The notes beneath the pieces are model-generated. The model saw nothing but the letters and a program-made list of their open reading frames with translations, was not told where the DNA came from and searched no databases. Positions 1-64,000 of a DNA stretch of 64,000 nt are shown here, in pieces. The number at the start of each line of letters is the position of its first letter. Within the stretch, counting starts at the first letter, position 1. Both the position numbers and the translations under genes were made by a program. The DNA comes from Ischnura elegans (taxonomy: Eukaryota > Arthropoda > Insecta > Odonata > Coenagrionidae), in contig NC_060257.1 in NCBI RefSeq assembly GCF_921293095.1, positions 67,712,472 to 67,776,471 of the forward strand. The letters are read 5' to 3'.

Positions 1-240
1 TTTCCATCAGTAATTTCAAACTATTTCCAGTAAAAAGTTTAACAGCGGCCTTAACCCCTCAGCAGAAAAGATTATACCACATGAAAATATGCCACGCAAG
101 TCACTGCTTCTCAGCTACTCCTTGACCTCAGATTCCTTCCCATGATGAAAGGTTCTTTCTCAGCAACCTAATGAACCAAAACTCAAATAATGCCACCAAC
201 TCAAGATACATGGGAGTCAACTCTTGCTCCTTTTAACAAA
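1..240. other. Non-coding flank, nothing recognised
   Basis: AT-rich sequence without a convincing exon, ahead of the first bounded MITE. Confidence 0.4.
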
Positions 241-878
241 TAGGGGGGTTTCCTACATTTTTTTATTGCCTAAAGCGAGAGATTGTTACTCCTGGAGTAC
301 ATTTTCCACGCTTTTAGATTTTTAAATGACGATAACTATTTTTCATGATCAAATGAACAGGGAAAAATTTCAAGCACGCAAAAACATAATGGCTAATTAT
401 GAATGCTGGGAAAAGCCTGTGACACTATTCTGGTTCCGGCTGCAACCGTGTGAGGCCACCTTGGTGCGGGGCTATGAGCACCACTACAACGCAGGCTGCT
501 AGCAGGTAGTGCTTGGCTTAAATAAGGATTATTAATACCTTATCAAACGAAGGAAACTTTCCGACCATAGGCAATTTTAATAGTTGATTATTAAGAAATG
601 TTTCCCTGAGCTCTATACCTCATGCATGCATTGGTAATCTAAGATGATGTAAAACTCCTGACTACTCATATAGCATCTGGGTCCCTGTGACGTCACGTGG
701 AGTGGCATCGCATGGCCGCCAATCTGGCTTCTTTCAAATGAGGTTATAATTGACCATTAACATTCATATAAACTGTGATTTCTAAAACCAAATAATTTGT
801 AAATTATGAACACACTAATGGTAGGTAACGTACTGCAATCAATGCCTTTCATTTTCTTTGATGAAGGAAACTACCTTA
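241..878 (+). mobile_element. Mariner-like MITE, family TAGGGTRGTTTCCT, copy 1
   Basis: The left end reads TAGGGGGGTTTCCT and the right end is the inverse (AGGAAACTACCTTA), with TA at both outer edges. The interior aligns by eye with the copy at 2036-2697 over nearly its whole length, including the shared stretch around 680-730. A TA duplication and short inverted ends suggest a non-autonomous Tc1/mariner-type element. It has no coding capacity. Confidence 0.75.
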
Positions 879-2035
879 TTGCAATTTTGGGTACAACTTA
901 CAGGCATCAAAAAGCAAATATTCCATTTTTAAATTTATTCATTAGGTTAGAAGTATTTATTTTAACCCTCTTAGTTCCATGGACAAATATATAATGGCTC
1001 GAGCATGGACAGGATTCAAACTCATCATATGCTAATACATACTGTTTTATTCTTTATCCAATGTGTTAGAATATTATGACCGACACATTAGTAAAATTCT
1101 TAGTGAAATTAAAAAAAAATACAATGATATCTAAAATAGTAACTTCACACTGTGTTTTTCATAGAGTGCTGTACAATTATTAAATTTCCCTCGAAACTTT
1201 TCGCTACCACCATCAAATTTCAGGGGCACTAAGACGGTTCAATGTCTACCTCTATCACACTCAAGAAAATCCCAAGAGTTGATAAGAAAAGAGTCAACCA
1301 TATTTAACAGGCATGAGAAAGTACCTATGAAACAAAGAGAGTTACAGGCTCAAATCCAATATTTAAAATTCCAGGAATTTTTACAAAGCCCAACAACTAC
1401 AAAATTGCAATGAAAGGATTATTTAGGGGATATTGGAAGGCTTCACTGGGGTTCGAATCATGGATTCTTTGCATAGTAAAGTAATTCTTAACCCTCCCGT
1501 CCAAAACGACCTTGTTGCTTCCTTCACTACACTAATGAAGGAAAACTTCGGAGAACATTAAATGAGACAGGAAATAGTAAGCCCAAAAAGAAGTTGCCCG
1601 TTCGATATATATTTGAATATTTAGTCTCAAATATCATTTTTTAAACCCTTTATTATTCCCAGGAAATATAAATTCCTGTATCTATCAATATGGCATACGA
1701 TCTCTCTTATTTTATCATTTCTTTTGGACCAGGAAACGTAGTGAGGTTCTAGAATGATGGTTTCCATTTAGCTCAGAAAAATATTTTCTATCTAGCTCAA
1801 ACAATCTAATTTTAAGCCTGGAACATGGCCTCCAAGTCTCTGGCGGCTGATTTCCTAATTTCTGCAAGGGGTTGTAGTCGGGAAGATCGCCTCATCACTG
1901 TGATGAAGAGTCTGTCATCACAAGGAAAGGAATGGAAGGAAGAGAGATGGAATGATCTTGCATAATCGTAAAGGGGACATGAGCTACCACAAGCAAAATC
2001 ATATCTTCCCAAGAAGGGGAGATAAACCCATACAA
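879..2035. other. Intergenic stretch, nothing recognised
   Basis: AT-rich DNA between two MITE copies. No exon with flanking splice sites and sustained coding character could be found on either strand. Confidence 0.4.
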
Positions 2036-2697
2036 TAGGGTGGTTTCCTATTATTTTTTTATTGCCTAAATCGAAAGATTATTACTCCTGGAGTACGTAT
2101 TTCACGCTTTTAGATTTTTAAATGACGATATCTATTTTTCGCGATTAAATGAAAAGTGAAAATTTTCAAGTGCGCGAAAACGCGACGGCTAAGTAGGAAT
2201 GCTGGGAAAACCCTGTGACATCGTTCTGGTTCCCGCTACCGCAAGTGAGGTGAGCTTGGGGCAAGGCAGAGAGCGCTGATACGACGCAGGATTCTAGTAG
2301 GTAGCAGAGTACCGTGCTAGCTAGTAGCGCTTGGCTTAAATAAGGATTAGTAATACCTTATCAAACGAAGAAAACTTTCCGACCTTAGCCAGTTTTAATA
2401 GGTGATTATTAAGACATGTTTCCCTGAGCTCTGTGCCTCATGCATGCATTGGTAACCTCAGACGATGTATAACTCCTATCCTCTCGTGTAGAAACTAGGT
2501 CCCTGTGACATCACGTGGAGTGGAATCGCATGGGCGCCAATCTGGCCTTTTTCAAATGAGGATAAAATTTGACCCTTGCCATTCGTCTAAACCGGTATTT
2601 CAAAAACCAAATAATTCGTGTATTATGAATACACTAATGGTGGGTAACGAATCGCAATCAATGCCTTTCGTTTTCTGTGATGAAGGAAACTACCCTA
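2036..2697 (+). mobile_element. Mariner-like MITE, family TAGGGTRGTTTCCT, copy 2 (best preserved)
   Basis: Bounded by TAGGGTGGTTTCCT on the left and its near-inverse AGGAAACTACCCTA on the right, both abutting TA. At 662 bp this is the cleanest full-length copy, and it serves as reference for the copies at 241, 20616 (inverted), 37575 (inverted, partial) and 50405 (interrupted). No transposase is encoded. Confidence 0.8.
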
Positions 2698-2935
2698 TAG
2701 ACTGCCTTTTCCTTCAGTATAATACCCCTTTATATGGAAGAGGTGATGAGAACTGATGAATTATGAAAAGCATTAGTACCTTGGCAAAAATATATGTTTA
2801 GCCTTTCGTCAAATATTGTACTCATAAGTCAGTAACTTAATCAATGGTTCATATAGAACATAACTTCAACAGGTTAGGGACACATAACAGGCAACAGATA
2901 TTTGTTAAGAATTGATCTTTGAAGTAGGAGGTGAG

Positions 2936-3301
2936 CTATTTTAGAAGTCATCACACAAAAATAGAAGTAAACATTTAAATAATACATTTAAATGTTAAGC
3001 ACAATAGCATTGGGACGGTTACTGTGAATCACTGAATAAAAGGAATCTGGAGAGCATGCTATCACAGCAGATACTGAAATATAAATTATGCGGAGTCCTT
3101 TAGGATATTGAACAAATTTATTCCACTGAGGTGAGTCAAATTATTCAACATATTACGCAATAACATAACTTTAATCATTATATGATACTAAAAACGTTCT
3201 CCGTCGGTGGCTATTTTAGAAGTCAACACACAAAAATTGAAGTAAAAAATGTCAATAATACATTTAAAAAGTTAAGCACAATAGCATTAGGACGGTTACT
3301 A
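2936..3301 (+). repeat. Diverged direct repeat of about 90 bp, two copies
   Basis: The block at 2936-3023 (ctattttagaagtc ... gggacggttact) recurs at 3211-3301 with a few substitutions and short indels. The copies are 275 bp apart and in the same orientation. This is either a local segmental duplication or the subrepeats of an unrecognised element. Nothing coding is visible. Confidence 0.6.
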
Positions 3302-4084
3302 ATGCCGGTGGCTGATAAAATATTTCGCACGAATCACGCACTATTTAATGAAACCAGACACGCTCTTAAAAAACAAACCGATTTCAAATAACTGCATTTA
3401 CTGAATTACATTAATTATCGATATAGTTCATAAAGCTAATAACTAATGCTGTGTTGGAACTAAGTAATATTCCTGGAAAACTGCGAAATCGTTTCCAATT
3501 CCGAAAATTCTCAATAATTACGAAGAGACTATGGTATGTGTAATGACACATTCGCATGAATACGACTTGTAGCTGGTATCCACAGCCACCCACAGTCAGA
3601 CTAATACATCAGTCTATTTTTGTGTTCCACGATATTTTGTAAACACGTTTTTTTCTCCTTATGACGATTTCCACCCCGTTACCTACAATAGCAGATGTAA
3701 TTAACTCAAATAAATGCTAACAAATACCTATAAGAATTAAGAGAAATTTAACCAGACCATTAAGTTAATCCGCAGACAAGAATATTTACAAGAGAGAAAC
3801 ACCTACACCATTAACACCTACAAATATGTTGCGCAAAAGGCCTCTCTCCCAAACTTTTGCAATCAATCAAATATGATGAATTTCTTACAGGAATAACGGA
3901 TTTTCTAAACCTAGCACGTCAGCTGCATACTGCAACAGAACGTTAAACAGTACACGATGCTCTGAAATAAATACAACCATTTCTAACGCAATCAATGTAC
4001 AATACAAGATGTATTCCTCACTCGAATTTCGGGTTTATTCCATGATATTTATACTCGGACACCGATGCAAAACTGTCCACTCAC

Positions 4085-4203
4085 CTCTTAATGATAGCTT
4101 TCACAAGCTCGAACACATCATTCTTGTTAAAAGATCCATAAGATGCAGCTAAAATAGGCTTCACAAAGGAAGCCCACTCAACTCCCCCACTTTCCGTAGA
4201 CAT
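4085..4203 (-). CDS. 5' coding exon of an unrecognised minus-strand gene
   Basis: On the minus strand an ATG at 4203 opens a 39-codon reading frame, ending at a strong donor (AAGAG|GTGAGTGG, boundary at 4085). The peptide begins MSTESGGVEWASFVKPILA and continues with a Lys/Asp/Val/Ile-rich helical-looking segment. It reads as real protein sequence, not intron noise. I do not recognise the family, and I could not find the next exon with confidence in the 4 kb to its left, which is partly filled by MITEs. It lies head-to-head with the BCD1 gene, 1.8 kb away, too far to call a shared promoter. Confidence 0.5.
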
Positions 4204-6039
4204 TTTTAACAGAGAAATTTAGACACTGATCAATTTGTCTGCATCATTTCCTAACGGCAATTCAGAGGAAAATGACGTCCAGCAAAAGATTACTGATATA
4301 TCGAACGATCGAGTAATTTCCAAGATGAAAGCTACTCTTTTGTTTCAGAAGTTTTTCTTGCGATTTCATTTATTGATAACAGATGGCGCTAAGCGCGCTA
4401 AGTGCAACGGCGCTGAAACACGAAAATAAGTAAATGATGAACTTCGCCTAAGACAGCAATTCAAGGAGAAAGAGGCTCTGGAATACATACACGAGAAGGT
4501 AAGGAATATAAATTCATGTTTTTTATTCCAATTTTGGTACATCATACAGGGCATAAAATTTACGATAAGTGTATGCGCACTGCGTGTTTACATTTTCATA
4601 TAAACATTCAACCTTGCATTCAACCATGAATCTTTGGCTCTTTGGCCTTGAGGAACTTTTACATAATTTGCACTGGATTGGCTGGAAATTTTGTTGTTCA
4701 AGTTATCATGTCATTAGTATAAATTATTGTATCAAATATTTGAACGCAATTAAAAGAAATTCATTTTCAACTAAGCAATATATTAATTTGACTGTATTTA
4801 TAAATAATAATTAATTTACTCAAAACATTTACAATTCACAGCGTTATCTTAAAATGTTTGAAATTGGTGTCCCCTCAGGACAAAATACATGCATTAAATA
4901 CTAAAAATAAATAATGTTTCTTAAAAAATAATGAATTATAAATGTATCATTGCATAAAATCAACCATCACATTAAGTTTCCATTAAAATTGCTAATGCTC
5001 GATTTTATTTGTGATGAATGGATCTTGATGTTCAAGAACGTACTTCATATTTTCGTAATTATATGATGAAGGCAATGTTAAAATTTTCATTTCCTTGATT
5101 ATGATTTTCTTTCTTCTTCACGAATTACTCTCAATGTGACATGTGTCTTCATGAATCTATATAGTGTTGGACTTTGTACAAGAGAAATACATGAAATTTT
5201 CAATGATTTTCCGTCATGATTGATCAGTCTCGTTTTCAGAAAGTTCCTACGAAATATCATTTGCGTGTGGTTACCTGATTTTCTGCAAACTAAATTTTTG
5301 ACTACTATAACACAATGGCATATGAATTGTGTCTGTTATGATAGGTACTCCAATACTAAGATGATAAATTGATTACTTCTGTCACTGCTGGACATTTTTG
5401 CGTATTATTACCTCGATTTATTACACTCGATCACGATCTGTGTTTGTATCAATATGGTCACGAGAATGAAGCTAAGTAAGCTTTATGCCGAGAACCTTAC
5501 AAATATATAAAATCTTTAGGGTTCTAGCTCTATGCTAAGTTCATGGTCCTTACATATAAATACATATAAGTACCATGAATTTAGGTCTATATGCATATAA
5601 GGACGATGGCTAAGTTCTTAGAGTATATAGTCCTTTAATTACTCTATGGCTAACAATAAGTTCATTCTTCCCTCCGTTTTCCGGTTTTTCCGCTGTCTGA
5701 ATGTCTTTTGTTATGTTGATTGTTTCTGCGGCAAGGCCTCTGTTGGCCTGTCAAATTTTGGATTTGAGTGTACCTCGTGGTTCGTGCTTCTGAAGTTTTG
5801 CATTAAGTTCCTGCTGCCGGAGGAATCGGATTGATCGAAGCAGAACAGGCAGAGGAGTATCATGGTGTGGTAGCGATCATATGAACAGGAGCGTTCGTCA
5901 GCCATGCAATTTCCTTATTTCTGACGGCAGTGATTATTTGCATTGTTCTTTCTAATTGTACTCTTCCATCTTTCGAATCGTCTAAATCCCGTAAGGTTGG
6001 ATACGTTAGATATATCCCAATTATCCTGAATCAAATACA
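4204..6039. other. Intergenic region between two divergent genes
   Basis: AT-rich, with no convincing exon. It must hold the promoters of the unnamed minus-strand gene and of BCD1, but no core motif stands out. The part from 5640 to 5910 is slightly more GC-rich and open in two opposed frames. It has no splice-compatible link to the BCD1 start and is not called as a gene. Confidence 0.4.
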
Positions 6040-9000
6040 ATGGCTGAAGTTAGTGGAGAAGGTTCTGGAATTGATTCTAGGTGAGTATTCTTTCATAGTT
6101 TCAGTATTTGTTACTTTCGGAATGATTTAGAAGAAAATGATTGTATTGATCTTACTTCTTAGGCTTTCAAAATGTGAAGTCTGCCAAAATAGTAATGCTA
6201 GGTACACGTGCCCAAGATGTGAAGTGAGGACGTGCAGTCTTAAATGTGTTAAAATTCACAAATCTGTGTTGGAGTGCAACGGAGAGAGGGACAAAGTTGC
6301 GTATAAACCCTTATCAAAATTTACTAACATTGATTTGCTAAGTGGTAAGTTATTAATCACATTCTGTTAATCAGCGTACATTCATTGTGGAACGAAAATG
6401 TTTTAATCGTGTCACTTCTATTTCTGCAGATTACAGGTTAATGGAAGAAGTCACGCGATCAGTGGATGCTTACCTAAGAGATCCATCGAAGAGGTTTACA
6501 AGGACTAAGCGAGAGTTGCCATTCGTAAGTAAAACTAGCTGTATATTGTAAAGTTTGCGGGGAGTGTGTATGAATATGATGATATTCCGTTCATAATTTT
6601 TGATTTTAATATGTATTATGAATCAACATGATCAATTCCATTATGAAACTTACTTATTGATTTTTTTGTGGGGAATTCTGCAACCCTCGTTATTTTGTTG
6701 TATTAGTATCCGGCCTATCAATGTGTGTTAGGAATTGTGCTTTAGCCGGCTTTTCTGCTTTGGGAACAAAATGAGGTTTTAATGATAATCCCTATCTTCT
6801 AGTCGATCCTTTGATTATTTTAAAATTTTGGTGGCAATGGCATGACTCTGTCTTAGATTCAGATGAGATAACTTCATCTCTCTCAATTTATTTTTGACAC
6901 CTTTGGGACGTAAGAAGGGTTAGTGCTAACTTTTTGGCTGAAACTGCTGAAACCACCTGTCCTTTCCCGACTCTATGTACGTATTGATAGTATCATCGAC
7001 TACAGAACTACAATGCTATTTAAATCAGCATTACAACTGCCTAACATCATCCTAAGTCATCAAACCAGAGATTGGCTTGAAGCCATTCTCCACTTCTCCC
7101 TTCATCTACATCAGCATAGTATCCTGCAAGCTGCCCTAATAGGAGTTTAGTAATGAGAGTTAGGACACCAGTCATTATCAAACTCGAAAATTAAACAAAA
7201 AGAAATTGTTCATTGTTTTCAGCTACATACATTCTTACGCATTGAAAGCATTATTAACGTATCATTGTTTGTAAATGGGCTGCTATTGTCGAGGTTCAAG
7301 ATGGTGTGAATACAATAACCTTTGATGAAGGGCCTCATTACAAAAATGTTCCTTGCCAAAAGTTTTATTTTAGGTAGTGGTGTTTATTTGCTGTTGTCAT
7401 TTGTTGAACTTTGGAAATTACAATATGGTAATTCAGTCTGTTATTGATGAACAGTGAAATATCTTTAAAAGTTACCTATGGATTAGGGCACTTTTTTATA
7501 ATTAGGAATGATACATTCTTCAGGTACATATATTTTCATATTCTAATTTTGTGGTGACACTCATGATTTTCAGCATTTGAATCGGCTGAGGATAGCTGCC
7601 GCTAAGAGGGGTTGCCAGCTATATTTCCTTCCCCAAAATTTTGAAAGGCATATGGAGAACACTACATTCTTTGACTGGAAGAAGAATATTATATTTTGGA
7701 AAATAGACTGGATTTTCCCTCAGGCCAACAACCTCATTATGCATTCTGAAAGGTTATTACTAATTATTTTTTTAACTCTCATAAATTTGCTAGTAGTTTG
7801 TGTTTTATATGTAGTTAGCATTTAAATATTGATTTTGCTTATCTTCTAGTCTCTATTGAGTTAAATTTGTTTAGGTTGATTTCTAATTTTATAGTCTTTA
7901 CAGTGATGCCGACATTCTTTTTTGTTTTATAAGACAATTTTTTCACATCATTTCAATTGATTTCATTTGATTAATTTTTTAATTAATTTTTAAGGTGTTT
8001 ATTTTTGTAATAATCTATGCTGGACTTGTATGTTTATTGTTCATTCATTTATTATTAAGGTATGCGTATCTAATGCAGCTGGTGAGATGAAGTTCAGACC
8101 TCAAGTCAATCATTGTTGTATGATGCATGTACCCTTCAGGAACCATTTTTGGTTTGGGCACTGAAATGAATTCTTTCATTGAAGCCACTCCTAATTATTG
8201 GTTTTATACAAAAATGTTGGTCCTGCCCTGTGGCAGCTGGTGGTAATTTATTTAGGGTGTGCATTAGAGCAGATACGGGATTATTTAATTACAGTAAAAC
8301 CCCTTATTTACACTTTTCTAGGGACCCAAGAAAAAAAGTGTAAATTGCGGGAAAATGCAAATAGTGGAAAATACAGAATTTTCACTTTTACTCACATTAC
8401 TTTGGAAATGTTAATTTTGTAATTGTTCACTAAGCATTATTCCATAACATTGTTACCCTCTGAAGTAAACAAAGACTTTGGAAAGATAGATCTCTCGGCA
8501 TGGGAAAACGGGGAGACGCGCTAGAAGAAAGATCACGGTTAGAAGTGCGTCTTCATTACGAGTAGCCTGAAAAATAAGTTGGTGGTTAATAGAGCCCAAT
8601 ACTTAAGATATTTAAGTTGTTTATTCAGGAAGGCTATTATATGCACGAAAAGATACTACTAAAATATCAATTATTTTTTTTCCTTTTTGCCCTTCTCCAT
8701 CGCCGCTTCCACCATGGTTTCTCACTTGCATAAATGGGAATGAAATTGGGGACCTAACTCGTTAGCCAGATCAACATATCTTCATGTTTGGAGGGCAGCG
8801 GGTACTTCTTTTTTATTTGGTGAAATTACTATTTTTCAAAATCATCTTTTAAGCCTCTAATCTCCTCCGCGATTTTATCCGCTTCAGCTTCCTGAAGGTA
8901 TAACGTAACGAATCAACCATAGCCGTGATATTATAGCAGTAGAATTACTAGTAGGCTAGTTGTATCAATTACCAACCTCGAGAACATCCTCATGATGCGC

Positions 9001-12000
9001 TATCAAAGGGAATCCGGCCGATTTCCAGCAATTGGCGATTGTAGTGGAGGAAATAAAGTACATCTTTGAACCGTGTTTCTGCGATGAAAAATGGCAATTT
9101 TATTAACTTGGCCATTTTAGCAAAGTTAACAAAGTCGTTATTCCTCATCGCAGAAACACGGTTCAGAAACGTACTTGAATGCCTGATAGGCAGGAGTGCG
9201 ATGCAAACAATTATTTTTGATGATGGCATTGATTGATAGATTTTCAAAATGCAGTCAGAGCGGTCACTTTTGGGGAGAAAGGCCCCACGCTCGGAGGGTC
9301 AGAGAGAGGGGCCAGCGAGGGTGAGCTCGTCGAGGAAAGGGTCCCGGATTGGGGACCCTTCGAAGTACTTCGGCGAAAAGTAGTCAAGTAGTCTTCGAAG
9401 TACGTTCACAGCAGCCTGCCTTGCGAACGTACTAGGTACGTTCACAGCAGAGTAAAGGGTTAATTAGGAGTGCACGAAATACCCCGCGCGACCTTCCTGA
9501 CATGTTAAACTACGAAGTATTGTCGATGCGATGTTTACGAATAGGCACGTAAATAGGGGCATTATGTAAGTCGCGATATTTTACTTAACTCCTACTTCCC
9601 CTAAATTCCCACCGTGAGGTTTTAGGCGAACCCTTTCTCTCCAAAGTTGCACTATCATTTACGATTTCACACTTTTGATGAACCACAGTTGGAAGCGCTG
9701 ATTTTTTTTAGCTACTTACGTCGGCGTAACTAGTTTTGTTGACAAATATTTCGCCAGAGTTCGTATAAACGAATGCCTTTCGCTCATGGGGACTGTTCCG
9801 AGGTTCGTAAATTTGAAACATTTCGTATAATCGAAACTTCGTATAATCGAATAGCACCATGTATTTACCATAGGCTTTTCGCCGGGACTGCACTATCACT
9901 TCGTATAATCGAAAACTTCGTAAAATCCTGCTTCGTATAATCGAGAGTTTACTGTAGTTCTTCAAGTTCTCGGTTGTATGAGACCATTACGAGGGCAAAT
10001 TTTTGGAAGATGGATATCTTCACGTAGTTCCTGAACTGACTGCATTCAGATGCCAATGAGCTTTGTGTTAATTTTTTCCACAACTGTACAAGGATGGTGA
10101 CTATTTCCAGGATACTGTTGTTGGCAATAGCACCCTGTCACTCTCTTGTCTACTGGCTTAATCTCCCTTGACCCTGGAGAGGATTGGCATAATTATACTG
10201 TTTGAGGTGTCCTGGTATTCCCTATTCCAAGCTTCATAGGCAAGGAGAAGGTTTAGTGCTAGTTCACCTTGGCCATTGAAGGTGTGGTGTGCACTGAAGC
10301 CTTTGGAGACAACACCAGCGAGATGACTATGTATTAGTAAAGAAAAAAGCCTCATATCTTTGGGTCAATATTAGGGTTTCCCCATCTGGTTAAAGATATG
10401 CTGATTCACAAAATGTTCAGATGGCCTTCATCACTTACTTATCTTTCTCTTAATGACACCTATATACTCTTCTTCCATTATCAATTATCCCAGATTTTGC
10501 ACCTTGTGCAATAATTATGTACAGCACTTTATAGAGATTGACCCTTAGTTATTGCCAGTTATAGCAGTTAATAGTGCACCGATAAAGTCATCCAATGTGT
10601 TGAAACCATATGCAATCTCTGTATTCTCTTTTATGTGCATAATATTAAGCGTTTGTTGGAATTAGTGTTAAATTATGCTTATTTACTTACAGGTTACAAG
10701 AGACTGAAAAACTCTCAAGAGCCTTGTCTCAGTTTTTAGATCCCAACTTACAGGACAATCCTGCTTTACAATTTTATCAGGCTGCTGGATCCACTGGTAT
10801 CATGTTACTGCTCAAAGCAGAGGGTGTAAAAAAGTCACACTCTAGGTAGGGAAAGACATTGAATAGTTTCATTATTTATTGTTGTATATTATTACTGCAC
10901 AATGTATAAATACATATTCGTTGCTGTAAAAATTGTGATGAAAATGGTAAATGTGTTACTCATCATGCAATTCTTTTCAGGTTTTATGAACTTGACCTGT
11001 CAACATCTGTAAAAGCTAACCTCAGGGATAAGTTTATTGTTGAATACCCTACAATTACAGTTGTTTTGAAGGATCATAAGCTAATGTACGAAATTATAGA
11101 TTCTGGTGAGTTAAACTACTGGTACTATTGATTGTCCTCTCAACTGCGAAGCAGGTGTATTTGTATCGACTCTACAGATGTCATTCAAATATTCAAATGA
11201 TAATAATAATTTATTTTGTCTGAAGATCGTACAAAAAGATATGAGAGACAAAAAAGTAGGAGGTTAATTAATAATTGTAGTTCGCCATTATCTGCTGCTG
11301 ATTGCAAATTCCCATTTTTAATGATTTAATAGAAATCCCTGCTAGAAAAAAGCCCAGTGTGACATACAGAATCCCTCTTCCAACTAATGCTTATGTCATT
11401 TTTTAAAAGGAATTTTTGTATAGTTGAGTATTGCAACTAATTTCTATTTAATTATGCATTCATTATGTTCCTATAAGGGAAGGAAGCAATCGTGGTACCA
11501 TGGTATATTCCACAGATTGGCTGATTAAGTTATCAGACTTGGTACTGTAATTCTGTCTCGAGTATGGGCTGCTGTATTAGTGTAAAATTAAAGCTTTTAC
11601 ATATGCCTTAACTAATTTCCTCAAATGATGTAAGAAAATAAAATAACATTGGAGATTGGATGATTTTTCAGTTTTCCTCCTCAGAAATAGAAACTGTTGT
11701 TTTCAATAGTTTCTAACATTCAGTCCCTTGGTTTTGGGTTCACTTGAAACCTGAAAATAGCATTCTCATATGAAACTTATTAACCAATTACCTCGAACAG
11801 AAGAGACCATCTTAGTGAGTAAAATGAATATTAACCCTTTCACTGAGGTACGTTCGTATGGCAGGCTGCTGTGAACATACTTTTTCTTCCTCCTTGCCAT
11901 GCACTGGACTGCATTTTGATAATACATCAATCATTGTGATCATCAAAAAATGATTGTTTGCATCGCACTCCTGCCAATCAGGCAATCAATTACGTCTTTG

Positions 12001-13077
12001 AACCGTGTTTTTGCGATGAGAAATAACGATTTTGTTAACTTTGCTAAAATGTCCCATTTCCGGTGGTCCACAGCCACGTTTTTAGCAAAGTTAATAAAAT
12101 TATTTTTCATTGCAGAAACACAGTTCAAAGACGCACTTATTTATTTTCAACTTCCCCGTAAACAGCACATAGAGGCCTTTACAACGGAGGTATTAGCAAT
12201 AGACTATCTCAAACATCCATGCCCTGGATAGGGACCACCTAACCAGGCGGGTTTCGAACCCGCGGCTTACGTTTTGGCATGCGAGGACTTTGACCCCACC
12301 GCCGCCGAGGCCGGCTTGATTGCTTGATTGGCAGGAATGCGATGCAAACGATCATTTTATTTATGATCGCATTGATTGGTTGATTTTCAAATATTGCAGT
12401 CAGAGCGGTCACTTTTCAGGAGGGAGGCTACAAGGGTCCAAGAGAGAGGCCAGTGAGGGTAAAGCTCGTCAAGGAAGGGGTCCCAGATTTGCGACCCTAC
12501 GAGGGTGTACAATGCCCATCTTGGAACTGCTCCATGGCCCAACGAAACTCATTTTAACCTTTTCGCCGCATGTGAAAAGGTTTTCAGAGATTGAACAGCA
12601 GTGAAAGGGTTAAAGTGCTATTAGCACCATAGTTAACTACTCCATGTTTGGATCAGTTTTAACTTCAGGGCAATTGAATGTAGTGGTAGAATGGGGACCA
12701 GAAGACACTCTTTTAGATAAATTTTGGGTTGTAACTACTCAGTTTGCATTTTCATGTCCATTTTTTAAATGAGGTGATGGCCACATGATGAGGATCTTGT
12801 TTCAATACTTAGGGATGGAGTAGGTGTAATGCATTAACAAGCTGTAATTTTATTTTTAGATGCTGAAGAAGAAAAGGATATATCTGATGTCTGCTTCCCA
12901 GGTGTTAATCGTTCATCCATGAGAGCTCTTAAGTCGAAGGAATCAAAACCAAAGAATTTATTGTTTGATAATGATATTTCAAATTCGGAGAGCGATGAGG
13001 ATGGAGAGAAAAGCCATAGAGCACCAAAACTAAAAAAATTAGACATCCCAGCCTACGATGTCTTGGTAAAGCAATAG
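6040..13077 (+). CDS. ZNHIT6 (BCD1): Box C/D snoRNA protein 1 / zinc finger HIT domain protein 6, seven exons
   Basis: Seven phase-compatible exons with GT/AG junctions: 6040-6080, 6163-6344, 6430-6524, 7574-7752, 10693-10845, 10981-11105, 12860-13077 (993 nt, 330 aa plus TAG). Residues 18-52 form a HIT zinc finger with ligands C18, C21, C30, C33, C38, C42, H46 and C52. The following region, including the block FFDWKKNIIFWKIDWIF, matches the BCD1 body. The tail is acidic and serine-rich, then lysine-rich. In yeast and human this protein acts in the nucleus, helping the R2TP/HSP90 machinery and NUFIP/Rsa1 assemble box C/D snoRNPs. The first ATG gives a short 14-residue lead before the finger, as in relatives. 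The intron at 7753-10692 is 2.9 kb and holds transposon debris; the intron at 11106-12859 holds a piggyBac-like MITE. Family assignment is very likely. Confidence 0.92.
8292..8380 (+). mobile_element. Left end of a Tigger/pogo-like MITE
   Basis: TA followed by CAGTAAAACCCCTTATTTAC matches the end pattern of the complete element at 32498-33190 (CAGTAAAACCTC). No matching right end is clear nearby, so only the end is annotated. Confidence 0.4.
9000..9463 (+). mobile_element. PiggyBac-like MITE fragment with internal hairpin
   Basis: The right end reads AAAGGGTTAA at 9454-9463, matching the right end of the complete copy at 11831-12613. An internal inverted repeat (arms near 9055-9100 and 9125-9170, tctttgaaccgtgtttctgcgatg and its inverse) is shared with that copy. 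The left end is not resolved. It lies inside an intron of the BCD1 gene. Confidence 0.55.
9690..9954 (-). mobile_element. Tigger/pogo-like MITE fragment with repeated cttcgtataatcga units
   Basis: The right end (cgagagtttactg followed by TA) resembles pogo/Tigger ends. The stretch repeats the unit cttcgtataatcga several times between 9825 and 9945. The left end is unresolved. It lies within the BCD1 intron. Confidence 0.45.
11831..12613 (+). mobile_element. PiggyBac-like MITE with TTAA duplication, interrupted by a SINE
   Basis: TTAA at 11831-11834 is followed by CCCTTTCACTG, and the inverse CAGTGAAAGGG precedes TTAA at 12610-12613. A TTAA target duplication with CCC ends is the hallmark of piggyBac. 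The body carries the same internal inverted repeat as the fragment at 9000-9463. No transposase is present. A tRNA-derived SINE interrupts it at about 12165-12315. It sits in the last BCD1 intron. Confidence 0.75.
12165..12315 (-). mobile_element. tRNA-derived SINE inside the piggyBac-like MITE
   Basis: On the minus strand a GGCCTCGGCGGCGGTGGGGT segment resembles a degenerate A box. It is followed about 35 nt later by GGGTTCGAAACCCGCC, a near-perfect tRNA B box. Comparison with the fragment at 9000-9463 shows this segment is extra sequence within the MITE. The degenerate A region and extra-long body make a working tRNA gene unlikely. The exact ends are uncertain. Confidence 0.6.
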
Positions 13078-13366
13078 TGTAGCCTGGGGATGTTATTGCT
13101 GAATTTTTAATTTTGTGTATTCGCTTGACTCCTTTTTGAGTCTAGTTATTTTTTTTTAATTCAATGTTTTGAGCATGTTGAAATATGTTTTATTGAATTT
13201 ATGCACTTATTTTATGGAGAAAACTTTATTTTCAAAAAAAGATTTTTATACTTACCTAAGACTTTGTATCTTTTAATACCTTCTAATTCTTTCCCAGCCC
13301 TGAAAATGTTTGAGATTTCAATCCCCAAAACTTGACCTGACCAATTTTGCAAATTCTATCTGAGAG

Positions 13367-13372
13367 AATAAA
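13367..13372 (+). terminator. Candidate poly(A) signal of BCD1
   Basis: AATAAA lies 290 bp after the BCD1 stop codon, just ahead of the next MITE. It is the first canonical hexamer I noticed after the stop. Confidence 0.4.
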
Positions 13373-13386
13373 TTAATGTATTAGTA

Positions 13387-14085
13387 CAGCTGACTCCTGA
13401 TTATCCGGCTTCCGTATATCAGTGTTGTGGATTATCCGTGCACGATTTTCACTTTCGCTCAATATTATTTATAAAAATAAAATGGGACGCTAAATCACAG
13501 AAATTACTGCATTTGAATGCTATGATACACCGGGCTTATTACTTTCATTAGATTCCCCTTTGTTAAACAGAAGCGATTGTGCGCTAGCTGCATTCATGGG
13601 AGCTCCATGTTCTTGTTTTCCAAGCCTCTCAGTGCGCGATCGTGCTCTGTGATCATGAATATGTGTCCCGAAGCAGTTGCAACTTGTGAGAGATGCGACT
13701 AAGTGGCGTGATGGCATGGTGCCTGAAAGTGTTGTTTCTGACGTTGCGCCGTGGTGTTGCAGCTTTTTTCCACTTTTTTCCATCCATGATCACGTAGCTG
13801 ACAATGCAAGTCTTTTGAAACTGGTACATACTTACATGGAGCCGTAATAATAAGAGTACAACCTTATCGCTGCTAAAAAGATTGCGCACTGGCCAAGAAA
13901 GCTTTCAATCAGTCCGGAAAGCACCCCAAAATAACAGAATAACTGCATAAATAATAATATATTGTTTGTTTTACGTAAATTATAAATATGACAAGACATT
14001 TATGTGAAAGTTAGGGTTATCCGTGTTTTCCTATTATTTGTGCCGTCTCTCTCCATCATTAACGCGGATAATTGGGAGTGTGCTG
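13387..14085 (+). mobile_element. Pogo/Tigger-like MITE, 699 bp
   Basis: The left end CAGCTGACTCCTGATTATCC and the inverse right end (gcggataattgggagtgtgctg) form imperfect terminal inverted repeats directly flanked by TA. Ends of the form CAG...GATTATCCG are typical of pogo/Tigger elements. A second internal inverted pair (ttatccg motifs near 13430 and 14015) is visible. There is no coding capacity. Confidence 0.7.
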
Positions 14086-14542
14086 TATATAATTTTAAAG
14101 TTTCGCCTTAAAGGTTGCTGATGTGAAAGTTTTTAAGAGAATTAAGTCATTCCCTTGGACTCGAACTCTACGAGTAATCTGGATTTAAATATGTTGTCGT
14201 TTTTACGTGTCTTTGAAATAAATTTGTTTCATGTGGAATCTGCAATACTTCAGGAGATGATAGGAGAAAATTTTTTTTTAGCATTCTTTGCCCATGAGTA
14301 TGGGGTTGCAACTCCTCTGTAACTATGGCAATGCAAACATATTTTTTGAAGCACTTTGAAGTTACTATGAAAATGGTTTTTCTCGGGTATCCAGCCTTTT
14401 CGGCATTTTATTCAATACTTGATAGATACGATTTTTTAAGATAGCAAATAATAAATGTTGGAAGAAAATGTGTGATTATAAATGTCTGAAACCAAAAATC
14501 TTTGAGATTAATTAAACGAGAGCTTTGGGTGAATATCAGTGA

Positions 14543-14809
14543 GAGGCGTAGCAGGAATTTTGTTTGGGGGGAGGGGTCCAAAACCAGGCGTGAAAAGTTT
14601 TGAGAAACTGTACTAAGTAGAGGGGTTTTAACTAGTTTTTAGCACTTTTCATAATCAAAATAACTTCATTTGTTAAAGAAGTATATTTTAAATTCATTAT
14701 TTTTCAATGTTTTGTATTCTTTTATGAAGGAAAGTAATTGCGTTTTTATAATTCAGGTAGGTGTCAGGACCCTTTCCCCCCCCCCCCCCCGCCTCCGGCT
14801 ACGCCTTTG
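14543..14809 (+). mobile_element. hAT-type MITE with 8-bp duplication ATCAGTGA
   Basis: Starts GAGGCGTAGCAGG and ends GGCTACGCCTTTG. It is bracketed by ATCAGTGA at 14535-14542 and 14810-14817. The G-run near the left end and the C-run of about 14 near the right end are shared with the other hAT MITEs in this window. Confidence 0.75.
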
Positions 14810-15089
14810 ATCAGTGATATGGTTGTGGAATTGTGCCCATTTTGAGAATGTTTCAGATTATTTAATAGCACATTTTTGTGTGTGTGAAGGAGAAAAAAAA
14901 TGGTACATAATATGTTTTCTCTGACTCTCAGTGAATATATCCGTGAAGTGAGGAGGGTTGGTGTGAGAAAGAGAGTAGTGGAGGGCATGTGACAAAAGTT
15001 GAGAAAACAAAACAATTTGCGTGGATGGGACAAAATATCACTAAGGTGACAAACACACAAGAATGAACTCATTCATTTAATACCTACCT

Positions 15090-15195
15090 TTAGGCCTGCC
15101 ATACACGTTCCGGCCTGGCCTCAAGGCCGGGACTGTGCAGTTTGGCCAGAGCCGAAGGCCTGGAGGCCAAACTGAACGTGTATGGGGGGCCTTAG
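15090..15195. repeat. Short palindromic MITE of about 105 bp
   Basis: The left edge (aggcctgccatacacgttc) pairs with the right edge (gaacgtgtatggggggcct). Inner GGCC-rich segments also pair, so the whole unit can fold into one hairpin. No clear target duplication was identified. Confidence 0.55.
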
Positions 15196-15199
15196 TGTC

Positions 15200-16150
15200 A
15201 CATTAGACAAGACAAAAAAACCCAAATTAGCAATCAATTCAATTGCAAGGAACTAAAAGGAACAAGATCCTTATAATAAGTAATGTCACAGTTCACTTAA
15301 GCCCTAGGATTAAAGCCCAATATTTGATGTATTCAACCTTTTCCCTACTAAAGACGAAAATATACATATGGACGTTTCTTAACCCGGGAGACGAAAGTTT
15401 CATATTTTCGTCGGAGGTTTTCTTACTCAAATGAACGAATGCCGAATATATAAGTTTCCAGCTCTCCCCCTTTTATGACGGTCGGGGGTGTAAGAAGTCT
15501 TTTTTTTTCGGGACCCAACACTGTGGGTTTTAGGCCTTACCCTTGAAATCTTGGAGCAGGTACCCGGACCCCTCTTCTTATATAACCCCTCATAGCGGTA
15601 AGGGACCGTGGTCATACAATTGTTTATCCAGTCAGGTTTCGAAATAAATATTTCATCTTTTCTCATGAAATTTAAACTAAGAATTGAATTTTTTGTCATT
15701 TGAGAATTGTTTACAATTTTTAACGAAATTCTACGATAGATATTAGCTTATATCTTGAGTTCTCTATAAGCATCAGCATGGTAATTGTTGCTGCATTAAA
15801 TGTGCTAATATTGGTATTAGAACTTTGTTTAAAATTTGATAATTCTAAAAAAAATGAGGAATTCAATTCAAAGTCTACCATTTATGTGCAAGCAACAATT
15901 ATCCATGTGCCAAGTACATATGAGCAATCCATTAGTTGACTGCGAACCAATGCCGCAGGTGGGGTCGTAAACCCGGAAAGGAGGGGTACAACTGCTCTCG
16001 GAGTCCGAGATAATGCAGAGTCCCAGCTGGTAGAGGCCAAAAAAGGTTCGAGGTGAGACCTTTTGATTATCTGCGAGACCTTTCTTAACGAATGTCTTGC
16101 AAAAATGCTCTGTACCAGGGGAAAGAAGAGTTTAGCGGCTCAGTACAGCA
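15200..16150. other. Intergenic stretch, nothing recognised
   Basis: No exon or bounded element. The segment around 15950-16090 is more GC-rich and may be repeat debris, but I could not assign it. Confidence 0.35.
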
Positions 16151-16151
16151 G

Positions 16152-18411
16152 TCATGCTAAGATGAAAACTCCATCTCGAGAGGGTTCAAGTTCCAAACTT
16201 GTGTAAACAATTGCCTGCTGGCAAGTAAGTCCAACTTTTTGCGTGCCTCTTACTGGAAGGTCTGCAATGTTATGTGCACCACCACCAACCTCTGCTATCC
16301 TGTGCTCTCCTCCACAGCACTTTTTGGACCCCTGCTCCGATATCCACTGAGATTCCCTCAAGTAAACTAATTGCTCTATGGAATTTATCCGTAAGAAGGT
16401 TGTTGCACCTCTGACTCGGTCGGTCATATGCATACCTTTAAGTAATCTTCACTTTACTTCTTGATGATAATTGTCGAGATGTTCCTGGGTTCTCAGTAGC
16501 TTGTCACTTTTAATGCTGAGAATGAGTCTTTTGAGTCAGTCTGCTGAGCAACTTCTGCCATCAGTTTCATCTTTGCCCTCTCAATCTCCTTCAGAATCTT
16601 AAAATTGTCCCTCTCGTACTGCATAAGTAAATTTTATAGCAATCTCTTGCACTTTTCAATCGACTAGTTGTCCATGCTAAGAAGGATGCTCTCCTCGTCT
16701 AGAGCACACCTCAGACACCCAACGTCCCCCTCTAGGAAACCACACTACATGGACTACTTTGCCTCACAAATGTCAGGCAAGTTATTCATGTATCCAAATT
16801 TGTCATGCCACAATTCAACTGTGGAACATATTACTGTGAGAAATTTCTACTTTTCATCATTTACCAAGAAGTGATCACACTTCAGTTAATATATTTTAGC
16901 ATTCTTGCTCCAACAGGAAGATACGAAAAATTTATGCTTGAACTTTGTGTCATAGATATTCTGCCTTTCCAGTTACTATCTTAAATCCTCTCTTCTAATC
17001 GTCTTTCTGATATAAAAGTGGAGTCGAGATCTGGGACTGGGTACACTTCCTGCAAAATAATTTGGTAACCTCCTCATTTCTTACCCTGCAGTTAAACTAT
17101 TGTACCCTCTTCCTGTTACCTGTACATATATAATTCCCATTGGCTGTCTTTACTTCACGTCTATAACTTATGTTCTTAAGTTCTTGAATCAGTTCCTCAT
17201 AGGGTATTAGTTGTTCACTTGAATGAAAAGTCTCATACCATCGATGAGAAGTGAATAGAACCTAGTGATCTTAATTGTTATGCTCATACTTGCCATGAGG
17301 GTCTTTGTCTTAATGGTTTTCATTGATGCTTTCTCTGCTGCATCTTTCATTTTTTGCTCATACCTCTTTAATTTCACTGTCAGTTGCAGTAATAGAACTA
17401 GTGTCTGTATCAATCTCAGCAGATCTTGCTGTTCTTCTTTAATGTATCGATGGTGATTGGTACTTGCTTCAATTTCTCTGGTATGCCTTTTTTCCTTCCC
17501 TGTAGTCTCTCCTCAACTGTCCTTCCTCCTCAAAATATGGGCATTTGTGAGCAATATGTCAAAAGCCCTTTGCTAGCAAAGCATATGAACCTCCTCTCCT
17601 TCAATGAATCATTCCCATCCCTGTCTCTCATTGAACAATTCCTCTAAACTTGAGAAAGCTTCTCATGGCCTCCAGTGGAGTCACTTCTCCAGCCTCTCCT
17701 GCTTCCATAAGTGACAAGTTATAGTGGTGACATCAACTGAATCTTGCCAGTTTTATGTGAAGATTGGTTGCTCTTACTTCTGGCCTCTTTGGCCATTAAT
17801 CTCGACATAACTTCCTCCTAAACTATTTTTCCCCCGGTGATATATTTTGGTAATGAGTACATCATATTTTATATTCGGAGACCATCAATGATAAATTGAT
17901 TGATTTTTACTACCTTACCTTCGAAATTAGCTGTGGATGACTAATCTCCTGTTTAGATTAAAAATTTGGCGAGGTATTTTTCCACGCGTTCATCCTCTTT
18001 ATTTCTTAACATAAATCAGTTCCCGGAGTAAATAATATCATTACTTCAGCAACATGTTTGATTTATAGGTTCAGTTTTGGGATACAATTTTTCAAGTTTG
18101 TTCCTCGCATAAATTGAGCGGCATTTACGTCACTGACAAAATCTATGGTCTTCGAATTGAAAGTCAACAATACGAGGGACACTGCCATATCATTTTTTTT
18201 CACCTCTAGCAGTAAGTACAGTCATTTTTCAATCACTTTTCAATGTCAATGACTTTTGGCAGTCATTGGAGTTGACTTTTTGTAGATAGCCTGGAGAGAT
18301 GATTTCCCGATATTCCCTTTGATGTAGTATAGCTTTGGTAGTCAGTGACCATGAAAAGTAATTGGTTTTGTCTCGCATTATGAATTTTATCCTAGCTCCA
18401 TCTTCTGCCAA
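16152..18411 (-). pseudogene. Decayed Ty1/copia retrotransposon (gag to pre-integrase)
   Basis: Three landmarks occur in the correct copia order on the minus strand. A gag-like start at 18411 (MAEDGARIKFIMRDKTNYFS, then W and LTTKA) resembles the NYxxW motif of copia gag. Remnants of a CCHC zinc knuckle lie near 17560-17600 (HIAHKCP in one frame, its upstream cysteine region interrupted by a stop). A pre-integrase signature, LWHDKFGYMNN, lies near 16790-16830. Stops and frameshifts separate them, so it is an inactive copy. Long terminal repeats were not found. The open segment at 16152-16433 lies downstream and is probably more of the same element. Confidence 0.6.
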
Positions 18412-18738
18412 TCAGATTTACCTGCCTGGGCATCTCTTGTTTAACTTATTGATATCAACTTATTGGCATTTGATATCCCCCAAAATTCTACTGTTTATGA
18501 TTCAGCAATGAATTATGATGAAAATATCTCTTCTATGGATTTTTTAATGATCATATTTATTATTAATTATCTAAATACAATATTATTGCAGACTATAGCT
18601 ACAGACCATTACGTGTGAGTTGATTGGCTCTAAGTACACAATGTTTTTTGGCAAAAAATTCTGACTTCATGGTTTCATAGTAATACTAAAGTGTTACCCC
18701 TCTGATGTGGTTACAATACTGCAAGTATTATTAATATC

Positions 18739-19018
18739 CATAGGCGGATTTAGGGGTGGCACGGGGGCAAGTGCCCCACCCCCCAAACGCTTAGGAAAAT
18801 AGCAAAATTTTTTATACTGTTATCATTACGTTCATTTTGTTTTGTGTATTACGAAGCCTCAATCATTTAATTTCATAATAATAACTTTCATGTGAAATAG
18901 AATATTTCTTACCAACAGTAATTGTTGTATGTTTTTAATCTCAAGTACGAGAATATCGTTTGCCTGTCAGACCCTTGGCCCCCCCCTCCCCAGTAAAAAA
19001 TCCTGGTTCCGCCCCCGT
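18739..19018 (+). mobile_element. hAT-type MITE with 8-bp duplication TTAATATC
   Basis: Begins CATAGGCGGATTTAGG and ends with CCTGGTTCCGCCCCCGT. TTAATATC precedes it at 18731-18738 and follows it at 19019-19026. Subterminal G-rich and C-rich tracts (near 18765 and 18980) match the rest of the family in this window. The terminal bases pair imperfectly. Confidence 0.65.
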
Positions 19019-19459
19019 TTAATATCAATAAGTGTATGCTGGTATATATTTGATTAAATATAAAATGAATGATAATTATATACTAGTACATAATAATTTT
19101 GTCTCTCTGAAAGTTTCTAGGCTTATTGGTGCTATTTAATAGCATGGAATATGAATTTGTAGCCAGCACACAGTTGTACCAGTTGTATTGCGCGGCAGAA
19201 CTTGAAGACGCTTGCACTGATGCGCATTTCGCGATTCGCAACGCACCCGGTGTTGTGGTGTTGTAGATTTACCACATTAGATGGCCATCTCATCGTTTGT
19301 TTTGATTTGTGCAGACAAACAGTGAGATACTTAAAGATGAAAATTTTTATTCATCACTCCCGTACCTGTTAATGTATGTATTTTTTAAATGACATTGAAA
19401 ATATCCAGCCTGTAATCTGCGCGTGCTTGCGAAGACTGTTTTGATTCCAAGCGCCCGAG

Positions 19460-19729
19460 ATGTCGTCAATGACTTTTGGCCAGAAAAAGTTCACTGCTAC
19501 CCCGCCTGAAAAGGGAAGTTTCCCCTTAGATCATGCTGGAATATGTAAAATACAAATGCTGAAATATATGGTGTGCATACGATCGGCTGGCAACGATTAT
19601 TCCGCCTGCAAGCTTGAAGCCCGTGACTACTTAGACTGTAGAATGAAAAATAACTTGATGGCGCCAGAAGAATGGAAGAAATTGGGCTTTAAGGAGGATG
19701 ACTCTAAAGAAGATGTGCAAGAGAATTGA
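19460..19729 (+). CDS. COX19: Cytochrome c oxidase assembly protein COX19
   Basis: A single exon of 89 codons starting MSSMTFGQKKFTATPPEKGS. It has the twin CX9C pattern of the CHCH fold: C29-x9-C39 and C50-x9-C60, spaced as in COX19. The N-terminal PPEKGSFPLDH block and the YLxCRM(K)xxLM ending after the second CX9C are hallmarks of COX19 rather than COX17, COX23 or CHCHD proteins. COX19 is a small soluble protein of the mitochondrial intermembrane space, imported and oxidised by the MIA40 relay, and needed for copper delivery to cytochrome oxidase. The length is normal for the family, the acidic tail is intact and no intron interrupts it. It is convergent with the heparan sulfate sulfotransferase gene downstream. 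Confidence 0.95.
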   Translation: MSSMTFGQKKFTATPPEKGSFPLDHAGICKIQMLKYMVCIRSAGNDYSACKLEARDYLDCRMKNNLMAPEEWKKLGFKEDDSKEDVQEN

Positions 19730-19878
19730 AACTTTTCGTCGAAAGCGTGTGCCATGAAATAGTTACCCTGCAGAAATTCTGTGCAATGACTAACATGTTT
19801 ACGTTTGAAAATTGTCCATAGCGTAGTAATCATATGCATAGAGTTTTCTACATCCGGATGTGCTCGAAAATTTTCGTA

Positions 19879-19884
19879 AATAAA
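19879..19884 (+). terminator. Poly(A) signal of COX19
   Basis: AATAAA 150 bp after the COX19 stop codon, followed by a T/G-rich stretch. Confidence 0.6.
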
Positions 19885-19999
19885 TGTTTATTAGTCTCGA
19901 GTAAAGGTGTTAATTTCTGATCATCATCATTGTATTGCAATCATTGTAGGATTGGTTTACTGTATTGTGGAATTGGTTTAGGTTTATTCTAATTATCCC

Positions 20000-20340
20000 A
20001 CATCAGTCTTTTACCTCCCGGAGTCTGTTCATCCTCGTATCGTTAGTCTTTCCTAAGTACCTGTCCCTTGGTTTACCATCAAGTTTTCCTTCCCTTATGT
20101 TTCCCACGCAGTTCTGTGACTCAGTACAAGGCCTACCTGCTGCATTGTACTTAGGTATACAGTGATCCCTTGTGTCCTTACATCTCTTGTTTTCCTATAT
20201 ACCTCCACTTTCCTCACCCTATTAGTCCATTTAATCTTTAGCATCCCCTTCCAGCACCAGGTCTGGGATGCCTCTATTCTTTTCTGACCACTTTATTTCC
20301 AATTGTCCCAGTTTCTGAATTAATAGGTCACTGCCAACAA
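20000..20340 (-). pseudogene. 3' remnant of a non-LTR retrotransposon reverse transcriptase
   Basis: On the minus strand near 20215-20275 one frame reads EASQTWCWKGMLKIKWTNRV. This matches the conserved tail of many animal non-LTR reverse-transcriptase ORFs, where a tryptophan-rich W-C-W-x-x-M-L-x-I-x-W motif follows the catalytic domain. Stops and frame changes surround it, so only a dead 3' fragment remains. Its clade cannot be fixed from this piece. Confidence 0.55.
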
Positions 20341-20615
20341 AAATATTTTCATGTTCTGTTTCCTTATTTCCAGTCTCACGCTTTTACACGACAGTAGCAG
20401 CCTCTTTGACTATAAAAGATGCTTCAACTTGGGCTATTTGACGCTTGATGTCTATCATGCTTCTTCTGTCCCGGGTAGTGGTGCACCAAAGGCAGGTCAA
20501 CCAAGTTCAAATCTCACACCTTTGAGACAAACGTCCACTGTTTTGTCTGTTCCTCGTACAAGCCCTCGATTTATTCCTCTTCATTTTCATATTGAAGTCC
20601 TGAAACACTTTCAAA

Positions 20616-21246
20616 TAGGATAGTTTCCTGCAGTAAAAAAACGAAAGGTATTGATTGCAATCCGTTACCCACCATTAGTATATTCATAATATACAAATTA
20701 TTTGGTTTTAGAAACCTTAGTTCAGATGAATGGCAATGGTCAATTTTATCCTCATTTGAAAAAGGCCAGACTGGCGCCCATGCGATGCCAATCCACGTGG
20801 CATCACAGGGACCTAGTTTCTACACGAGTAGATAGGAGTTTTACATCGTCTGAGGTTACCAATGCATGCATGAGGCACAGAGCTCAGGGAAACAATTCTT
20901 AATAATCACCTATTCAAATTGCCTATGGTCGGAAAGTTTCCTTCATTTGATAGGGTGTAAATAATCCTTATTTAAGCCAAGCACCACCTGCTAGCAGCCT
21001 GCATTGTAGCGGTGCACATAGCCTCACACCAAGGTGGTCTCATAAGACGGCAGCCGGAACCAGAATGACATTGCACGGGCTTTTCCCAGCATTCATACTT
21101 AGCTGTCGCATTTCCGCTCACTTGAAAATTTTCATTTAATTGCGAAACACAGGTATCGTGATTTAAAAATTAAAAGAGGGAAATACGTACTCCAGGAGTA
21201 GTAATCTTTCGTTTTAGGCAATTAAAAAAAATAGGAAACCACCCTA
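20616..21246 (-). mobile_element. Mariner-like MITE, family TAGGGTRGTTTCCT, copy 3 (inverted)
   Basis: Left edge TAGGATAGTTTCCT, right edge AGGAAACCACCCTA, TA at both boundaries. The body is the reverse complement of the copy at 2036-2697 with moderate divergence and short indels. Confidence 0.75.
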
Positions 21247-21695
21247 CTGAGTTCAGTGAGTCCTCTAGTGTTCTTCGTTGACTGCTATGATTTTGATGTC
21301 ATCTTTGAATAGTAGCATGCTGATTTCTTCTCCGATCTCCTTGGAAATTTTGGCTATCTGCTCAGGAGAAGCACTTCCATTTCAAGTATGGTTAAGATGA
21401 AATGAAGTTATGTTAAAATGCTGATCTACATGCATTAAAATGTGCCATTATTTCTATGAATAGATAACTTTCCAGGGCAAGAAAAAGAACTAGCTTCAAT
21501 GTTGTTAGAGGTATTGGGTCACAAAGACCACTAGCTATCCATATAAGCATAGTATTCTTCTTAAATTATCATGAACGAGTTTACAATTATTTCTATAATT
21601 GTAGAGTATGGGCAAGGATACTAAAAGGCAAGAAATTTTATAGGATAAAACTGACAAGTCAAATTTGATTTTGAATAATTCATCAAACTACCCAT

Positions 21696-21949
21696 CAGGG
21701 ATGCCAACTCATAAAAAATATTGGGGGGGGCTCAAACCGGAGATCTTGCCCCAGGAAATTTTATAAGTAGTGATTTTTAAGTTTTTTAAGCATTTTAGAA
21801 GAGTCATATTATCAACATTAGAACCATGATAACTCGAATCTCCATATCTGAACACTCAGGCGAAAATCGACAAGCCTGACACATTTTTCCTCACCCATAA
21901 CGAATTTTTGAGGGGGCTCAGGCCCCATGGAGTTACCACCAGGCCACTG
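21696..21949 (-). mobile_element. hAT-type MITE with 8-bp duplication CTACCCAT
   Basis: CTACCCAT at 21688-21695 and 21950-21957 brackets an element starting CAGGGATGCCAACTC and ending CAGGCCACTG. The interior is the reverse complement of the element at 35030-35285 (both share aatattg next to a G/C run and the aactcgaatctcc-like core), so these two are one subfamily. Confidence 0.75.
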
Positions 21950-22123
21950 CTACCCATTCCAACTTCTTCCTAGTGTTAAGGAATTCACTCACACTTGTCA
22001 TCAATGATTTGCTACCAGGATATCGTGGGATGTTCTGAGATCTCCAGTGTCATTCTTCAAATTCAAGAAGGGGTTGGGGAAAATTGATAAGAGTTCGTTA
22101 GGTCTAAAAGCAATCAACAGAAG

Positions 22124-22129
22124 TTTATT
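22124..22129 (-). terminator. Candidate poly(A) signal of the heparan sulfate 2-O-sulfotransferase gene
   Basis: TTTATT on the plus strand (AATAAA on the minus strand), 490 bp past the stop codon. The intervening sequence is AT-rich and without other features, consistent with a 3' untranslated region. Confidence 0.35.
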
Positions 22130-22618
22130 TATAGTTCTGTCATAAATATATTAAAAAATTCAACTCCAATATAATCATATGAATCAATGATGTGTATTAC
22201 AAAAGAAACTCCAGAGCAAAAATACTCTTTTGATGAATGGCAATATGCACATTAAAGGCCTTAAAAAAGCTGCTGCCTTACTTTTATATGGAAGTATTCA
22301 TCTACATATGAGAAGAAAGAATCACATTAAATCTCATTCAAAACATTATCCTGATGAATTTACTTGATTGATCAACTGTGTGGCTAACATTACACTACAG
22401 CAGTATCATCACCATTTCATTAAAAAATTTGTAGAATCTAGCATTGTCCTAACAAAAATAAACATGGACAAAAAGAAATATGAAAAATAATTTTTGATCA
22501 CTGTCAATCATCACTTACTCACAATTCATGTACACAAAAAATGATCTCTCACAGCAACAAGTAACCACGTTCTTTCAAAACATAAAGTCAACATTATCAA
22601 GTACAACAGTCATTTTAA

Positions 22619-25600
22619 TTATTTGGGCCTTATTTTCTCATACGTAAATTGCTGTTGAGCAATAGGGAGCTGCTGTGCTTTATCTGAAGTTTTGTCTTTA
22701 GTGGCAGCATTAGATCCAGCATACACAGCAGGTACTCCAGCTCTCCTCTTTGAAAAGTGGAACTGCTCCACAGCAAACTCATAAAATTCATTCTCCATCT
22801 GCCACACTTTTGACTTTTTAATAATGGCAATGGTTTCTGGAGATGGTTCCACTTTTTGCGATGTTTTACGAAGATGGGACTTATTACCTGCGAAAACACA
22901 ACATAATATTCAAACCTGCTGACTTTGAAAACAAATGGCAAAATTGGAAATAGATTGGTTTTCAATGGCGCTGATTTACACGTAGGATTTATTAAATATG
23001 TAATACTGATGCAACAATAGAAAAACAAACTCAGGAAACCTACATTTTTCTCGACTTCAAAAGCGTACTTTCATAAAAATTTCAAAGAGATTTTACAATT
23101 TACTACAAGCTGAAAAAAATAAAAATAGGAATGAAAATCAAATCAGAACAATGAGTTGCAAACTTTGTACAAGTTCATAAAAATGCTTCAACCCTATCTA
23201 GTCTCACATTTTACTTGATATAAAAAAATTGAATCTATTGGAAAACACATTAACTCCTTCCAAATTATTCCTTCATTTCATTAATTGAAATATAATATCA
23301 CTTCCGAATTATATTAATGCCACATTTTTTAACAATAAGCCAGATGACACAACATTTCAATATTTATGTATGCTATTTTATAATTTATACTAAGGAGTAA
23401 TAATGCATTTTAAGACCACAGATAAATTGGAAATTAAATGTTTCATTTTCCTATAAACTTGGAACTATCTACCTCAATTAATTATCAACACTAGATGTTT
23501 AACATTTTTTACACATGACAAAGTATGCGCACAAATCCTTTTTCTGATTTAATTATATTTATCTATATCTTTTTTTTTTCCAGATTTTGGTAAAATATAA
23601 ATGCTCAAGGATTTGGAATTCTGCCTTATATAGGATTGAAAGTTAAACCAGGAGTGACATTTGCTGTGAAAAATCATCTGGCCTATACAGGATTTGAAGC
23701 TGGATCCTCTGTTTGCAGGTCAGGTATGCTATCACCTATCAGTTACAAAACCAAGCCACCTTTTTCAAAATCAAATTCCAGACTGCATTTACCGCACAAG
23801 GTGTTGACATGTCAAGTCCACACTGAGGCACAGATTATGAAGGTCTTACTGGTTAAGCCACAGTTGGAAAGAAAAACCTAATTTTCAGCTATTCTGTGAA
23901 GTAGGTTTTCCAAAGCACTAGGCATAACAAATGACTTAACATGCAGTCTGAGTTGAAAGTAGACGACGTTGAGAAAAATGGCTAATTTTACGGAGTGCAG
24001 GATTCCTCGTTTGAATGTTACATCTATGCATAAAAAAACATCAAAAATGGAAACAAAATTTCCATTACAACAATTCACATGTAATAAGTATCATGACTGA
24101 GATATGAATACTTAAAGAATATGGCACATGGCACCATATGTTGATTATGGAATGGTTATGTAACAGCTGTGTAATGCAGGTACAGCTCCACTATTCCAAA
24201 AGGTGTTCAATACGTTAACAATATATACTTAAGTCACAACTGTAGAAAGAGATCAATAGAAACTTAACTGTTTTGATAATGAGCCAAAGCCCCACGGAAG
24301 AATTGAGGTAGGGTACTCTCTAACAGAGAAATAAAATCTGGAAGCTCTTCTGTTATTCCAACAAGCATGTAATGCTTAAGCAGGTTATTCTTGGCTTCTG
24401 CCAAAGCCCATTTGTTGCCAACCTCCCTAAAAAGGATGAAAAGCTGTTTACAAAAAAGTGAATCCAAAAATACAAAGAAAAAAAAATAGCCAAGATAATG
24501 ACTGAGTAGTCAATTATGTACTATATCAGTGTCTGATCATCGATACAGAGAAATAATACGCCACACAACTGCGTGGGGAAGTGTCTGACAATTTAGTTCC
24601 CAATGTGGCACCCTGGTTCTATACATCCTCGAAAGCTAGGAACCCAGCACATTGTTTAACTCACAAAATTTACTCAATATTAGAAAGTAAAATGAATATT
24701 TAATAATTTTTTTGCACTAATGGTTCTCCAGAGTTTAATTTACACTCATCATATCCTAAATTGCAATGCCAAGACTAATTGAGTGAAGACTGGCGTGCTT
24801 GCTGCCACAATAAATATGCACAAACGTCATCTCCAATGATTACAGCAGTGGGGAAAATTTTTTTGCCAAAGAATATGTAAACCATGAACAACAAATATTT
24901 TTGCCACTTTTTAAGTAACAATTTACAAGTTATGTAAAAGAGCTATCAACACCAATGTATTCTTTTGGCTTTGCTGAATCTTACAAGCTGCAACATCATA
25001 GAATATTTTCCACACAATTTTTAGCTTTGCAGAAAAAAATTTCAGAAAAGCATATTCACAACTTAAAGTGTCCGTTAAAATTTATTTTATTGAGGTTCCA
25101 CTGTATTGTATGAGCTAAAATGAAACCAATACATCATGCAATCACAAGCCATTATTAAGTTAAATAACTTAATTGTGCCCTGAAAATGGGCATGATAGAC
25201 CTTAAATCGTTCCTTATTGCCCTTGATTTCTACACTCTTTTGATTACAGATAATAACCACTAGCAGTTACGTCTTCACTGATAGGTCAAACAAACTAAAA
25301 GTCAAATCAGAGGCTTTACTATGGAGGGGGATGAGGGGTTAGATTGCCCTCCCCCAAAAAGCCTCAGAAAATAATTAAACTATTTTCTAGTTTTTACATA
25401 TCATAACCGCATCTGCTTAAAGTTAAAGATCATTTATTAATATCATGGCAGTGAGATGAGTCACTGAATACTGACTGCTAACTAACCCCAGGAGCCCCCT
25501 TTTTTTGGGAGAGAGGGATTCCTAGTTATACCACTGACAAGGGGAGACCACGAAACTTGCTCTGCCTTTTTCAATGCGTATTTTTTATGGCCTTCGCAAT

Positions 25601-28600
25601 GGTGAACACATCCCTGAACTAGTAGTGGTTCCGTTGAATGGGCCTTAGTTTGGCTGTAATTAATTAATTTTCATGAGGTACTTTTAACAACCCGCTTATA
25701 GGTCCATGACATCGCACCATTCAACTGATGGGTCAGGTGGGGTAGTGGTTGCGTTTAAGACTACCATCCGGGGGAAAGTACATTGTAGGAATACACGAGA
25801 CCATTCTAGCCCAGAATGTACGTACTATGTTGTAATCCTTGGTTTTCGAAGATTGACGTATTTTATACGCCAGCACGCCCGGTCCAGGGTCATCAACTTT
25901 TATTTCATCCTATTAATTAATGGAAATTATATTTCGGAATGGTTATTTTAGCACATAGGTACTGTGTAAGTAAACTCCCTTTGGAGTAAAGTGAATTACA
26001 AGTGTTCGAGAAATATGGCATTTTATAATCGTTTTGTGTTCTTATTAATTATGTCTGTACGCATATTGTCGATTGCCGCGAGCCTTTAATGGCATGTGCT
26101 CTCGCAAGAGTGGTTTTCATTTTTAATGTGGAAGTGGATCAGTATAAGCAATGAAAAAATTAACATTTTGGCGCACACCAACCCTTGCTAATGTAGTCGT
26201 CGTATCTCCGTGTTTGAAATGACACTGCTAAAATACCTAAACGCCATTATGATGATAAAAAATAGTCTCATGTCTATGCTTGTCGCAATTAAAATTAATG
26301 AAAAAGTTGATGCCATATGATCACAATGAAGACAACAAAATATACAGCCACTACGAAGCTTCTAACCCTGGTCCCCCGGATGGTAGTCTTAAACGCAACC
26401 ACTACCCCACCTGACCCATCAGTTGAATGGTGCGATATCATGGAACTATAAGCGGGTTGTTAAAAGTACCGCATGAAAATTAATTAATTACAGCCAAACT
26501 AAGGCCCATTCAACGGAACCACTACTAGTTCAGTGATGTGTTCACCATTGCGAAGGCCGTAAAAAATACGGCATTGAAAAAGGCGGAGCAAGTTTTGTGG
26601 TCTCCCCTCGTGAGTCAAATATTAGAGGTTCATTAAAAAATCAAGTCTTACAAATGAAATGTATGAAGTATCAACAATACTTGGTCCATGTATATTTTTT
26701 CAATGCTACAAAGAATCAAGAAATCGACACAGGTATGAGGGTTTCCAAAGATGCCTTGAGATAAAGTTGAACTCACCAACAGCCAGCAGCATGGCCACAA
26801 AAGAAAGGAATCTGAAGCCACATATTGTCAGGATCACAGTCTGGTTGATGCATTTGCACACAATCATCAAATGACTGCAAGAGAAAACAATGTAAGATGA
26901 AAGAGATTCAAATGGCATTTTTTCGTAGGAAGAAAACATAAAAAAGGCTCTTTAAAAGTCAGAGTGTCATAAATGACGATTAAATGTTCACAGAGGAAAC
27001 ATTGTTGGAATTCCTAAGGTTTATGAGATTAAATGGCTGATAAATACATATTCGAACATTACTTCCTGAAGACCCAAAAGTATTGCTTATTGTTAGCAGG
27101 TCAATTGCCAGACTATTGTCATTTGAAGATGGAACGAAGACTTAACATCCAAACTGTTGATAAAAAACTCAAACTTGGAACATATGTTTCCAATATCCAA
27201 GTCCACTATGGCTAAATGTCCTTCGAAACCCTTCCAAAATTGGTCAAGTTGACAAAAGTACACCTTTGATACGGTATAACTTTTAAAATTACATCAAACT
27301 CAACTCATTTTGCAGACAACATTTACATTAAGCATCCATATAGGAGTTAAATGCACATATATACATCATGTTTATCAATGCCTCATCCAAATTAGGTACA
27401 TATGATTGATATGTAATATAAGGAGCAATCTCTCATTAGGAGCAATTCATATGTAATAAGAGACCTCTAGGGGGAACATGAATTTACTGGTCAAGTGAAG
27501 GAATGGCGCCACCATGTATCATCAAGCTTCTTAATGATGAGAAATGGTGTTTATTATGACAGAAACAACAAAAAATAGGCACCAACTCATTATACCAGAT
27601 TACATATAAGTATTATTTGATACATTCCTCCACTTTTATTGAAGCTAATTGCATGGATTGCATTATTACTAGATACCTCAAAAGATAAACCCAAAACACT
27701 ACCTAGAATGTAACTTATCAACCTAATAAGAAGGAAAATAGTTTTTTTAAATTACCATCGTGTCACCATGTTTCCGACGAACTAGATGAGGGCGGAAATC
27801 ATCACCAAATCGAAGGAAGTAGTAATAGGATACCAACCTATCCAGAGGTTTTCGAATCAAATTGATGTATATTGGCCTTTGACTCACGCCAAATCTGAAG
27901 GAAAACAAGCAGATATTAATATAATCATAAAAATGCCTTAACAGGGTACACTTTCAAAATTATGTGCAGTTTAATATAATCAGAACTAGATGATCCGGTA
28001 AACTTCGTACCACCTTTTTATCTATCTATATATACATAAATCGATAGCTGTTCTTTAGTCTCGATAAAACTCAAAAACAGCTAAACTGATTTGACTAATC
28101 TTTAATTATAAACTAACTGTGGAAGTCCAAACATTTGATGCTCATTCCATCTTTCAACCATGTTTATCTAATCATTGTGTTACAGATAATTATGTCAACA
28201 AATAAATAACTACCTACAAATTTTTCAGTCAGTACCGTTTGTGCCCTATCACAATTAAATGAAACTTCATACTTATATGCATACTTCATACATACACTTC
28301 AAATGAATATACTATCTTCATCCACATTAAATACAACACAGTTACAGTAGACTTCATCATTTTAATGCTTTCTGATAAACTGTATTTTCTCAATTTTCGG
28401 TGTTTAAATAAGCAAAGATGACAAAGTCATTTGAAAACAACTGTCATATTTTTTAATGTATCCAAAAAGGGTTTATAATAATTTCCTATTCCAGAAACTA
28501 ATGAGTGTAATGGATCGGGTGGTGGCACCAATTGCAGCAATTTTTCTTTTCCACCAGCATAACATAATCCAGTAGATTCACCACTGTATCTTTACACCTT

Positions 28601-30854
28601 ACAATATTGACAAATGATTTTCACATTCCCAACTGCTACTGACTTATCGGCACAATAATCTGCAACCCAATCGAAGTTGAATGCTATTCATTCCAGGATC
28701 GCAGGAGCACTGCATTTTAATCGATTAATTTCGTTATGTCCTGCTTGCTGTTGTAGTGTTTGATGTTCACAAACTAGTTGCATTCTAAGCCAATCCCTTT
28801 CATTTTCAGTCACTGTAGAACGCACTTCTGCCATACCAATACCACTATTATTATAATGTGTCTCGCTGGTCATCAGTACGGTTAGCGTATGAGGTAACTC
28901 GTCGCACATTTGACGACATAACATCAACAGTTGTCTTCTCCTTGGCATTGTAGATAATGAAAAGAAGAGAACCCTCGGGCACTTAGCGATAAGTAGTGTT
29001 GCTTTATCAAACTGCATAAAGGATGACTGTCTTAACGCAAACAATAAACGCTTAAAAACATTATTAACCTAAAATAAGGGAAGAAAGTTTTTGTGCACTA
29101 ATTTTTCGAATAAATAATGACAGGTGAACTTTTTAACGAATGCAAATAAAGAACTAACAAACTTGGTGAATAAACTTGGAATGAGATTTTGAACTACGTT
29201 AAAAATACTGATGGTCGTCAAGGGGACTGAAAGACGAAAATGCTAAAAGTTCTTTTTTCTAAAACAAAAAACTTTTTATACTCGGTTTTTCAAAATTCAT
29301 CATCAATCACATGGAAAACGAAAATTGATAGAAAGAATAAGAATTTGTACTTATTTTTCTTTCCAATCGTATTTATTTCAACTATATGTGACCATTATCA
29401 CTAATTTCAATGTGCAAAAGCAAAAAAGGTCTGCAGGCATTAATTAGGAAGTTTACATGTTTTTCTTATGAAATGAGTCAGGACTCATTTCATGGGCCCT
29501 GCAAAATAATATTCTCACCATTAAACCTTCCCTGAACTTTCATGAATATTTTAAAACCAAAACTAGCCAGATCAGTCCTGTCACTCTCAAGTTTTGGCGA
29601 GACTGCGGTCAGCAATTCATTTTTATTATATAGATATTATTCCTTTCCATCCACCAAATTCTTTCGGTGAATTACCCCACTATTGTAATATGTTAGCAAA
29701 TGTTAGCTAGTTCTTCCTAATTCAGCCATTTGGTCAAAATTTATAATGAACAAAAAAACAGAGTCAAACCCCATCAGCATCAGTGATAAAATAAATTACA
29801 TGAAAGAGCCCTGAATTTCAAAATTTCACCCATTGTCAGGACTGAACAAGCAAAAATTTGGGTGGCAGTAAAATAGTTGCACCAAAGTCTATGAGTAACA
29901 CTCTCCATGAGCACTTAATGGTAATGCACACTGATAAATGAATCAACAAAACAACTTGTTTACAGTGACAGATTAGCCACCACATAAAACATGGTGGACT
30001 TTTCTATGAGCTGAGAAAACAGTTCCCACTCAAGATTGTTTAGCTATCTCACAGGGTGCTATGTTACTAAGACTCGAATATTTTAATGCTGACACTGGTA
30101 CGAAGTACTATCTCATTTTTTTGTGTCAAGTTACCGTTAAGGACTAAAGTGGCCATCTATTTATCAATGTAAATGTAATCAGATATCGAAACTGAACTTC
30201 GAAAGTACATACCTACTGAACTCCACGTAGGCCATGTGACCATGGTATAGGGCAGGCTTCATTGCATCCCAATGAGTTACATTTTGAACGAACTTAGCCT
30301 GAGAGATTCATGAGGAAATATACTTTATTAAATTGAAATAAAATGTGTGTAGAACGATTAGAGACTATGACAAGCAAGCGGAGAATGTGGCATGGATGGT
30401 AAAAAAAACTTACCTGGTTAGCCAGGGTTAAAACATGCATATTTCCTGTGACGTTTATGTGAAGTACATGAAATCCATTTTGTTTACAAAGATCATAAGC
30501 AACTCCCATGAAACTCGTGGATGCAGTCTTTGGAACTCTATTATATATAATGACTAAGTCATTGCGAGACCTTCGCTCCTTGGTTTCGCTCACTCTTCTA
30601 CTTTCCAATTCTTGCACTTGCATGCGCACGACAAGATCTTCTGTCAGTAAAGAAGAAATATTAATAGGTAAATTGACCATAAAGGAAATGTTTCCACTTC
30701 CGTGACAATATTGAGTGAATTTCTACTTACCAAGGTTCCTATTATTGTTCTCCAAGTCATTCACCCGGGCTTCATAATGTAAATAAACGAAAATTAGCAC
30801 TATGAAACCCAATAACACCAGCATTAACCGGGTGGCAGTAGTACGCAGCAACAT
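22619..30854 (-). CDS. Hs2st: Heparan sulfate 2-O-sulfotransferase, seven exons
   Basis: Exons in coding order: 30854-30731, 30640-30414, 30298-30213, 27894-27756, 26874-26777, 24426-24269, 22887-22619. The phases all agree (1101 nt, 366 aa plus stop). It is a Golgi type II membrane enzyme. Residues about 8-26 are a hydrophobic anchor, then a stem. Residues 76-83 (RVPKTAST) are the 5'-phosphosulfate-binding loop with K79. H136 and H138 in YHGH correspond to the two histidines of the human active site. Residues 154-168 (IYINLIRKPLDRLVS) are the 3'-phosphate-binding region, with RKP where the human enzyme has RDP. FDDCV, WLQIPFFCGH and WQMENEFYEFA are family-specific blocks. It transfers sulfate from PAPS to C2 of iduronic acid in heparan sulfate, which matters for FGF and other growth-factor signalling. 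The donor after exon 6 is GTTAAG, weaker than the others. The length matches the family (human 356). Confidence 0.95.
25540..26607. mobile_element. DNA transposon with about 240-bp terminal inverted repeats, in an Hs2st intron
   Basis: The block from 25540 (aggggagaccacgaaacttg) to about 25780 is repeated in inverse orientation from about 26367 to 26607 with few differences, including the internal landmark ctgatgggtcaggtggggta. The roughly 590-bp centre is AT-rich and has no recognisable transposase. A target duplication was not clear, so the superfamily is open. It lies in the intron between coding exons 5 and 6. Confidence 0.7.
28440..29044 (-). pseudogene. Helitron-type ORF remnant in an Hs2st intron
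   Basis: An open frame on the minus strand (29044-28688) ends shortly before further segments that read IAFNFDWVADYCADKSVAVG, then VGNVKIICQYCKV, a stop, RYSGESTGLCYAGGKEKL and LVPPPDPLHSL. This order (AFNYD..., CQYC...ALK-x-GE..GMCC..GK, then PPPEPL) is what I know from the region ahead of the helitron-like N-terminal domain of Helitron Rep/helicase proteins. In-frame stops show it is dead. It lies in the intron between coding exons 3 and 4 of Hs2st, on the same strand. Confidence 0.6.
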
Positions 30855-31139
30855 AACTAATTCACCATTGGGTGGAATTAGGTACATGGGTATTTTTCAT
30901 TACAATCCGAAAGCTTCCCCTAAATAACTTTGATTTCTAACACTGTCCTCCAGTACATGAGTCAAAAAATAACAACATCATCTACCAGCACGATGAGAAA
31001 AGAACTAACAAACACGAACACAACGTTGAGTGCCTCTCGGAGGCAAATGATACGTGGAAATAAAGGCGTGATTAAACCCGGATTCCAAAGACCACAACCC
31101 AATCATATCAAAATTTTCATACACTGCTTCGAGTTAAAA

Positions 31140-32497
31140 ACTTAGGGAAATTTGAGCAATATAGTACAGTGATAAACAGAGCTCCTCACCCCTTCCCCGC
31201 AGTTCATGAATATATCGAGATGCCTCGGCTCGAAAGTCGAAAATATCGACGTATCGACTTAAAAGTCGAAAGTAATCGATAAGCCGCGTGGCGGTCAACA
31301 CGAATTCGATATGCATGTGTTCACGGAGTGAACTTCTCTTGTCTTGCGCGCGGGATAGAGAAATTACGGCAGCCAGTTTGTGCCTATCTACTTTCATGAG
31401 ATTCCTCACAAATATTACTCAAAAGCTTCACAAAAACGCCCAAGCGGTATTCTTGTAATTGGTTGTGGTAAGGGCATTGAAAATGTATATGCCTGTATGA
31501 GGAGAAGGTGCAGTAGATGTAGTTAGAAGTCATTTGAAATTTGCTATTGATTTCTATTAGGCTGCCTCAATTTCTCTGACGCGTTCGCAAACCTGAGAGA
31601 AGTTCTTTCATCGTATTCGCCGGGAAAGTGATAAATCATACATATTATGTGTTCAAGAAGGATACACAGCACCAGCCAAAAATAGATAGGCGTAGAAGAT
31701 TTTTATTTTGAGCTGTAAAACATCTCTGAAACATTGATATTTATCCACTCTTGCTTAACTACCATTTTTCGTTTACTTAACATAGCTAACTGCTTTGCTT
31801 GGAAATTTAAAGTTTGTATACTACAATACAAAGCAGATTTTTTCCCAATAGCAATGAAATTAAAGATAGGACATTCTCCATTATTTTATCCTATCTCCAA
31901 AGCATGTATGTAGCACAATCATGAAACCACATTGCCATCACAAGTGAGTTAATGCAATAATAAACAAAATATAAGCACCAATAAATGCCCCAGCTAGCAC
32001 ATTACATATAAGTAATTGCGATAAGGTGAAAGGAAGAAATAAGGAAGGCGCTTATCAAGTAAGCTTATGGGTTCCTTACGACCAGGCTGAAAAACATCCA
32101 GAGAAATGACAAAATGGATGCTAAACTTTCAGGACTTCGGTCGTAGATGTTGTTTTTATTCCATCGCTTTAGAGTATTCATTAAGGGATTTATGTATAAG
32201 AACAATTTTTCCATTCTTGGCACGTCTTTAGTATGAGTAGAAATAACATCATACAGTCATAATTTGAAAATCATTCACATTTATGAAATGATGACAAAAC
32301 GATGCTTGTAAGAACAACATACAATTTCACAAGAATAGCAAGGTAGAATAATATAAGAATGCCGTAAGGTATCTCTAATATAATTATACTATTCCTCAGG
32401 TTATCAGACCATAAATTAAATTCATAATTGTTAGATTGTGTGGACCTTGAATAAATTCAGTGTTTTCATTCACGCACCAGATAAGTTTTTCAATATA
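31140..32497. other. Upstream region of Hs2st, no gene recognised
   Basis: Contains the presumed promoter and 5' untranslated region of the minus-strand Hs2st gene. Around 31200-31290 there are several closely spaced tatcgac/atcgat motifs (including taatcgataag) that resemble insect DRE-type promoter elements. The rest is AT-rich and featureless. Confidence 0.35.
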
Positions 32498-33190
32498 CAG
32501 TAAAACCTCTTCACATCGTAATGGAGGGGACCAAAATTAGAGCAATTTGATGTATGGAGGTTCACTATAAAGAAGTTATAGTGATATGCACAATTTTTCA
32601 TATCCTTTGGAAATGAAAGGCACTACCGTCTTTTAAACCATTATATTTATGCGTTTGAATAAACATACATGCATTAGTGAATATATATTTATTATTTAAT
32701 GATAACAGAAAGCGAGCGCTATCACATGATTTTTACCATTATTTGAGAGAAAACGATGTGATCTCTCCTAATTCAACAGTCACTTAAAATGATTAAGATA
32801 GTTGGATATCTTTTTTCTTAGTTATTGTTAGGTATGCTCTCATATGGAACAAAATGGCCATAACTAATGGTTAGTGTGAAAATCACAACTTATTAAAGGT
32901 GTAATAGAAAAAAAATAAGCCAGAAACATTTATTGCTGAAAATGTCATTCCATGTACGTAATCGCGGCTGCATTAATGGGCTCAAGTTGTCTCGGTACGA
33001 TTTGCGGAGGTAGTTAGGCTGTCTCGGGGGTGTCTCCTTGGTATGATAAGTGGAGGTTTTACGAGATAAAGTGGTTCATTACATAGAGATTTGCCTATAA
33101 ATTTACATGTAAATCTGACAGGACTGTAGGGGTGGTATGAAGCATGGAAGTTTATGATGTTAAGAGGTTCACTACATAGAGGTTTTACTG
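32498..33190 (+). mobile_element. Tigger/pogo-like MITE, 693 bp
   Basis: CAGTAAAACCTC at the left and GAGGTTTTACTG at the right form perfect 12-bp inverted ends, each flanked by TA (32496-32497 and 33191-33192). A further partly repeated inner motif (gaggttcactataaag / gaggttcactacataga) lies near both ends. No coding frame. Confidence 0.75.
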
Positions 33191-33221
33191 TAATTGGATT
33201 TTAAAATGGTAACTACGCCTC

Positions 33222-33345
33222 TTACTCTAACCAGTTGTTGTGGTGTAATAGTTAGCCTATAGAGCTGCGGATGCATAGATCATACGTTCGGTTCTCCCTG
33301 GTTTAATTTTTTTTTTCTTTCTGCCACAAGGATACTTGTACTATG
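33222..33345 (+). mobile_element. Possible tRNA-derived SINE
   Basis: TGGTGTAATAGTTAGC resembles a pol III A box, and CGTTCGGTTCTCCC about 45 nt later resembles a degenerate B box, followed by a T-rich stretch. It immediately follows the Tigger-like MITE. No target duplication was seen, so this is tentative. Confidence 0.35.
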
Positions 33346-34211
33346 CTTTATATCTTCACCGGCCAGTCCCTTATTGTCATTAATTTTTTTCTATTTACGA
33401 GAAAATCTGTAATCAGGTATTAAGCTCTTATAAAGACTCCCTGAATTTCACCGGTAGGCTTTAAATTCATGTCGGGATGAGCAGCGTAGCATATATAGTA
33501 CGCTGTTCAGCCACCTTTGGCGCTTCAACAGAATAGAGGATACCCCAGTCTGAGGATATTTGACGGCATTCCTTAGGTACCTATTCTTCCCTGAAATCTT
33601 ACCCTTGCCTTATACAAGCCCCTTAGCTTATGATAAGCTGCTTATCAATTTTTTCCGTAAGAAAACCATAAGAAACAGATAACTCTCTTACTTTGTGCTA
33701 TCTGGGGTAATGTATGAAGCAAAGTTATAGACTCAAGGTAAGTTTACAGGCAAACACTAATGCATTATTATCCACTAAAATTGAGCCCAAATGAATGAAA
33801 GCTCCTTTTCACTTAGGAAAAATGGTGTAGGGAAATATTATATCTGAAGGTATGAACCAAAAATGCTCCAATGCATCAAAATAGGTTACCTGCGAAGCTT
33901 TTACATCTGTTAAAATTTTTGTCAGACTTGATAAAATTTATGCAAGCATTATAAATTTTGTGACAAAACTATGCATTATTCATGCTTGCAGTGAAAAAAT
34001 AATTATTTTTACTATGCAATAACACTGAATTATTATATTGTTTAAATTTGATCTACCATCTTCCTGGGGTGTCTTTCTGCCTCTGTTACTGGTGGCATCA
34101 TCAGGGAAGATGAAAATCTGGCAAACTTGGTTCACTTCTAACAGAGTTGTCTCTCTTTCCCCTGCTTTTTTGTAACCTTTATTTGTATCTTCATTCCTTT
34201 ACTGGATGTAG

Positions 34212-34364
34212 TTCACTTGTGTCAGTGTTGAGGGGTTATATTGAAAGCGCAAAACCTGAAAAAGTTGACTCGGTACTTTTCCTCAATGACTTCATCACCC
34301 AATTGGTTTCAACACCTCTGTTCCATTTGCATTGTTCCAGTGAACTCTTGAAAAAATTGAAAAT
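34212..34364 (+). CDS. Putative internal exon of an unrecognised gene
   Basis: An acceptor (ctggatgtag) and a donor (AAAAT|GTGAGC) bracket 153 nt, open in a frame that reads like folded protein (VLRGYIESAKPEKVDSVLFL, then NDFITQLVSTPLFHLHCSSE and LLKKLK). The phase is the same at both ends, so it could be a cassette exon. I do not recognise the family, and I could not find partner exons in the neighbouring sequence. It may be an isolated exon of a gene with very large introns, or a relic. Confidence 0.35.
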
Positions 34365-35029
34365 GTGAGCACTAGGAATGCTAAAATTTCACACCCTGAG
34401 AGATATTGAGCATCTGTATTGCTTACCATTGTAATAAACGCGGCCAAATTTACTATTGTGTAATTTATTGAAGTGAGGTTAATTACCGGACTACCCCAAC
34501 ATCCTTCACATGTCTTTAAGTCTCAATTCATATGCCACCCGAATACAAACCCAACTCCTACCAGCTGTCTCGATCCATGGTACTTTTGGTGGCAAGAATG
34601 CATTAGAGAACTCAACCTAATCCCTCAATACCTATAAGCAAGTATGCTGATTGCAATAAGGTAATATATGTAGAAATGAAGATTAAAAAATACTGTAAAA
34701 AGAGGGAGGAACACTTGATGAAGTGAAAGAATTTTTTTTTTGTCCCTGACAATGGGTCGATAATGGATGCAAAAACTCAGAAGAGAAAGTACCTCCTGAA
34801 AATGATGAGTGAAAGTACATATTTCATGCAGTAAAACTTTAATAATACCGATTTCAAGATTTAGCTGAAGGATTTGCAAAGGCCTCACATCCCTTTGTTC
34901 AAAATATTTTATGTGAGTGGTTTTTCTTTTTAATTTGAGTGACAAAAATTCAATCTCTCTTCAATCTTTTAAACTTAGTCCAGCAAGACCATTGAGAGAG
35001 AGAGTGGGTATACTTACTATAGATTCAAG

Positions 35030-35285
35030 CAGTGGCGCCGACTCCATGGGGCTTGAGGGGGCCCGAGCCCCCTCAATAATTCGTTATGGGTGTGAGGAAA
35101 AAAGTGTCAGGCTTGCCGATTTTCGGAGTGTCCAGATATTGAGATTAGAGTTCTCAGTGTTCAAATGTTGATCATATGACTCTTCTAAAATGCTTAAAAA
35201 ACTTAAAACTAACTACTTAAAAATTTCCCGGGGAAAGATCCCCGGTTTGGGCCCCCCCAATATTTTTTGTAAGTCGGCGTCCCTG
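35030..35285 (+). mobile_element. hAT-type MITE with 8-bp duplication GATTCAAG
   Basis: GATTCAAG at 35022-35029 and 35286-35293 encloses an element that starts CAGTGGCGCCGACTCC and ends GTCGGCGTCCCTG. G/C runs near both ends. Same subfamily as 21696-21949, in the opposite orientation. Confidence 0.8.
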
Positions 35286-35299
35286 GATTCAAGTAAAAA

Positions 35300-36136
35300 G
35301 GAGTGGTACCACTATGAGTTCAGCGCAAGTGTTGCATTTGCCTCTAATTATCATGTTCTGAGAAATCTCTGCAAATCAGTAGAAAGAACTCTTAGATCCT
35401 TCTCCTATCTTGCTAGGGAAAGCTGAGTGTCTCATCAAGTTTTGTTGTGAGTTTGTCCACAAGTGTGACTGAAAAGAGAAACTCCTTAGTCCCTTATCTT
35501 ATCTCATTTGTATTCTCCGGGTTTACCTTCAAGCCTTGAATCTCTCTCTTTAGATACTTACCTACTCTTCCCGGGCTTTTTGACTGCACAAACTTCCTCT
35601 TGGGGCCTTTCCTTTGTATCCATTTCCATAGGAGATAATGTGAGCCAACTTCATATATATAGCTTGGCACACAAATATTTCCTTAGTTCCTCGTGTGCCT
35701 CTCTCTGTGGATGTTATCCGCAATACTTTTTGTCAAGGTGGATAGGATGGTTTTGCTTCAGATATTTTAAATATCTTTTCTCCCAAAGGTGTCATTTTAT
35801 TCACATTTTTCTATGATACGAATATAAGTATAATATCAGTGCAATATTCAATCAAGATCGATTAATTATATGTCGGCATTTGAATTAATTTTATTAGAAT
35901 TGATAATTGTCCAATGGTGTTTGATGTTAAGCTAAGTTTCACTTTTTCTTTGCCAAGTTATGCATTGTAGGTGCAAATCAGATGGAAAAGATTCTCACAG
36001 GAAGTTTATTCTGAATTTCTTTGGAACTTGTTTGGGACCAAGCCAACTTATCGCATTCAGGATTGAGTTCACTTAATTTCTACAGTGATTTGCAGGAATT
36101 TTTTTCTACTCCAAAAGTTTTTATCTAAGTCATTCA
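35300..36136. other. Intergenic stretch upstream of the CUB gene
   Basis: One long open frame (35508-35816) is rich in Ser, Leu, Phe and Cys and has no family resemblance; it is probably chance or repeat-derived. The promoter of the CUB gene must lie here, but no core motif stands out. Confidence 0.35.
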
Positions 36137-39100
36137 ATGGGATTAAAAGGACTGAATTTAATGTACTCTTCGTTTGTGCCCTGGTCGATATCTTTAAGAG
36201 TCCTCACCTTAATTCTATGCGTGCATTTAGTGAGAGGTTCAGCTTTGCCATCAGTGAATTCATCAATCAGCAAAACTCAGGTGAGACTTGTTAATAAAAT
36301 TTTTGATTGCAAATTACCAATTTTTGTGCCATTTTAAGGAGAGGGAATTCTTGTTGAAAAAAATTGAGGGAAATCATTTGAAAAGTCAAAAGTTGTCTTT
36401 TAGCTTACCTACCGTTAAATTTTTACAGGTATTATACTCATTGACATATATTTTTACAGGTGTTGAAAAAAGAAGATTCAGGGTTATTTGAAAACAGTCT
36501 TTCAAATGACGTGTCTTCACGTAGAAATCTTCCGAGATGTGGTGGAATTCGCTATGTTAGACCCAATGAGTTAGCCTTCAGGATATTTTCGCCTGATTAT
36601 CCATTGCCATATCCATCTCTTTTGAATTGTGTGTATGACATTAGGTTCCAAGGGGGATCTTTTCCTTGTTTTCTGGACCTTTATTTTGAAGATTTTTTCC
36701 TGAGCTCTGTGCCGCCTGACTGTCCTGGTGATTGGCTTGAAATTGGTGGACAGAGGTTTTGTGGTGGACTGTCTGGAGTGCAGAGATTTGAAACAGAATG
36801 GGGTCCGAATGGTCAAAGACACCTCCTCTTACGTTTGGTGTCTGATGAAGTTGGGACAGGACGAGGATTCAAAATTTGTGTATCGCAGGTAAGGAGTGCT
36901 TTAGTGTTAAAAGTTTAAGTTTTTGATGTTCAGAATTGTTGCAATAAGTTCATAAGTGTGCCTACAGTGGGTACTGCTGTGACTATCTATTTTTGACATA
37001 ACATGGCAGAGTCTCAAGGATTACTCTCACTTATTTCAAGCCAGTGCCTAATTTCTAAAATTTTCGGTACCAGAACGTATACCATCACATTAAATTCTCA
37101 TAGCTTCCAAATATAGCCCCTCATCCACAATACAGCTTCTGATTTTTAAAGTTACAATGAGCACTTATGTTTCACCAAAAATATAAAAAGACAATGAAAG
37201 TTTTTGACACGACCCAATTTACCCAGAGAGGAATGCTATTCTGGGCAAAATCAAGCACTGCTTCAAGCAATCTTCTGGCTTCACTTTAACTTCAGAGGTA
37301 GTAATAACTCTAATGTCAACTTTTGACGAATTAACTAAATAACCAGGCTCGGTCAGGTAAAAATTTTTAAGCCTAGCACATTGAAATTCTGCTTTGTCTT
37401 TTCAATTCTAAAAAATAAGACATCAAGTCAGTCTTTTTGTCGATTTTCGTGACCGTGACAATCCCCTCTTATCGGTAAGGTTGACAGATTTTTTTTACAA
37501 AGAAAAATTCTTCTAGGACATGCAAGATAGACACTGTCAATGCTTATGTTTGGATGAAATGAGGCTTGTATTGAGGTACTCTGCTACCTGCTAGCAGCCT
37601 GCATCGTAGCGGCGCTCATACCCTTTCATCAAGGTGGCCTCACACGGTGGCAGCTGGAACCAGAATGATGTCACATGGGCTTTTCACAGCATTCATACTT
37701 AGCTGTCGCATTTTCGTGCGCTTGAAAATTTTCACTTTTCATTTAATCGAGAAAAATAGATATCATCATTTAAAAATCTAAAATTGTGAAATATGTACTC
37801 CAGGAGCAATAATCTTTCGATTTAGGCAATTAAAAAGTATAGGAAACCACCCTACTGCATCGGTTGAGTGTCCAGGGTGTCCATTGACTAGGAAAACTGT
37901 GAGGAATAGGAATTATACGTGAATTTTTAGTCCCAAGAATTATGCATTAATTATTCATGGATTTTTGCGCCAAACTGGAATTTCAAAATCTTTCATTTCT
38001 AATTCATTTCACATAAAATTTTGCCAGTTCAATACGCATTTACTGGCCTAAAATGTGTTTGTGATACATAATTTTAACCCGGGAAAGGGCGCGAGGGGTG
38101 TATATCACCCCATGGCTCTTCTTTATTTAACAAGAGTAATTATTAGTATCAATTTAATTCCATGGAACTATTTAAAAAAGAACACAGTATAACTTTATCA
38201 TTCCAAGGAAAGAGAAAAAAAATATTTTCTGTGGGGTGTCGATGACACCTTACGCGTCTTCTAATGTTACATTTTGTTGCTCGCTCTCTCCTGGGCTAAG
38301 TGCAGTAGCTTAGAAGAATTTTTAAAGTCACATTGAAATGTGGAATGTCAGGCAAGACTACAGACTCGAAATGTCTTGACTCTCTTGACCCCAATGATTC
38401 AAAGAAACAAAAATTTCTACAATTAAGTGTAAGTCTTTAAATTAGGAATGTAAAATAATACATAAATATAACATTATTTAAAAGTATTGAAGTAATTTAG
38501 GGTGCTTTAAAATTCTTATTTGTCACAGTAATCACATTAGATTGACATGAAATTTTGACAAAATTTCCCTGGAAAACCTGGAAATTTGTATGAATTTTTC
38601 TGGTTTGATTCACTGGACACCCTGATGTCAGACAAGGGCAGATCCAGGATTTTTTTCTGGGGGGGCACAAGGGTCTGACAGGCAAACAGTTTTCTCATAT
38701 GTATTTCAGATTAAATTCAGCATACAACAATTACTGCAGGGGCGCAGCTAGGAATTAAGGCTGGGGGAGGTTTAGATGAAAGTAATACCGGGGTGTGTGG
38801 GGTATGGAATACCCACCAGGATAAGCAGCTGGTGGGTGCAAGTACTAGTAGGTGCAAGATTAATAAATTGTGGAATTTTAAGATAAAAGGTTCAAAATGG
38901 TGAGTTATACAGCTTTCTGAGGGATATTTTATTAACATGTACACTATTCTATAAGTAATATCAATCCAATTAAATAAAATGGACTACACAAAAAAATTTC
39001 TCTGATTTCTGGGGGGGGGATTTCTTTCTGGATATCTTCGTTTATCCCCCAAAACCTCCCCCTCGCTGCGCCACTGAATTACTGCCCAAAATATTCTTTT

Positions 39101-40673
39101 CATTTTCTTATGAAAGTTATTAGTATGAAATTAAATGATTGAGGCTCCATAGAATACAAAATAAAACAACACATAATGATAACTGTACATATTAAAAATC
39201 TTGTCTATTTTTTAAGTTTCTGGGGGGAGTAAGTCCCCCCATTTCCCCTCCCCCTAAATACGTATGTTTTTTGTGAATTTCTGTTCCAGTTAAACCTAGC
39301 CATGTGACAATTTTTGTGGAGTAATTTTGAAATATAATTTTTTATTGTATGTTGTTAGTGGACCGACTATTACCTATATATCTTCTTTTTCTTCTTCCCT
39401 CACAGGTCCCATGCAGTGGCCCGTTGCCAGTACCACCCTTGTATCCTCCTCCCATTCAGCCTCCAATCATCCCTCCTCAGCCAACACTACCACCATTTAA
39501 TCCTCCCTGGGTTCCACCCTATATGCCTCCCTCCAATAATCTTCCTCAACCACCTTCCTATCCGTCTTATCCACCATGGGGTGCTAATGTGCCCCTCTGC
39601 TGTGGCACACAGTACCAAGGTCGGCATGTCCACCTCATTAGTCCTGGTTTTCCCGCCCAACTGCCCAGAACCATCTCATGCGGCTACATTATCAACCGTT
39701 CGAATCCCCGGATCAATCAGCTGAAAATTCATTTCAAATACTTTTTCCTGCCTTGCCCTTGGGTACCATACCAATCAGGTGTAGGATCTCCATATTCTTC
39801 TGGTTCAAGGGGATACTTCAATGTGGATGGTAGAAACATATGCGGTTGCCAGACAGGGCTCACCATTACGGTGCCATTTGGAATATTCGAGACAAGGAAG
39901 ATTCTTCGTTTTTACAATCCGTCAGTTGTTCCGTATTCTAGGTCCCAGAATAATTTTGAACTAACATCAGAAGGCTTCAATGAATCATCTGATTCCCGCT
40001 TTTTTGAACCTCGTTCGCAATTTGGAGCCTCCCTTAATGATTCTACGCAGGAAAAATCTCAAAATGTGCTTTCATTTAATGGTGATAGGGCTACAACTGG
40101 CGGAACTTTTGGCCCTCAACCTTCACACAATTTAGGTACCTCTTCATTGATATCATTTCCCTCCACATTGCCCACTTCTGACCCAGCTGTTGGTGGCAAT
40201 TCCCAAAGATGGGATGGTAGCAAACGTAGCAAAAGGGAAGTGAATTCAACATCCAATGCAAACTCCAAGTCAGGGAAAGCATTTGAATCCTTCTTCTATA
40301 ATAATCGTCCAGGCATAGGACCTCCTCTCGGGTTTTTGATTGAGGTTATCCAGGAAGAGGTACCTTACATTCCAGGCTGGAGAAGAAATGACTTTGATAG
40401 GGTTGGTAATGCAGATGCAAACTTGGCAGCAAAATTGAAAACGATTTCTCAATCAAGTGCCCAAAATGCTTCTCCACGTTTCTTCCATTCTCAAAGTAGA
40501 AGCTGTCAGGTGAGTGATTGGCCTCAGGTGAAGTGGTGGCTGATTTGGTTGTACAAGAAACACTTGCTTCAAGCTTGCCCTGCTAGAGTTCCACCAAGGC
40601 CTTCACCGCCATTCATTCCCCCATCTTTCGTTCCTCCACCACTCTGCAATGAGCCATTCGTCCCAATATCTAG
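36137..40673 (+). CDS. Secreted two-CUB-domain protein with proline-rich linkers (3' end not found)
   Basis: Three phase-0 exons: 36137-36280, 36460-36888, 39406-40673, at least 613 residues. Residues 1 to about 36 are a signal peptide with core VLTLILCVHLV; Met9 is an alternative start. Residues 75-191 (CGG... to KICVSQ) form a CUB domain, ending in FCGG and GRGFKICVSQ as usual. Residues 195-250 are a PP-repeat linker. Residues about 256-360 (CCGTQYQGRHVHLISPGFP...) look like a second CUB. A Ser/Asn-rich region carries a furin-type site at R465-S-K-R468, and a second proline-rich stretch lies near 590-605. The last donor (ATATCTAG|GTGAGC) leaves two bases over, so at least one more exon is needed. 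A second good donor inside exon 3 (CTGTCAG|GTGAGT at 40510) suggests alternative splicing. CUB domains bind proteins or glycans outside the cell. The specific role is unknown. Confidence 0.75.
37575..37855 (-). mobile_element. Mariner-like MITE, family TAGGGTRGTTTCCT, copy 4 (half, inverted)
   Basis: Matches the left half of the 2036-2697 copy in inverse orientation and ends with AGGAAACCACCCTA at 37842-37855. The other half is missing. It lies in the second intron of the CUB gene. Confidence 0.7.
37873..38624. mobile_element. MITE with CAGGGTGTCCA ends, copy 1
   Basis: CAGGGTGTCCATTGACT at the left pairs with the inverse TGGACACCCTG at the right, with the inner flanks (ggaattatacgtgaatttt / gaaatttgtatgaattttt) also partly paired. 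Related to the segment at 57862-58345. It lies in the second intron of the CUB gene. An inner segment with ttaacccgggaaaggg near 38075 may be another insertion. Confidence 0.6.
38632..39255 (+). mobile_element. Outer hAT-like MITE hosting another insertion
   Basis: The segment gggcagatccaggatttttt with its G-run at the left and the C-rich end near 39225-39255 resemble the element at 18739-19018 in inverse order of its parts. It is split by the well-bounded hAT MITE at 38738-39077. Its outer boundaries are approximate. Confidence 0.4.
38738..39077 (+). mobile_element. hAT-type MITE with 8-bp duplication ATTACTGC
   Basis: ATTACTGC at 38730-38737 and 39078-39085 encloses an element that starts AGGGGCGCAGCTAGG and ends CTCGCTGCGCCACTGA. 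G- and C-runs sit near the ends. It is inserted into an older, related MITE within the CUB gene's second intron. Confidence 0.75.
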
Positions 40674-43270
40674 GTGAGCATTTCCCATTTGCTGATTGTA
40701 CATGACTTGTCCCGTAATTATTTTTCTGTTTCTTTTATAAATATCAAAAAAGAACACTATGGGTGGCCTAGGTATTCCTAGGATTTGTAATAAGAAAATG
40801 AATAATTTTAAGAGCTAGACGCTATGGTAGAAAAACCACCATATCTCATAATTTAAGTGAGAATATTGGATGAGTAACTATTAAAATACTGATAAGTTGA
40901 AAATAACTTCACAATTATTCATTTTATTCCACACTAGATACTTTTCTACACAATACATAAAAAAAACTTTTTTCGTTTTTGGTTTTGGCATGTTATGCCA
41001 TTCTCAAGATAGATCTGCTTCACATGATCTATACTAAATAATCAAGAACTCTACTAAATATACCTTGGGGAGTGGTTACTAAGTCTGAGAGTGGAGAGCA
41101 AAGGAGGAAAGGGGGATTAAAACACAGAAAAGCTTTAGGTATCGAAGGTCAGGAGATTTGGTTATAGGGTTGCCAGATAGAAGAGAGAACAAGGTTTAAA
41201 ACAGGTTATAAATCACTCAGAGTCAATTCTATCAAGAACCTCATTACATAATTAAGCCAGGCTATGAGCGATTTCATACAGCTTAAAGAAATGCCGCTCA
41301 GACCCTTTGTCAAAATGCTTTTTCTATGTTGTTAAATTAAATTCTCACTACTTAGAGATTGAAACCTGAGTTTTATGCATACTTTTTCTATGTGTATGTC
41401 AACATTTTGTTTTTTTTAATCATTCGTTTAGAGGTTACGAACTTTTTGTACATAATTTTTTGGTAATTTATTGTCTTTTTGCTGTTAGTGACTCACACCC
41501 AGCCAATGGAACTGGCTGAGAAGTATCTCTTGTTAATAGATCAATGATTTGGTCTTTTCTCTAATTTTGTAGATTAATACTTGTACTTTTCATTGTCACT
41601 GTAAAACTTTTTGTCAACTGAAAACCATTGTAATGATGCAGGCGATTAAAAAATTGAGCTTACAAAGAATTCGTTTTGTAATTATTGTGATGGTGTAGTC
41701 TCATTATCTTAATTAAAACTACTGCTATGAATAGTGTTCTTAAATATGTGTGTGATGTGATATGTAGGTACTTAAGATATAGTGGGAAATACATTTGTGT
41801 AATGTCAACTGTCTTTTCCTATTTGCTCCCTGAATAATTTTTCTTATTCATTCCATTTTTTAACCAGACTTCAATTTATAAGTTAAATTAATAAAAAAAA
41901 TATGAATCATCAATACGTAACATGTATGGCCATTTGCGTCTGAGCTCCTCTCTGCCAGAGATGGTGCTTCTACCTTTCGCCATTGTATTCGCAAATATGT
42001 AGATATCCTTAGTTTATATACATAGGTGCTCATTAAGTGTGGCAGAGATTTGTATAGTATAGGGGAATACAAATATTTGATTGGTGAATACTTATTTTAG
42101 TATGAATTAGCAGGCCATCCGGTGTTTCTCGAAAAATAGTGCCTCGAGGAATGGGAAACTTGGAACTTAGAATTGATGGTCATATAGACGGATTTTTAAT
42201 TACACTGAGCAGCAGACAATTGAAAATAACAATTTCCCTGTAACACGCTCAGAATCATCATATACCTCACTCCACAACATTGATTGCTATGTGTTTCCGT
42301 ATGTATGTAGACCAAAAACCTCTTGTGAACTCATACCCCAGCAAAAAGGTTTGTACCCAGAAGATTATAATAGGAAAATAAAGTATCCTGTGAGTTATGT
42401 TTTTCTTTCGAAAAGTAAAGAGGTGTGCCTACCCGGCAGGATGTTCAGCCACAGAAGTTGCATGACGTGATGTAAAAAATGGAAATTAGAAAAGGCCGCG
42501 TCGGACGCAAGGCAATGCGTAATCGATTTGTAATCTAGCTTAAAATATTACTATTAGCATTTTATTCAATTAATTTTTTAGCTATGAATGGCTTAATAAA
42601 TTCCATGAAATAGACTGAAATAAATTGAGTCCTTGCTTGATAACATAGCGAATAAGAATCAAATTCGATCTTTTATGATTCTTTGGATTTATTTACAAGA
42701 TGCAATGTCAGCTGTTTGGGCTTATTTGTGATCTCAATTGGGAAAGCATCTGTTTAAGATAATTTCCCTTTTAGGGGATGGCACTACCTGAATATATGAA
42801 ATTATTATTGATTTGAAATTGAAAATTTATATCTCATCTAAAATGTATTTTATCTCTACCTGGGATATTCATATTGTATTTTATTTAGAATTTCACTGAA
42901 AAAGGAATCTATTCAAAGTATTTCCACTTTTTGAGAATTGTTCATAAATTGAGTTTTATTTGTAATTTCAATGAGAATTTCATGTAGTCTCATTCAAAAC
43001 GCAAATTCCTCATTTTAAATGATCTGTATCAAAGCAATTTTTCTCAATTTACCGGCAAAACAAATTCTATTTGAAAATTTTAAAAGGAACTCATTTTCTT
43101 TAGCAGATGGAGAGAAATTCAGTTATCCATGTCAACCCAGAGCAAGAGAACTTTTCATGATACCGCCACCAGGGCTGTCATCTGAAGTGAGCCAAGTACA
43201 TGAGTAGGAGTGTTTATTCACTTTGAATGAGGCCCTCCTTATCATAGTCCTTGCATTGAGTATATGGAGT
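40674..43270. other. Region downstream of the last supported CUB exon
   Basis: AT-rich, mostly featureless. One candidate continuation is a segment after an acceptor at about 43098-43105 (cattttctttag). Its best-looking frame (ADGEKFSYPCQPRARELFMI, then PPPGLSSEVSQVHE and a stop at 43206) does not match the phase left by the donor at 40673, so I do not join it. Confidence 0.35.
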
Positions 43271-43535
43271 CAGTAGCGCAGCAAGGGGGGGTTTGGGGCA
43301 TAAAACCCCCCAAGAACTCGGAGAAATTTTAAAATTTAATCCATTTTGCTTAATTGGATAAATATTATTAAAAGAAAGAGTAAGGATTAACAAAATATCC
43401 CACAGAAAACCATAAAACTCACGATTTTGAACCTTTATCTTAAAAAATTTCTGCACCCGCACCTCCTGTATTCCATACCCCCCAGTATTAGTTGCGCCTA
43501 AAACCCACGGTAGCCTGAATTCCTAGCTGTGCCCA
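43271..43535 (+). mobile_element. hAT-type MITE with duplication TATATGGAGT
   Basis: TATATGGAGT at 43261-43270 and 43536-43545 brackets an element that starts CAGTAGCGCAGCAAGG and ends CTAGCTGTGCCCA. The duplication reads as 10 bp, of which 8 would be the hAT norm. A G-run and a C-run lie close to the left end. Confidence 0.75.
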
Positions 43536-44076
43536 TATATGGAGTGTCTTATAAACTACTCAAATATCCTTAAGACATGAGGTGACAGATTTTACAAAGG
43601 AAAACTGGTTCATAAATTAAACGTGGTTAATGAAAGGATAAAAATGGACTGCTGGAACCCAGGCATTCCTTGTGCATATTTGTTATTGTGGGATTGCATA
43701 AGGTTGGGAATTACAGGGAATCTTTTCCATGGTGTCAGAGAAAATATGTCATAACAAATTTATCGAAATAATGACCACACTGTGAGTTTATGTCTTCAGC
43801 ATGGTAAAATGTAGTTACTTTGCCTTTGAAAGTAAGAGTGATTCAGTACAAACGATTTTAGTTGCTGTTTTTGGAAAAATTAGGTTCTGATACCATCATA
43901 TTGGATAGCAATATTTATAAATAATTTATAGATATTTATTATGTTGTGCTACTAAAAACAAATTCCAGAAGCAATTTTTCTTGCCATACTTACCTTTGCC
44001 ATGTTTTTCTGGGAGTACATTGGAACAAAGAACTAGCTTCTTTGAATAACCTGTTCAAACAACAGTTTGTATGTAT

Positions 44077-44396
44077 TTAACACATTGTGTACCGGGGTAT
44101 TTAAATTCCTAGGAACGCCGAGGTTGGAAATATGTGCCTATAAGGGCGTTATGCCTTTGGTTTAAACATGGTTAAAAAGCTAATGTTTAGAATATAACTT
44201 AACCCAATCAAACGTTATGATGCATCAATTCATTATGGATAACGAACAACAACTGAAAATGTACTAACGAATACATATTGTACGGTTTAAAATTGTTAAG
44301 GTTGACGCGCCTAAATGACGAGAATCTTCGTCATCCGTCCGGAACGTTCGGGAAAAAAATGACGAGAATTCTCGCCATCTGTACACAACGTGTTAA
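44077..44396 (+). mobile_element. PiggyBac-like MITE with TTAA ends, 320 bp
   Basis: TTAACACATTGTGTAC at the left and GTACACAACGTGTTAA at the right are inverted ends that include the TTAA duplication. The interior has two similar motifs, aatgacgagaatcttcgtcat and aatgacgagaattctcgccat, near 44316 and 44358. No ORF. Confidence 0.7.
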
Positions 44397-46202
44397 TGGG
44401 CAAACTTGAATTATATATGAAGTTGGCTGTTATCGGCTGACCCAAGCAAAGATTTTTTAATGATCAAAATGAGAGTGCAAAAATTTTGTGGGATAGGAAA
44501 TTTGAATGTGTTAATGTTATAGGCAATAACCCTGCATTAGGAAATGTGCAGAAACTTATTATTACAAGTGATGTGTTCTGGAAATGCCTGCCACCTAGTA
44601 GAAGGGAAACATAGTAACCAGTGAAACTTAGAAGCTAGTAGAAGCTAAAATTAGAAACCAGTCAGCCTAGTGCACTTATATCCCCTATTTTCCCTGCTCT
44701 TGCTGAGTGAATTGGCTCAGCTGGCCCTTCTCCAATCAAAGCAACTCAAAGGTTCTCAATAATTGCCTAGGGAAAAAATTTCTCTGGACTAGAAGCCTAG
44801 ATGGGCTGCAAAGTCCCAGCATCTAGCACTATGTGCTTGGGTAGAATTGCCTTGGGATTAAAAAACGTGGATAGCATGGTGGTCAGCACGGTGGCCTTAG
44901 AAACGTAAAGGCATGTATGTAGTTTGATTCTGTGGAATGTGTTCTGCCGTTCCGCATATTTCACAGCTGATCATGCAGCAGGGTTGAAATATGTACAGTA
45001 CACACCAATTCAAGCACTGCTAATTAATGGATGTGAAAGTGTCCTGTGGGAGCTCTATGCTATGTAACTGTTGACATTTTATGTTGAAAAAATTAATGCA
45101 AATTCGTGAATTCTTCTTTTCACGTTCTCCCATTTCCTCTGAAAATAAAGGTGAGGGGGTACTTTACTCACCTGATGAACCCTTGGGTAACCAATTGGTG
45201 TAGCCTTCCCAGTTATAGTAGGAGTTCAACATGACCAATTCTGTAATTGATTCTGTCATTGTGTAGGAAGAGTTAGGGTAGGAGAGTACACATATCAAAG
45301 GAACTGTATGCTGGCAAATAAGAGATAAAATTCGAATATAAAGTGCTGTGGGATGACTGCTTACCCCAACATGACAATTGAGGGCTAAAATATGCAGCAG
45401 ACTGCTATCAATCAGATGAGAGACAATTACTTATTGTGCCAGCAGCATGACTCACGACTGATATGTGAACTCATTGCATCAATACATTTGTTCTGTTTCC
45501 CTCAAAGTGGGTGCTTGGAAGTAGCTCAGAGCTATTTAATGCTTCAAAGATGCTTTATTGCTCTGGATTGAATTTAGAAGCATAGCACTCCTTGATTTTT
45601 CTCCTCTTTGAGAGCCACTGTTTTCTCTGACTTCTCACTATAAGTGTAATGAAGGTACTACTACCACATATATTTTGTTTACACTGTTTAATTATAAATG
45701 ATGCATCTACATATCTTTAAAAATCAATGTCATTTGGCTGCTTCACACTTGATATTTATTCATAATATGTATGGTGAAAATTTCCTGGATGACATTATGT
45801 ATATTATACATGGGAAGGATTCACATCAGTAGAGGTCAGACAGACAGAAACTAAAATATTTCATCTAACATATCAGCAATTCATTATATCAATGGGAATA
45901 TTGAAGAATTATTTTTTTATCAGCCATTTTACATCTTGTTGAAGATATATTTTATACAGTTAGACTTTAACATTCTGATTGATTTGTGTGTATGTTTTGG
46001 TTAATTTATTTTCCCTCTGGATGAGTCGATAAAAAAAAGACAGCAGCATTGCTATTTTCATTTTATTCCCCTCTCAAAGAATTGTAGTGATATCTCGTTG
46101 CATAAGGACAAAATTTAAATCGTCGGCTAGCACAAAATTCAGTGACCTGGTTGCTACATTCCCCCCCCCAATTTTGGTTTGAATTGGAAATGGCTAAATA
46201 TA
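44397..46202. other. Intergenic stretch, nothing recognised
   Basis: AT-rich, with no exon or bounded element seen. Confidence 0.4.
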
Positions 46203-46809
46203 CAGTTGAGGACCTCAAATCCGGAATCCAGAAACCCGGAAAACCAGAAACCCGGAACGTTTAAAAATTCCTCAGCATAGTGTTTTGACTTGCCACCTCA
46301 TGGCACCACTCTCTTAGCCTTGTTCTGGGACGAGTAGGAAGTTAACACATGCTATGAACCAGTGGCGGATACAGAAGGGGGGCGCAGGGGGCGCGCGCAC
46401 CCCCCTTGCGGGTCCGCTTGTATTGCCGAACATTGCAAAACCACAATTGTAACTTTTTTATGTCATAAGATGGCATTGTCTTTTACATGTTTATAATTAA
46501 ATAAAATTTTCATATACTTTGCCTGCGACTTGATCATCTTTTATTACGATAAAAGTAAATACAACTCAAGATATGTTGCACCCCCCCCTTGAGTTTTTTC
46601 TGTATCCGCCACTGCTATGAACACATGCTAAAAACCTAGGCAGGGACACGTAGGGATCTCAAATATTGAGCACAAGAGCCTGTGCGCATTTATAAATTAA
46701 TGAGTTAACAAAATATGGAAGCATTTGCACAGAAGACCAGAAATCAAGAAAAACAAGAAATCCAGAAACCCTTTGGTCCCAAGCTGTCTGGATTTAAGGT
46801 CCTCAACTA
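46203..46809 (+). mobile_element. Tigger-like MITE interrupted by a hAT MITE
   Basis: CAGTTGAGGACCTCAAATCC at the left pairs with the inverse (ctggatttaaggtcctcaact) at the right, TA on both sides. The short motif gaaacccggaa/gaaatccagaaaccc recurs near both ends. The hAT MITE at 46360-46614 splits it. Confidence 0.65.
46360..46614 (+). mobile_element. hAT-type MITE with 8-bp duplication CTATGAAC, nested
   Basis: CTATGAAC at 46352-46359 and 46615-46622 brackets perfect ends CAGTGGCGGATACAGAA and TTCTGTATCCGCCACTG. A GC-rich tract (gggggcgcgcgcacccccc) follows the left end. The perfect inverted ends and perfect duplication indicate a fairly young insertion into the Tigger-like MITE. Confidence 0.85.
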
Positions 46810-49300
46810 TAGTTTAAACCCAGGAAAATCGGCCAGGAAAACCCATTTCTCATATTAGTTGGAAAATCAGTTAAAGCCATTCATATCAACCTGGCCTCAG
46901 TGATTTTAGAATTAGCAGCCTTGTTTGCTGTAATGGGGTTCCAGGTTTGAGTCCTTTCTTGAGCTTTAGAACTTATCTCTTCTAGTGATTTAACCTCAAA
47001 AAAAAAACTTGAAGATGAGACAAGAGGCTTTTTTTTTTGCATCTCACTGGCACCTTGGATTATTGGGGAAATAAAAAAAACCTGTGTAACTAGATTCAAC
47101 TGTAAACTTAGTCTGGGATGCCTTAACCTTGGGAATGGAAGCAAACTCACTTAGCTTCATCTTATATTGCTGCACTTTCTCTATGCATTTGCACATTGAC
47201 CATGCCCAATTGCATTGAAATAGTACCTAATGTCTTCAATGCCTCAGCAATATATAATTGACAAATACACACTTTAGTAATTGGAAGATAAACATTATTC
47301 CACAGTAATATAATTTAAAAGTAGTATTATTTATTTTTGTTCACACGATATGAGCATTCAATCACTCAAAATATGTCAAGTTTTTTTTTATCAATGCCTC
47401 TTAGGTATGACTAGTTTGGAAACTGATTGAAAGTTTTCAATGATGGCTACCATTGAAATAGTTGCTTCAAATTAAGTACCTGTCAAGTGGATCATAAATT
47501 AAAGTAGTAAAAATTTTGATGTGTTTGTTTGCCAGTCCCATTAATTTTATTTTGATGAATTACTGCATAAAAGTGAAAAAATGAAGGCGAATGAATGAGA
47601 GAATTTACAAAAACATTATGTAGAATAGTACATAGTGTAAAGTATTCCAAATGAAGACTGTTAAAAGATACAAATTTGAATCATATCTCTTCAAAGAAAA
47701 TTGTTTCATTTTGTTTTGCTGTGGAGAATCAGTCTTAAGATCCCGATTTTCACACGGCCACCATCACATAAAAATAAAATGAAAAAATTCTCTTTGAAAT
47801 AAATTACCCATACCAAGTATACCACAGGTAAGTTGATTGGAGGCTGAACAAGCCTCAGGCTGACCCTTATGATATATTACGATTGACCCTTCTTATCTCT
47901 TTTCGCCTAGTACTGGGTACAGCTTTGCAGGCAATGAGTTATCTACTGGTTATAATTATATATTATCTCTTATGGATATCTTTAAAGATATCCATAAGAG
48001 ATAATAATTTTTAAATAATATAAAATTCGATGCTGATTACAAATTCAGAATTTAATTGTTAAGAAATGTCACTAATAACAACTACATACAATATTTTAAA
48101 TATTAACTTAAAATTGGTTAAGAGAACTACATTGATTGCCAAATCGGCTCGAGACCTCTTGACAGGAATTTGGGATGAATAGCATTTTTTGTATTAATTG
48201 GGGGCGAATACAACAGTTACTTTGATATTTTACATGAATAAATATTACATATTGTAACATACATATATTCATGTGAAAATGTGGAAGTGATAGCTTTGAA
48301 GATGTTCGGGGAATGTGTTTTAAAACAAACCATGGTTAACGTTGCTAATGCATTTCTCCCATTGCTAAATGGACCTCTGCCATTATGGAATCCTGGGTTC
48401 GAAGTCAATGCTCATTATCTTTAAAAAAGTTTATTTAAGAACTTAAGTTAACACGTGGCGCCATTTTGCATCATTTAAAGAATAAGCTTTGGATTTTCAA
48501 GTGTAGAAAAATAAAATTTTAATGAAAAAGGGTCATTTGATAAAAAATGTTATATGTGGTGATATGCACTATATGACAACCAGTGTGTGACTCACTGCCT
48601 GGGCATCTGACTAGCCATTAATGATGCCTTACTAATGGGGCATATCGTAACCGGTAGCAAGTTGCAAAATTTTCTTAAACATGTATTCAAGTATAGTTTC
48701 GATACTGGATTATCCAGATTAAAACTGGAGTACCTAATCATTCGGCTAGGTACATAAATATTCGGACAAAAAATTTGGATAAGCCGGGGTATTCGCTCAG
48801 TCACCTGCGCTGTGTTCGTCAAAGTGCACACACAGGCATTTGAGTGTCCGCCTCTGGTCAGGAGGTACTAGTCTACTCATCTGAGTATTTATGTATGCGG
48901 TATACTCAGTAGACTGAATAGGTACTAGAGATCCTGTCTGGATAATCCGTTCACCACGAGGCCACATGGAGAAACATTTTTTTTGGTTGATTTTATTGAA
49001 GGGGTACCTAACACTTTATGAGGGGAGTTTGAACCCTTCACCCCACTCCCCAACTTGCTACTGCCTTGATTGACTATCTTAATGTTCAGACACTTGTACC
49101 TAAGTACATTTGACACTCTTACTAGGTCTTGAGAGATAAAAAGGGTCGGCCACTGGTGTATGATAACCTGTGGTATACAAAGTTTCAGTTCATTTGTTGT
49201 TTAATTTTGCATAATGGTTATGGATTTGATGGGAAATTTAACTATTACCACAGTCGAATCTTTACTGCTGTGTCGGTCGTTGTCGTCCCTCTTGTCCTCT
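46810..49300. other. Intergenic stretch with repeat debris
   Basis: No exon could be supported. It contains a perfect 44-bp palindrome at 47962-48005 and Tigger-like debris around 48680-48960 (ctggattatccag, tctggataatccg motifs). Confidence 0.4.
47962..48005. repeat. Perfect 44-bp palindrome
   Basis: Two 22-bp arms (attatctcttatggatatct plus tt, and the exact inverse) meet without a spacer at 47983/47984. The AT-rich surroundings carry no other element boundaries. Confidence 0.8.
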
Positions 49301-52225
49301 TCACTTTCTGCGCTTACCCAGGAAGCGGATGTTTGTGTAGATGGCGCTGGCCGGCCTCTTCCGGTTGCAGAAGTTGACGATGCGCCTCGAGTTGCCCTCT
49401 CTCGCCTCGTGCAGTGCTACCAACAGCTGGAAAATGTCCTCCCTGGTCGGATTGCACATGTACCTCCCGCGGGAATCGCTCGTCGTCGTCCTGCCTCCGG
49501 CGATCGTGTTACCCGATCGTCTCTTCCACGTGTAGCGTCCCGAATAGCGGGCATTTCTCTTGCCAACCCACCGTCCTTCCGGTTCCGCGACCGAGCTGCC
49601 ATCTGGCGGACTTCCCTCCCACTCCTCGTCACCGCCCTCTTCGTAAACGAGGCCTCGGCCGCTGTCCCCGCCCCCTCCTCCTGCCTCGTTCCGCAGGAGG
49701 CCGGCCAGGAAGTCGTATAGTCGTTCCAAGTCCTCCTCGCGGTTGGCAGAAGGCTCGTAGTAGGTGTAGTAGTCGGCTGTTGAGGAACGAAAGGCCATCA
49801 GGATAACGTAACAATGTTCATGGGCGGATCCAGTGAGGGGGTAGGGCTTTAGGTACAGTGGCGGCGATAATGGCTCCGCAGACCCCGCGGCGGCGCGGGG
49901 GCGGCAGGGGGGGGGGCGGCCCAAAGGGACCTCGTGACAAGCAGGGAAAAAATAATAACCAGTTTAAATAACTTGTTTATAAGTAAAAACTCTTTTAAAA
50001 CTCTTATGGCTGTAGAAATTGCAAAAAATGCATTTTAGAAATAATGGATTTACTGTTTGAAGACAAAAGCTGCTTTATGAGTTGCCTTTCTGACCTGTCC
50101 ACTGCATTGCAGCTTAATTCGATGCTACCCGTTGTAACAGCGATAGCCGAGAGAAGTTTTTGTAAACTTAAATTAATTAAGTCATAAATGAGGAATACCA
50201 TGACTCAAGCTCGACTGCATGACTTGGCTTTATTTAGCATTGAACATGAAGAAACTGAAAATAAATATCAACAAGGTGGTTGAAAAGATCTTAGCAGCGG
50301 AAAAGAGGGGATTGGGCTTTGGCAAGCTCAAATAATATTTGATAGATAATTGGTTAGTTATTTTAGAATACTTTCTGAAACATATTTTACAAAATCATCA
50401 CCAATAGGGTGGTTTCCTATTATTTTTTAAATGCCTAAATCGAAAAATAATTACTTCTGGAGTACGGATTTCACACTTCTATTTTTTAACATTACGATAT
50501 CTATTTTTCGCGATTGATTGAAAAGTGAAAAATTTAAAGCGCGGGAAAACGCGACGCACAATGGTCTGAAATCGAAAAAAGCCGGACAGAAGTCCAAAAT
50601 GGATTTTTTTTAGATAAAGACTTAAAACTTAGCATAAATACTCATAAATGATGGCTGATTTCTGTGCCATTTTACATACATTTGATCCGTTGCTGAGATA
50701 CAGCAGCTCAAACATGACCAATTTTAAAAAAAAACGCGCGCGATCTCGTTTTTCCCCGAAAATCTTTGAACTTAAGCAGGTGGTGTTGCGGTGGTATGAT
50801 TTTTATGGAATAAAAAACACACTATTCCTTAGATCAGATGCTTTGGCTATATTTTTCATCATTTTTGAAGATTTTGGTTCACATCTGTATGGTTTTACAA
50901 CACAAAATCGCGTACCCATTTTTCGCGTGAAAATTTAAATAAATTTGACATTATCTTTCGTTTACGAAATATGGTAATCGGGAAATTTACATCACAGTGT
51001 GAAATAGAAATTTCTTTATAATACTGCGAAGAAATCTTGGAAAAAAGTTAGCGACCAAGGAAATGGGAACGATTTTACGATCGCGCGTCAAGTCTGTGCT
51101 ACGCGACGCGGGACCCTGAGGCTCGGTAACTGCGGTCGATTTATCAAGTTTTTTTTTTCAGAACTAATTCTTAAAAATCGTCATTTGAAGCATGGCAAAT
51201 AGTCAGCATTGACCTAAAACATTATTACCAGGATAATGGCTCGATCGACTTGACCGTTTAACGCATAAATCCAGTGAAGATGGTAACAATTAGATTTTTG
51301 TCCGAGCCATTCTACGTTAAAGAAGTATGCTTCGGATATTGAAGCATTGAGGGATTAAGTCGGCATGCGAAAGAGAGATAGGGAAGTAAACAGTTTCTTG
51401 GAAAGGTATATACTCTTTGTCCCTACCCTCCCTTTCAAATCCTTGCCAACTATGCCTTATCCGTCAGTTTTATCGATAAAATGCATTGAGTGAAACTTAA
51501 AATCTATTTACTTTTATATTCTACGACACTAGGCTTATACAACTTATGGTTTTAATATTGAGGGGGAAAACTTTTGATATTTTGCTAAAATTGTATTTTC
51601 CAAACGTTATCCTCGGTTAGGCGCGATTTAAGTTAATCATATTTAGCTTACATTTTCCCAATCTCATTTTCAGACCAATTGGCAACCTCTTCTGGGTACA
51701 TCCGGAAAAATAACGAACATTAACTTTTAGTAACCACCGTAGCCGTCGAAATTGCAAGCCGCACATGTGGTATAGTATATATCACATTTAACAAAGGAAA
51801 TCAAAGTTTTTAACATAATAAAGTCAACTTTTTGCGGAGAGATGTCCAGGAACAACATATCTAATGATCAACGAAGATTTCGTATTGCCCTCAAATGTTA
51901 TTAAAACAGCTCAGGTACTATACGTGTTTCGATTGTTATAAAATCATCATCAGTACCTGATAGAAACACGTGTAGTAAGTTGTTAATTTTGAAACATGAT
52001 ATTTTATACCTTATGGTACAGTCAGTTTTTTGGTAATCAAGAATAGAAAATCATATATCTCAGATTAAGTGAATGATGTTTGTTAGCATAATTAGTGAAA
52101 GGTGAATTACTAGGGAGTGGGACCACGTCCTCGTCATCCAATGCCTGTGCTTCCGAAGCGACGACAGCGATGAACAAGCATAGCCCAAGGACTGTGGCAT
52201 GGAAGAGATCCAATCGGCGGCACAT
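49301..52225 (-). CDS. Secreted neuropeptide-like precursor ending in an amidated RFL peptide
   Basis: Two coding exons, 52225-52111 and 49776-49301, join in phase (591 nt, 196 aa plus stop) across a 2.3-kb GT/AG intron. An acceptor at 52236 implies an upstream non-coding exon. Residues 1-28 (ATVLGLCLFIAVVASEAQA at the end) are a signal peptide. Likely convertase sites are GKR at 110-112, KRR at 123-125, RKR at 177-179 and GKRRK at 192-196. These would release N113-W122, and P180-L191 (PASAIYTNIRFL) with a C-terminal amide made from G192. Residues 144-176 hold C146 and C175 around a helix-like core (NPTREDIFQLLVALHEAREG) and look conserved. The second exon is much more GC-rich than its surroundings. 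From memory it is closest to the insect 'RFLamide' class; that name is unverified. The layout itself is that of a neuropeptide or hormone precursor acting outside the cell. Confidence 0.75.
50405..50556 (+). mobile_element. Mariner-like MITE, family TAGGGTRGTTTCCT, copy 5 (cut short)
   Basis: Starts TAGGGTGGTTTCCTATTA at 50405 and follows the reference copy up to gcgggaaaacgcgacg at 50556. There it is broken by the Transib-like end at 50557. It lies in the intron of the peptide precursor gene. Confidence 0.7.
50557..51130 (+). mobile_element. Transib-like element arm A (right end not found)
   Basis: Begins CACAATGGTCTGAAATCGAA directly after CGACG inside a mariner-like MITE. It then tracks the left arm of the complete element at 53043-57605 for several hundred bases (shared landmarks: agtccaaaatgg, ccgttgctgagatacag, aataaaaaacacac). 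The inner limit is approximate. Confidence 0.55.
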
Positions 52226-52799
52226 TCTGCTTTATTCTGGAAAGAAAGATGCAATACATTAATACCGTTTTGCTCTTCATAGATTAGGACAGCCACGTTA
52301 AATAGTGTTTTTAAATTGGTTTTGAAAACTTGAAAGTCATTATGCCTTTGATGAATATAATGTATTGTGTCGTTCCACCTTAATGCTACAAAATTTTGTC
52401 TCATTCGGCCCCAGATTTTGATAAAAATTTCTGAAAGGTCTATTTTTACGTCGAATTAAATGCCTCAAGATGCGGAAAAAAGTTGTGTGATTAATGCGCA
52501 TTTTATTTTTTTTTAGAAATACAAAAAACACGTTCCTTAAATCATAGGAGTTTTTTTTATGCTGACCAAAATGCCACAGAGCCATGATTATTGTTTTTTA
52601 TAACTAAGACTCTGCTTAAGATATTTGATACCTTATTCAATTTTTAATTTTTCTATTTTTAATCATTTGTAACTTTAGAGGAAAAATATTTCGTCATTTT
52701 TTCCCGAACGATTAATAAAGATCGTTGGCTTTCCCGGCAAATACTATTGATAAAATCTTATGGGGGTTTGGAATCGGGTAACGCCGTTCAAGGCCAACG

Positions 52800-53037
52800 C
52801 ACAGTGGTCCGAAATCAGAAAAAGCCGGAGCCGGATAAAAGTCCAAAATTGCTTTTTTTAAGTTAGAGACTTGAAACTTGGTATATATGCTCACAAATAA
52901 TTGATGATCACGACACAATACGTCATTGATCATAGATACCATCCGTTGCTAAGATACAGGGCACCAAACATGAAGAAATTTCCAAAATCACGCCCGATCT
53001 CGTATTTCTTCGAAAAACTTCGTTCGTGAAGTGCGAC
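52800..53037 (+). mobile_element. Transib-like element arm B, interrupted
   Basis: CACAGTGGTCCGAAATCAGA begins a third related arm, about 240 bp long, up to the insertion point of the complete element. The landmarks ccgttgctaagatacag and agtccaaaattgc match arms A and C. Its own right end was not found. Confidence 0.5.
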
Positions 53038-54644
53038 CGGTGCACAGTGGGCGGAAATGGGAAAAAGTCGGACAAAATTACAAAATGGCTTTTTTTGAGT
53101 TATTAACTTGAAACTTCGCAGGTATACTCAGAAATGATTGAAATTTATGGATATATACTTCATTTGACATAGATTTTACCCGTTACTGAGATACAGAGGC
53201 TCAAACGTGAGCAAATTTCCATAAAAACGCCCGTTTTCAATTTTCTCTGAAAATCTTCCAAAGTAAGTGGATGGTGAAGTTATGGGTGGATTCTTGCGAA
53301 ATAAAAAACCACATAATCTGTTGGCATGGTGTTTTTTCTTTAATTTTCCGTAATCTTAAAGAATACCGTCCAGAAATTCTTACCGTGCAGTAACAAAATG
53401 GCGGATACTGTTTTTCGACAAAGTTTTACATTTAGGTAGAGTTTCAAATAGGTTTTCGGCAAGGTCGCGCGGAGTAACTTATATGAGAGCATTTTTTGAA
53501 GATTTCTTAAGGTTTTCATGCAGTTTTCTTTGTAATAAGTTTGCGTCGCCGGAAATGACATTGATTTTTCGACCGCGCGGCAGGGTTCGTCTCCGCGCGT
53601 CGGGAGTTGGATTAGCCGCGACGCGGTAAGGTTATTGAAGCTGTATGGGTTTTAACGCTCACCATTCACCGTTTTTATGTTTTTCTTCAAGACACCGATT
53701 TTCAAATGGTCTATGGTGAAGACAGTGGAGGTTTTTCATGCGATGTAATTGCACGTGTCATCGAAGTTGATTCCGTTTTCTTTGGATACGATCGAAGACC
53801 ATACTTCTATTAAAAGCGTTCAAACCTCGAAAAAGTGAGTTGTTTTCCTGGGACTCATACAAAAAGACCTACCAGAAAGATACCAGCTGAGACCCTTATA
53901 CCTTCTTCACTCTCCGATCCCTGACCCTCAGGATTCTACTTCGAAAACGGTCGTTTTATGACACCGCGGAGTGGAGCCTTTGAATGTCTTAACTTATTTC
54001 CACGGGAACTTCTAGCTTTTTTAAAATGTGTATCATACCCTCAGTTCTACTTTATATCCATAAAATGTTTTCTTCTTTAGAAGCAGAGAATAATATTCAT
54101 AAATATGGCTAATAATACAGTGTTCAGTGACTTAACATAACTACTTATCATGAAGCTAGGGCATAACATCTGATGGCAACTAAATAATCTAAATTTTATG
54201 GACGAAAATTATGGATCGCGTGACAATCTCATGTTCGGCACCTACAGTAAGTACTAGAAAGTTGTTGAAGCAGATACGATGAAGATAGGGTAGTTTAGGT
54301 AGACAATTCATCGGAACTTCTAGCTTTTTTAAAACGTGTGTCATACCCTCAGTTCTACTTCGACTGTGGTGTAGGAAAGTTAAGTTCTCTTGAGTGCGCA
54401 GAATTTGTGAAAGTGACTTGAATTTGTTTGTGGAGCGTAGAGATTTCAAACTTCCAATTGCCTGTAAGTACGTTTTTCAATAAATCCCCGAACATCTTTT
54501 TCAAAATAGTTATTTTAATTTATATTACTAATTTTTGCTGAAAAATTTCTTAGCATTCCTTTCCTAACGAAAATAAATTACAGCTTAAATTATCAAATGG
54601 CACTGTTTAAATTCCAATCGATACGACATATACAATATGTTGGA

Positions 54645-54822
54645 AGTAAGGAAATAAAACTTTGTAAGGTTCACTGTTATTTAATTATGGGCACGACCCG
54701 GGTTTCGTAACTTGGTTACATCGTCAGGTTGACGATGACCTGACGATGTAACCAAGTTACGAAACCCGGGTCGTGCCCATAATTAAATAACAGTGAACCT
54801 TACAAAGTTTTATTTCCTTACT
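54645..54822. repeat. Perfect palindrome, 84-bp arms with 10-bp spacer
   Basis: The arm at 54645-54728 is exactly inverted at 54739-54822, around the spacer ttgacgatga. The arms include the motif gcacgacccgggtttcgtaa. It lies within the transposon at 53043-57605 and is probably a foldback element inserted there. Confidence 0.85.
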
Positions 54823-55354
54823 CCCAATATGGAGAGGTTTCACAAAGTAAAGCCTGAAGTTATTAGTTAAATACAATATGCATTCAGAAAATCGTATGTG
54901 GCAGTGCAGCGTACACAAACCAACAGAATATTTATCAATATCAGGTGTACGATATTTTACATCTCCTAAGTTAATCATACCCGACGCTCTTGCTCCGCAG
55001 ATTTAGAACCTCATGATTCAGCTGTCCGTCAGTGTGTTGCAAACTAAAAACTATCGCTTTTCTTAATTTCGAAATGACTATACTTTCCTGTAGGATGATA
55101 AATTATATGGGTTTTAAGATTAAGAAAAAATTAGGAAAATAAGGTGAGCAATATAAGCATTACTTTTCCGTTGATCATTGTCAGAAGTAAACAGAACTTG
55201 ATCGTGTAAATTCCTGATCATTAACGCCATCCACTTGCCTTTCAATATAGGTAATGTCTCTGATTTTGTAACTTCTTTCGTCTCTTTTTTTCACCTAAAG
55301 CGGATGGGATGACAAAATCGTGTCGACGTCGGCCGTGGATTTTCCCAGATAGTG

Positions 55355-56388
55355 TCACCTAAATTGTAGAGCCCAGGTGTGAGAAGTGCCTCTGGTGGAA
55401 GTTAAATTTTTTATCAAAAGTTTAGAGATAAATGTAATTAGCCAAGAGGAAGTGGAAATAAGACTTGAGTCGTTACCTGTAGCGTCGTTAATCAAACTAA
55501 GAGATACAAGGGAACTCATGAATAGGAATTCGTCTACAGCATCCACTTGTTGCCACATTTGTTTATATTGAGAGTGGCCCAAACTTCCATCAAAACCGTA
55601 CTTAGAGATTAATGTGTAGTTCATCACACATTTTAATTCTTGAGAGGTGGAAGTGGTAGCTAAGCAGGCTATTGTTCTCGATATGGTGTGGGTCAGTGGT
55701 GCTTGAAGGTTTACTTCGCACATGGTCTCGGTTATTTTAATTCTTTCGTTATAAAAGTCCTTTTTTTGTTAGCGCTATTCTGTCGTATCCGGGATACAAA
55801 TCGTGTCCATGGCTCAGAGCTGTCCAACGGAAAGACCGATATTGACTCTTGGTCAACTCAGACGCAATCATCAATGACAGTGCCTCTTCCACTGTCATCT
55901 CAGTGTGGACCTTTTCACTCGTCCTCCACTTTGAAAAAACTCTCATGGCCCGAGTAGGGGTCGTAGTTGTTATTTCTGCAATTAGGTGAGCTGCTGCAGT
56001 GTCTCCCCTCTCTCTCAAACTCACAGATGCCGCGAGAGCAAGCCCAGCAGTAGTTTTTAAAGTTTGAATTTTCTTCTGCGTGATATAATACATGAGGTGC
56101 GACATTTTTTTGGCCGCCCGGGAATGCATAGCAAATATAATATGAATTTTGTAACATGAAGTTACAGGGGGAATTTTATTTAATTCAATCAATTTGAGAG
56201 GAATATATTTTTAGAAAAATACAATACCAACCTGCTGTCGTTGAAGTATCGGGTAAGTGATGCATAACAAATTCTGGAAATGTTATAGATTCAGCGAGCC
56301 AACTTTTGTATGTCAGGAAGTCATTGAGAAATTTCAGAGCATCAGGGTCTTGTCTTAAATTCAGCCTCCGCGATAAATAATGCAGCAA
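55355..56388 (-). pseudogene. Decayed protein of the Transib-like transposon
   Basis: Reading leftward from 56388, several frames carry pieces of what looks like one protein. First comes a P-G-R-P-K-K then basic motif near 56120 with a stop after it. Then LALAASVSLRERGDTAAAHL, an EITTTTPTRAMRV stretch, MTVEEALSLMIASELTKSQY, and DLYPGYDRI (to about 55749). After an interruption come LISKYGFDGSLGHSQYKQM and FLFMSSLVSLSL (55723-55355). I recall this order from a family of animal transposon-like proteins of unassigned name. At least one frameshift and in-frame stops show it is dead. The aspartate in YGFDGS could be a catalytic acid, but that is inference. Confidence 0.6.
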
Positions 56389-57861
56389 ATATTTTTTTTC
56401 CGAGTGATTATTTTTTTTCCCAATTCCAATATTATTTCATTACTTCATTGGCATTATCTATTGAGTGGCGGATGGAGCCTATTTAAAATTAAGAAATAAT
56501 AAATTTGTCGAACCTATGGTGTTCCAATGTCCTAATGAGTACACGGGGAAGAACGTATGGTAAATGTGTAAAAGACATGGTAATCTATAAGTCAAAGTAG
56601 AACTGAGGGTATGATACACATTTTAAAAAAGCTAGAAGTTCCCGTGGAAATAAGTTAAGACATTCAAAGGCTCCACTCCGCGGTGTCATAAAACGACCGT
56701 TTTCGAAGTAGAATCCTGAGGGTCAGGGATCGGAGAGTGAAGAAGGTATAAGGGTCTCAGCTGGTATCTTTCTGGTAGGTCTTTTTGTATGAGTCCCAGG
56801 AAAACAACTCACTTTTTCGAGGTTTGAACGCTTTTAATAGAAGTATGGTCTTCGATCGTATCCAAAGAAAACGGAATCAACTTCGATGACACGTGCAATT
56901 ACATCGCATGAAAAACCTCCACTGTCTTCACCATAGACCATTTGAAAATCGGTGTCTTGAAGAAAAACATAAAAACGGTGAATGGTGAGCGTTAAAACCC
57001 ATACAGCTTCAATAACCTTACCGCGTCGCGGCTAATCCAACTCCCGACGCGCGGAGACGAACCCTGCCGCGCGGTCGAAAAATCAATGTCATTTCCGGCG
57101 ACGCAAACTTATTACAAAGAAAACTGCATGAAAACCTTAAGAAATCTTCAAAAAATGCTCTCATATAAGTTACTCCGCGCGACCTTGCCGAAAACCTATT
57201 TGAAACTCTACCTAAATGTAAAACTTTGTCGAAAAAACAGTATCCGCCATTTTGTTACTGCACGGTAAGAATTTCTGGACGGTATTCTTTAAGATTACGG
57301 AAAATTAAAGAAAAAACACCATGCCAACAGATTATGTGGTTTTTTATTTCGCAAGAATCCACCCATAACTTCACCATCCACTTACTTTGGAAGATTTTCA
57401 GAGAAAATTGAAAACGGGCGTTTTTATGGAAATTTGCTCACGTTTGAGCCTCTGTATCTCAGTAACGGGTAAAATCTATGTCAAATGAAGTATATATCCA
57501 TAAATTTCAATCATTTCTGAGTATACCTGCGAAGTTTCAAGTTAATAACTCAAAAAAAGCCATTTTGTAATTTTGTCCGGCTTTTTCCCATTTCCGCCCA
57601 CTGTGCGGTGGTGCAATTATTGGTGAGCATGTGCACCTCGGAGCCCAAATTGTTTAACTGTTACCCTAATGACGATGAGGAAGTCTCTCATCGAAACGTT
57701 GAAATTTAAGCCTTACCCGGTGCCAAACCCGAGAAGATTTTATCGAATTTAATAAATGCTAAGCGTAATTTCGTCAGAGAATTTCCTTTTTATGTGTAAA
57801 TGGCTGGTATTACAGCACCCCCCGCCACTTGCCTGTTGAAGCGGCTTGCGGGGTAATATGT

Positions 57862-58345
57862 CAGGGTGTCCAGTAACCGGGATAATCGGGAATTATGCAT
57901 GAATTATTCATGAAGTTTTGCTCCAACCTGGTATTTCAAAATCTTTTGTTTAAAATTTATTTCGCATAAACTTTTGCTAATTCAACGCCCATTTTCTGGC
58001 CTATTTTATGTACATGTATGCTTTACAATGTATTGATAACATTTTAAATTGTCTTTTATGAAAAAATATATTTATCTATATTACTCTACAAGTCTTGAGG
58101 TGCCAAGTGAAACATATATACATTATGTGTAAAATTTCTATAACAAAGTGCAAGACTTTAAATTAGGAACGTGAAATAATACGTAAATGCAATATTATTT
58201 AAAAATATTTAAGCAATTTTGGGTGTTTTAAAATTCTCTATATATGGCACTAATCATCTAAGATTAACCTGGAATTTTGTAAAGATTTTCTGGAAAAACT
58301 GGCATTATGAATGAATGTTTCTGCTTTGATTTGCTGTAAAGTTTA
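57862..58345 (+). mobile_element. MITE with CAGGGTGTCCA ends, copy 2 (partial)
   Basis: Begins CAGGGTGTCCAGTAACC and follows the copy at 37873-38624 (shared: gaattattcatg, ggtatttcaaaatcttt, ttaaattaggaa). The right end has lost the terminal motif; it fades near 58345. Confidence 0.55.
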
Positions 58346-59159
58346 CAACCAAGGAACTTACTGGAACAAGGATATTATAGGCTACATGGCAACCACGGTT
58401 TTCATTTCGTATCGATAATTAATTACAATGTAAAGTAAATGGGGATATACTGAGATCGTCTATATACGTTTCATCTTTTGCGAGACGAACAAAAATTTAG
58501 GGATATAATCCTTATCACAGAGGTCACAATTAGCAATGATGGACATTCCGCTTCATCCATTAACCAGCAAGAAAAATTATGTCGAAAATCCTGAAATTCG
58601 ATATTTCCCATATGTATTTCTTATTTATAAAAGCAAGGGACTAAAACTCTTGCTGAAAGGTAAAATTAAGAAAACAAAATAAGATAAAAGTGAAAGTAAA
58701 CTTATGCAGTAATTAGAGTCGAATTTATAATCGATACAAGTTTGCATTCGATAGATCCCTTTTACAGACAAATTTTCATAGCAATTGGGATATGTCTTTT
58801 ACCAAGATGTTAAAAAATCAATGTACTGTTCATAAATATAAATTATTTTGATGTGCTACCTTACCTTATGTAGATATATCGATATGAAGATATATCGATA
58901 GGTTTCATTCTCTCCTACATTATTGAACTTAACTGTCCGAAATTTTCAGCGTCATACCTTATTAACAATATGGTTATTCAGTGAAAATTTAGTCTCCTTG
59001 CCAACCATCGTTTTCATTTTATATCGATATCTATTATCAATGCAAGGTAAAGGGAAAAAAACTCAAATCATTCTCAAGTACAGTGTAAACCCTTTGCATA
59101 GATGTAGATGGCCTGTTAAGTATCATTTATCAGTAGGGAAGGCGAATTTGAATTTGACC
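58346..59159. other. Intergenic stretch, nothing recognised
   Basis: AT-rich, with short tatcgat repeats near 58870-58900 and 59020. No exon supported. Confidence 0.35.
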
Positions 59160-59547
59160 ACGTTTAGTGTTTAGGGTGGCACTATGAGAGATCGCCTCAA
59201 GACGGGTACAAACTTTTTCCCATCGGGTGCTCCCCTGTGTCTTCGCGGCGAAGTATTTCGAGGCGCCCGTCCATCCTGGCGAAAGCAATTTCGGCTTCCT
59301 CGTCTCTCGGACGACCTCTCGTTTTTTCCGAATGACGGCGCACGTCGACAGTCTTCCCACGACTTGAGGTGGGCTCGGGTGTGGGAGGGGCCGGATGTCG
59401 GTGGACTGGACGCGGAGATATGGGTGCAGCGACACTTACTCGAAAAAGGCCGCCTCTCTATGGAGACTGGTCGTATTTTGTCATGTTTCCTCACGTCTTC
59501 GCACACTCAGCTTTTCAACCCGAAGGTTGGTTCGAATGGGTGAGGGT
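59160..59547. other. GC-rich island with overlapping open frames
   Basis: About 390 bp markedly richer in G+C and CpG than the surroundings. It is open in several frames on both strands (for example 59184-59543 plus and 59506-59171 minus). Multi-frame openness follows from GC content alone, and none of the translations resembles a family I know. It could be a promoter-linked island, a 5' exon or a fragment of an unknown repeat. Confidence 0.35.
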
Positions 59548-60130
59548 CTGGGCCGTATCCAGGACGATGTATTGGGGGGGGGGGACACAACTCGGGGGGA
59601 CGGGAGAAAAATGTGAAACTTTTTAGATATAGAAATCACATTTTATGCTATTTTGGCACTTAAATTACACACAAATGATGAGTTGTCTGGGAGTTTTTTT
59701 CGCTAAAACACATTGTTAGAGTGGGGATCGGGTTGGTGTGGTGGCTAGAGTGTTGGCTTCCCACCCGGCGGGCTCGGGTTCAAATCCCACCAGTGGCAGA
59801 GAATTTTCAGAGACAGCCCGATCCCTGCTTGGATGTTGTGTGGAGGACATTTCAAGCGCAACACTCCGTCCGTCGGATGGGACGTTAAGCCGTGGTCCCC
59901 CTTGGCGCCTTTCGTTAAGAGCAGGCTAACGCCGACGCCGGGTTTCACTCCACCCTTCCTTCCACAATCTTCCCTCATGGCGCAAATGACCTCAGCTGTC
60001 GGTCGCCTCCTCCAAATACCATACCATACACATTGTTAGGGTAAAATAAATTTGTTTTATAGGTTAGTATTTTTATGCTAAAATTAATCGGTCTAGGAGG
60101 GCCCTCCCGTACCCCCTGGCTACGCCACTG
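59548..60130 (+). mobile_element. hAT-type MITE with 8-bp duplication GTGAGGGT, hosting a SINE
   Basis: GTGAGGGT at 59540-59547 and 60131-60138 encloses an element that starts CTGGGCCGTATCCAGG and ends CTGGCTACGCCACTG. G- and C-runs lie near the ends, as in its relatives. Without the SINE at 59720-60039 (including one duplication copy) it is about 260 bp, the typical length here. Confidence 0.75.
59720..60027 (+). mobile_element. tRNA-derived SINE with 12-bp target duplication
   Basis: ACACATTGTTAG at 59708-59719 and 60028-60039 brackets the insertion. The head carries a tRNA-like A box (GGTGGCTAGAGTGTTGGC, about 59738) and B box (GGTTCAAATCCC, about 59778). A roughly 220-bp unrelated body follows, and the 3' end is a short (atacc)n-like tail. 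The head fits a tRNA-derived pol III promoter. The long body and duplication show it is a retroposed SINE and not a working tRNA gene. Confidence 0.8.
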
Positions 60131-60138
60131 GTGAGGGT

Positions 60139-61169
60139 AGAAAGAGACGAAGGCAGCTATTGTGAATGAAGTGTGAGCGTTGAAACCGGTAGTATGTGAA
60201 AAATAACTACGGCTGTTTCCTTGCAGTGTATTTCCACAAAGTAAACTCGTCGACAATTGAACTGGTGAGAGTAGAGCTCACCCCAGACTTAGCTGCAGGC
60301 GCGTGAACATAACACATTCAGTTTCATGGGGGGCATTAACTTTCCCTGTGCCACTTTACACTTCGAGGATTTTATTTGAGGGTGTCCGAAGGGTTCACCC
60401 GGGATTGGAAACCGAAACCATTCGATTGGAACCCAAGCGCCCTGAATTGTTTGTATTTTGTATTATTATCTTAACATAACAATCATCCATCCGAAGATTG
60501 GTTAGGTTAGCTGAAATAAGTAGAAAAGGTTAGCTGGTTGGAGAATGAAGTGGAGAGCTGCGTCAAAAAATCTTAGGATTGTTTACCAATAATGATGATT
60601 AATAAATTGAATAACATATGTACTAGATGTACTAAATATATTTTTAAAAATGTTCGGTGAAAATTTTGTAGAATGAAATAACTGGCTCAGGATTTGAAGA
60701 AATCGGAGCCTGCTCTCTTCGAAGGAGACGCTTGTTTTCCTCCCGCTGTATTCTGTTTCCAAAGAAATAAAACCGAAGCAAGACATCATGGCGGTATAGA
60801 AATAGTGTGGTGAAGACTCAGAAGATAAATTCGAAACGTTGCAAAAATATGAAATACCGAATTTTTTCCTAGGATTCATGAACGCTTTCACTCCGAGTTT
60901 ATGGTAGCAGTATATAAATTATTTCATCGTTACCGTATCTAAAAGCAGCACTAATTTGTATATTTGTAGGTGCTATAGGCGACTTTTTAAATTTATATTG
61001 AATTAAATTTATAATTTTTATTGAAGAAAATACGAGTATGACGTGGTTGCATGCGGAAAAGGGATTAATTAATTACTAAATACTGGCGCATTGGTTTTAC
61101 AAAATTTGTTGAAATTCATCATTTTCAGCTATATCAAAAAGTGTACATTAATGCAAACATGATTGGATC
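60139..61169. other. Intergenic stretch, nothing recognised
   Basis: AT-rich DNA with no supported exon or bounded element. Confidence 0.35.
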
Positions 61170-61432
61170 CAGTGGCGTAGCCAGGGGGGGGGATCCGAGG
61201 GGTCCGGACCCCCCCCGGAATATAAAAACACAATTATTTTCTTTCATAAAATAAAACAAAATGTTGAAAAATCATGAATTTTAAAATTTTTTCTTTAATA
61301 AATGAAGTTTTTTCGATTATGAAAAGTGATAAAATTAGTTAAAAACCCATTACTGAATTCCCTGTTTTTCAAAAAATTCCGCCCCCTGGTTTTTGACCCC
61401 CCCCCCGAACGAAATTCCTGGATACGCCACTG
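61170..61432 (+). mobile_element. hAT-type MITE with 8-bp duplication ATTGGATC
   Basis: ATTGGATC at 61162-61169 and 61433-61440 encloses CAGTGGCGTAGCCAGG ... CCTGGATACGCCACTG. G-runs and C-runs flank an AT-rich core. The interior core resembles the element at 14543-14809 in the inverse orientation. Confidence 0.85.
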
Positions 61433-61440
61433 ATTGGATC

Positions 61441-63735
61441 GATTTCATGTTCATGAAAATTTACGCCCTCGGGGAAAAACGGCAAATTTAGCGATAGCCG
61501 CGATCATGTTAAAGCAATCCTTGAATAACGAGCGTGAGTTTCACAGTGAGGTCTCAAGGTTGATGGTTGAATAAGTGGGCCGTGTACAGTTTCTATAGTG
61601 GTGCAGAATTCCGCTCCAATGCTCTTTGCTCTTCGTCTTGCATGCAATAGCTTATTGGGCCGAGAAGGGGTCTCGCGAAGGGTTGCGATCAGTAAGCTTC
61701 GCGGGAGAACAAACAGTTGAGGGCGTCTTTTGCGCATCAGTCAACACGCGACCGAAACGAAGCCGCTCGTCTGCACTGTCGCTCGCACCGCTTGCTCTGC
61801 CCGCATTGTTTCTCACGGTCTACATACCGTCTCTGCCTCACTATCTACATCTACCCTAATGTGTCAACCCCTATTTATTACGTTTAGGTTAGCAACTAAG
61901 TTCCCGACGTTTTTATTTTATTTTAAAAGTTAATTTTTCGTGAATTAATCCATATATTATTCTCTTTTCTTATTTACAAATTTTTAAAAACTTTATTTGT
62001 CAATAAAAATTAGCAACTTATCAATCAATAACGTGTACTCCTATGTTGGTTACAACTTTGTACAACGTCCAACCAGGTTCGGGGCGTTCGCTCTGGCGGA
62101 ATTTTTTTAATGCTTGTATATTGGTAATCTATACTGCATAAAATGTATTTTCGGATCATAGAATAATTGCTAATAAATCAAGAAGTGTTTCTATCAATTT
62201 TATTTTTTCTTTCGGGCTAAATTGTAGGGCTAGATAATGTTGAAATATTTTCGTTATTTCACAACAAAATATGCATTCTAAAGATACTCAAAAGCCATTT
62301 TATTAATTTAAATTAATTTTTGCAACTTATTGTGGAAGATGAATGTTGCAGACGTAGTAGTTTTTCCTCGGTTGAGTTACAAAGTTCATGAAGTTGACAA
62401 AACGGCTAATTTTGTGGTGCGCGGAGTCATTTATTGCACTCGCATGTCTTGATTTTTGAATTTTTCATGAAGCAAAAAATAAATTAGAATTGATAATAAA
62501 ATTTCCTTTAAAATGAGGTATTATTTATTGTAATAGCATGCATTTAAGTCCGTACATAAATTTGCAAAGTACAGCGGCACATCATTTTGACGCCGACAGT
62601 AGGCATTGACTCGTACGGGTTAATTTACTGTGCAACCAGGTCTTTTTAATTGATTCTCTTTGTGCTTCTTGAAATATATCTTGATCTAAAATTAGGCTGC
62701 AGTGATTAATAGCAGTCACTGCCCATGTTTAGCCTGTATTATTGCATTTCAAGGGATAATTGATTTTTGGTGTAAACAAGGATCAAAGATATAAAACTCC
62801 ACTTTTTGAAAACATTTGTAATTAATTTTTATCCTAGGTTCTGTAGTTTTATTCTGGTTTCTTTCAGCTTTCAATTATTTGGTTTTATCTTAATTGGTTT
62901 TTATTGAAGCAATACGTAGTATTTACTGAAAATTACTGTACCTCAAAAAATGTGGAGAAATTATTACGTTATTAATGTTTCCATGTGTCCAATTCTTTGG
63001 TGGCACATTGGCAGCGACACAAATGGCAGGCTGCACATCTGGGAGGATGTGCTGTGGGAAGTAGGTATAATAGTTTTAAGCATTAGACATTGACGATTAT
63101 GACCATTAAATGAAATTCGCAATTGATTTTTTATGCCGTTGTTTGAATCTATTAAGAACGATTACTCGGTCTCTCATTGATGAAGGACCAGTAAGATGAG
63201 TGCTGATTTCATGCTACGAAAGAGTTCGTTTTTAGATAATATTTTCCGATATTTGAATTTTCTACGTATTGGCCCGTTTGTGTGCTATATGTATGCATTT
63301 ATTTATTAAATCATTGCACGTATAGTTAGGATGAATTTTTATTTCGAAATTCTCAAGAGGCATTTTTTTTAGACCCCATTGCATTGAAGGTGTAGTCAAG
63401 AATTGAGAATAGAAAAGCATTGTAGATATACTCAAGACTTTAACCATCAAAATTTTATTTTTACAAATTTGAGAACTTGAGTACGTGATTTGAGAATTTA
63501 CGTTTTCATTCCAGCAAATTCTATCAAATCGTGATGTGTTGGGAGGAATGTAAGTGAAATATGCTTTCACAAAAATTTATGAAAATATAACCTTACTGTT
63601 TTGAAATTCACTCAGTTCTTTTCCTAAAATATGTAGTATTTTAAGTTCTTTTCTCTGTAGGACGATGTAAGATTACGGAAATGAAGAGCTCTCTATCATT
63701 CAATTGACCTTTTTTCATCCAGATTCTTTTGTTTC
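61441..63735. other. Intergenic stretch
   Basis: A moderately GC-rich patch at 61640-61850 is open in two plus frames without family resemblance; it may be promoter-associated. The remainder is AT-rich and no exon is supported. Confidence 0.35.
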
Positions 63736-64000
63736 CACTATGAATTTAGGTTGTTTTTGAGGCTCGTCTGATGCATTAGTCGTAAGAGAAGCCGTAGGTG
63801 GAGGCATTTCCTGAATTTGTGATAGCTAATCTTATTTCCGTCTGATATTCGGACGTTCAGAGGAAAGTCTCCCCTCTTTATTTCGGGAAGAACGTTATCT
63901 TTCCTCTTAAGATTTTTCCTCAAGCTAATGCTTGGATCGAGTTTCTTAACTCTTATCCTCTTTTCTTTCAATCCATCAGTCTCAAAGTCTTCTTCTTCAG
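63675..64000 (-). CDS. Doubtful coding fragment at the window edge
   Basis: Entering from the right edge on the minus strand, one frame is open to a stop near 63738 and begins EEEDFETDGLKEKRIRVKKL, an acidic then basic segment. Further on, a second frame reads EMPPPTASLTTNASDEPQKQ, then PKFIVETKESG and a stop, preceded by a possible acceptor (acaaattcag). Either could be the end of a charged, disordered protein, or the shift between them could mark a pseudogene. No family recognised. Confidence 0.25.

Follow-up and report, generated by a model that had tools for sequence, protein, structure and literature searches.

A complete element at 53,043–57,605

Positions 53,043–57,605 of the window (the whole 64-kb stretch of Ischnura elegans NC_060257.1 analysed here) are occupied by a complete element of 4563 bp. 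Its tip, CACAGTGGGCGGAAATGGGA, starts at 53,043, and the same tip, reverse-complemented, ends at 57,605. Both ends carry the RSS-like heptamer CACAGTG (53,043–53,049, plus strand; 57,599–57,605, minus strand), and the unstranded target-site duplication CGGTG lies on either side, at 53,038–53,042 and 57,606–57,610. Inverted 20-mer pairs 0.3–12 kb apart number 1070 in the window (108 outside the element), and the sole perfect pair with equal outer 5-mers is that formed by the element's tips; this arrangement of tips and flanks is not due to chance. The insertion lies within an arm of an older relative, whose tip (CACAGTGGTCCG) and first ~240 bp are found at 52,800–53,042 (plus strand) and whose sequence picks up again briefly from 57,611.

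The left arm (53,043–54,053, plus strand) measures 1011 bp and the right arm (56,594–57,605, minus strand) 1012 bp. An initial annotation had described identical tips, 5-bp CGGTG flanks, and arms of about 1011 bp, all of which the window sequence confirms, and the arm-to-arm alignment that it proposed revealed only two differences, a substitution at arm position 26 and a single-base indel at ~position 369. Beyond that description, we found the nesting in the older relative and a 2.5-kb interior with a broken minus-strand transposase gene, the element as a whole being unstranded. The interior also contains an extra copy of the arm's inner 48 bp (54,313–54,360, plus strand) and an unstranded insertion of ~231 bp (54,640–54,870), which has a 93-nt hairpin (98%) and a 9–10-bp flanking repeat (ATACAATATG) and is absent from copy L068.

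Behind each heptamer, at a spacer of 22 bp, lies the nonamer-like block ACAAAATTA (53,072–53,080, plus strand; 57,568–57,576, minus strand), matching ACAAAAACC at 6/9 positions, though another spacer ties at the left tip and others tie at the right. Such an A-rich block fits Transib but is weak evidence alone. Elsewhere, the TCCG family and L079 match at 7/9 and L076 at 5/9 with spacer 22, and L077 at 6/9 and 7/9 with spacer 23. Asymmetric 12/23 spacing was sought at both window tips: the tips are alike, and spacer 12 gives only 5/9.

Remnants of the transposase gene run along the minus strand from an N-terminal exon (ITFPEFVMHHLP, 56,251–56,286, recognised by eye against L079) through a stretch that stays open until a frameshift at an A-run (55,749–56,192), a piece including the first catalytic Asp (YGFDGS, 55,355–55,723), and the short TSTRFCHPIRF (55,297–55,329) to the second catalytic site, where Asp is replaced by Asn (LTMINGKV, 55,161–55,184). 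The last recognisable remnant (ICGARASGM...LHCHIRFSECIL) is at 54,865–55,044. A 287-aa frame from a sibling copy matches HzTransib (PDB 6pqn; E=3.7e-12), the only convincing solved relative of the broken transposase, and the window's own pieces match the same chain in colinear order (E 0.65 and 9.9e-5). Residues 131–464 of a 691-aa open-frame Transib from the same genome align in order to the window at E<=0.01, and none beyond. A Pfam search with two window pieces returned no match above cut-off.

The DDE triad of this gene is not intact: the first D is present, the second has become N, and the E region was not found. The Asn version, TMINGK, recurs in 29 of the 30 loci L020–L049 (L041 being unread) and in L068, with TMINGKA in L069; Asp is kept (TMIDGK or TMLDGK) in L076, L077, and L079. 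When L069 was read for the missing C-terminus, it matched L076 residues only up to ~352, and no adjacent pair pointing to a close Transib with a full C-terminus was noticed by eye among the 150 matches listed in each of two lists. An open frame of 284–287 aa is retained in some copies, and five of the six copies read are frameshifted in that region. The dN/dS ratio was 0.48–0.98 across the ten of twelve pairs giving a value (synonymous change was saturated in the other two) and 0.84 when pooled within the subfamily. Judging from its sequence, the element is non-autonomous, because its second catalytic Asp is Asn, the C-terminal part was not found, and dN/dS is near neutral. The broken triad therefore marks it as non-autonomous rather than as lying outside the Transib superfamily.

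Target sites, copies, and classification

A genome search gives 18 occurrences of the exact 20-bp tip and 665 of a relaxed pattern, with none of either control (reversed, in the case of the exact tip). Among the first 100 listed of the 665, all on C1 and C2 and including some related copies (TATCG appears 9 times), the flank reads CNNNG at 83 and CGNCG at 48, compared with 3.7% and 0.1% among the 5-mers of the window. These 100 tips include 15 facing pairs, 13 with a 5-bp duplication, two with inverted flanks, and none of any other kind.

We compared 17 copies, without C19b and C19c (flank-identical duplicates of C19a). Two, C2_9 (L068) and C2_90, were put in deliberately, the latter for its inverted flank. 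The exact tip served to fetch 11 loci, of which L009, L011, L013, and L014 were left uncompared, with one arm only within the fetched 8 kb. Equal 5-bp duplications flank 15 of the 17 copies, and a CACWGTG-type heptamer ends all 34 arms, part of which had been found via the tip itself. Tabulating the flanking 5-mers of tip-collected copies, as had been suggested, thus yields 5-bp duplications of the CGNCG type, the known Transib target (given in the cited part of PMC4735498).

The transposase homology, together with these duplications across copies, supports the Transib assignment made in the initial annotation. That annotation had named duplications of other lengths and a transposase of another superfamily as contrary evidence; the copies read show duplications of 5 bp, except two with inverted flanks, and no other transposase was seen. 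CACTA and hAT elements make duplications of 2–3 bp or 8 bp, and both were rejected on the 5-bp length. Galileo and the P superfamily were likewise rejected: the homology is to Transib, and the two pieces searched had no Pfam match above cut-off. Like HzTransib of Helicoverpa zea, the element has CACAGTG tips, a related transposase sequence and, as a candidate counterpart only, an A-rich block ~22 bp further on, and it shares with the superfamily the 5-bp CGNCG-type duplication; it differs in its dead, truncated gene, in arms that evolve in concert and, compared with four other Transibs of this genome, in the ~1-kb length of those arms.

A RAG-like affiliation in the narrow RAG1L/RAG2L sense, also considered earlier, finds no support in the protein matches. 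Searches with the window and sibling pieces, up to E=10, brought up 6pqn but no chain of RAG1, and L077, a Transib of the same genome, matches 6pqn at E=7e-117 and RAG1 at E=3.2e-6. RAG1L–RAG2L (ProtoRAG-type) transposons resemble the present element in their CAC-type tips and 5-bp duplications (according to the portion of PMC7204232 used here); they carry a RAG2L gene alongside RAG1L, whereas the only strong relative of the element is Transib. The description "foldback derivative" is likewise supported: the arms are long and look derived, and the gene between them is dead. Foldback and Mutator-like elements whose terminal repeats are long share the long inverted arms but have other transposases and other duplication lengths.

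Concerted evolution of the arms

Four other Transibs in this genome have inverted tips of only 43, 38, 38, and 39 nt, and the 1-kb arms therefore look derived. The earlier statement that known Transib termini are short agrees with these four, but Hztransib is described, in words, as having long TIRs (in the cited excerpt of PMC1852546), so we cannot state flatly that long arms are rare among Transibs. Landmarks counted from the right end fall at 1320/1585/2006/2277/2422/2604 in the window element and at 1256/1570/1984/2217/2367/2498 in L079. This spacing of the gene points to the right arm as the probable native 5' end and to the left arm as an inverted copy of it. Past ~56 bp the arms do not resemble the ends of L079, so their origin is read from spacing and gene order relative to that one element.

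Our main new point is that the arms of this Transib evolve in concert; mutually copied long arms are already known in Galileo. The two arms of a copy were each other's closest relatives in all 17 copies compared, with on average 0.8 substitutions within a copy and 23.5 between copies. Of 115 informative arm columns, 113 agree in every copy; private states are present on both arms in 81 of 94 cases, and none of 942 columns separates left from right arms. The comparison thus shows that both arms of each compared copy have evolved as one sequence.

The arms can also extend past their usual limits. In four of six independent copies measured whole, the inner boundary lies at 1011, and the other two have the same core with arms 98 and 454 bp longer: L017 has arms of 1109 bp, with left-side interior found at the right, and L010 arms of 1465 bp, with right-side interior found at the left (3 substitutions each). 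Outward, inverted flanks continue beyond the tips of two copies. That of C1_114 spans 1472 bp at 100% identity; no outer arm remnant was found there, nor a CTGCG in the 400 bp to the right of the tract, and one CGCAG lies 282 bp to the left, without an arm. That of C2_90 covers ~968 columns, 961 of them identical, with 4 substitutions. The arms of C2_90 have 0 substitutions in ~970 bp and 5 clustered at 978–994, its outer 5-mer, CGTAG, shares 4/5 positions with the CTTAG on the left, and 8 of 485 columns distinguish its outer arm remnant from the arms of the copy, above the expectation from the flank differences.

Galileo, a P-superfamily element of Drosophila, likewise has long foldback-like arms, 98–100% identical within a copy, for which extension by copying internal sequence across has been proposed (cf. 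L010 and L017), but its transposase is of P type; the parts of those accounts drawn on here mention no inverted flanks beyond the tips (PMC3573991, PMC4168063).

How the arms may be kept alike

We think it quite probable that the element is a non-autonomous Transib, mobilised in trans, whose long arms are kept alike by inter-arm gene conversion and whose left arm is a copied 5' end. Transposase from other Transibs of the same genome would move it by cut and paste. As the spacing suggests, an inverted copy of the right arm (the original 5' end) would have displaced the 3' part of the gene, forming the left arm. A break within one arm or next to it would then be mended from the other; copying beyond the inner edge would lengthen the arms, and copying beyond the tip would carry flanking DNA along. 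Examples of both oversteps were found, inward in L010 and L017 and outward in C1_114 and C2_90. Features that speak against this reading are, in C1_114, the lack of an outer arm remnant and of an outer CTGCG and, in C2_90, the excess differences of the outer arm remnant and the unequal 5-mers, along with the dissimilarity between the arms and the ends of L079 past ~56 bp.

It is possible, if doubtful, that the arms are instead equalised at transposition, each jump or its repair rebuilding both from a single template in the manner of LTR elements, so that their differences would date the insertion. Within-copy differences of just 0–3 per ~940 bp and the 13 of 94 private states confined to one arm accord with this, as does the whole-arm difference in C2_90, as large as that of its inverted flank (4 substitutions in 968 columns). 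However, Transib is regarded as cut and paste, and we know of no Transib step by which either end is copied onto the opposite one. The inverted flanks of C1_114 and C2_90, moreover, involve DNA outside the element, and at least those two events would therefore have taken place at the insertion site.

Assembly or polishing errors, with foldback reads behind the inverted flanks, are a very unlikely source of the pattern. The 100% identity over 1472 bp in C1_114 might suggest them, but the copies retain a unique centre, unexpected from a simple foldback read, the C2_90 flank has its 4 substitutions, and private states, from copies spread over many contigs, occur on both arms in 81 of 94 cases. 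We consider it highly improbable that the truncated transposase is kept as a repressor, like the KP protein of the P element, with the long arms giving two promoters: the open frame of 284–287 aa in some copies and the place of the right arm, where another Transib has its 5' region, would suit such a role, but near-neutral dN/dS (0.48–0.98) and frameshifts in five of six copies read argue against it. That long arms arose recently and separately in each copy, near-identical because young, is scarcely credible, since copies share the same arm core: the boundary at 1011 is common to four of six copies and the remaining two are longer around it, and listed arm places are 97–100% alike (L068 arms ~94%).

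We put forward only tentatively, as an unlikely reading, that Transib-type one-ended cleavage drives arm identity, inward lengthening, and inverted flanks together. A cut by the transposase at a single tip would give a blunt end on the element and a hairpin on the flank; the opposite arm would serve as repair template for the freed arm, so that the arms stay identical, and repair would at times extend the arms inward or take in flanking DNA past the tip. If true, the foldback structure would arise as a by-product of cutting in the RAG manner, and the inverted-flank scar would record, as a sequence fossil, the cleavage of a single end by a relative of RAG.

Low divergence between the inverted repeats of a copy need not be an insertion clock. 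The Transib lineage is thought to be the source of RAG1 and of recombination signals, and the behaviour of its ends therefore bears on the origins of V(D)J recombination. Since this one genome holds short-tipped Transibs and open transposase frames as well as long-armed copies, it can be tested whether a RAG-type transposase is aided or impeded by long arms, and whether the opposite arm serves as repair template when only one end has been cut.

A Transib element with kilobase-long arms

The complete element proposed in the initial annotation occupies positions 53043–57605 of the window (contig C12, 67712472–67776471) and spans 4563 bp, with both tips reading CACAGTGGGCGGAAATGGGA and CGGTG on each side as the 5-bp target-site duplication (TSD). 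Its inverted arms, annotated at about 1011 bp, measured 1011 bp (left) and 1012 bp (right), with a single substitution and a single indel between them; the element's ends were the sole perfect inverted 20-mer pair with equal outer 5-mers (0.3–12 kb apart) in the whole window. The element is inserted in an arm of an older Transib relative (52800–53042, again from 57611), whose alignment is continuous across the rejoined empty site. Since the ~231-bp hairpin insertion it carries (54640–54870, with a 9–10-bp flanking repeat) is missing from L068, a second subfamily with arms ~94% alike, this hairpin probably entered the window subfamily later and multiplied along with it.

Assignment to Transib held up at both the protein and the target-site level. 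Transposase remnants lie in the interior on the minus strand, and their two pieces match HzTransib (PDB 6pqn) in the correct order (E=0.65 and 9.9e-5), while the same region of a sibling copy, L037, is open for 287 aa and matches at 3.7e-12. The window is also colinear over residues 131–464 with L076, another Transib of this genome with a 691-aa open frame. A RAG-like assignment in the narrow RAG1L/RAG2L sense was not supported by protein matches: no RAG1 chain appeared among structure matches of the L037 frame up to E=10, 6pqn being matched instead. Among the first 100 listed of 665 tips, flanks fit CNNNG in 83 cases and CGNCG, a stated Transib target site (PMC4735498), in 48, with window 5-mer backgrounds of 3.7% and 0.1%, respectively. 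The expected 5-bp GC-rich duplications were likewise borne out, as 13 of 15 facing tip pairs <10 kb apart among these 100 tips had equal 5-bp duplications and two had inverted flanks (0/15 other). Scored against the nonamer consensus of the V(D)J recombination signal, ACAAAATTA, 22 bp behind the heptamer in the window tips, reaches 6/9, and other spacers tie. Elsewhere, scores were 7/9 at 22 bp for the TCCG family and the Transib L079, 6/9 and 7/9 at 23 bp for L077, and only 5/9 at 22 bp for L076; published symmetric Transib spacers are 20–22 bp (PMC8355894).

The genome (1.72 Gb, 110 contigs) holds 18 exact matches to the 20-bp tip and 665 to a relaxed pattern (reversed controls, 0 for each). 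The arm query gave at least 61 matches, at least 40 of them near full-length arms (best 40 of 1825 first-look candidates scored), and the interior protein query at least 150 places (best 150 of 825 candidates scored). A separate family with tip CACAGTGGTCCG has long arms of 677 nt (99.85%) plus 272 nt (97.4%), and across its outermost 215 bp it is only ~77% alike to the window element; the genome therefore holds at least two Transib-tipped long-arm families. One ~850-bp arm of this family (84–88% to locus L082) lies at 50557–51406, and no partner was found within the window; three other loci (L009, L011, L014) showed a lone arm in each fetched 8 kb. An inverted repeat at 25533–26615, whose 199-nt (97%) and 54-nt (85%) segments enclose a centre of 0.6 kb, matched none of the compared Transib sequences.

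Very short elements that share the tips of the window element and have 5-bp duplications (C2:64141543-64141889, 335 bp; C1:72022820-72023748, 917 bp) are MITE-like derivatives. The flank TATCG recurs at nine of the first 100 tips listed, apparently a single insertion multiplied inside a larger repeat. About a dozen second-subfamily copies among the matches listed have an identical protein score (E=1.7e-51; e.g. C2:9557700, C7:25958556, C12:94581254), some near contig ends, and may be read as a recent burst or segmental spread.

Sequence passage between and beyond the arms

Had the arms evolved separately since their formation, left arms would be expected to group with left arms. Instead, a tree of the 34 arms of 17 copies, each with both tips, paired the two arms of every copy as sisters (17 of 17). 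Mean substitutions were 0.82 within and 23.5 between copies (alike for same and opposite sides). Of 115 informative columns, 113 showed agreement between the arms in every copy; of 94 states confined to a single copy, 81 stood on both arms; and none of 942 columns separated left from right. This sister pairing, with no grouping by side, indicates that sequence passes from arm to arm within each copy. This may occur in place or at transposition: the copy at C2:90005062 has no arm substitutions in the first 970 bp and four in the 968 columns of its inverted flank, but five further arm differences bunched at 978–994 offset this contrast, leaving it compatible with either.

Of six independent whole copies (window, L010, L012, L015, L016, L017), four have the inner arm boundary at 1011. 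L010 has 1465-bp arms (three substitutions), its left side holding interior sequence that is elsewhere right-only, and L017 and its duplicates have 1109-bp arms (three substitutions), the right side holding sequence elsewhere left-only; inward copying therefore ran in both directions. Two copies indicate that copying also ran outward past the tips. At C1:114687675, which has no TSD, the two flanks are exact reverse complements of each other over 1472 bp. At C2:90005062, the inverted flank (961 of 968 aligned columns identical) is followed by a piece of outer arm running from arm position 484 to the tip, and then by CGTAG, the left tip having CTTAG. This arrangement fits a break inside the right arm, after which repair would copy the left arm outward beyond its tip and end in rejoining to the broken stub, though the TSD match is only 4/5 and the stub has eight differences in 485 columns. 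No such stub was found at C1:114687675. In yeast, inverted duplications have been proposed to arise through foldback priming at breaks (PMC10622511). Since RAG-type enzymes and Hztransib cut in such a way that the element end is blunt and the flank hairpinned (PMC6941560), one-ended Transib cutting could, as a conjecture, provide the breaks.

Such arm behaviour is already known in kind from Galileo (P superfamily), whose long arms are 98–100% alike within a copy, as in the window family, and for which its authors proposed that arms lengthen when internal sequence is copied across to the opposite side (PMC3573991; PMC4168063). In open-access PMC text we did not find a precedent in a Transib setting; a search there for Transibs with long terminal inverted repeats (TIRs) gave no paper, and a passage of another paper describes Hztransib in words as having long TIRs (PMC1852546).

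Origin of the arms and the broken transposase

Four other Transibs here have short inverted tips (43 nt in L076, 39 nt in L079, and 38 nt in L077 and L078, which by sequence form one family). Gene landmarks of the window element, counted from its right tip (1320, 1585, 2006, 2277, 2422 and 2604), lie close to those in L079 (1256, 1570, 1984, 2217, 2367 and 2498), placing the right end at its ordinary position. At the left, the place of the last L079 exon is taken by an inverted duplicate of the right end, with no recognisable C-terminus. The simplest history would be replacement of the 3' end by a reversed copy of the 5' end. Arm and L079 showed no similarity past 56 bp.

The HzTransib catalytic triad (D126, D225, E436; PMC6941560) maps onto the 6pqn chain, by hand count on the alignment (offset 17), as D109, D208 and E419, within FDG, TMIDGK and SEEASEARNK. 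The window element keeps FDG and has TMINGK in place of TMIDGK; nothing in it matched the C-terminal transposase part. TMINGK recurs in 29 of 30 family loci (L020–L049; L041 gave no reading) and in L068 and L069; Transibs L076, L077 and L079 have Asp at this position. Judged by its sequence, the element is probably incapable of self-mobilisation. Values of dN/dS for the remnant (0.48–0.98 in the 10 of 12 pairs tried that gave a value; 0.84 pooled within the subfamily) suggest that it is carried along as a passenger and not maintained as a protein. A C-terminal motif query found at least 150 places (best 150 of 3464 candidates scored). Long open frames of 691, 550 and 497 aa occur at three loci, each within an element whose 5-bp flanks are equal. 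It is thus plausible that putative helper Transibs reside in the same genome.
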